From contig JASGMM010000017.1 of assembly GCA_030156435.1 (NCBI GenBank), positions 1-35,268 on the forward strand: 35,268 nucleotides of DNA. Reading direction: 5' to 3'. Positions 1 through 35,268 of the stretch are shown here, in pieces. The notes beneath the pieces are model-generated. The model saw nothing but the letters and a program-made list of their open reading frames with translations, ran no database searches and had not been told where the DNA came from. Within the stretch, counting starts at the first letter, position 1; each line of letters starts with the position of its first letter. A program made the position numbers and the translations under genes. The DNA comes from Clostridiales bacterium. Lineage in GTDB: Bacteria > Bacillota > Clostridia > Mahellales > Mahellaceae.

Positions 1-136
1 CATTGAGTACGCCTACGCAATATTTCAAGGCGTTCTCCGGCTTTATATCATTTGCATCGCTTTATATCACCCGTTTCAGTTATATATTACGAATCGCAGA
101 AAATAAATTTACAATTACTGTTTTGATTTTGTAACA

Positions 137-1291
137 TTAATGGTCTTGTAATAGCGCCTGTAACCCCATGTATAAGGCCTGGCGCAGTACTTGCTGTTGA
201 TCGCCTTCAGCGGCATTCAGCTTATCTTCCATGTACTCTATGAATCGCCCTATTATATCATCCTTATGCTGCTCTTTTATATACTCGAGGTCGTAATCAG
301 GAACGGTCTGATCTACCACAGATATGCTGAAATATTGCTCCCTCAAATCTTCTATTATATCGGCTATGCTTTGTTTGAGCTGTGGATCTAATCTGCCAGT
401 GAGAGTGAACGTATATAGATTGAAAGAGCGGTTTTGCGGACTGTCCGAATCCAGTATGCGTTTTGCCACGTCCTCACTGGTTTGAGCGCCATCCAACGAT
501 ATCATCGCGTTTATATAACGCCTTTTAGCTATCGGTATCAGATCTATACAGGCAGCGTTTTTATTAAGGTGGCCGGATATAATGCCATGGTATCCAATCT
601 CGCTGCTGTCCAATGGCTCTATACTGCCTGCGTATGCCGCTAAGATATCGGTAGTAGAGTTGGCGGCATCCAAAGGCTGTATACGGCCGCTTGCATGGAA
701 GGCATACGGCCTGTGTATATGCCCCAAGGCTACGTAATCCATACGCCATCCTATCATTTGTTGCATGGCTATGGGCAGATACGGCGATGAGGAGGACTGC
801 ATCAAAGCGTCGCCATGTATAACGGCTACGTTGATCCTCGATGTATCTATCCGGCCCATGTCGATACAATTGTCATATATTTCAGGCTTGTCCCACCCGA
901 ATCCATATACCGATATAGGTATGTCAAGCAGGTCTATGCGCTCGATAGATGGGGTTGTGAATATATGCACGTTGGGTGGCCAGGGCCAATTTATATAAAA
1001 GGACTTGCTGTGCACATAATCGTGATTGCCCGGCGATATAAATATGCGAGTCTCGGTGGCGCTGGCAAATGAGCGGCTTATATAGGCTATTATTGGCCGG
1101 GTGATATACTCATTTTCAAAAAGATCGCCTGTTATAAATAATAGTGGTATATGCTGATCTTTTGCCATTTTTAATACGGTCTTCAGTGCATCTATGATAT
1201 CCTGGCGCCGTTGACGGGCGATGAACGAAGGTAAACCCTTAAACGGCGCGGCTATGTGCAGGTCGCCTATTTGCATAAACGGTATTTGCAT
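137..1291 (-). CDS. SbcD/YhaO-like metallophosphoesterase (DNA repair nuclease family)
   Basis: This 384-residue protein belongs to the calcineurin-like metallophosphoesterases of the SbcD/Mre11/YhaO type, which cut DNA ends using two metal ions. The metal-binding motifs are visible in order: GDLH (Asp10, His12), GDLFE (Asp56), GNHDY (Asn89, His90, Asp91), VIHGD (His159) and LGHIHRP (His191, His193). The C-terminal 130 residues form the usual less conserved cap region. Its ATG shares one base with the TGA stop of the histidine kinase gene upstream (TGATG), so translation is probably coupled and the gene is third in a regulator-kinase-nuclease operon. In Bacillus the relative YhaO is followed by the SMC-like ATPase YhaN; only 136 bases remain downstream here, with no recognisable start of such a gene. 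Family assignment is firm; the substrate is inferred from the family only. Confidence 0.85.
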   Translation of the reverse strand: MQIPFMQIGDLHIAAPFKGLPSFIARQRRQDIIDALKTVLKMAKDQHIPLLFITGDLFENEYITRPIIAYISRSFASATETRIFISPGNHDYVHSKSFYINWPWPPNVHIFTTPSIERIDLLDIPISVYGFGWDKPEIYDNCIDMGRIDTSRINVAVIHGDALMQSSSSPYLPIAMQQMIGWRMDYVALGHIHRPYAFHASGRIQPLDAANSTTDILAAYAGSIEPLDSSEIGYHGIISGHLNKNAACIDLIPIAKRRYINAMISLDGAQTSEDVAKRILDSDSPQNRSFNLYTFTLTGRLDPQLKQSIADIIEDLREQYFSISVVDQTVPDYDLEYIKEQHKDDIIGRFIEYMEDKLNAAEGDQQQVLRQALYMGLQALLQDH

Positions 1292-2706
1292 CAGGCCACC
1301 TCCCGGTACAAAGGCAAATAGAAGGCAAAGGCAGTGCTTTGATTCGGCTGGCTTTTTACAGCTATATCAGAGCCATGGGCGGTCAATATGCCGCGCGCGA
1401 TGGTTAATCCTAAGCCGGTACCATTTCGGTTGTGTTCTCCTCTGTAAAATTTGTCGAATATATGCGGCAGATCATCTGGCGATATGCCGCGGCCAGTGTC
1501 GCTTACCTGTATAAAGGCCTTACCATCGTGTTTTTCAGCCGATACGATGATGTGGCCCTGTGGCGGCGTATGGTTTATAGCGTTTTGTATGAGATTATAA
1601 AGTACTTGCTCTATGCGGCCTTCATCGGCATATACGATTATATTATCATCAGCGGAGGCTGTTAGCTCTATCTGATTTTTAGCTGCTGCAGCTTCAAATC
1701 GCCGGCAGATCTCATGTATGCATCGACTTATGCTAAAAGGATGGGGATTTATGGACAGCGACCCTGATTCCAACTGCGACAGATCTAACAGGTCGCTGAC
1801 CAGCTTTTGCAACCTGGCGGTCTCATCGAGGATGATATCCACGTACTGCTTTTGTTGTTCCGTATCTTTGACCACCTCATCTTTTAAGGCCTCGCTATAT
1901 CCGCGGATCAATGATAGCGGCGTGCGCAGCTCGTGCGATACATTGGCGATGAGGTCGCGGCGCATTTGATCCAACTTAGCCAGCTCGGATGACATATAGT
2001 TTATGGCTGAGGCTAACTGTCCCAGTTCATCCTCGCCTTTTATATTCACTTTTTTGTCGAAATGGCCGGCGGCTATATCCAAAGCTGCGTTTCTCATTGC
2101 GGCGAGAGGACGCGATATATAGTTGGAAAGCCATAATGCAAATAGCATAGCTATGAGCATGAGTATCACGGCCAGCCAAAGCGTACGCATGTTTATAACC
2201 GATACGACGCTGAGCAGGGTTTCGGCCGGTACGTGCATGACCACTGCGCCCGCGATCTGTTGTTCTATCAATATCGGCGTAGCGGCCACTATATTTTCGG
2301 TATAGCGCATAGGCATATTGCTCTTGTATACGACGGTATTTCCGGATAATAATTGTGAATAATCTCGGCGCGACAGCATGGCGGGGTTATGCCCCCGTCC
2401 GTTCATCATGCCCATCATGCTGCCTGACTGGCCTTGTACAAGATCGTCGCGGCTCAATATGGTTATGCCAGCGTTTAAAAAGCGCGAGATCATGCTCACC
2501 TGTTGCTCGACCTCATCGGAGCTTTGGGCTGATTCTATCATCGATGCCAATTGTTGAGCGTTTGCGGCCATTTGTTGAGCCTGCTGATCGAAATAAAAGC
2601 CTTGCATCAGCTGCCACTGAAATATCATGAATACGGCAAAGACCAATATTATAAGCAGCGATATAGCACTCCATAACCTCATATAAAGCGTTTTAAACCG
2701 AATCAT
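1291..2706 (-). CDS. Sensor histidine kinase with HAMP domain
   Basis: This is a 471-residue membrane sensor kinase that phosphorylates the response regulator encoded just upstream. Transmembrane segments lie at about residues 11-30 and 174-194, with an extracytoplasmic sensor region of about 140 residues between them. HAMP follows at 195-247. The phosphoacceptor is His258 in NVSHELRTPL; the ATPase domain shows the N box (Asn375 in NLIQNAINH), the G1 box DTGRGIS at 403-409 and GTGLGL at 429-434. The sensor loop contains a methionine- and glycine-rich stretch, SMMGMMNGRGH at 96-106, whose role is unknown but which could suggest a metal or redox input. The start codon lies 14 bases inside the 3' end of the regulator gene and the stop overlaps the next start, so the three genes look translationally coupled. 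Confidence 0.93.
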   Translation of the reverse strand: MIRFKTLYMRLWSAISLLIILVFAVFMIFQWQLMQGFYFDQQAQQMAANAQQLASMIESAQSSDEVEQQVSMISRFLNAGITILSRDDLVQGQSGSMMGMMNGRGHNPAMLSRRDYSQLLSGNTVVYKSNMPMRYTENIVAATPILIEQQIAGAVVMHVPAETLLSVVSVINMRTLWLAVILMLIAMLFALWLSNYISRPLAAMRNAALDIAAGHFDKKVNIKGEDELGQLASAINYMSSELAKLDQMRRDLIANVSHELRTPLSLIRGYSEALKDEVVKDTEQQKQYVDIILDETARLQKLVSDLLDLSQLESGSLSINPHPFSISRCIHEICRRFEAAAAKNQIELTASADDNIIVYADEGRIEQVLYNLIQNAINHTPPQGHIIVSAEKHDGKAFIQVSDTGRGISPDDLPHIFDKFYRGEHNRNGTGLGLTIARGILTAHGSDIAVKSQPNQSTAFAFYLPLYREVA

Positions 2707-3376
2707 CGAATTTGTATCCCACTCCCCATACGGTAACTATATAACGGCCATAATCGCCTAGCTTGCTGCGAAGGTTTTTGACATGTGCGTCCACTGTACG
2801 CGAATCACCATAGAAATCATATCCCCATACATGATGCAGCAATTGTTCGCGTGAGAACACTTGCCCGGGATGGGAGGCTAAAAAAAAGAGAAGATCGAAT
2901 TCTTTTGGCGTAAGAATGATATCTTCATCGTTTATGGTTACCCGACGCGACAATGGTTCTATTGATAAACTTTCATATTTGATCACATGGTCCTGCGCAT
3001 TTGCGTTGCCGCGGCTGCGTTTTAGCAGAGCTTTTACACGGGCCACCAGTTCTTTGGGGCTGAATGGCTTTACCACATAGTCGTCCACGCCAAGATCGAA
3101 ACCGAAGAGTTTATCGTTTTCTTCGCCGCGGGCTGTAAGCATTATAATGGGTACTTGAGAGCCTTGCCTTATCTGGCGACATACCGTCCATCCGTCTACA
3201 TGAGGCAGCATTACGTCAAGTATCACAAGGTCCATCGGATACTGTTCAAAGAGCTCAAGGGCTTGTTGCCCGTCAGAAGCATCTACCACCTCAAATCCTT
3301 CGTTTTGCATATAAAGGTGCAACAATTGCCGCATCCTTTCTTCATCCTCTACCACCATTATTCTAAAACCGGCCAT
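2693..3376 (-). CDS. OmpR/PhoB-family response regulator
   Basis: This is a 227-residue two-component response regulator. The receiver domain has the acid pocket Glu10-Asp11, phospho-acceptor Asp54 in VILDVMLP, Thr81 and Lys103 in VVKPFSP. The C-terminal half is a winged-helix OmpR-type DNA-binding domain, with LTPKEFDLL, the recognition segment around SRTVDAHVKNLRSKLG, and the final hairpin VWGVGYKF. I chose the ATG at 3376 rather than an in-frame ATG at 3442 because a GAGGAG ribosome site sits six bases before it and a TATAAT-like -10 box lies at 3412-3407, between the two candidates. It is the first gene of an operon with the kinase and the nuclease. The likely targets are this operon and the divergent secreted protein gene, but no direct repeat operator was identified. 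Confidence 0.93.
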   Translation of the reverse strand: MAGFRIMVVEDEERMRQLLHLYMQNEGFEVVDASDGQQALELFEQYPMDLVILDVMLPHVDGWTVCRQIRQGSQVPIIMLTARGEENDKLFGFDLGVDDYVVKPFSPKELVARVKALLKRSRGNANAQDHVIKYESLSIEPLSRRVTINDEDIILTPKEFDLLFFLASHPGQVFSREQLLHHVWGYDFYGDSRTVDAHVKNLRSKLGDYGRYIVTVWGVGYKFDDSV

Positions 3377-3538
3377 ATCAGACTCCTCACTAGTTTGATC
3401 GTAATTATTATAGCATAGCCCATATAAAATAGGTAGCGTCAAATGCGTATTTTTTACGTTTTATTCACAATTCCATAAAACTTTCTTCATGCATATACGT
3501 TAATATATAATTGAAAACAGAAACGGGAGGTGAAATTG

Positions 3539-3937
3539 ATGAACAAAAAGATATTTATGATAGTAGCCGTAATAGCAGTGCTCATAGTGGCGGCGGCCAC
3601 TGCGTTGGCAGCCGATGAACAGCCGACAGTGCAGCAACCTGTGCAGAATGCCGATGCTCAGCTTACGCCGCAGCAACAGCAGGAGATAGATGCGCTATAT
3701 GAGCAGATGCAGGATATACGCAACAAGATTATTGACAAATACGCTGAATACGGCACTATAACCGATGCTCAGGCCGAACAGGCCAAGGCCAACAGCGAGA
3801 TTATGATAGAGCGCATGAAAGAGAGAGCGGCTGAAGGCTTTGCAGGCTGTGGCGCAGGCTACGGAATGAGGGCCGGTAGAGGCCGCGGTGCCGGTTTTGG
3901 AGCTGGTTTTGGCAATAATGCGAGTGCGGTACAATAA
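3539..3937 (+). CDS. Secreted DUF2680-type (YckD-like) small protein
   Basis: This 132-residue protein has a clear signal peptide: a lysine start (MNKKIF), a hydrophobic core, and ATALA before Ala-Asp-Glu, suggesting cleavage after residue 24. The mature part holds a proline/glutamine-rich linker, then a helical segment (LTPQQQQEIDALYEQMQDIR, followed by a KYAEYGTITDAQAEQAKAN-like stretch). This resembles the DUF2680/YckD family of Firmicute envelope proteins. The C-terminal tail is glycine-arginine-rich with one cysteine. The ATG at 3539 is preferred over the GTG at 3530 because the GTG overlaps the GGGAGG ribosome site. The gene is divergent from the two-component operon, so it is a plausible output or sensing partner of that system, much as CpxP pairs with CpxA; this is inference. 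Function is not known. Confidence 0.75.
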   Translation: MNKKIFMIVAVIAVLIVAAATALAADEQPTVQQPVQNADAQLTPQQQQEIDALYEQMQDIRNKIIDKYAEYGTITDAQAEQAKANSEIMIERMKERAAEGFAGCGAGYGMRAGRGRGAGFGAGFGNNASAVQ

Positions 3938-3938
3938 C

Positions 3939-3968
3939 AAAATAGCCGGGCATTTACCCGGCTATTTT
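3939..3968. terminator. Bidirectional intrinsic terminator
   Basis: A perfect 12-bp stem (AAAATAGCCGGG paired with CCCGGCTATTTT) has a six-base loop, with T-runs on both strands. It begins just after the secreted-protein stop codon and overlaps the stop codon (3962-3964) of the converging HIRAN gene, so it should end both transcripts. Confidence 0.9.
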
Positions 3969-4810
3969 GCTGTCATCTTGATGGCGATGGCATCATCGGG
4001 CTTTTGTTCTCCCGGCAATATGGCGGCTATAATACCAGTATAACTTGCGCCGCGGCGCATATGAAAGGCTATGGCCGATGCTATCTGGCGCGGTACGTAT
4101 GCTATATCAGAGCCGTAATCGGTATATATATGCACTGCATTGGGGTCATGGGTGTTATTAGGCTCGGCCTCGAATACGACGGGTTGACCGACGTCAAGGT
4201 ATTTCATTGCACTAAAGCGCCCGTCGTGGCTCATGCCAGCTGGATGAATATAGAATTCACATCCCGATGTGCCGTAGATACGTTTAGGATCCTGTTCAGG
4301 CAAACCCAAAAAGTCAGCGGTCAGAAATGACAAATCCCTGTGCTTATGCCAATTACCGTAGTCGGCCTCGGCGAGCAGATTTAGACGCATGTCATCGGTC
4401 AATACCCTCTGTAACAAGTGGCTTTCGGATAGCGAAAGACTATCGCCGTCGATGATATCCAGAGCCATCCATATAGCACCGCACCATATATATGGGAAAG
4501 CAGTGCCGATGCCGTGTACGCGCTGTTTCCACAAGGCATGTTTATCGCTGCTGATTGCCTGACCTATATATTCCAGGGTATAAAAGCCCTTGGCCGATGG
4601 GTTGTATATGCTTTCATCTGCTTGCCCCACCTCGTCGCTCAGCAGCTTTTTATAATATGCCATGTCGATTATGCCGTCCTTTTGCCTTTCTTCCAAATCG
4701 ACGATCTGAAATCCCTCGTCGCTTACAGGACGCAACACCACTGTCCATACGGTGGCGCTGTCGCTCAACAGATCCGAACCGCCCAGCCATAGTTTGTAAT
4801 CGTTGTTCAT
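3962..4810 (-). CDS. HIRAN-domain protein, stand-alone
   Basis: The last ~97 of 282 residues (about 186-282) look like a HIRAN domain: a GQPVVFEAEPNNTHDPNAV core (Glu215, Pro216, Asn218/219, Asp222, Pro223, Asn224, Ala225), then IAYVPRQIASAIAFHM and a closing beta strand. HIRAN domains bind single-stranded or 3' DNA ends and are usually attached to helicases, nucleases or ligases such as HLTF and Rad5. Here there is no catalytic domain that I recognise. Residues 1-185 are a mixed helical region with no familiar motif. The ATG at 4810 has GGAGG seven bases upstream; an in-frame start at 4849 lacks one. The gene stands alone between a shared terminator and the tRNA promoter. A DNA-end or stalled-fork binding role is inference. 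Confidence 0.65.
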   Translation of the reverse strand: MNNDYKLWLGGSDLLSDSATVWTVVLRPVSDEGFQIVDLEERQKDGIIDMAYYKKLLSDEVGQADESIYNPSAKGFYTLEYIGQAISSDKHALWKQRVHGIGTAFPYIWCGAIWMALDIIDGDSLSLSESHLLQRVLTDDMRLNLLAEADYGNWHKHRDLSFLTADFLGLPEQDPKRIYGTSGCEFYIHPAGMSHDGRFSAMKYLDVGQPVVFEAEPNNTHDPNAVHIYTDYGSDIAYVPRQIASAIAFHMRRGASYTGIIAAILPGEQKPDDAIAIKMTAK

Positions 4811-4937
4811 GATAATGCCTCCGTTTCTTTTATACGTATATATTAGCACGCAGCATTGCTATAACGGTTGCATATCACATAAAATTCAGAAAAAGTGAAT
4901 CGTTATGTAGAGACGATTGCTGCACAGAAAATTGGTA

Positions 4938-4966
4938 TTGACTAATGCCGGCATGTTTGCTATACT
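4938..4966 (+). promoter_or_regulatory. Sigma-A promoter of the serine tRNA pair
   Basis: A TTGACT -35 box (4938-4943), a 17-base spacer and a TATACT -10 box (4961-4966) lie 30 bases before the first tRNA. Strength and spacing suit a stable RNA promoter. Confidence 0.8.
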
Positions 4967-4996
4967 GATAAAGCAGTAGACAATTGGGAATGCGGT

Positions 4997-5085
4997 GGAG
5001 AGATGTCCGAGTGGTTTATGGAGCTGGTCTTGAAAACCAGTGATACCGAAAGGTACCGGGGGTTCGAATCCCTCTCTCTCCGCCA
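4997..5085 (+). tRNA. tRNA-Ser (anticodon UGA)
   Basis: The cloverleaf closes fully: acceptor GGAGAGA with TCTCTCC, anticodon stem CTGGT/ACCAG around loop CTTGAAA (anticodon TGA at 5031-5033), a long class II variable arm with TACC-GAAA-GGTA, and T loop TTCGAAT at 5063-5069. Discriminator G and encoded CCA follow. The long variable arm confirms serine. It reads UCA and, by wobble, other UCN codons. Confidence 0.97.
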
Positions 5086-5096
5086 TATCGAATCGT

Positions 5097-5189
5097 GGAG
5101 AAGTACCCAAGTTTGGTCGAAGGGGCGCCCCTGCTAAGGGCGTAGGTCGGGAAACTGGCGCGAGGGTTCGAATCCCTCCTTCTCCGCCA
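5097..5189 (+). tRNA. tRNA-Ser (anticodon GCU)
   Basis: Acceptor GGAGAAG pairs with CTTCTCC, anticodon stem CGCCC/GGGCG holds loop CTGCTAA (anticodon GCT at 5133-5135), a long variable arm and a TTCGAAT T loop follow, then discriminator G and encoded CCA. It reads AGC and AGU. Only 11 bases separate it from the first tRNA, so both are probably cut from one precursor made from the promoter at 4938. Confidence 0.97.
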
Positions 5190-5344
5190 AATAAAGATCA
5201 ACAAAAGACTCATTGTTTTTTAAATGCCTATATAATAGTTCACACGTTACAATCCAAAAATATCCTGTAATAATCCCTTCCATATCGATGCATAATACAT
5301 TTTGGTAACACACCGATTATATAATCGAAAAGGAGGTTATAAAT

Positions 5345-5530
5345 ATGCCCAATTTAACATCTAAAGAGCTGATGCAGTTGGAGGATCAATTAAACGGCGA
5401 GGCGCTGCTGGTGACCAAATTTAAAAATTATGCCAACCAATGCACCGATCCGGAATTAAAGTCGGTATTACAGCAGATAGCGCAGAAACATCAAAACCAT
5501 TATGCTACTTTAATGAGACATTTACAATAA
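5345..5530 (+). CDS. Small coat-associated-like helical protein
   Basis: This 61-residue, entirely helical-looking protein has a good ribosome site (AAGGAGG, eight to ten bases before the ATG). It begins MPNLTSKELMQLEDQL and contains EALLVTKFKNYANQCTDPEL and a histidine-rich end (KHQNHYATLMRHLQ). It resembles the short ferritin-like-fold proteins that sit beside CotF-type spore coat genes in Clostridia. It lies 15 bases before such a gene and shares its ribosome-site style, so the two are probably co-transcribed. No metal-binding pair typical of true ferritins is evident. The coat role is inferred from neighbour and resemblance. Confidence 0.65.
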   Translation: MPNLTSKELMQLEDQLNGEALLVTKFKNYANQCTDPELKSVLQQIAQKHQNHYATLMRHLQ

Positions 5531-5545
5531 AGGAGGAATGCAACT

Positions 5546-5830
5546 ATGCCACAGAATCAGATGGGTTTCGACGATAGGATTATAGCCGATGATTGTTTGA
5601 CATCTCAGAAAACCGCAACCAGCAATTACAATATCGCTTGTACCGAGGCGGCTTCCGAGGATTTACGCGACGATTTGAGAAATATACTCAACGATGAATT
5701 GCAAAATCAAGCCATGATATGGAATGTGATGAACCGTAAGGGTTGGTATCCTGTAAAGCAAGCCAATCAACAGGATATATCCGCTGCTCAGCAAAAATTC
5801 CGCAACATGCAAAATCAAATACAGCAATAA
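5546..5830 (+). CDS. CotF-like spore coat protein
   Basis: The 94-residue product matches the Coat_F family pattern: an N-terminal DDRIIADDCLTSQKTATSNY segment, then acidic helix EAASEDLRDDLRNIL, then the hallmark DELQNQAMIWNVMNRKGWYP with the conserved Gly-Trp-Tyr-Pro. Proteins of this family are structural parts of the endospore coat, made in the mother cell. A GGAGG ribosome site lies ten bases before the ATG. It follows the smaller coat-like gene by 15 bases and is closed by a strong terminator. I did not find a convincing SigE or SigK promoter upstream. Together the pair indicates a spore-former. Confidence 0.85.
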   Translation: MPQNQMGFDDRIIADDCLTSQKTATSNYNIACTEAASEDLRDDLRNILNDELQNQAMIWNVMNRKGWYPVKQANQQDISAAQQKFRNMQNQIQQ

Positions 5831-5835
5831 AGACG

Positions 5836-5877
5836 ACGGATACCGGTTGAATATAATCGGTATCCGTTTTTATTTTT
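5836..5877 (+). terminator. Intrinsic terminator after coat genes
   Basis: A 10-bp perfect stem ACGGATACCG/CGGTATCCGT with a 12-base loop is followed directly by a T-rich run (TTTTATTTTTT). It ends the coat-gene transcript. Confidence 0.9.
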
Positions 5878-5885
5878 TGCTGTAC

Positions 5886-5914
5886 TTGGAAAAACAAAGG
5901 CCATGTGTTAAAAT
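5886..5914 (+). promoter_or_regulatory. Likely sigma-A promoter of rubredoxin
   Basis: TTGGAA (5886-5891), a 17-base spacer and TAAAAT (5909-5914) lie about 30 bases before the rubredoxin start and just past the preceding terminator. Confidence 0.55.
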
Positions 5915-5945
5915 AAAAGCATAGAGTTAAAGGGGGTGTACATAC

Positions 5946-6104
5946 ATGCAGAAATGGGTTTGTACTATATGCGGCCATATCTATGATCCGGCTGAGGGAG
6001 ATCCTGAGCGCGGTTTTGCGCCGGGTACGCCGTTCGAAGACCTGCCCGAAACATGGACATGTCCTGAATGTGGTGCCGCTAAATCCGATTTTGAGCCGCT
6101 ATAA
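5946..6104 (+). CDS. Rubredoxin
   Basis: This 52-residue protein is a complete rubredoxin, a small one-iron electron carrier of the cytoplasm. The iron-binding cysteines are Cys6 and Cys9 ([10 protein letters not shown]) and Cys39 and Cys42 ([16 protein letters not shown]). The conserved aromatic and proline residues of the fold are present: Trp4, Tyr13, Pro15, Phe30, Pro34, Trp37. AGGGGGTG precedes the ATG. It has its own promoter and a long terminator, so it is a single-gene unit. Flavodiiron proteins such as the FprA encoded at 20649 commonly take electrons from rubredoxin, so these two separate genes may work together in oxygen or NO removal. Confidence 0.97.
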
Positions 6105-6108
6105 GAAA

Positions 6109-6153
6109 AATAAGGTAGGATATATGTCAGTTAATCATATATCCTACCTTATT
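6109..6153. terminator. Long-stem terminator after rubredoxin
   Basis: A perfect 18-bp inverted repeat (AATAAGGTAGGATATATG with CATATATCCTACCTTATT) has a nine-base loop. The forward side ends in ATTATTAT rather than a pure T-run; the reverse strand reads into TTTTTCTTAT. It probably works in both directions. Confidence 0.75.
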
Positions 6154-6165
6154 ATTATGAATAAA

Positions 6166-6226
6166 GTGTCTATTCAGATATCCCACAGGCTCAGTAAAGT
6201 GCCTCAACGGTCACTGAATAAAAGTG
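6166..6226 (+). repeat. Structured intergenic repeat, copy A
   Basis: This segment resembles, in reverse orientation, the element at 15256-15324. Both share the pattern GTGnCTnTTCAGnTATC then CACAGGCT and GTAA. Internally it can fold with TATTCAG/CTGAATA and AGGC/GCCT pairs. It lies between the rubredoxin terminator and the hsp20 promoter in a gene-free stretch of about 330 bases. The rest of that stretch holds only that terminator and the promoter/CIRCE region. Confidence 0.5.
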
Positions 6227-6326
6227 ATTTATTGAGAAAAAATGTGAAAAAATTAGATATATAAATATAATTTAAGCTAATCGCTTTATATGCTTTATTT
6301 CCCTTTGTAATTAGCTATAATCGATG

Positions 6327-6354
6327 TTGCAATATAATAATATTTGAGTATTAT
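6327..6354 (+). promoter_or_regulatory. Possible hsp20-clp promoter
   Basis: TTGCAA (6327-6332), a 16-base spacer and TATTAT (6349-6354) would start transcription near 6361, directly before the CIRCE operator. A nearby TATAAC at 6355-6360 is an alternative -10 box, so the exact boxes are uncertain. Confidence 0.45.
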
Positions 6355-6365
6355 TATAACTGTAG

Positions 6366-6392
6366 TTAGCACTCACTGATTGAGAGTGCTAA
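6366..6392. promoter_or_regulatory. CIRCE operator (HrcA binding site)
   Basis: TTAGCACTC (6366-6374), nine bases, then GAGTGCTAA (6384-6392) is an exact match to the CIRCE consensus. HrcA bound here represses transcription until heat shock. It lies 40 bases before the hsp20 start and should control hsp20 and, by read-through, the Clp gene. Confidence 0.97.
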
Positions 6393-6432
6393 CAAAAAAT
6401 AATATAATAAAACATAAAAGGAGGTTGGTATT

Positions 6433-6918
6433 ATGGCAAATATAATAAGGCGTGATCCATTCTATGAGATGGATAGACAAATAAATGCTTTAAGGCGCAA
6501 TATGGATAGGATTTTCAACGATCTTTTGGGTGGTGTTGGAGACCTTATACCGTATAGCAGCGAAGCCGATGTGTTCGGCGATATTCGCGTGGATGTCCTG
6601 GAACGCGATAACGACGTACTTATTAAGGCCGATGTTCCGGGGATAAATGAAAAGGACATCGATATAGAAGTAACGGATAATGACGTTACGATAAGCGGTA
6701 AATATGAGGAAGAGACCAAGGACGAAGGCAAGGGCTATATAGTACATGAACGCCGTAGCGGTGCTTTTAGCCGTACTATCCCTATGAACGTCGATATAGT
6801 ACCTGATAAAGCTCAAGCTAAGTTTAACAACGGCGTGCTCGAGATCACTATACCTAAGGCCGAAGGTTCTAAGCGCAAATCTATAAAGCTTAAAATAGAT
6901 AAAGGCGAGAATAAATAG
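6433..6918 (+). CDS. Small heat-shock protein Hsp20 (alpha-crystallin family)
   Basis: This 161-residue chaperone binds unfolding proteins without ATP and keeps them ready for refolding. The N-terminal arm (residues 1-45) has the usual DPFYEMDRQINALRR and DRIFNDLL segments. The alpha-crystallin domain runs from about 50 to 150, with VLIKADVPGINEKDIDIEV, the SGKYEEE turn, FSRTIPM and the signature AKFNNGVLEITIPK. The basic C-terminal tail ends IKLKIDKGENK. AAGGAGG precedes the ATG. The gene follows a CIRCE operator and is 61 bases before a Clp ATPase gene, a natural partner because Hsp20-held aggregates are processed by Clp unfoldases. Confidence 0.96.
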   Translation: MANIIRRDPFYEMDRQINALRRNMDRIFNDLLGGVGDLIPYSSEADVFGDIRVDVLERDNDVLIKADVPGINEKDIDIEVTDNDVTISGKYEEETKDEGKGYIVHERRSGAFSRTIPMNVDIVPDKAQAKFNNGVLEITIPKAEGSKRKSIKLKIDKGENK

Positions 6919-6929
6919 TATACAATCAT

Positions 6930-6954
6930 GAGCTCTGGAAATACTCCAGAGCTC
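6930..6954 (+). terminator. Hairpin without T-run between hsp20 and clp
   Basis: GAGCTCTGG pairs perfectly with CCAGAGCTC around a seven-base loop, but no T-run follows; the next bases lead into the clp ribosome site. It may be a weak attenuator or an mRNA processing/stabilising structure that makes hsp20 more abundant than clp. Confidence 0.5.
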
Positions 6955-6979
6955 GATTAATAAATAGGAGGTGTGCTAT

Positions 6980-9547
6980 ATGTTATGCGAGATATGCCAT
7001 GAGAGGCCTGCGACAATCCATAGAACGCGTATAGTAAACGGAGTCAGCGAATCCATACACATTTGCGAGCAGTGCGCATCGAGGACTTCTATAAACAAAC
7101 CGTCTTTTGGCTGGCGGAGTGACCTGGATTGGATAAGGGATTTTCTTCCGAGTTTTACGTTCTATCAAGACAAGGATCCGCTGCTTTCTTTTACAGAAGA
7201 TGCTACGGCTGTGCTGCAACAGGCTTATGAAGAGGCCAGGCAGCTTGGGCATAATTACTTGGGTACAGAACATTTGTTGCTGGCGTTGTTATCGCCCGAT
7301 GCCGGTATAGACGAATTCGTCGATCTTGATAAAAATACCGTTAGAAACGAGATAGAGCGTTTGGCCGGCAAAGGGTCTAAAGATGCCGGCAAGAATATAG
7401 AGATGACGCCCCATGCTAAGATGGCTCTGGAGGAGGCTTTGCGGGCAGCGCGTGAGATGGGCGATGAATTGGTCGAACCGGTGCATTTACTGCTTGGCAT
7501 AATAAGAGAAGGAGAAGGTTTAGGCGCCAGGCTGCTCAGGGATCACAATGTCACGGTCGAGAGCCTTATGCAGAAGATAGGAGGGAGCAAACCTTCCTCA
7601 AAGAGCGTTAAAAACAACAAATATCCTACTTTGCTCGAATTTGGACGTGATCTCACCCAGGAAGCACAGGAGGGCAAGCTGGACCCCGTCATAGGGCGCG
7701 AGGATGAGATAAAGCGCGTTATACGCATATTGTGTAGAAGGACTAAAAACAACCCCGTATTGATAGGCGACCCTGGCGTAGGTAAAACGGCAATAGTAGA
7801 AGGGCTTGCCCAGCGCATAGTTATGGGCGATGTACCGGAAAATCTCATTAATAAACGCGTGATCGCCCTGGACTTAGGCGGTATGATAGCTGGTACAAAG
7901 TATCGCGGCGAATTTGAGGAAAGGCTAAAGAAGGTTATGGATGAGATAAAGCAAGCCAGCGATGAAGTCATATTGTTTATAGATGAATTGCATACGATAT
8001 TGGGTGCCGGCGCGGCTGAAGGCGCCATGGATGCCGCCAATATGCTGAAACCGGCTTTAGCCAGGGGAGAGCTCCACTGCATAGGCGCCACCACAGTGGA
8101 AGAATACCGCAAATATATAGAAAAGGATGCGGCTTTGGAGAGGCGTTTCCAGCCGGTGTTGATAGGTGAGCCCACAGTGGAGCAAACCATAGAGATACTT
8201 CGAGGCTTAAAAGATAAATACGAAGCCCATCACAGGGTGACGATATCCGACGATGCCCTAGTTGCAGCGGCCACGCTGTCGCATCGCTACATCACCGACA
8301 GGTATCTGCCGGATAAAGCCATTGATTTGCTGGATGAGGCAGCGTCAGCGGTACATGTGGACTCTCTTTCTGAATCCGACAGCACTAAGACGCTGGAGAT
8401 TGAATTGGAGCGCGTGCGCAAGCTAAAAGAAGCTGCGGTAAAAAACGAGGAGTATGAGAAGGCGGCCCAGTATAGGCAGCAGGAAGAAGACTTGAAGCGC
8501 AAGTTTGAGGAGGCGCAAAAGCAGAGGCATTCTAAAAAAGATGAGAATCATACACCGACGGTCACCGCAGATGATGTGGCGGCTATAGTGGCTGCTTGGA
8601 CCGGCATACCGGCCAATCAGCTTGTGGAGGAAGAAGCGCAAAAACTGTTGCGCATGGAAGGTGAGCTGCATAAACGCGTCGTTGGCCAGGATGAGGCAGT
8701 GAAAGCGGTTTCGGAGGCAGTAAGGCGTGCGCGGACAGGTTTGAAGGATCCAAACAGGCCCATAGGCTCGTTTATATTCCTTGGCCCTACAGGGGTAGGA
8801 AAAACCGAGCTGGCCAGGGCGCTGGCGGAATTCCTGTTTGGCGACGAAGATGCCATGATACGCATAGATATGTCGGAATATATGGAAAAGCATACGGTGT
8901 CGCGCTTAATAGGGGCTCCGCCCGGATATGTGGGTCATGAAGAAGGCGGCCAATTGACCGAGGCGGTAAGGCGCAAACCGTACTCGGTTGTCTTGTTCGA
9001 CGAAATAGAAAAGGCTCATCCCGACGTATTCAATATATTGCTTCAGATACTGGATGATGGGCGTTTGACAGACAGCCACGGTAAAACCGTCGACTTCAAG
9101 AATACCGTTATAATAATGACTTCTAATATAGGAGCAAGATACTTCCAGGCCGGATATGGCAAGGAAGAATTGGAGAAACTCATACATGAAGAGCTCCAAA
9201 GGAATTTCCGGCCAGAATTCCTCAACAGGATAGACGAAATTATAATATTCCATGGCTTGGAAAAAGAACATATGAGAGCCATTGTGGACTTGATGTTAGA
9301 AAAGGTACGTCAACAATTGCGGGGTCAGGGCATGGAGCTTGAGGTGACCGATAAAGCCAAAGATTATATCGCCCAGGAAGGTTATGATCCACAATTTGGT
9401 GCTCGCCCGCTCAGACGGTTTATACGCAGGCAGCTTGAGAATGAAATTTCCAATATGATATTAAAAGGCGATTTTAAAGACGGCGATAAGATATTAGTAG
9501 ATCTAGATGAGGATAATAAGCTGGTGTTTACCGCGCAGAAGGCATAA
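6980..9547 (+). CDS. Zinc-finger Clp ATPase (ClpC/ClpE-like unfoldase)
   Basis: This 855-residue AAA+ unfoldase combines parts of ClpE and ClpC. A four-cysteine zinc finger opens it (Cys3, Cys6, Cys29, Cys32), as in ClpE and McsA. A full two-repeat Clp N domain follows at about 71-205, then AAA-1 with GDPGVGKT (263-270) and FIDELH, a short UVR-type coiled coil (about 474-510), and AAA-2 with GPTGVGKT (602-609) and LFDEIEKAH. ClpE lacks such a full N domain and ClpC lacks the finger. Between TSN (714-716) and FRPEF (743-747) only 26 residues remain; ClpC has about 37 there, including the VGF loop that docks ClpP. No such loop is visible, so it may work without ClpP, like ClpB. The ATG at 6980 is chosen over a GTG at 6971 that overlaps AGGAGG. 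It is probably heat-induced through CIRCE. Confidence 0.9.
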
Positions 9548-9578
9548 AATAAAGCCCGGCAATGCCGGGCTTTATTTT
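9546..9578. terminator. Bidirectional terminator between clp and pckG
   Basis: A perfect 15-bp stem (AAAATAAAGCCCGGC with GCCGGGCTTTATTTT) has a three-base loop. It begins inside the clp stop codon and ends just before the converging pckG stop, with T-rich ends on both strands. Confidence 0.95.
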
Positions 9579-9579
9579 A

Positions 9580-11334
9580 TCAAAAACCGAAACGCTTTTT
9601 CAAAGCTTCATTTTGTCTGCGTATTTCTTGAGGCAGCCTGTCGCCGAATTTCTCCAGGAACTCGCTTTGGCTATTGACCTCATCGGCCCATACGTCTTTA
9701 TCTATATTGAGCAGTTCCTTCATAACATCCTGTGAGATATCCAGGCCTTCTAAATCTATTGCGCCTTCTTCAGGTACATAGCCTATAGGTGTTTCAATGG
9801 CTTTACCTTGGCCTTTGCAACGGTCTATTATCCATAGCAATGCTCTCAGATTCTCGCCGAATCCGGGCCATATGAAATTGCCCTCGCTATCGGTCCTGAA
9901 CCAGTTGACGTTGAATATCTTAGGTGGATTGGGTATGCGTTTCCCCATCTCCAGCCAATAGGCGAAATAATCGGCCATATTGTAACCGCAGAACGGGAGC
10001 ATGGCCATTGGGTCGCGGCGCACGACGCCTACTTGCCCTATGGCGGCTGCTGTGGTCTCGGAAGCCATAGTAGCTCCGACATATACGCCGTGATTCCAGT
10101 CAAACGATTGATATACCAGCGGCGCTACCCTGGCACGACGTCCACCGAATATTATGGCCGTCAGTGGCACGCCTTGGGGATTCTCCCACTCAGGCGATAT
10201 CGACGGGCACTGGCTGGCTGGTGCGGTGAAACGAGAATTCGGATGAGCGCCCTTCTCGCCACTTTCCGGTGTCCACGGATTACCTTTCCAATCTATGCCG
10301 CTCTTTGGCGGTTCGCCCATACCTTCCCACCATACGGTGCCTTCAGGCGTGAGCACGACATTGGTGAATATGGTATTCTTCTTTACGGTTTCCATGGCGT
10401 TGGGATTGCTCTTATAATTGGTACCGGGGGCTACGCCGAAGAAACCGGCTTCGGGATTGACAGCCCATAGCCTGCCGTCGGGGCCTACGCGGAGCCACGC
10501 TATATCGTCGCCCACCGTCCATACTTTATAGCCTTTTTTCTTAAATACTTCGGGCGGTACCAGCATGGCCAGATTGGTTTTGCCGCAGGCGCTGGGGAAT
10601 GCGCCGGCTATATAATCGACATGGCCTTCCGGATCCTCTATACCTACTATCATCATGTGCTCGGCCATCCAACCCTGTTGGCGGCCCATGAAACTGGCTA
10701 TCCTCAAGGCAAAACATTTTTTGCTAAGTATAACGTTGCCACCGTAACCAGAGTTAATGCTCCATATCGTATTATCCTCTGGGAAATGACAAATGTATCG
10801 CTCATTTGGATCCAGTGAGCCTTTTGAATGTAAACATTTTACAAAATCTGACGAATCTCCGAGTTGGTCCATAGCTACTTTACCCATGCGCGTCATTATG
10901 CGCATATTCAATACTACGTATATGCTGTCGGTTAATTCTACCCCGACCTTGCTGAAGGGCGAACCGACAGGACCCATGATATAAGGTACTACGTACATGG
11001 TACGGCCTTTCATGGAACCATCGAATAGTTTGCTTAATTTCTCATAAGTGGCTGCTGGGTCCATCCAATTATTGGTGGGGCCTGCGTCGTCTTTATTCCT
11101 GGTGCATATGAACGTGCGATCCTCTACACGAGCCACGTCGCTTACATCGGTTCTATGTAGGTAACAGCCCGGCAATTTCTCCTGATTTAATTCAATCAAT
11201 TCTCCTGTTGCCAAAGCCTGTTCAGTCAGACGCTCTTTTTCTTCTTCCGAGCCATCTACCCATACTATATTATCCGGCTTGGTTAATTTGGCCATCTCAT
11301 CTACCCATTGTGCTACAGCTTTGTTGTTATACAT
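9580..11334 (-). CDS. pckG: Phosphoenolpyruvate carboxykinase (GTP)
   Basis: This 584-residue cytoplasmic enzyme interconverts oxaloacetate plus GTP with PEP, CO2 and GDP, linking the C4 acids to gluconeogenesis or, in reverse, to fermentative CO2 fixation. It is the GTP-type family (ATP-type enzymes are about 530 residues and unrelated in detail). The kinase-1 P-loop lies at 246-253 with the family's reactive cysteine (PSACGKTN), the metal-binding GDDIAW at 275-280, substrate-binding SGYGGN at 196-201, and a C-terminal nucleotide-binding part with FGGRRA and NWFR. GGAAGGAG precedes the ATG. It is a single-gene unit with its own promoter and a shared terminator. GTP-type enzymes are less usual than ATP-type in Firmicutes. 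Confidence 0.97.
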
Positions 11335-11372
11335 GCTTTTCTCCTTCCTTAAAGAACATATATGCTTTTATT

Positions 11373-11402
11373 ATTATAATCCTACAAATCTAATTATATC
11401 AA
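11373..11402 (-). promoter_or_regulatory. Likely promoter of pckG
   Basis: On the minus strand, TTGATA (11402-11397), an 18-base spacer and TATAAT (11378-11373) lie about 40 bases before the pckG start. Confidence 0.6.
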
Positions 11403-11615
11403 AAAAGTCTTGTAATTGAAAGTACTTTTTTAAAATTATGCATACAGCATATGTTAAAAATTAGACAATGCCGATTTTATCCGTAAAACTAATATCGATG
11501 TGTATAAATATGCAACATTTGAATTACACAGTTTCGCTTAGGGCTATTTGGCGAATAAATAGCAACATAAGATTGATGTATGATATAATAAACACAAAGA
11601 TATGGAAAACTACTG

Positions 11616-11644
11616 TTGACACGAACGTGTGTTTGCATTATAAT
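11616..11644 (+). promoter_or_regulatory. Consensus sigma-A promoter of the comK-like/recD2/comFC unit
   Basis: TTGACA (11616-11621), exactly 17 bases, then TATAAT (11639-11644) is a perfect consensus promoter. Transcription should begin near 11651, leaving a leader of about 40 bases. The upstream gene-free stretch from 11403 to 11615 shows only a small inverted repeat (GCTATTT/AAATAGC at 11543-11563). Confidence 0.9.
11622..11635. promoter_or_regulatory. Predicted LexA (SOS) box inside the promoter spacer
   Basis: CGAACGTGTGTTTG matches 13 of 14 positions of the Bacillus LexA/DinR consensus CGAACRNRYGTTYC; only the last base differs. It lies between the -35 and -10 boxes, where a bound repressor would block RNA polymerase. 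A perfect promoter with an operator in its spacer is typical of tightly repressed SOS genes. Confidence 0.7.
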
Positions 11645-11691
11645 TGTCTCAGGTTGATGGAAAAAATACCGGAAGGGGTGCCGAGCTTATT

Positions 11692-12288
11692 ATGATAGAC
11701 ATGGAAACGTTACTGGACAGAGGTATAGCGGCTGTAGTTCCGAAATACCAGCAGGGCAGCGGCAATGTGGTGGAAATTATAACATCCGATGGCTTGGCGG
11801 CATCATATCCACATACAGTACAGTGGGCGTTAAGGCATATAGCACAATATTATGGCATAGACCTTGAGGCTATAAAGGCCCATTATGCAAAAATGCTCAA
11901 TATTAAGCATAATTTGCCCATACCGATGGCTGTAGATGCTATATTTATGCCAGTCAAGGTACGCAAACCTGTTGTAGATGGCGATACTGCCTCAGGCTTC
12001 GTCAATATACTTCAGATAAATGATGTATGCCAGGATGATGAGGGCGTATATATAAAGTTTCGCTCGGGCCAGCGTCTCCGGGTGTTGCAATCAGTGAATA
12101 CTGTGCGCAACCATCTCAGGGATGCTACAGTTGTGCGTCAGGATTTTTTGCGTCGCTATATAGAACGGCGGGAAAAATCATCAATATTTCATGAGATGGA
12201 GGAACAATATAATATGCCGGCTACAAAGGGCGATATAGCCGTTATAGCGGACAGGCTTATGGCGCTCATGAATCGATTGGGCCAATGA
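11692..12288 (+). CDS. ComK-like protein (competence regulator family), tentative
   Basis: This 198-residue protein has the size and layout of ComK (192 residues in Bacillus), the DNA-binding activator of competence genes. From memory of the ComK sequence I can align YYGIDLEAIKAH (53-64) with FFGSSYAGRKAG, LPIPMAVDAIFMPV (75-88) with PPIMVDPSNQIFLFP, and IKFRSGQRLRVLQS (121-134) with VTFSNGKTMELPIS. The C-terminal ~50 residues are helical. Identity is low, so the assignment is tentative; an uncharacterised protein of similar fold is the alternative. The ATG at 11692 is chosen because upstream in-frame starts (TTG at 11644) fall inside the promoter. The spacing from AGGGGTG is a little long. 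It is the first gene before recD2 (12 bases) and comFC, which supports a DNA-uptake or DNA-repair role. Confidence 0.5.
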   Translation: MIDMETLLDRGIAAVVPKYQQGSGNVVEIITSDGLAASYPHTVQWALRHIAQYYGIDLEAIKAHYAKMLNIKHNLPIPMAVDAIFMPVKVRKPVVDGDTASGFVNILQINDVCQDDEGVYIKFRSGQRLRVLQSVNTVRNHLRDATVVRQDFLRRYIERREKSSIFHEMEEQYNMPATKGDIAVIADRLMALMNRLGQ

Positions 12289-12300
12289 GGTGAGTGCGAT

Positions 12301-14526
12301 ATGCAGGAGATAGAATGCAGGGCAGAGAATATAGTATATACCAATGAAGCCAATGGTTTTACGGTATTGGAAGCCCGCTGGGGTAAAAAGATAATGACAG
12401 CAGTGGGATATATGCCGTATGTGGCAGTGGGAGAGCAGCTTCTATTGCGTGGACAGTGGGTGCTGCATCCAGATTATGGGCAGCAGTTTAAGGTGGAATC
12501 GTACGAATCCTATAAGCCTACCGATTTGAAGGGTATAGAACGTTATTTGGCATCAGGTATGATAGCAGGGATAGGACCTTCTACCGCCAAAAAGCTGGTA
12601 CAGCATTTCGGCGAAAAAACGTTGGATATAATGCAGTGCGATCCCGATCGTTTAACCGAAATAGAAGGGATAGGCAAAAGCAAGGCTGAGAAGATAGCGG
12701 CATCTTTTGCCAAGCAGGCTGAATTAAGGCAGGTTATGGTATTCTTACAATCACATGGCATAACACCATCGTATGCGGTAAAGATCTATAATCAATACGG
12801 TACGGAGACACAGCGCATACTGTCCGAAAATCCATATAGGATGGCCGAGGATATATACGGTATAGGATTTAAGACAGCCGATCGTATGGCGCAAAGCCTC
12901 GGCATAGACCGCATGTCGCCATACAGGGTAGCGTGCGGCACGAAATACGTTCTGTCTCAGGCATCCAACGAGGGGCATACCTTTTTACCGCGTTCGCTGC
13001 TTATAGAGAGAGCTGTTGCTCTGCTGGAAGTGGATAACGATATGGTATCATCGGCATTGACGGCTTTGGCTATAAGCCGCGACATATTTTTCGAGCCCGA
13101 TCAAGAAGATACTAGGGTATACCTTGCACCATTTTATTATGCCGAGACCGGTGTGGCGGCCAAGCTCTACAGCTTGGCTAGCGGGGTAGATATATGTGAT
13201 GCGGCCGGTCTGGAAGAACGCCTAAAAGCCATACAAAAGGAACAGGGTATAATATTGGCCGAGCAGCAGCGCAAAGCTGTTATCACGGCACTGACCGAAG
13301 GTATAGTGGTGATAACAGGCGGACCAGGCACAGGCAAGACCACGGCTATAAACTGTATCATACGCCTTATGATGGAACAGGGGTTAAAAGTCGTGCTTAC
13401 CGCTCCTACTGGCAGAGCGGCTAAACGTATGACTCAGGCTACCGGTTACGATGCCATGACCATTCACAGGTTGTTGGAATATACATTTTCCGAAGACGAG
13501 GGTGACAGCTTTCAACGAAACGAAAAAAAGCCGTTGGAATGCGATGCTGTCATAGTCGATGAGGTATCTATGGTAGATATAATACTTATGCATAATCTTC
13601 TCAAGGCTATGCGATCCGGGATGCGCCTGGTGCTAGTTGGGGATGCCGATCAACTGCCTTCAGTGGGACCAGGCAATGTGCTCAGAGATATTATAGGAAG
13701 CGATATAATACCAGTTGTCAAATTGGAACAGGTTTTTAGGCAGGCTAGCCACAGCATGATAGTGACCAATGCACATAGGATCAATCATGGTCAGATGCCG
13801 TATATAAACGTTAAAGACGGTGATTTTTTCATGGAGGTTAAAGAAGGGCAGAATCAGATAATGCAAACTGTCATTCAGTTATGCACGCAGCGGTTGCCAT
13901 CTTATTATGGTTATGATCCATTAAAAGATATACAGGTACTATCGCCGATGAAAAAGGGAGTAGCAGGCGTATGGAATCTAAACGCTCAACTTCAGCAGCG
14001 GCTTAATCCACCGGCACCTCATAAACCCGAGAGATCCGTTAGCGAAATAATATTTCGGCTGGGCGATAGAGTGATGCAGATAAAGAACGATTATAATGTT
14101 CTTTGGCAGAAACGCGAAGGAGGAGAAGAAGGCCAGGGTGTATTCAACGGTGATGTCGGCTACATAGCTCATATAAACGATGAGGAACAATGCCTTACGG
14201 TGTTGTTCGACGATGACAAAGAGGTTGTTTATGATTTCGGCCAATTGGATGAGCTACAATTGGCCTATGCCATATCGGTGCACAAAAGCCAGGGCAGTGA
14301 ATTTCCGGTGGTGGTGATGCCCATAGTCAGTGGGCCCCCTATGCTCATGGCTAGAAATCTCCTTTACACTGCGGTGACCAGGGCTAAAGAGCTGGTGGTT
14401 TTAGTGGGCAGATCAGAGCATTTGCGGGGCATGATAAATAACGATTTTGTGGTACAGCGCTATTCGGGTCTTAAAGAGAGATTGTGTGCTGCGAAAGCAG
14501 CTGTAGCAGCGGCGGAGCGATTATGA
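12301..14526 (+). CDS. recD2: RecD2-type ATP-dependent DNA helicase (YrrC)
   Basis: This 741-residue protein is a complete RecD2 helicase, a 5'-to-3' DNA helicase that works without RecBC and is linked to recombination and replication-fork repair. The N-terminal OB-like part and helix-hairpin-helix region (GIGPSTAKKLV, IEGIGKSKAEKI) occupy about 1-200. Superfamily 1B motifs follow: Walker A GGPGTGKT at 340-347, TAPTGRAAKRM, IVDEVSMVD, GDADQLPSVGPG, LEQVFRQ, and the C-terminal VHKSQGSEF and LYTAVTRAK. GAGGTGAG precedes the ATG. It lies 12 bases after the ComK-like gene and its stop overlaps the comFC start (ATGA), so the genes are coupled. If the LexA box is real, this helicase is DNA-damage induced. 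Confidence 0.95.
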   Translation: MQEIECRAENIVYTNEANGFTVLEARWGKKIMTAVGYMPYVAVGEQLLLRGQWVLHPDYGQQFKVESYESYKPTDLKGIERYLASGMIAGIGPSTAKKLVQHFGEKTLDIMQCDPDRLTEIEGIGKSKAEKIAASFAKQAELRQVMVFLQSHGITPSYAVKIYNQYGTETQRILSENPYRMAEDIYGIGFKTADRMAQSLGIDRMSPYRVACGTKYVLSQASNEGHTFLPRSLLIERAVALLEVDNDMVSSALTALAISRDIFFEPDQEDTRVYLAPFYYAETGVAAKLYSLASGVDICDAAGLEERLKAIQKEQGIILAEQQRKAVITALTEGIVVITGGPGTGKTTAINCIIRLMMEQGLKVVLTAPTGRAAKRMTQATGYDAMTIHRLLEYTFSEDEGDSFQRNEKKPLECDAVIVDEVSMVDIILMHNLLKAMRSGMRLVLVGDADQLPSVGPGNVLRDIIGSDIIPVVKLEQVFRQASHSMIVTNAHRINHGQMPYINVKDGDFFMEVKEGQNQIMQTVIQLCTQRLPSYYGYDPLKDIQVLSPMKKGVAGVWNLNAQLQQRLNPPAPHKPERSVSEIIFRLGDRVMQIKNDYNVLWQKREGGEEGQGVFNGDVGYIAHINDEEQCLTVLFDDDKEVVYDFGQLDELQLAYAISVHKSQGSEFPVVVMPIVSGPPMLMARNLLYTAVTRAKELVVLVGRSEHLRGMINNDFVVQRYSGLKERLCAAKAAVAAAERL

Positions 14527-15254
14527 ACTGGCGGACGCTGATAGAAGATGTATGCGATATAATATATCCTCCGGCTAATAAGTGCATATTTTGCAATCAA
14601 GAGGGCAAGCTGATAGTGCCGTACAGCATATGTGAGCATTGTTGGGATACGCTGCCCTTTACAAAACCGCCGCTATGCGATATCTGCGGCAAACCCATAG
14701 ATAGCGCTAAGCTGCGTATATGCTGCGACTGCGCCAAATACAGCCGATCGTTTGTAAAAGCCGGTGCGGTTTTGGAGTATATGCCTTCAGTTCACGAAAC
14801 AATATACCGATATAAATACAAAGGCCATAGCGAATTGGCTAAACCGTTAGGCTTGCTTATGGCGCATGTCGCGAGCCGGATAGCCTGGCCGGATATGGAT
14901 GTATTGGTTCCGGTGCCGCTCCATTACGAGAGGCTTAGGCAGCGCGGATATAATCAGTCAGCGTTGCTGGCGCGATACATGGGCTATGAGCTTAATCTTC
15001 CTGTGTTGGACAAAGCATTGTACCGTTGCCGGGATACCAAGGCTCAGGCTACGCTGGATAGAGCTGAACGCCGTGCCAATATAGCTGGGGCCTTTGCGGT
15101 AAGTAATTTAAAATACACGGAAGGCAAAACGATTATGCTTATAGATGATATATTGACGACAGGAGCTACCGCCGATGCCTGCGCACAAGCGCTATTAGGA
15201 GGCGGAGCGAAGGCTGTTTATGTTTTTACATTAGCGACAGGCGTTTTAAAATAG
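14523..15254 (+). CDS. comFC: ComF family protein (ComFC), phosphoribosyltransferase-like
   Basis: This 243-residue protein is needed for natural transformation in Bacillus and relatives, probably helping handle incoming single-stranded DNA in the cytoplasm. Its N-terminal zinc region has paired cysteines (CIFC, CEHC, CDIC, CCDC). The C-terminal two thirds are a type I phosphoribosyltransferase fold with the PRPP loop MLIDDILTTGAT and the ComF segments LVPVPLHYERLRQRGYNQS. The ATG at 14523 overlaps the recD2 stop by four bases. The Bacillus partners ComFA (helicase) and ComFB are absent here, with RecD2 in the upstream position instead. The 3' end is followed by a structured repeat and then the flagellar genes. 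Confidence 0.92.
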   Translation: MNWRTLIEDVCDIIYPPANKCIFCNQEGKLIVPYSICEHCWDTLPFTKPPLCDICGKPIDSAKLRICCDCAKYSRSFVKAGAVLEYMPSVHETIYRYKYKGHSELAKPLGLLMAHVASRIAWPDMDVLVPVPLHYERLRQRGYNQSALLARYMGYELNLPVLDKALYRCRDTKAQATLDRAERRANIAGAFAVSNLKYTEGKTIMLIDDILTTGATADACAQALLGGGAKAVYVFTLATGVLK

Positions 15255-15255
15255 G

Positions 15256-15324
15256 GTGACTATTTAAGTATCATTATGCATAGGCTAATCAGTTACCAAG
15301 CCTGTGAGATACCTGAACAGTCAC
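15256..15324 (-). repeat. Structured intergenic repeat, copy B
   Basis: This 69-base element starts GTGACTATTTAAGTATC and ends in a near-reverse complement, GATACCTGAACAGTCAC (14 of 17 positions). An inner AGGCT/AGCCT pair surrounds a 12-base loop, so it can form a long cruciform or hairpin. Read on the minus strand its first ~35 bases match copy A at 6166. It begins one base after the comFC stop and ends 21 bases before yvyF, so it may also act as a terminator or mRNA processing site. Confidence 0.55.
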
Positions 15325-15345
15325 AAAATAGGAGGGAAAGAGTTT

Positions 15346-15753
15346 ATGGAACTGCGCAATTGCAGCCGGTGCGGCAAACTATTTGCATCCAATGGCGGAG
15401 CGCTTTGTCCTGCCTGCTTGGAAGAATTGGACGAACAGTATAAGGTTGTCAGAGAATACGTGTATACGCACCCTAAGGCTACTATACCCGAGGTTTCCGA
15501 TGCTACAGGGGTGGAGGAAAAAATTATATTTGAATTTTTGAGAGAAGGCCGATTAGAGCTTAAGGAGCCGGGACTGGGTTTGGAATGCGAGCGATGTGGC
15601 AAACCGATAACCACGGGCAGATTCTGTGCCAGTTGCTTAAAAGAGTTAGAACGAGGCTTAACTGATGGACTGGTGCCTAAAGTCGTCGCAAAAAAGACCA
15701 AGTCCGAGGATAAACTGTTTATAGCAGATAGGATAAATAAACGTAAAGAGTAA
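15346..15753 (+). CDS. yvyF: Flagellar operon protein YvyF (TIGR03826 type)
   Basis: This 135-residue protein has two small zinc-binding modules: CSRCGK with CPACLEE near residues 5-30, and CERCGK with CASCLKE near 80-105. Between them lies a helix-turn-helix-like segment (ATIPEVSDATGVEEKIIFEF, then LREGRLEL). This is the layout of YvyF, found between comF and flgM in Bacillus and many Clostridia. It is thought to influence flagellar or competence gene expression, but its molecular role is not settled. An in-frame upstream start at 15304 lies inside the repeat; the ATG at 15346 has GGAGGG about ten bases before it. A SigD promoter begins at its stop codon. Confidence 0.88.
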   Translation: MELRNCSRCGKLFASNGGALCPACLEELDEQYKVVREYVYTHPKATIPEVSDATGVEEKIIFEFLREGRLELKEPGLGLECERCGKPITTGRFCASCLKELERGLTDGLVPKVVAKKTKSEDKLFIADRINKRKE

Positions 15754-15778
15754 ATAAAAAATTATCTTATGCCGATAT
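15751..15778 (+). promoter_or_regulatory. SigD (sigma-28) promoter of flgM
   Basis: TAAA (15751-15754), 16 bases, then GCCGATAT (15771-15778) matches the Bacillus SigD consensus fully. The -35 box contains the yvyF stop codon. It lies 36 bases before flgM, so the anti-sigma factor gene and those after it can be driven by the sigma factor FlgM inhibits. Confidence 0.85.
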
Positions 15779-15814
15779 AAATAGTAAAGATAATCGTACA
15801 AAGAGGTGTTTAAC

Positions 15815-16108
15815 ATGCGTATAGAACCTGGCAATAATGCTCAGCGCATATGGCAGGTATATAAAAATCAGAAAATGTTGCTTGCTAAAGAGAAAGGTGT
15901 TCCCGATACGGCTAAGGACGATATGGCGCTATCCGATGAGGCGCGCTTGTTTAAAGATATAGCAGTTGCCGCTAAAGCAGCGCCGGATATACGCCAGGAT
16001 AAAGTGGAAAGCATAAAAAACGCTATAAACAGCGGTTTATATAATATCGATGCAGGTAAAATAGCCGAAGGCATAATAAGCGAGATCGGTTTTGACCAAA
16101 AAGCGTAG
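15815..16108 (+). CDS. flgM: Anti-sigma-28 factor FlgM
   Basis: This 97-residue protein should bind and hold SigD inactive until the flagellar hook is complete. The N-terminal half is the flexible, unstructured part (MRIEPGNNAQRIWQVYKNQ). The C-terminal half has the FlgM helix pattern LSDEARLFKDI, then DIRQDKVESIKNAINSGLYN, and KIAEGIISEI. The ATG at 15815 is nine bases downstream of a GTG that overlaps AGAGGTG and cannot be the start. A consensus SigD promoter lies upstream, giving the negative feedback loop known in Bacillus. flgN follows after 16 bases. Confidence 0.93.
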   Translation: MRIEPGNNAQRIWQVYKNQKMLLAKEKGVPDTAKDDMALSDEARLFKDIAVAAKAAPDIRQDKVESIKNAINSGLYNIDAGKIAEGIISEIGFDQKA

Positions 16109-16124
16109 ATAGGATGGTATAAAA

Positions 16125-16616
16125 ATGGATATAAAGCAGCTGATATCGATACTGCAGGGTGAGACTCAGGTCTATGATCAAATGCTCGAGCTATGCCGAG
16201 AAGAAACCAAGACCCTTGTAGCAGGGAATGTAGCGCGCTTGGACGAAATAGTGAAAATCCAAACCAACCTAATAAAACAGGTGGGCATTTACGAAATGCA
16301 GCGCGTTGAGTGCGTGAACCGCATAGCCGACGAATTGCATTTGGAGGCCGATAAAATAACTGTTTCAACTTTGACGGAAAAACTGGATGAACACGATTCT
16401 TCAGCGCTTAAGTCGATAGAGAAACATTTGAGCGCTGTATTGGCCGAGTTTAAAGATCTCAATGAGATGAACAGCCAGCTTATAAGGAATTCCATAGATT
16501 TTATAGATTATACGTTAGGTTTATTACTGGATGTCGCCGAGGAAATCAATTATGATGGCGAGGGCAAAACGCATAAGGTGCAAATAAATCCGGCTATGCT
16601 GGATCGGAAGGTGTGA
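16125..16616 (+). CDS. flgN: Flagellar export chaperone FlgN
   Basis: This 163-residue helical protein fits FlgN, the chaperone that guards the hook-filament junction proteins FlgK and FlgL before export. It shows the family's long coiled-coil pattern (residues 5-120, for example LISILQGETQVYDQMLELC) and the C-terminal NSIDFIDYTLGLLLDV segment. The assignment is strengthened by position: it comes after flgM and directly before flgK and flgL, as in Bacillus (yvyG). An AGGATGG site precedes the ATG. Confidence 0.9.
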   Translation: MDIKQLISILQGETQVYDQMLELCREETKTLVAGNVARLDEIVKIQTNLIKQVGIYEMQRVECVNRIADELHLEADKITVSTLTEKLDEHDSSALKSIEKHLSAVLAEFKDLNEMNSQLIRNSIDFIDYTLGLLLDVAEEINYDGEGKTHKVQINPAMLDRKV

Positions 16617-16626
16617 GGTAGAGTAT

Positions 16627-18114
16627 ATGTCGTCTACATTTTATGGCTTGCAGATAGGCAAAAGCGCTATAAATTTACAACAGCAGGCGCTCAATGTGAC
16701 CGCCCATAACATAGCTAATGCCGGCACGCCGGGTTACACGCGCCAGCAGGTTATATCCGAGGCTATAGTGCCGCCTAGCACTTTGGGTATGGGTTATATA
16801 TACGGCCGATGGCAGGTAGGCGGGGGCGCTGATATACAGGAGATAAGACAATTGCGAGACGGCTATCTCGATGCGCAGTTCAGAAGAGAGAACCAGCTTT
16901 TGGGCCAATGGGAGGTGCGCAGGGATATGTTTCAGCATTTGGAAGGTATATTCAATGAACCTTCCGAAACTGGCGTAATCACTGTCGTCGATCAGTTCTT
17001 CAGCAGCTTGGAGGAACTGAGTAAAAATCCCGAAAGCATGAGCGTGAGGGCGCTTGTGCGTGAGCGCGGTATAACGCTAGCGGATACGGTGCAACATATA
17101 TATACTCAGCTTGAGGGTTTGCAGCAGCAGGCCGATCAAGGCGTGGCCATTACTGTGCAGGACATAAACTCCCATATAGAACAGATAAGAGACTTAAATG
17201 AACAGATATTTAAATATGAACTCGGCGGTACCAAGGCCAATGATTTGCGTGACAGACGCAATCTCCTGGTGGATGAGTTATCCAAGATGATAGATATAAC
17301 CGTAAATGAGGACATAGACGGCCATTTTAGCGTTAAAATGGGGGATAAGGAACTGGTAAATCATTTTGATATGCATGCGTTGGAGATAGAGCCGCGCGAT
17401 GTGGGCGAAAAGCTGAACGAGGCCGATGCAGACGGGCTGCTTAAGATCATGTGGGATGGAGCGGATATAACCGCTGATATAACCGGAGGGCAGCTTAAAG
17501 GATATATAGACATACGCGATGGCATAGGCCCGGCGGCGGTAAGCGGCCAAAACGAAACTGTCGGCGTGCCATACTACATGGCTAAGTGGAATGAATGGGC
17601 TAAAACCTTTGTTACAGAATTTAACGAACAGCATAAAATAGGATACGGCTTAAACGATGCTACTGGCAAACTGTTCTTTGAACCGGCTGATGCCGCTGGA
17701 TGGACTGCCAAGGATATGAAAGTTTCATCGGATATAGACGACCTCAATAATGTAGCTGCATCAGGCACAAACGATGAACCTGGCAATAATGGCAATGCTC
17801 TCGCGCTTTTGCAGATAAGGGATAAAGCCATTGCCTTTACAGGAGAAAGCGGTTCGTTTGAAGATTATATAAATTCGCTTATATCGGCGCTAGGTGTGGA
17901 TAGCCAGCAGGCTATACGCATGGTGGATAACGAGCAGGCGCTTATAGGTCAGATAGAAGGCAAACGGCAGTCCATATCTGGTGTTTTGCTGGATGAAGAG
18001 TTAATGAATATGGTCAAGTTCCAACAATCATATAATGCGGCGGCACGGGTTATAACGGCCATGGACGAGATGCTGGATGTATTGGTGAACCGCGTGGGGA
18101 TAGTAGGAAGGTAA
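16627..18114 (+). CDS. flgK: Flagellar hook-associated protein 1 (FlgK)
   Basis: This 495-residue secreted structural protein joins the flagellar hook to the filament. The N terminus has the rod/hook family motif SAINLQQQALNVTAHNIANA with GTPGYTRQ; the C terminus has the matching amphipathic segment MVKFQQSYNAAARVITAMDE and LDVLVNRVG. The middle is a variable exposed region. Length is normal for Clostridia. TGAGG sits before the ATG. There is no signal peptide, as expected for the flagellar type III route. The gene follows flgN by 10 bases. Confidence 0.96.
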   Translation: MSSTFYGLQIGKSAINLQQQALNVTAHNIANAGTPGYTRQQVISEAIVPPSTLGMGYIYGRWQVGGGADIQEIRQLRDGYLDAQFRRENQLLGQWEVRRDMFQHLEGIFNEPSETGVITVVDQFFSSLEELSKNPESMSVRALVRERGITLADTVQHIYTQLEGLQQQADQGVAITVQDINSHIEQIRDLNEQIFKYELGGTKANDLRDRRNLLVDELSKMIDITVNEDIDGHFSVKMGDKELVNHFDMHALEIEPRDVGEKLNEADADGLLKIMWDGADITADITGGQLKGYIDIRDGIGPAAVSGQNETVGVPYYMAKWNEWAKTFVTEFNEQHKIGYGLNDATGKLFFEPADAAGWTAKDMKVSSDIDDLNNVAASGTNDEPGNNGNALALLQIRDKAIAFTGESGSFEDYINSLISALGVDSQQAIRMVDNEQALIGQIEGKRQSISGVLLDEELMNMVKFQQSYNAAARVITAMDEMLDVLVNRVGIVGR

Positions 18115-18127
18115 GGAGGATGACGAT

Positions 18128-18997
18128 TTGCGTATAACCAATTCTATGATGATAAACAACATGCTGAGGGATATGAGCGCCAACTTGAACAGGCTGGACA
18201 AATACCAGAGTCAATTGGCTACCGGGCGCAAAATACGCGTGCCATCAGATGATCCAGTAGGGGCCTCACGCAGCCTGCGGGCGCGCACCGATCTTGCACG
18301 CAATCAGCAGTATGCCAAAAATGTGGACGATGTTATGTCGTGGTTGGATATGACCGAATCATCGCTGACCGAATTGAACAGCGTATTACAGCGCGCCAAG
18401 GAAATTACGGTGCAGGGGGCTAACGGACCGCTGGCCGATGAGGACAGACAAAAGGTGGCTCAAGAGCTTGAACAACTCAAACAGCACGTTTTGCAGGTGG
18501 GTAATAATAAATATGCCGACAGGTATATATTTGCCGGTACCAAGACTACTGCGGAGCCGTTTGCGAGCGATGGCACATATAATGGTAACGACGGAGCGAT
18601 AGAATACAATATTGGGCCTGCTAATAGCATAAAGGTAAATATAACGGGAAACGATGTGGATATAACCGGTATATACAATTTGCTTAATACTGTGCAACAG
18701 GGCCTTGAAGGGGACGATTCTGTCAACCTCTCGGCGCAGTTAGGCGAACTGGAAAAGAAACTTGATAATGTTCTGGAGCAAAGGGCTGCGGTTGGAGCTA
18801 GAGCTAATAGGGCTGAGCTGGTAAAGAACCGTTTGGCCGATGATGATATAACGTTCAATCAGCTCTTGGCTAATGTTGAGGATGTTGATATAGCGGCTGT
18901 ATCCATAAAGATCAGCGAAGCGCGGTTTGTGTACGAAGCATCGCTGTTGTCGGCGTCGCGCATTATACAGCCGTCGTTGGCGGACTTTTTGAGATGA
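18128..18997 (+). CDS. flgL: Flagellar hook-associated protein 3 (FlgL)
   Basis: This 289-residue protein is the second hook-filament junction component and is related to flagellin. The N terminus MRITNSMMINNMLRDMSANL and LATGRKIRVPSDDP are typical, as is the C-terminal helix that ends YEASLLSASRIIQPSLADFL. The start is a TTG: the nearby ATG at 18120 leads to a stop after five codons, while the TTG is eight bases after AGGAGG and gives the family's standard first residues. It begins 14 bases after flgK. Confidence 0.95.
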   Translation: MRITNSMMINNMLRDMSANLNRLDKYQSQLATGRKIRVPSDDPVGASRSLRARTDLARNQQYAKNVDDVMSWLDMTESSLTELNSVLQRAKEITVQGANGPLADEDRQKVAQELEQLKQHVLQVGNNKYADRYIFAGTKTTAEPFASDGTYNGNDGAIEYNIGPANSIKVNITGNDVDITGIYNLLNTVQQGLEGDDSVNLSAQLGELEKKLDNVLEQRAAVGARANRAELVKNRLADDDITFNQLLANVEDVDIAAVSIKISEARFVYEASLLSASRIIQPSLADFLR

Positions 18998-19009
18998 GGA
19001 AGTACATCT

Positions 19010-19459
19010 ATGGTATTAAATACTAAACATTTCGGTGATATAGAGGTAGAAGAAAGCGGCATTATAATATTTGAGGAAGGATTGCCTGGTTTTGAACAGG
19101 CCCGAAAGTTTGTGCTGCTTTACGATGGGCAGCCTGATAGCCCGTTTTGTTGGCTGCAATCCGTGGATCAGCCGGATTTGGCGTTTGCGATGATCAATCC
19201 CGAGGCTATTATGCCTGATTATACGGTGGAAATAGACGATGACATCGTTGAGCGATTGGGCATAGAAAGCCCGGCTGATGTTATATATTATGCTATAGTG
19301 GTGATACCGGATGACATCGCTGAAATGACGGCTAATATGAAAGCCCCGGTAATCATAAATGTGCGCGAGAAAAAAGGCATGCAGGTTGTTATGGATAATA
19401 GCGACTATGATATAAGGTATAACGTTTTTTCAGATAAAAGAAAGGCGCTTAAATTATAA
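19010..19459 (+). CDS. fliW: Flagellar assembly factor FliW
   Basis: This 149-residue cytoplasmic protein binds CsrA and relieves its block on flagellin translation; free flagellin in turn sequesters FliW. The family pattern is clear: KHFGDIEV, IIFEEGLPGFEQARKFVL, SPFCWLQSVDQPDLAFAMI, and the C-terminal VIPDDIAEMTANMKAPVIIN. It starts 13 bases after flgL with GAGGAAG upstream and its stop codon is immediately followed by the csrA ATG, so the two partners are made together. Confidence 0.95.
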   Translation: MVLNTKHFGDIEVEESGIIIFEEGLPGFEQARKFVLLYDGQPDSPFCWLQSVDQPDLAFAMINPEAIMPDYTVEIDDDIVERLGIESPADVIYYAIVVIPDDIAEMTANMKAPVIINVREKKGMQVVMDNSDYDIRYNVFSDKRKALKL

Positions 19460-19687
19460 ATGCTGGTATTAACGCGAAAGGTAGAACAATCTATAAAAAT
19501 AGGCGACGATATAGAAATAACCGTATTGGGTATAGATGAAGATAAGGTAAGCATAGGCATCATTGCGCCCAAAAGCATGCCCATATACCGCAAGGAGATA
19601 TATTTGCAGATACAGGAGGCCAATATACAAGCCGCTCAAAGCGACCCGCAAAGGTTGAAAACGTGGTTGGAAACGAAACATAATTAA
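19460..19687 (+). CDS. csrA: Carbon storage/flagellin translational regulator CsrA
   Basis: This 75-residue RNA-binding protein represses translation by binding GGA-containing hairpins, notably on flagellin mRNA in Bacillus. The start [19 protein letters not shown] and the [11 protein letters not shown] and API-like region ([14 protein letters not shown]) are diagnostic; conserved Arg6 is present. The ATG directly abuts the fliW stop (TAA-ATG) and has no good ribosome site of its own, so expression probably depends on coupling with fliW. In Bacillus the flagellin gene hag follows; here a terminator and a sirtuin gene follow instead. Confidence 0.97.
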
Positions 19688-19717
19688 GCATTAACATAGC
19701 TAGAGAAAAACATATGG

Positions 19718-19763
19718 GGAACGGGGCTGTTACCATATTATGGTGACGCTCCGTTCCTTTATT
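19718..19763 (+). terminator. Terminator of the flagellar unit
   Basis: A long stem formed by GGAACGGGGC/GCTCCGTTCC continues, after a one-base bulge, as GTTACCAT/ATGGTGAC with a three-base ATT loop, followed by TTTATTAT. G-T pairs are needed at two positions. Confidence 0.85.
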
Positions 19764-19790
19764 ATGAATCGCAGTTTCTCACAACCATAC

Positions 19791-19818
19791 TTGCTTTGCA
19801 AACTATTGGTAGTATAAT
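19791..19818 (+). promoter_or_regulatory. Likely sigma-A promoter of the sirtuin gene
   Basis: TTGCTT (19791-19796), a 16-base spacer and TATAAT (19813-19818) lie just before the sirtuin ribosome site, giving a very short leader. Confidence 0.6.
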
Positions 19819-19836
19819 AGGTGTTGTGAGGTGATA

Positions 19837-20577
19837 ATGTTGGATAAATTACAGCAATTAGCAGCAATAATAAAAACATCTAATAATATCGTTGCATTTA
19901 CAGGGGCAGGAGTATCGACCGAAAGCAGTATACCCGATTTTCGTTCGCCTAATGGTTTATATAATAGCCGAAAGTACGACTATCCGCCTGAAACCATAAT
20001 CAGCCGGAGCTTTTTTATGAAACATCCAGATATTTTCTTTGGCTTTTATAAAAGTCAGATGGTCTATAAAGAAGCTCAACCTAATGACTGTCATAAAGCG
20101 CTGGCTAGATTGGAGCAACTCGGTAAATTGAAAGCCGTTATAACACAGAATATAGACGGCCTCCATCAAAAGGTTGGTTCTAGGATTGTGCTGGAGCTGC
20201 ATGGAACCATTTACAGCAATCACTGCATGAACTGTGCCAAGTTTTTCGATTTGGATTATGTACTCAATACGCCTGGAGTACCGTTGTGCGATAAATGCGG
20301 CGGCATAGTTAAACCTGATGTAGTATTGTATGAGGAGCCGCTGGATTCGAATACATTGGCGGAAGCTGTGAGATATATATCCAAGGCGGATGTGATGCTG
20401 GTGATGGGCACCAGCCTTGTGGTATATCCTGCAGCAGGCTTGATAGATTATTATTCGGGCGATAAATTGGTGCTTATAAATAAAACGTCTACACCTTATG
20501 ATTTTAGGGCCAATATTATTATACATGACAGCGTAGGGGAAACCATGCGCAGCGTTATGCAAATGGTTGATATTTAA
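19837..20577 (+). CDS. NAD-dependent protein deacylase (sirtuin, CobB/Sir2 family)
   Basis: This 246-residue enzyme removes acyl groups from lysines using NAD, producing nicotinamide and O-acetyl-ADP-ribose. Seen motifs are the NAD-binding GAGVSTESSIPDFR, TQNIDGLHQ, the catalytic histidine in LELHGT, a zinc site of two cysteine pairs (CMNC and CDKC), GTSLVVYPAAGL and INKTSTPYD. Length is standard for the bacterial class closest to TM Sir2. Start is uncertain by a codon or two: ATG at 19837 is close to GAGGTGA, and TTG at 19840 has better spacing. It has its own promoter and its targets cannot be read from context. Confidence 0.95.
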   Translation: MLDKLQQLAAIIKTSNNIVAFTGAGVSTESSIPDFRSPNGLYNSRKYDYPPETIISRSFFMKHPDIFFGFYKSQMVYKEAQPNDCHKALARLEQLGKLKAVITQNIDGLHQKVGSRIVLELHGTIYSNHCMNCAKFFDLDYVLNTPGVPLCDKCGGIVKPDVVLYEEPLDSNTLAEAVRYISKADVMLVMGTSLVVYPAAGLIDYYSGDKLVLINKTSTPYDFRANIIIHDSVGETMRSVMQMVDI

Positions 20578-20648
20578 ATAGAATTTTTTCTCGTTATACT
20601 GTATAATAATGATAGCTTAAGTTATTTTACAGAAGGAGATGTGTATTT

Positions 20649-21848
20649 ATGGATATAGTTAAAGTAAAAGATTCTATTTATTGGGCAGGTGTTAAAGACC
20701 CGGATTTGAGAATATTCGATATCGTTATGAAGACCCGATGGGGTACCACATATAATTCTTATATAATAGAGGATGATAAGACCGCTCTTATAGAAACGGT
20801 GAAATATCGCTTTGAACAGGCATATATGGAATTACTGGAGCAAAGAATAGATTTGGCTAAGCTGGATTATATAATACTGGATCATACCGAACCCGATCAT
20901 TCGGGAGCACTGAGCGATTTATTGGAAAAGGCCCAAAATGCCACTGTGGTATGTTCGAGAGCGGCGTACCAATTCTTAAAAGAGATAGTGAATCACGATT
21001 TTCCTCATATGATCGTGAGTACAGGTGACGAGATAAATCTAGGCCATCATACGCTAAGGTTTATATCAGCGCCAAACTTGCATTGGCCGGACTCCATATT
21101 CACATATGTGCCCGAAGAAAGCGTATTATTCTCCGGCGATGTTTTCGGTTTCCATTACTGCAGCGATGCTATATTCAACGATGAGATAAAGGATGATTTC
21201 CTGCCGGCGTTTGAATATTACTATAATGTTATAATGAGCCCATTTAAAAAATATGTGCTCGAAGCTGTGGATAAGATAAAGGATTTGAAAATAGATATTA
21301 TATGTCCCAGTCATGGGCCGGTGTTGAGGAAGGATCCGTGGAGCTATGTGGATATGTACCGCCGCTGGAGCCAACCTGCCGAACGCCCAAACAATGATAA
21401 GCGCATACTCATAGCATATGTATCGGCTTATGGAAATACTGCTGCGTTGGCTCAGGCTATAGCCAAAGGTATAAACGAAAGTCCAGGGTTTGATGTCAGG
21501 CTGGAGGAAATAAAAGAGGATAATGTAGCCGATGTGGCAAGGGATATAGAAGAGGCTGATGGTGTGTTGATGGGTTCACCTACCATAAACCGCGATAGCG
21601 TGGAATACGTTTGGGAGGTATTAGGCCGGGTATCTGCAATAACCAACCGCAATAAACCGGCAGCAGCTTTCGGTTCGTATGGCTGGAGTGGCGAAGCTCC
21701 CGGCCTTATAGAGGACAGGCTTAAAGGCTTGGGATTTTCTATTGTGGAGCCGTCGTTTAAAGCGAGGTTAGTGCCATCCAACCAGGAAATAAGCGATGCC
21801 GTTGAATTCGGCAAGGCTTATGCATCGGCCTTTACTTGCCTTGTATAA
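20649..21848 (+). CDS. Flavodiiron protein (FprA-type oxygen/NO reductase)
   Basis: This 399-residue cytoplasmic enzyme reduces O2 to water, or NO to N2O, and protects anaerobes. The N-terminal metallo-beta-lactamase-like domain (about 1-250) carries the di-iron ligands, including HTEPDH, the SAPNLHWPDS loop, FSGDVFGFH and the CPSHGPV histidine. The C-terminal flavodoxin domain (about 255-399) has the FMN loop AYVSAYGNTAALA and the GSYGWSGEA segment. GAAGGAGATG precedes the ATG and a TATAAT lies at 20602-20607. The likely electron donor is a rubredoxin such as that encoded at 5946. The murJ start follows the stop after 12 bases. Confidence 0.95.
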   Translation: MDIVKVKDSIYWAGVKDPDLRIFDIVMKTRWGTTYNSYIIEDDKTALIETVKYRFEQAYMELLEQRIDLAKLDYIILDHTEPDHSGALSDLLEKAQNATVVCSRAAYQFLKEIVNHDFPHMIVSTGDEINLGHHTLRFISAPNLHWPDSIFTYVPEESVLFSGDVFGFHYCSDAIFNDEIKDDFLPAFEYYYNVIMSPFKKYVLEAVDKIKDLKIDIICPSHGPVLRKDPWSYVDMYRRWSQPAERPNNDKRILIAYVSAYGNTAALAQAIAKGINESPGFDVRLEEIKEDNVADVARDIEEADGVLMGSPTINRDSVEYVWEVLGRVSAITNRNKPAAAFGSYGWSGEAPGLIEDRLKGLGFSIVEPSFKARLVPSNQEISDAVEFGKAYASAFTCLV

Positions 21849-21860
21849 TAGAGGGAATAG

Positions 21861-23456
21861 ATGACTGATAAAAATATGGGTTCTGCCGGTAGGGCTGCTA
21901 GAGCTGCCGCTATGATAATGATCTTCACGCTTATAAGCAAATTGCTTGGATTTGGCAGGGAGATGGCCATAGCGGCGCGCTTTGGCGCTACTATGCAAAC
22001 CGATGCATATAAGATGGGGCAGACCATACCGATTGTGCTGTTGTCTAGCGTGGCAGCTGCTCTTAGCACCACCTTCATACCAGTGCTTACCGAATATATA
22101 CATAAAAAAAGCCCGCAGGAAACCAATCGCTATGTAAGCAACGTATTCAATGTGGTTATACTGATATGCCTGGCTTTGACAGGAGCAGGTATCGTATTTG
22201 CACCGACATTGGTAAGGATTGTGGCCCCCGGTTTTAGCGGCGAGGTGTTTGACCTTACGGTAACGCTCAGCCGCATAATGTTTCCTCTGGTTATATTCAA
22301 CGCCCTTGCGGCGCTTGCGACCGGTTATTTACAGGCGCATCAGCAGTTTGCTGTGCCCGCTATGGTAGGCATACCTTTCAATATTGTCATAATAGGGCAA
22401 CTCATGTTTTTCAGCGGCTGGGGCATATACGGATTGGCGGTAGCCACCGTGCTCGCAGTAGTGGCGCAGTTGTTTATCCAGTGGCCTACGGTGTTTAAAT
22501 TAGGTTATAAATATAGCTTGACATTGGACTTCAAGGATCCGGGTTTGCAGAAGGTATTTGCTTTAGTCCTACCCGTATTACTAGGTGCTATGGCAGGTCA
22601 GATAAATACGTTAGTAGACCGCATGCTGGCATCTGGTTTGACTGAAGGCAGCGTGTCGGCTCTTGATTTCGGCAATCGTGTCAACGGCATTGTGTTAGGC
22701 ATATTTGTATCGGCTATAACGACTGTATTGTATCCGACGCTATCCAGCCTGTCGGTGCGTCGCGATGTCGAACGTTTCAAGAGAACGCTCAATATAGGCA
22801 TACGCGTTATAATAATGCTCACGTTGCCCATGATGACTGGTCTGATAATACTGCGCTACCCCATTATACAGATGTTGTTTGAACGCGGTGCTTTTGATGC
22901 TAAAGCTACTAATATGACGGCGACGGCGTTGCTCTTTTATTCGATAGGTCTCGTTGCTCTGAGCATAAGGGATCTTACCAGCCGAGCTTTCTATGCTATG
23001 CAGGATACGCGCACGCCTACTATAAACGGAATGATATCGGTGGCTATAAATGTAGGCTTAAACCTTATACTGGTGCGTTTTATGGGGTTGGGAGGCCTTG
23101 CGCTGGCCACATCTATAGCTGCTATCATAACATCAGTACGCCTTATAATGCAGATGAGGAAAAAAATCGGAGGGATGAACGGCAGGAGTATAGCCGTAAG
23201 CTTTGTGAAGCTGGGCATAGCATCGGCTGTCATGGGATTGTCTGTTTATTTTATAGATAATATGTTGGCTGGTATAATAACGGGGAGCAACTTTACCGCG
23301 CAGGCGATGCGCGTTGCTATAGATATAATAAGCGGTGCATTGATATATGCTATTATGGCTGTTTTGCTTAAGGTTGAAGAGCTAAAGATAGGGTGGAATA
23401 TGATAAAGCAACGCATAAAGCGTGGAGGCGCCGGCTCGGACATAGGGACGACATAA
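21861..23456 (+). CDS. murJ: Lipid II flippase MurJ
   Basis: This 531-residue inner-membrane protein should move the cell-wall precursor lipid II across the membrane. It has about 14 hydrophobic segments and the MurJ/MviN patterns RAARAAAMIMIFTLISKLLG near the start, FGATMQTDAYKMGQTIP, and YSIGLVALSIRDLTSRAFYA with MQDTRTP near residues 355-385. The C-terminal tail is basic and cytoplasmic. The spacing of 12 bases after fprA suggests one transcript, although no functional link is obvious. A weak hairpin lies between it and the converging gene. Confidence 0.93.
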   Translation: MTDKNMGSAGRAARAAAMIMIFTLISKLLGFGREMAIAARFGATMQTDAYKMGQTIPIVLLSSVAAALSTTFIPVLTEYIHKKSPQETNRYVSNVFNVVILICLALTGAGIVFAPTLVRIVAPGFSGEVFDLTVTLSRIMFPLVIFNALAALATGYLQAHQQFAVPAMVGIPFNIVIIGQLMFFSGWGIYGLAVATVLAVVAQLFIQWPTVFKLGYKYSLTLDFKDPGLQKVFALVLPVLLGAMAGQINTLVDRMLASGLTEGSVSALDFGNRVNGIVLGIFVSAITTVLYPTLSSLSVRRDVERFKRTLNIGIRVIIMLTLPMMTGLIILRYPIIQMLFERGAFDAKATNMTATALLFYSIGLVALSIRDLTSRAFYAMQDTRTPTINGMISVAINVGLNLILVRFMGLGGLALATSIAAIITSVRLIMQMRKKIGGMNGRSIAVSFVKLGIASAVMGLSVYFIDNMLAGIITGSNFTAQAMRVAIDIISGALIYAIMAVLLKVEELKIGWNMIKQRIKRGGAGSDIGTT

Positions 23457-23472
23457 TAGAAATTGGTGTTTG

Positions 23473-23491
23473 GGGCAGGTCAAGCCTGCCC
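23473..23491. terminator. Weak convergent hairpin after murJ
   Basis: GGGCAGG and CCTGCCC form a 7-bp stem with a five-base loop, overlapping the stop codon of the converging GT-GH130 gene. There is no T-run on either side, so termination is uncertain. Confidence 0.4.
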
Positions 23492-26400
23492 TATCAGATC
23501 TCCTACGCGCCCGGTAGCGACGCATAATACAGTATCAGCGGCCCCATAATATACGATTATTTCATCATTTTCGTCTAGCACATCTTTTTGTTCCATTGGT
23601 ACCGCACCGCAAGTGAATACCACATTGGGCACCCAGCTTTTACCTTTTTCACCCACCTCATATTCAGTTTCGGGTGACAATACAGGATTAGGGGAGCGAT
23701 ACAATATTCGGCCAGGGTCGTCGAGATCCACCAACATCGTTCCCAACCGATAAACCAGATGGCTGTCGATGCCGTGGTATATCATCAGCCACCCGTATTT
23801 TGTCTTTATGGGCTGGCTGCCAGCGCCTATCTTACGCGCATCCCACATGAGACCCGAGCGGGGTCCCATTATTATGCGGTGATCCTCGCGTGGCCACGGG
23901 CATTCAAGCGATGGCGTATATGATACCCATATACTCGGCTCGGTTCGGTGATATATAGGATATCGGCCGTTTATTTTTTCTGGCACTATTACAGCGTCTT
24001 TATCCGGAAAAGAGGGGAAAGCCATGCCATGGCGCTGCCATTTGTCGAAATGTCTTCCTATGAAGTCGTCGATGCTTATAGAGGCTACTGCTATCTGAGC
24101 TATAATACCGTCAAACGCTGTATAGGTCATATATATGCGCTCGCCTACTATAACGAGGCGAGGGTCCTCGCACCCGCGGCGTTCCTCTGCCATCATCGGT
24201 GCGAATACAGGATCAGCTAACCTCTCTATCACATTAAAGCCATCTGTTATAGCCAGACCTAGCCGCGATATGCCATCTTTGCCCACGGCGCGGTATAAAA
24301 TATAGACGCGATTATCCATGCGCAACGCGGCAGCGTTCAGTGTATAACGGGATTCCCACCAGCTCTCGGCTATCGGAGCTATTATGGGATTGCCTTCGTA
24401 TCGGCGTAGTGGTTTGGCCGTCGATGACGTTCTTATAGTGGGGGATACAATATCATCTTCTATATTGTCCATATAGAACAATTGTTGGGCTAAATCATCA
24501 TAAGCCTTGCCTTGCTGCATCAGATCTATGGCCTCTTGCAGTATGACCGATGTATCCATACCGAGAGCTAAACATATCCTTTCAAGCAACTTGCGCGCGA
24601 AAGCGTTTCTCTCGACATGAATGGACATAGGCGATGGAATGCCTTTTCCACCCTTAAAACTATAGCTGGCCCAGCTCCATGCCGAGCACGGCATAAATAC
24701 ACCATCAGGCATAGTAATACCTAGCCGATAGCCAGCAGCCATGTGCCTTAATATCTCGACTTGTGTTGTGTCGGCCATATTGCCGGCTATGGAATTTATA
24801 GCATCGGCTACAGCCTCCTGATGCCAATCTTCCATTATATTGTAAGCAGAGAACATTTCCTTGCCCCAATGGCCGCTTATGGAATTTACTACTTTGGTCC
24901 CAAAGCCATGGCGTTGAGCAGTGAAATCAGACCATATGACGGATAGATGTTCGGCTTCGGCTATATGCTTGGCTATGCGTGTAAAATACCTGAGGCTCGG
25001 TAAACGGCCGCCTATACCTTTGGGTAAAGGATGCACAATGATCCGTCCGGTCAGTTTATCCAAAGCGGTATATTTCAAAGAGGTAAAATCCTCTGCTCTT
25101 AAAGCTATAAACCTTAAATCGCCCCATTGCATATATTCGGGACGACCGTTCTGCTTAAACCAGCTTATCAATTGTGCGCGCAAGTCATCTTCAGTCAGCA
25201 CGGCCATAGCTAGAGCATCATCAGGGTCAAGGATGTCTAATAGCTCGGACAGGCTGGAACAGCCGTTTAACAACATAAGGTTTGCTGGTGGAAAGGTTTC
25301 CAGTATCATTTGCGCTGCCTCGGGCTTTAATGCAAGGACTTTGCCGTGTGGGAAAATGGAAGATATGCTATCTAGATACTGCTGCATTCCCGATATATTA
25401 TCCAATGCGCCTGGCAATAGATCCGAAAGCAGCGTCTCGGCAGAATCCATAAATTGGGATATAGCTTGGCCTACTTGTTCGGAGCTGGCCTGCTGTAATA
25501 TGCCCAGGCCGTCGTATACCCATTTGTTGAATTTATCTACATAGCATTGGAGCAGATCGTTGTATATGCTTATGGTATTGACGCTATGCCCCGGGCGATC
25601 GCTTACTTCGTGAGGGAGCAGTATAGGCACATGCGGTATGAATTCCATATAGCTTATCTTTGGCAGCAGCGGCAAAGCGCGGCTCTGCATATCCTCCCAC
25701 CCTCTTAGAAAGTCTTCTCTATATACTACGAAAGAATCGATATGTTGTTGCATGATTCCATCTGTTGTTTCTGGGGTGACAGGCGTTAAACGATAGGTTA
25801 AAACCGATATATAGCCTTTGTAGAGAGCCAAAAATGCTGAAATTATATCATCTGTCGATATATCTCCTGGATAACAATACGATATCAGCATGTGGTAGGT
25901 TAAGCGAGCCCACAATTCCTCATCCCATTCAAGATCGACATCTTGTTCTGGCTGGGAAAAACGCTCCAGCTGATCGAGAACTTTTTCCGGCAGTATATCG
26001 GATAAAAGATTGTAAAATTGTTGAAAATCCGATTTAAATGCTGACATCATGTCTATTGGCTTTGATAGGACACTGCTTTGGATTTCACCTCTATATGTGC
26101 CGTGTGTATCAGGCCATTTTAAGAAGGGTTGACGTTTGCTCCAAAAAGGTTCATCCTGCTTTATGCGCTCGAAAAAGGATTTCACTATATCGTGAAATAC
26201 TATATCGCTTTTGCCGGCCGAATGTTGATGAGGTTTGGGGCCCAATATTATACGGCATATATTTTGTTGCGTGCTTATTTCCAGACATGCCATAAATACA
26301 TCTATACCATAACCACCCACGCTAGCTTCCCAATGGCGGTTCATTTGCTCTGCAGCCTCTTCGACTACGTCAGATGTGATCGCCCATATGCCGCTGATCG

Positions 26401-26950
26401 GGTCATCCAGCCTGTATCCATAAATAGATGCTAACAATGGGCTTACTATGCAGTGTGCTATCGGGTTATCCAGAAAATGATTTTCGAAAGAGGCTAATGA
26501 TACACTGTACGGCCCATTATATATAGGGTCTAGCATTTTATGTATCCATTGTTGATCCATGCCGTATGTTTGGTGCTCGTCGGTGCATATTATATCGGCT
26601 TCCAGCATCAATACATCGGCATGAAGATTTCGGGCTATTTCGAGTATGGCTCTTGTGCTCCACCCTTTGCCATTGACGCCGTTTGGCATAAGAAACGTTG
26701 TTATAGGGATATTGTTGCCGCCTATGCTGTTTATTGCATCGATAACGCATTGGCCAGCCGGATCGCCGGCACATATTATGGCTGCCTTTATGTTGCGGGG
26801 ATATGATTCGATACCCTTTATTACATTATCTATGATGGGCTTGATGAGGTCGCATTCGTTATAAAACGGTATACCGATTACGAGATTGATAGCCCCCTTG
26901 GATTTGAGAACCTCTATCGGAGCAGTTATGGTACCATAAAAATCATCCAT
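23480..26950 (-). CDS. Glycosyltransferase-GH130 phosphorylase fusion protein
   Basis: This 1156-residue cytoplasmic protein joins two sugar enzymes. Residues ~20-280 look like a GT-A glycosyltransferase: VIGIPFYNECDLI, NGKGWSTRAILE and an acidic metal site LEADI (Glu117, Asp119), nearest in feel to mannosylglycerate or glucosylglycerate synthases. Residues ~815-1156 are a GH130-type glycoside phosphorylase, with RYEGNPIIAP, YILYRAVGKD, the GCEDPRL motif (Asp929 probably the family's general acid), MWDARKIGAG, GWLMIYHG and IVYYGAADT. GH130 enzymes split beta-linked mannosides with phosphate. Residues ~300-800 are an unrecognised mostly helical region. AGGAGG precedes the ATG. It is divergent from a GT4/ManC operon through overlapping promoters, pointing to a mannosyl sugar made from GDP-mannose and recovered by phosphorolysis. 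The exact substrate is unknown. Confidence 0.8.
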   Translation of the reverse strand: MDDFYGTITAPIEVLKSKGAINLVIGIPFYNECDLIKPIIDNVIKGIESYPRNIKAAIICAGDPAGQCVIDAINSIGGNNIPITTFLMPNGVNGKGWSTRAILEIARNLHADVLMLEADIICTDEHQTYGMDQQWIHKMLDPIYNGPYSVSLASFENHFLDNPIAHCIVSPLLASIYGYRLDDPISGIWAITSDVVEEAAEQMNRHWEASVGGYGIDVFMACLEISTQQNICRIILGPKPHQHSAGKSDIVFHDIVKSFFERIKQDEPFWSKRQPFLKWPDTHGTYRGEIQSSVLSKPIDMMSAFKSDFQQFYNLLSDILPEKVLDQLERFSQPEQDVDLEWDEELWARLTYHMLISYCYPGDISTDDIISAFLALYKGYISVLTYRLTPVTPETTDGIMQQHIDSFVVYREDFLRGWEDMQSRALPLLPKISYMEFIPHVPILLPHEVSDRPGHSVNTISIYNDLLQCYVDKFNKWVYDGLGILQQASSEQVGQAISQFMDSAETLLSDLLPGALDNISGMQQYLDSISSIFPHGKVLALKPEAAQMILETFPPANLMLLNGCSSLSELLDILDPDDALAMAVLTEDDLRAQLISWFKQNGRPEYMQWGDLRFIALRAEDFTSLKYTALDKLTGRIIVHPLPKGIGGRLPSLRYFTRIAKHIAEAEHLSVIWSDFTAQRHGFGTKVVNSISGHWGKEMFSAYNIMEDWHQEAVADAINSIAGNMADTTQVEILRHMAAGYRLGITMPDGVFMPCSAWSWASYSFKGGKGIPSPMSIHVERNAFARKLLERICLALGMDTSVILQEAIDLMQQGKAYDDLAQQLFYMDNIEDDIVSPTIRTSSTAKPLRRYEGNPIIAPIAESWWESRYTLNAAALRMDNRVYILYRAVGKDGISRLGLAITDGFNVIERLADPVFAPMMAEERRGCEDPRLVIVGERIYMTYTAFDGIIAQIAVASISIDDFIGRHFDKWQRHGMAFPSFPDKDAVIVPEKINGRYPIYHRTEPSIWVSYTPSLECPWPREDHRIIMGPRSGLMWDARKIGAGSQPIKTKYGWLMIYHGIDSHLVYRLGTMLVDLDDPGRILYRSPNPVLSPETEYEVGEKGKSWVPNVVFTCGAVPMEQKDVLDENDEIIVYYGAADTVLCVATGRVGDLIGQA

Positions 26951-26990
26951 ATTTTAAACCTCCTGAAAGCAAATACGATATTTTGTTAAA

Positions 26991-27013
26991 ATTACGTAAA
27001 TCATATGCGTAAT
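26991..27013. promoter_or_regulatory. Imperfect palindrome, possible operator
   Basis: ATTACGTA, seven bases, then TGCGTAAT form a 7-of-8 inverted repeat. It lies just downstream of the predicted minus-strand start near 27021, where a bound repressor could block the GT-GH130 gene. Confidence 0.4.
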
Positions 27014-27015
27014 TA

Positions 27016-27044
27016 TTGACATAAGTAATTATATACTATATAAT
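27016..27044 (+). promoter_or_regulatory. Consensus promoter of the GT4-manC operon
   Basis: TTGACA (27016-27021), exactly 17 bases, then TATAAT (27039-27044) is a perfect sigma-A promoter. Transcription should begin near 27051, about 80 bases before the GT4 gene. Confidence 0.85.
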
Positions 27045-27053
27045 TACTTATGT
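27019..27053. repeat. Perfect 35-bp palindrome over both divergent promoters
   Basis: Seventeen-base arms (ACATAAGTAATTATATA and its exact reverse complement) flank a single C at 27036. It covers both predicted -10 boxes and parts of both -35 boxes. A palindrome of this length is a strong candidate operator, though an AT-rich cruciform is possible. Confidence 0.85.
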
Positions 27054-27056
27054 AAA
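27028..27056 (-). promoter_or_regulatory. Promoter of the GT-GH130 gene, overlapping the opposite promoter
   Basis: On the minus strand, TTTACA (27056-27051), 17 bases, then TATAAT (27033-27028). Transcription should begin near 27021. It occupies the same DNA as the plus-strand promoter at 27016-27044. Confidence 0.7.
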
Positions 27057-27131
27057 CATGAATTGCTCATTATTTTATCATACCGTTTGCTAACCGATAA
27101 AATATAAAACTACAGAGGGGTGGTGTTTGTT

Positions 27132-28298
27132 ATGCACGAATTGGCTTTTATAAGTACTTTTCCGCCGCGCAAATGTGGCATAGCAACGTTCACAGCAGAT
27201 GTGGTAAAATACATAGAAAAGGCTGGTCAATGGAAATGCCGGGTGGTTGCTATAGATGATGGCATAGAGCATTATGCTTATAGCGATCAGGTATGGTTTC
27301 GCATAAATCAATTTAATAAAAGGGATTATATAAAAGCTGCACGGCATATAAACAACAGCAGTATAGATGCCGTTATGATAGAACACGAATACGGTATATT
27401 CGGTGGTAGCGATGGGCAATATATACTGGAATTGACAAGATTGCTGAATAAGCCCTTTGCGTTAACGTGCCATACTGTGTTGAGCAGCCCTACTATATCT
27501 CAGCGCAGTATATTAAAACATTTATGCCGTCAGGCTACAGCAGTCGTTGTTATGACCGAGCGAGCCGGCAATATTTTGAGCAGCGTTTATGATGTGGATA
27601 GTGAAAAAATAAAGGTTATACCCCACGGTATACCGGTTTTTAGAGCCGTTAAGGCTGAAGATGTAAAAAAGAAATATAAAGTAGGCGGCAGAAGGGTTGT
27701 GTCTACGTTCGGCCTGGTGAGCCCTGGCAAAGGCTTGGAATATGCCATACGGGCCATGAATATAGTGGCTAACAGGTTCCCGGATGCTGTTTATCTTGTA
27801 ATGGGCCAGACCCATCCCATGCTTAAGAGAAAATCAGGGGAGACCTATAGGGAGAGCCTTATAGAGTTGGTTCAAAATCTGGGCTTGAATAAACATGTGC
27901 GTTTTGTAAACTATTTTTTGAGCTTGCGTGAATTGGGCGACTATCTTGCTGCTACAGACGTATATATTACGCCATATCCTGGTAAAGAGCAGGCGGTCAG
28001 CGGCACGTTGTCCTATGCTCTCGGGGCAGGCAAGGCCATTGTTTCAACGCCATATGCCTACGCCATCGACCTTTTGGCCGACGACAGAGGAATATTGGTG
28101 CCATTTAACGATGTTCGAGCCATGGCCAATGCTATATGTAAGCTTTTGGCTGATGATGCATTGCGCCACAGGCTGGAGCGCAGAGCAATGATGTATGGAG
28201 AGCATATGCAGTGGCCGACTGTGGGGAGAAACTATAGCGAGCTAATGTCTTATATAGCATCTTCCGATAATACAAATATATTAGATAAGGAGGCCTAG
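27132..28298 (+). CDS. GT4-family glycosyltransferase
   Basis: This 388-residue cytoplasmic protein is a GT-B fold retaining glycosyltransferase of the GT4 (glycosyl transferases group 1) type, which moves a sugar from a nucleotide donor. The N-terminal half starts LAFISTFPPRKCGIATFTAD, with the glycine-rich acceptor loop. The C-terminal half has VIPHGIPVF, FGLVSPGKGLEYAIRAM, an ATDVYITPYPGKEQAVSGTL donor site and GAGKAIVSTPY. The usual second glutamate of the donor motif is replaced (SYALGAG). The ATG at 27132 follows AGGGGTG; in-frame GTGs at 27120 and 27123 overlap it. Its neighbours make GDP-mannose, so a mannosyltransferase is likely but not proven. The next gene starts three bases after its stop. 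Confidence 0.88.
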   Translation: MHELAFISTFPPRKCGIATFTADVVKYIEKAGQWKCRVVAIDDGIEHYAYSDQVWFRINQFNKRDYIKAARHINNSSIDAVMIEHEYGIFGGSDGQYILELTRLLNKPFALTCHTVLSSPTISQRSILKHLCRQATAVVVMTERAGNILSSVYDVDSEKIKVIPHGIPVFRAVKAEDVKKKYKVGGRRVVSTFGLVSPGKGLEYAIRAMNIVANRFPDAVYLVMGQTHPMLKRKSGETYRESLIELVQNLGLNKHVRFVNYFLSLRELGDYLAATDVYITPYPGKEQAVSGTLSYALGAGKAIVSTPYAYAIDLLADDRGILVPFNDVRAMANAICKLLADDALRHRLERRAMMYGEHMQWPTVGRNYSELMSYIASSDNTNILDKEA

Positions 28299-28301
28299 CT
28301 T

Positions 28302-29390
28302 ATGGTGGATACTATTAAATTGGATCACGTTTACCGCATGACCGATGATACGGGTATGTTGCAGCATAGCCGTTATTCCATACCGGACAGAAACCATGGT
28401 TACTCTACCGATGATAACAGCCGTGCGCTTATCATGGCGCTGGCATTGGCGGACATTACTGCATCGAGCGATCCTATAATATCGCATTCTCAAATGGCAT
28501 TGGCCGAGACTTATCTTGGATTTATGCAGCATGCCCAGCGTGCTGACGGCTGGTGGCGCAATTTTATGGATTATTCGCGCCGCTTCATAGACGACAATGT
28601 ATCTCAGGATTGTTACGGGCGCTGCATGTTGGCGTGCAGCTATGCTACAGGCCGGTCTATATTCGGCATAAGCGATATTGCGTTTGATATGTTCCAGAAA
28701 GGTTTAGAGCGTATAGATGATGTAAAGTCGCCCAGAGCCATGGCCTATACAGCCTTGGCGATAGTGAGGTATGCACATTATTCCGGCTGGGATGAGCGTC
28801 TAAAAGCCTATGCTTTACGGTTAGCCCGCGCTTTGTGCCGTTTATATAATGTACACGATCGCGGCGGTTGGCATTGGTTTGAGGACTATATAACGTACTG
28901 CAACGGCATATTGCCTCATGCCCTGATAGCGGTAGGCGATGCATTGAATGATAAAGAGATCCTAAGGGTTGGCATTGACAGCTTGATGTTTTTGATAGAC
29001 AGCCTTACTTCTGAAGGTTATCTTGATATAGTAGGAAATAACGGTTGGTGGCTTAAAGGCGGTCAAAAGGCTTTATACGACCAGCAATGCGTAGATGCGG
29101 TATCCACGCTCTGGGCCTGTGTGGAGGCCTATGATACCACGGATCAAGAACTGTTCCGTGATACTGCAAAGCTATGTTGGGATTGGTTTTGGGGGCATAA
29201 TCGCTCTGGCATGACTTTATATGATCCCGAGACCGGTGGATGCTATGATGGGCTTATGCGCTTGGGCATAAATAAAAATCAAGGCGCAGAATCGATCATA
29301 TCGTTCCTTTTGTCTTACGTGGGAGCGATGCATCTAGAATTAGAGCAATTGCCAAAAGTTACTATTTCTAATGGATATATAATAAGGTAG
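28302..29390 (+). CDS. Uncharacterised (alpha/alpha)-barrel-like protein of the mannosyl locus
   Basis: I do not recognise a named family with certainty. The 362-residue protein has no signal peptide and is rich in repeated helical pairs with aromatic motifs, the pattern of six-hairpin glycosidase-like folds. Notable segments are SRYSIPDRNHGYSTDDNSRA near residues 24-43, DGWWRNFMDYSRRF, the GGWHWFEDYITYCNG stretch, YDQQCVDAVSTLW and TGGCYDGL with NKNQGAES near the end. Paired acidic residues next to aromatic ones (DD at 39-40, WFED) could be catalytic. AAGGAGG overlaps the end of the GT4 gene and the start lies three bases after it, so the two proteins are made together. A role as hydrolase, phosphorylase or epimerase on the product sugar is inference. 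Confidence 0.6.
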   Translation: MVDTIKLDHVYRMTDDTGMLQHSRYSIPDRNHGYSTDDNSRALIMALALADITASSDPIISHSQMALAETYLGFMQHAQRADGWWRNFMDYSRRFIDDNVSQDCYGRCMLACSYATGRSIFGISDIAFDMFQKGLERIDDVKSPRAMAYTALAIVRYAHYSGWDERLKAYALRLARALCRLYNVHDRGGWHWFEDYITYCNGILPHALIAVGDALNDKEILRVGIDSLMFLIDSLTSEGYLDIVGNNGWWLKGGQKALYDQQCVDAVSTLWACVEAYDTTDQELFRDTAKLCWDWFWGHNRSGMTLYDPETGGCYDGLMRLGINKNQGAESIISFLLSYVGAMHLELEQLPKVTISNGYIIR

Positions 29391-29433
29391 ATAAAGATAT
29401 AATATATAATAAAGAATTGGAGGTGTATATGTG

Positions 29434-30513
29434 ATGCTTGCTGCTGTTATAATGGCTGGAGGTAAAGGCGAAAGGTTTTGGCCCAAAAGCAGGATTAAGC
29501 TACCCAAGCAGCTATTGAAGCTCACCGGCGAGGATACCATGATACAGTCCACTGTAAAGCGCATAAGCCGTATAGTGGATTATGATAACATATATATAGT
29601 TACCAACCCGGATTATGCCTCCATAATAAGTAATCAGCTGCCTGAAGTACCGACCGGCAACATACTAGTAGAACCTATGTCTAGAAATACTGCGGCATGT
29701 ATAGGCTTGGCAGCGTTACATATAGAGAAACGCTGCGAGGAAGATGCTGTCATGATGGTCCTTCCGTCGGATCATATGATAAGGGACGAAGACGAATATA
29801 TAAGGGTATTGGAGAAAGCTGCGCAAGTGGCTCAGCACAATACCAATATAGTTACTATAGGTATAAAGCCGGATCACCCTGAGACCGGTTACGGTTATAT
29901 AAAGATGGGTCAAAGGGTTACAGCCCGCGGCATGGAACCGGTACACGAGGTAGAAGCTTTTGTAGAAAAACCGGACAAAGAAACCGCTGAGAAATATCTT
30001 GAAACAGGTCAATACCTGTGGAACAGCGGTATGTTTCTTTGGAAGGTATCTACCATCATGACAAATATAAAGATCCATATGCCTAAGTTATACAAAGCCC
30101 TGAGTATCATACGTCAGGCTATAGATTCCGATGATGCAGAAAGCGTATTGTATAAGGAATATGAAAAGCTGGACAGCATATCTATAGACTATGGCATAAT
30201 GGAGAAAGCCGATTCAGTATATGTTATACCGGCAGACTTCGGGTGGGACGATGTCGGCAGTTGGACGGCTTTGGAACGCATTGAAGAACCTGATGAAAAT
30301 GGTAACATCATCAAAGGCAATATACTCAGCGTGGATACGAAAAAGTGCATTATACAGGGTGGCAACAATAAGCTGCTAGCGCTTTTAGGTTTAGAGAACC
30401 TCATAGTGGTAGATACCGATGATGTTACACTAATATGTCCAAAAGACAGAGCGCAGGATATAAAGAAACTCCTTCAGGAAATACGCGAAAGACAGTTGAC
30501 CGATTATCTATAA
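29434..30513 (+). CDS. manC: Mannose-1-phosphate guanylyltransferase (GDP-mannose pyrophosphorylase)
   Basis: This 359-residue enzyme makes GDP-mannose from mannose 1-phosphate and GTP. It shows the nucleotidyltransferase signature MAGGKGERFWPKS, VEPMSRNTAACIGLAAL, MVLPSDHMI, the HPETGYGYI motif, FVEKPD, LWNSGMFLWK and DFGWDDVGSW. The length shows a monofunctional enzyme without the phosphomannose isomerase domain of long ManC proteins. An ATG at 29434 and a GTG at 29431 are both possible after GGAGGTG. It lies 43 bases after the preceding gene and supplies the likely donor for the locus. It ends in a strong terminator. Confidence 0.94.
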   Translation: MLAAVIMAGGKGERFWPKSRIKLPKQLLKLTGEDTMIQSTVKRISRIVDYDNIYIVTNPDYASIISNQLPEVPTGNILVEPMSRNTAACIGLAALHIEKRCEEDAVMMVLPSDHMIRDEDEYIRVLEKAAQVAQHNTNIVTIGIKPDHPETGYGYIKMGQRVTARGMEPVHEVEAFVEKPDKETAEKYLETGQYLWNSGMFLWKVSTIMTNIKIHMPKLYKALSIIRQAIDSDDAESVLYKEYEKLDSISIDYGIMEKADSVYVIPADFGWDDVGSWTALERIEEPDENGNIIKGNILSVDTKKCIIQGGNNKLLALLGLENLIVVDTDDVTLICPKDRAQDIKKLLQEIRERQLTDYL

Positions 30514-30520
30514 TATAATT

Positions 30521-30565
30521 AAATCCTCCATACTATGCGAGATACAGCATGAGTATGGAGGATTT
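30521..30565. terminator. Bidirectional terminator between manC and glpK
   Basis: A 14-bp stem (AAATCCTCCATACT with AGTATGGAGGATTT) continues inward with ATGC/GCAT after one bulged base. It closes both converging genes. T-rich ends are modest. Confidence 0.8.
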
Positions 30566-30568
30566 ATG

Positions 30569-32056
30569 TTACCTAGCCCACGATAATGCCCTTTTTACCG
30601 CTTCATGCCAGCGTTGGCTTAATTGAAAGCGTTGTTGATTGCTCATTTGCGGTTTAAATACTTTGCTGGGTATCCATACCGCATTTAGCGCATCTTTGTT
30701 CCAGTAACCCACTTCTAAGCCAGCTAAATATGCGGCTCCCAGTGCAGTGGTTTCCACAATAGGCGGTCTTTCTACTTCTATGCCGAGTATATCGGCTTGA
30801 AATTGCATAAGAAAATCATTTGCGCAAGCACCGCCATCGACGCGCAGGGTTTTAAATGGCAGCGTCGCATCGCGCTGCATGGTATCCAATATATCCATGG
30901 TCTGATAGGCTATGCTTTCCAAGGTGGCCCGCACGATATGTTGGCGCTGTGTACCGCGGCTGATGCCTATTATTAAACCTCGAGCATACATATCCCAGTA
31001 AGGTGCGCCTAAGCCGGTAAAAGCCGGCACTATGTATACCCCGCCGTTGTCAGGTACAGCCTCGGCATATTGCTGGCTCTGAGCGGCATTATCTATTATC
31101 TTTAAGCCGTCTCGTAACCACTGAACAGCCGCTCCGGCCGAGAATACGCTGCCCTCCAGCGCGTACTCCACTTTGCTGTCTATCCCCCATGCTATTGTGG
31201 TTAACAGATTGTTAGACGAATATATAGGTTTATCGCCTGTATTCATCAGTATAAAGCAACCGGTACCGTATGTATTCTTTATCATACCAGGTTGCAGGCA
31301 TAACTGCCCGAATAAGGCGGCCTGCTGATCGCCGGCTATGCCGGCTATGGGTATAGAAGCACCGAGGATCGAAGGATCCGTGTAGCCAAATATACACGAC
31401 GAAGGCTTGACCTCGGGCAATATGGCTTGTGGTATGTCCAGCATATTCAATATATCTTGGTCCCAACATAACTCGTTTATATTATACAGCATGGTGCGAC
31501 TGGCATTAGAATAATCGGTGGCATGCGCTTTACCGCCAGTCAGATTCCATAAAAGCCATGTATCTATAGTGCCGGCCAGTATATTCCCATTTGCTGCTGC
31601 TTCTTTCACGCCAGGTATGTTATCCATTATCCATCTTATTTTAGTGGCGGAGAAGTACGCATCGATAACCAAACCGGTCTTTTCATGTATGACTTCAGTT
31701 ATGCCGCTTTGTTTCAGATCATCGCATAAAGGCGCTGTACGCCTGCATTGCCATACTATGGCGTTATATACAGGCTTTCCTGTATGCTTATCCCATAATA
31801 CTACCGTTTCACGTTGATCGGCTATACCTATGGCTGCTATCTGTGCCGGTGAAAGGTCCAGATCGCGTATCAACTCCCTTAGCGCATCCAGTTGGGCATT
31901 CCATATTTCCATAGCATCGTGTTCCACCCATCCCGATTGAGGATAGATTTGCCTGAACTGGCGGCTGCGCATGGCCACGGTACAACCCTCACGATTGAAA
32001 GCTACAGCCCGGCAACTTGTAGTCCCCTCGTCCAAAGCGATTATATATTGTTCCAT
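30569..32056 (-). CDS. glpK: Glycerol kinase
   Basis: This 495-residue enzyme phosphorylates glycerol to glycerol 3-phosphate with ATP. The FGGY-family phosphate loop is DEGTTSCRAV (9-18), the glycerol site includes DQRET (80-84) and WVEHD (43-47), the catalytic Asp243 lies in AGDQQAALFG, and GTGCFILMNTG and GGACANDFLMQ form the ATP site. In PTS-regulated Firmicute enzymes a histidine about 13 residues before that aspartate (YHF-type loop) is phosphorylated; here the aligned position appears to be Ser229 (DPSILG), so this activation is probably missing. AAGGGGG precedes the ATG. No glpF, glpD or glpR is in the window; it is a single-gene unit. Confidence 0.96.
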   Translation of the reverse strand: MEQYIIALDEGTTSCRAVAFNREGCTVAMRSRQFRQIYPQSGWVEHDAMEIWNAQLDALRELIRDLDLSPAQIAAIGIADQRETVVLWDKHTGKPVYNAIVWQCRRTAPLCDDLKQSGITEVIHEKTGLVIDAYFSATKIRWIMDNIPGVKEAAANGNILAGTIDTWLLWNLTGGKAHATDYSNASRTMLYNINELCWDQDILNMLDIPQAILPEVKPSSCIFGYTDPSILGASIPIAGIAGDQQAALFGQLCLQPGMIKNTYGTGCFILMNTGDKPIYSSNNLLTTIAWGIDSKVEYALEGSVFSAGAAVQWLRDGLKIIDNAAQSQQYAEAVPDNGGVYIVPAFTGLGAPYWDMYARGLIIGISRGTQRQHIVRATLESIAYQTMDILDTMQRDATLPFKTLRVDGGACANDFLMQFQADILGIEVERPPIVETTALGAAYLAGLEVGYWNKDALNAVWIPSKVFKPQMSNQQRFQLSQRWHEAVKRALSWAR

Positions 32057-32100
32057 TAAACATTTCCCCCTTTATAAACTGCGAGTAATATGTTATATAG

Positions 32101-32129
32101 ATTATATTACGGCAAAGTTTTTTTGGCAA
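32101..32129 (-). promoter_or_regulatory. Promoter of glpK
   Basis: On the minus strand, TTGCCA (32129-32124), 17 bases, then TATAAT (32106-32101), about 45 bases before the start codon. Confidence 0.75.
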
Positions 32130-32161
32130 AGCGATCTTTCAGGAGTTATACTCGGACATAC

Positions 32162-32190
32162 TTGGATAATCAATAGGTATGTGCTAATAT
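32162..32190 (+). promoter_or_regulatory. Likely promoter of the DUF362 gene
   Basis: TTGGAT (32162-32167), 17 bases, then TAATAT (32185-32190). Transcription would begin near 32197, which makes a start codon at 32197 unlikely and favours a later one. Confidence 0.55.
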
Positions 32191-32214
32191 ATAGATATGA
32201 GGATGGTGAGTATA

Positions 32215-33315
32215 TTGAACAATAACGATATATATGTTATATATGGCGATAAAGGCAAGGAAATGGTAAGACAGCTTCTAGGCGCTATAAAAATAGAGGA
32301 AGAAATAGATAAAACCGATCTCATAGGCTTAAAGCCCAATCTGGTAGTGGCCAAAAAGCCAGAGTCGGGCGCTACCACGTCCACCGATATGATAATAGGT
32401 ATAATAGAATACCTCAAAGAACGTGGATATAATAACCTCATAATACTGGAAGGTTCATGGGTAGGCGATAGCACGCAAGAGGCTTTTAAGGTGTGCGGCT
32501 ACAATAAAATATCCCAAAAATATAATGTGCCGCTCTTTGATACAAAAAAGGATCATTACCGTCCTTATGACGCTGATGGTATGTCGATAAACGTATGTGA
32601 TAAAGCGATGGAGGTAGACTATCTGATAAATCTGCCGGTATTGAAAGGGCATTGTCAAACCAGCATAACATGTGCTTTGAAGAATATGAAAGGCTGTGTA
32701 CCCGATAAAGAAAAAAGAAGATTTCATACGATGGGGCTGCATAAGCCGATAGCATATTTGAATAAAATCATAAGGCCGTCGATAACTATAGTCGACGGGC
32801 TCATAGGTGATCTTGATTTTGAAGAGGGTGGAAATCCTGTAGAAATGAACAGAATAATAGCTGGTAAGGACCCTGTGCTCATAGATGCGTATGCGGCTGA
32901 GCTTATGGGGTATGATCCTCATGATATTGGTTATATTAAAATAGCTGAAAGCATAGGCGTGGGAAATGCTGATCTTTCTAAAGCCAATATAGTGGAGCTT
33001 AATTCTAATACAGCTGGAGTGCGGCGTTTTACCGATGCGGGCAATAAAGCGCGCTATCTGGCTAAATGGGTTGAAGAAAGAGATGCCTGCTCGGCTTGCT
33101 ACGGCAGTTTGATACATGCATTGGCTCGTTTGGATGAGCAAGGGCTTTTAAAGCGCTTAGATCAAAAGGTTTGCATAGGGCAGGGTTTTAAGGGCCAAAG
33201 CGTTAACGGCATAGGCGTAGGTACATGTGCCCGAGGGTGCAGCCAGTGGGTCAAAGGATGCCCTCCCAAGGCCAAAGATATATTGGATTTTCTGAAGAAG
33301 TGCATCGCCGATTGA
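32215..33315 (+). CDS. DUF362-family protein with C-terminal cysteine cluster
   Basis: This protein of about 366 residues belongs to the DUF362 family, seen widely in anaerobes and thought to bind iron-sulfur clusters; no reaction is established. The core matches: LIGLKPNLVV, STDMIIGIIEYLKERG, EGSWVGDST, LINLPVLKGHCQTSITCALK with NMKG, and TIVDGLIGDLDFEEGG, followed by DPVLIDAYAAELMGYDP. The C-terminal part carries a cysteine group: DACSACYG, then GTCARGCSQWVKGCPPKA, spaced as in a cluster-binding site. The start is uncertain: I prefer the TTG at 32215, preceded by GGTGAG, because the predicted transcript begins near the ATG at 32197. It is a single-gene unit before ftsH. Confidence 0.8.
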   Translation: MNNNDIYVIYGDKGKEMVRQLLGAIKIEEEIDKTDLIGLKPNLVVAKKPESGATTSTDMIIGIIEYLKERGYNNLIILEGSWVGDSTQEAFKVCGYNKISQKYNVPLFDTKKDHYRPYDADGMSINVCDKAMEVDYLINLPVLKGHCQTSITCALKNMKGCVPDKEKRRFHTMGLHKPIAYLNKIIRPSITIVDGLIGDLDFEEGGNPVEMNRIIAGKDPVLIDAYAAELMGYDPHDIGYIKIAESIGVGNADLSKANIVELNSNTAGVRRFTDAGNKARYLAKWVEERDACSACYGSLIHALARLDEQGLLKRLDQKVCIGQGFKGQSVNGIGVGTCARGCSQWVKGCPPKAKDILDFLKKCIAD

Positions 33316-33330
33316 ACATTTTCCCATACA

Positions 33331-33359
33331 TTGAACCAAACGTATTCTCGTGTTATAAT
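33331..33359 (+). promoter_or_regulatory. Promoter of ftsH
   Basis: TTGAAC (33331-33336), 17 bases, then TATAAT (33354-33359), about 60 bases before the chosen ftsH start. No CIRCE is present here. Confidence 0.8.
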
Positions 33360-33418
33360 AGCATTATGACGTTTATGTAAACAGATAGATGCGCTTTGGA
33401 TTTAAAGGGGTGAAACGA

Positions 33419-35200
33419 GTGAGGTATATAAAGAACAAAAGGGTGCTGACCGTAATATTATTGGTGATAGTTATAGCGGCAGGGGCTATTGCGTTGTTTT
33501 ATAACTACAATAGCAGACCGCAACCGCGCGAGATGACATATGGCCAATTTCTTGACAGCGCTAAAGCGGGTAAAGTCGATAAGATATATTTGTCTAACGA
33601 TGCTAGGATATCGGGGAACCTAAAGGATGGCACACCGTTTATTACCGATAATCCTAGAACGGAGGACTTTAAAGAGCAGATGCTGCTCTATAATGTAAAA
33701 GTAGAAGAGAAACAGGCTACAGCATGGGGAAATATTATAATGTTTGCTATGCTGGGAGGCCTGATGATAGCTGCTTTTTTTGCTATAAGAGGGCCGCAGG
33801 CTCAAGCGCAGAACGGTTTAAATACGGTATCTCCGGTAAAACCTAAAGATGAGGATATTAGTGTCGTAAAGTTTGATAGCGTGGCCGGCAATCAAGAAGC
33901 AAAAGAAAGCCTGGCTGAGATGGTTGATTTTATAAAAGAGCCGGAGAAATATGCTAAATACGGTGCCAGAATACCGCGCGGCGTTATACTGTACGGGCCG
34001 CCGGGTACCGGCAAAACATTGTTGGCCAGGGCACTGGCAGGGGAAGCCGGAGTGCCGTTTTACGCCGTATCAGGTTCGGATTTTGTGCAGATGTACGTAG
34101 GTGTGGGTGCGGCACGCATACGCAGTCTGTTTAAAAAAGCACGTGAGCAGGGTAAATGCGTTATATTCATCGACGAGATAGATGCTCTGGGCAAGAAACG
34201 CAATGGTGGTAGGATGGATGGCGGTAGCGACGAAAGGGATCAGACATTGAATGCGCTGCTGGCAGAGATGTCCGGCTTTAACGAAAACCAGGGCATAGTG
34301 ATTATGGCTGCTACCAATCGTTTGGATGTATTGGACGAGGCGCTTTTGCGGCCTGGCCGTTTTGACAGGCAAATAGAGGTAGGGCTACCCGATGTAAATG
34401 GCAGGCATAAAATATTGAAGCTTCATAGCGGCAATAAACCTATAGCTCCAGAAGTGGATTTATGGAAAGTGGCGCAACAGACGGTGTACTTCAGTGGGGC
34501 GCAGCTTGAGAGCATGCTCAATGAAGCAGCTATTATAGCAGCTAAGCGCGACGCGGAAAGTATAGAAATGTCCGATATAGACAAGGCCTTTTATACTGTC
34601 ATAGCAGGTGCTGAAAAAACAGATCGCAGCGCTATATCGGAGATCGACAGGAAGATCACCGCTTATCATGAGGCCGGCCATGCGCTTGTAACCAAACTTA
34701 TAGCGCCGGAGAATCATGTATCGAAGGTAACCATAATACCGAGCACTAGAGGGGTAGGCGGCTTCAGTATGAATATACCGCCCGACAGGATGTATCAGCG
34801 CAAAGCGGATATGGAGAACCAGATACGCATAGCAATGGCTGGGAGGGCGGCAGAAGAGCTGGTATTCGGAGAAGATAACATAACCACAGGTGCCAGCAAC
34901 GATATAGAACAAGCTACAAATATAGTGTTGGCACTGGTTAAACGCTTTGGTATGAGCGCCAAAGGCGGCTTGTTGAATTATGATGTGTTATATAACAATT
35001 CGCTCCAAAGTATAGGCGCTGAGCTGGTGGATGAATGCAAGAGGCTTATGGACGGCTTCTATAAAGATGTATGCAGCTTGCTTGGGGAGTATAGATTTAC
35101 TTTGGATCATCTTGCTCATGCGCTTTTGCAGAAGGAGACGCTTGGTGAAGAAGAAATAGATGCTATTGTTAAAGGAAAGGCAACGGCGTTAAGTTGCTAG
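33419..35200 (+). CDS. ftsH: ATP-dependent zinc metalloprotease FtsH
   Basis: This 593-residue membrane protease pulls out and degrades misfolded or short-lived membrane and cytoplasmic proteins. Two transmembrane segments lie at about residues 8-28 and 101-122, with an outer domain of about 70 residues between them. The AAA domain has GPPGTGKT, VIFIDEIDALG and the second region of homology RLDVLDEALLRPGRFDRQ. The protease domain has the zinc motif HEAGHAL and a distal aspartate in TTGASNDIEQAT. The GTG at 33419 is chosen because AAGGGGTGA lies seven bases before it, while the in-frame ATG at 33389 has no ribosome site. It is flanked by its own promoter and a very strong terminator, away from the tilS-hpt genes that often precede ftsH. 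Confidence 0.95.
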   Translation: MRYIKNKRVLTVILLVIVIAAGAIALFYNYNSRPQPREMTYGQFLDSAKAGKVDKIYLSNDARISGNLKDGTPFITDNPRTEDFKEQMLLYNVKVEEKQATAWGNIIMFAMLGGLMIAAFFAIRGPQAQAQNGLNTVSPVKPKDEDISVVKFDSVAGNQEAKESLAEMVDFIKEPEKYAKYGARIPRGVILYGPPGTGKTLLARALAGEAGVPFYAVSGSDFVQMYVGVGAARIRSLFKKAREQGKCVIFIDEIDALGKKRNGGRMDGGSDERDQTLNALLAEMSGFNENQGIVIMAATNRLDVLDEALLRPGRFDRQIEVGLPDVNGRHKILKLHSGNKPIAPEVDLWKVAQQTVYFSGAQLESMLNEAAIIAAKRDAESIEMSDIDKAFYTVIAGAEKTDRSAISEIDRKITAYHEAGHALVTKLIAPENHVSKVTIIPSTRGVGGFSMNIPPDRMYQRKADMENQIRIAMAGRAAEELVFGEDNITTGASNDIEQATNIVLALVKRFGMSAKGGLLNYDVLYNNSLQSIGAELVDECKRLMDGFYKDVCSLLGEYRFTLDHLAHALLQKETLGEEEIDAIVKGKATALSC

Positions 35201-35201
35201 A

Positions 35202-35255
35202 GGCTAAAACCAAAAAAGGCCGGGGATTAATCCCCGGCCTTTTTTGGTTTTAGCC
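35202..35255. terminator. Very long bidirectional terminator after ftsH
   Basis: Two 27-base arms are exact reverse complements with no spacer (centre between 35228 and 35229). The core GGCCGGGG/CCCCGGCC is followed by T-runs on both strands. It begins two bases after the ftsH stop codon and probably also serves a converging gene outside the window. Confidence 0.95.
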
Positions 35256-35268
35256 ATTGTATTCTTTC

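Follow-up and report, generated by a model that had tools for sequence, protein, structure and literature searches.

The window, a 35,268-nucleotide stretch of a Mahellaceae contig, encodes a protein in which a mannosylglycerate-synthase-like glycosyltransferase domain and a GH130 domain are joined in one chain, beside genes for a GT4 glycosyltransferase, a toroid-fold protein, and a ManC-type enzyme. We propose, with reasonable though far from full confidence, that this locus synthesizes an endogenous cytoplasmic mannoside and recovers it by phosphorolysis. A protein that would both build and recycle a mannose compound on one chain, in a conserved genomic setting, suggests that this compound is one not yet described; the open-access literature yielded no described GT–GH130 fusion and no bacterial mannogen. 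The preliminary description had listed a GT4 glycosyltransferase, a helical-barrel protein, and a GDP-mannose pyrophosphorylase beside the fusion, and all four genes were found in place:

23480-26950, minus strand: fusion ORF, 1156 aa, with GT-A, helical middle, and GH130 parts
25661-26950, minus strand: fusion residues 1-430, mannosylglycerate-synthase-like GT-A domain (Foldseek on the AlphaFold2 model, motif table)
24410-25660, minus strand: fusion residues 431-847, conserved, mostly helical middle domain (AlphaFold2 secondary structure, alignment)
23480-24409, minus strand: fusion residues 848-1156, GH130 five-bladed propeller of predicted phosphorylase type (Pfam, PDB, invariant residues)
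27016-27056, between the divergent arms: near-perfect palindrome of 41 bp (20-nt arms, 95%, 1-nt gap)
27120-28298, plus strand: GT4 glycosyltransferase, PimA/MshA-like (Pfam PF13692, PF00534, and PF13439)
28302-29390, plus strand: protein with a predicted (alpha/alpha)6 toroid (six-hairpin) fold (AlphaFold2, pLDDT 94.4)
29431-30513, plus strand: ManC-type mannose-1-phosphate guanylyltransferase (GDP-mannose pyrophosphorylase; PF00483, E = 2.3e-48; PF22640, E = 2.4e-19)

The fusion is no assembly artefact, since an uninterrupted reading frame is found in each of the three Mahella genomes as well as in relatives. With the AlphaFold model of the whole protein (pLDDT 86.5, pTM 0.73), Foldseek retrieved, in this order, GH130 structures, the mannosylglycerate synthase (MGS) of Rhodothermus, and mycobacterial GpgS. 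The earlier picture of a GT-A–GH130 fusion stands as regards the fusion itself but needed refinement, in that the GT is of the MGS/GpgS kind and there is a large unrecognized middle domain. No Pfam family reached threshold within the first 840 residues. The middle domain (residues 431-847), with a mean column identity of 54% among 37 homologues, had no relative in Pfam or PDB sequence searches.

For the N-terminal domain of the window protein, the Pfam match to Glycos_transf_2 (E = 0.065) fell below the cut-offs, and weak GT2 matches were obtained for 22 of 39 members searched as single sequences, the best at 5e-4. Foldseek with the AlphaFold2 model matched the MGS structure 2bo7 (E = 1.9e-12, TM-score 0.74 by target length), whose GT-A arrangement the domain has, as well as MGS 2y4j and, at 3e-8, GpgS 4dec. 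These matches bear out the GT-A-like N end of the preliminary description, which had named the lack of any GT fold there as an outcome that would count against it. Enzymes of the MGS/GpgS kind are retaining and glycosylate glycerate or phosphoglycerate. The window domain had no match to the curated families Pfam MGS_GT and NCBIfam PRK13915 and is not assigned to either, and the best PRK13915 match among 39 fused relatives was 1.1e-5. Standalone homologues of the domain reached 7.8e-13 and 1.2e-16 against PRK13915 (GpgS), and one scored 1e-4 against MGS_GT (22.3 bits, cut-off 27). Free-standing MGS/GpgS-like homologues lie at loci L109, L110, L111, and L112, the copies at L111 and L112 adjoining LacI-type regulators.

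The functional residues of MGS and GpgS, and their spacing, have been described (PMC2581804). By motif and spacing, E11, K76, D100-A-D102, and D192 of MGS correspond to E32, K95, E117-A-D119, and D217 of the fusion, all of which the window protein holds. Residues 1-430 share the fold of MGS (GT78) and GpgS/MpgS (GT81) and have apparent counterparts of their network of E, K, D/E-x-D, and D/E, but the fusion is ~15% identical to these enzymes, carries two further domains, and has EAD where they have DAD or DSD.

Not every fusion's GT half is to be taken as active, because the metal-site D119 is kept in 37 of 47 fusions and the preceding acid, E117, in 26 of 47. The metal motif is replaced by SAN, SAK, or SPE in part of family f93, and nearly every GT motif is gone at locus L139. 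Judging from these replacements, some members of the family may have an inactive GT half, and the fusion is perhaps not bifunctional everywhere. A more radical reading would make the GT half a pseudo-enzyme, a decayed MGS-like domain that now serves as a scaffold or binds glycan to target the GH130 phosphorylase, and the invariance of the GH130 residues in 47 of 47 fusions while several clades have replaced the GT metal motif speaks for it, as does the state of L139. We nevertheless regard this reading as unlikely, given that G-x-P-F-x-x-E, G-[KR]-G, EAD, and YG[IV]D are retained in the window protein and across most families, and that a purely dead domain would be expected to decay everywhere in a fusion of single origin that spans many families. 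Loci in which the GT metal motif is replaced (SAN, SAK, SPE, and others) and the GH130 residues are invariant (L096, L097, L098, L099, L104, L105, L152, L154, and L139) possibly form a series of decaying GT domains.

The C-terminal domain was recognized as GH130, as had been claimed before, by Pfam (PF04041, residues 871-1151, E = 1.9e-48, 165 bits against a cut-off of 26), by matches to PDB entries 7fip and 9fj8, and by Foldseek (Teth514_1788, E = 5e-25), and it has the five-bladed propeller of that family. Residues D929, K984, R1002, K1040, and H1059 are invariant in all 47 aligned fusions. According to rules set out by Cuskin et al. (PMC4599007), a catalytic Asp together with three basic phosphate-binding residues separates GH130 phosphorylases from hydrolases, and a lysine indicates beta-1,2 specificity. 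The fusions have the catalytic D929 and the bases R1002, K1040, and H1059, the choice of these three being our own mapping, and K984 (47 of 47), where beta-1,4 enzymes have Arg; the correspondence between Lys199 of BT3780 and the Teth lysine was drawn by exclusion rather than from a direct alignment. E928, which precedes the catalytic Asp, is likewise invariant, and beta-1,4 enzymes have Tyr there. Because the invariant residues fit these rules, we predict that the fusion GH130 is a phosphorylase with beta-1,2 specificity, a hydrolase being disfavoured; the signatures K984 and E928 are in keeping with the beta-1,2-type action that had been suggested. Against the NCBIfam beta-1,2-mannobiose phosphorylase equivalog NF052550, the domain scored 239.6 bits (curated cut-off 450), and it is related to those proteins but outside that equivalog. 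Elsewhere in the genome of the window, and without linkage to it, lie two more GH130 genes (G000:C83:19576-20514 and G000:C21:545-1360), one of the beta-1,4-mannooligosaccharide type and one of the beta-1,2-oligomannan type.

The fusion gene and the arm encoding GT4, toroid, and ManC diverge from the palindrome at 27016-27056, which reads TTGACA-17-TATAAT on the plus strand (12 of 12) and TTTACA-17-TATAAT on the minus strand (11 of 12). Two predicted divergent sigma-70-type promoters fully overlap inside it, and both remaining Mahella genomes retain most of the palindrome and of the two promoters. The two arms thus appear to share one symmetric predicted promoter that would split initiation between them, because two polymerases cannot occupy the palindrome simultaneously.

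In PDB searches the GT4 protein matched PimA and a GT4 glycosyltransferase at 2e-9, and an MshA model also matches; its start is probably ATG 27132, behind AGAGGGGTGG, rather than GTG 27120. The ManC protein comprises NTP_transferase and ManC beta-helix domains and scored 1.4e-107 against TIGR01479 (360 bits, cut-off 373). The toroid protein between them has no Pfam family, and the best Foldseek match was to 7tem, a structure without assigned function, followed by the 2-epimerase fold. The N-acylglucosamine/cellobiose 2-epimerase family carries a pair of catalytic histidines in its (alpha/alpha)6 barrel. In a 37-member alignment of the toroid, 31 residues are invariant (including D37, D38, N39, R41, D103, D260, D316, and E330) and no His is among them. 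We therefore rejected a 2-epimerase assignment despite the similar fold, and the invariant Asp, Asn, Arg, and Glu residues argue for other sugar chemistry. To GH76 mannanases there were only partial matches (E 0.05-0.2), and that assignment was set aside. The toroid probably works together with GT4, as the two are fused in about nine other loci.

Among 398 genomes from the phylum, a profile search identified 48 with the fusion, along with four further matches that consist of the N-domain alone. This result overturned our initial impression of a Mahella-only protein, which had come from a single-protein search of the class, where the fusion occurs solely in Mahella (3 of 291 genomes), and from a degenerate-pattern scan of contigs. 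About a dozen bacterial families carry the fusion. Its GH130 domains form one clade (support 100/99) that excludes Teth514_1788/1789 and the unfused GH130 proteins beside GT4–toroid pairs, in a tree where some long branches meet and outer placements are less sure. The simplest reading is a single fusion event, after which the gene was inherited or transferred, and a hint of transfer is that Mahella is its sole carrier in the class. The locus is kept whole in both other Mahella genomes (Mahella australiensis and Mahella sp.), where the fusion is ~90% identical. Each also encodes a second fusion of 1175 aa, 43% identical, next to GT4 but without toroid or ManC (fusion plus GT4 at L010 9160-13950 and L012 5881-10671); no copy of it turned up in the draft genome that contains the window.

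The neighbours of the fusion, whose being unlinked in all relatives had been named as evidence against the proposal, are linked to it widely. Within 8 kb of the fusion at 52 loci outside Mahella, we counted GT4 at 33, toroid at 33, phosphomannomutase at 21, and ManC at 17, all lower bounds because the ORF caller drops overlapping antisense frames. The toroid link holds in 9 of 11 families; in families f99 and f192 the fusion has neither GT4 nor toroid nearby. Across whole genomes the toroid is found in 43 of 48 that carry the fusion and 47 of 350 others (uncorrected for phylogeny). Nine GT4–toroid loci without the fusion have a free GH130 alongside. At L114 (4368-6791), beside GT4–toroid, a nucleotidyltransferase, and phosphomannomutase, a Pfam-identified GH94 phosphorylase replaces GH130, and at L116 (8251-10650) an ORF of like size occupies the same slot; a phosphorylase is thus a recurring partner of GT4–toroid even where its family differs. 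Another recurring neighbour of the fusion is a 408-aa protein (L139, L141, L145, L146, L147, L151, and L107; e.g., L146:11989-13215) that had no Pfam or NCBIfam match and whose start looks, by eye, like a glycosidase.

The composition of these clusters bears on whether the locus might instead assemble an exported or surface mannose polysaccharide or glycolipid, with GH130 serving in editing or recycling. GDP-mannose, a PimA-like GT4, and a MurJ gene convergent with the fusion gene (21861-23456), which could hint at a lipid-linked route, would suit such a role. We consider it improbable: the recurring partners at the 52 loci are GT4, toroid, phosphomannomutase, and ManC, no initiating phosphoglycosyltransferase, polymerase, or exporter is prominent among them, and none of these loci, all outside Mahella, showed a MurJ gene next to the fusion.

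Closer to the present locus is a cluster in Thermoanaerobacter described by Chiku et al. (PMC4264767), in which two GH130 enzymes, the beta-1,2-oligomannan and beta-1,2-mannobiose phosphorylases Teth514_1788/1789, are encoded together with ManC, GT4, an ABC transporter, and a GH5 enzyme. Both clusters place a beta-1,2-type GH130 beside ManC, GT4, and hypothetical genes and allow a loop from Man-1-P to GDP-mannose, but the Teth514_1788/1789 enzymes are free-standing and no GT-A fusion is described for them. The salvage proposed there, in which GH130 degrades imported beta-mannosides and the resulting Man-1-P is converted to GDP-mannose, might be extended to the fusion locus, and mannose does support growth of Mahella australiensis. 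We doubt this extension. Among the four genes of the Mahella locus and their immediate neighbours there is no transporter and no extracellular or secreted hydrolase, as the preliminary description had noted, and salvage leaves the fused MGS-like GT unexplained. Two carriers of the fusion, moreover, do not live on sugars, which makes mannan uptake unlikely: Syntrophothermus lipocalidus (G388) lives on fatty acids or crotonate, and Thermacetogenium phaeum (G358) lives on acetate and alcohols and is unable to degrade glucose. The locus of the former contains the fusion, phosphomannomutase, GT4-type genes, ManC, and toroid; that of the latter contains the fusion, phosphomannomutase, and GT4-type genes, with a toroid match beside the fusion (genome 2931620-2932588). 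The fusion, its beta-1,2-type signatures, the linkage, the lack of a transporter or secreted hydrolase, and the non-sugar carriers together favour synthesis with intracellular recycling over uptake of plant mannan, as had been proposed from the window alone.

In the synthesis-and-recovery model, ManC would convert Man-1-P to GDP-mannose, which the MGS-like domain and GT4 would use to build the mannoside, the donor being suggested by the neighbouring genes. The MGS-like domain would most likely start the mannoside by transferring alpha-mannose to a small glycerate-type acceptor, and the toroid, probably in partnership with GT4, would act on that same glycan. With phosphate, the GH130 domain would reversibly remove beta-1,2-mannosyl ends as alpha-Man-1-P, the substrate of ManC, and running backwards it would add them. 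Both gene arms would be driven from the one symmetric promoter. Since GH130 would yield alpha-Man-1-P directly, recovery of mannose would need no ATP for sugar phosphorylation, and this ATP-free return would suit syntrophs living near the energetic limit; Syntrophothermus, Thermacetogenium, and Mahella are the organisms in which to look for the mannoside. Our analysis shows the folds, the conserved catalytic residues, the conserved gene linkage, and the promoter sequence; the donor, the acceptor, the bond made, the toroid role, and the physiology are inferred. A counterpoint to the model is the retaining mechanism of MGS-type and GT4 enzymes: in the Mahella locus, the one obvious candidate for making the beta-mannosyl bond that GH130 cleaves would be GH130 itself running backwards.

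A narrower and distinctly speculative version, to which we give a small chance, would make the fusion a bacterial mannogen synthase-phosphorylase, in which the MGS-like domain primes and GH130 elongates or shortens a beta-1,2-mannan reserve. GH130 would then be the polymerase, in the manner of the Leishmania GT108 enzymes, because the Mahella locus has no obvious inverting transferase. In the mannogen mannosyltransferase-phosphorylases of Leishmania (GT108), one protein both synthesizes and phosphorolyses beta-1,2-mannan (PMC8950772). By description, they share with the fusion a GH130-like propeller acting on beta-1,2-mannan and the placing of making and phosphorolysis on one protein, but they do both with the propeller fold, whereas the Mahella fusion has a separate GT-A domain. 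In its logic the system also resembles the glycogen operon (GlgC-GlgA-GlgP-Pgm), where a single reserve sugar is served by a nucleotidyltransferase, a transferase, a phosphorylase, and a mutase; here the sugar is mannose, the enzyme families are others, and the reserve or protectant role suggested earlier is hypothetical. Glycogen synthase (GlgA, E below 1e-60) occurs in 15 of 48 fusion genomes and 205 of 350 others, a comparison confounded by phylogeny. We rejected the idea that the fusion replaces glycogen, as the depletion of GlgA is partial and Mahella itself has GlgA. Elsewhere in the window, Rfam identified two adjacent tRNA genes at 4997-5186.
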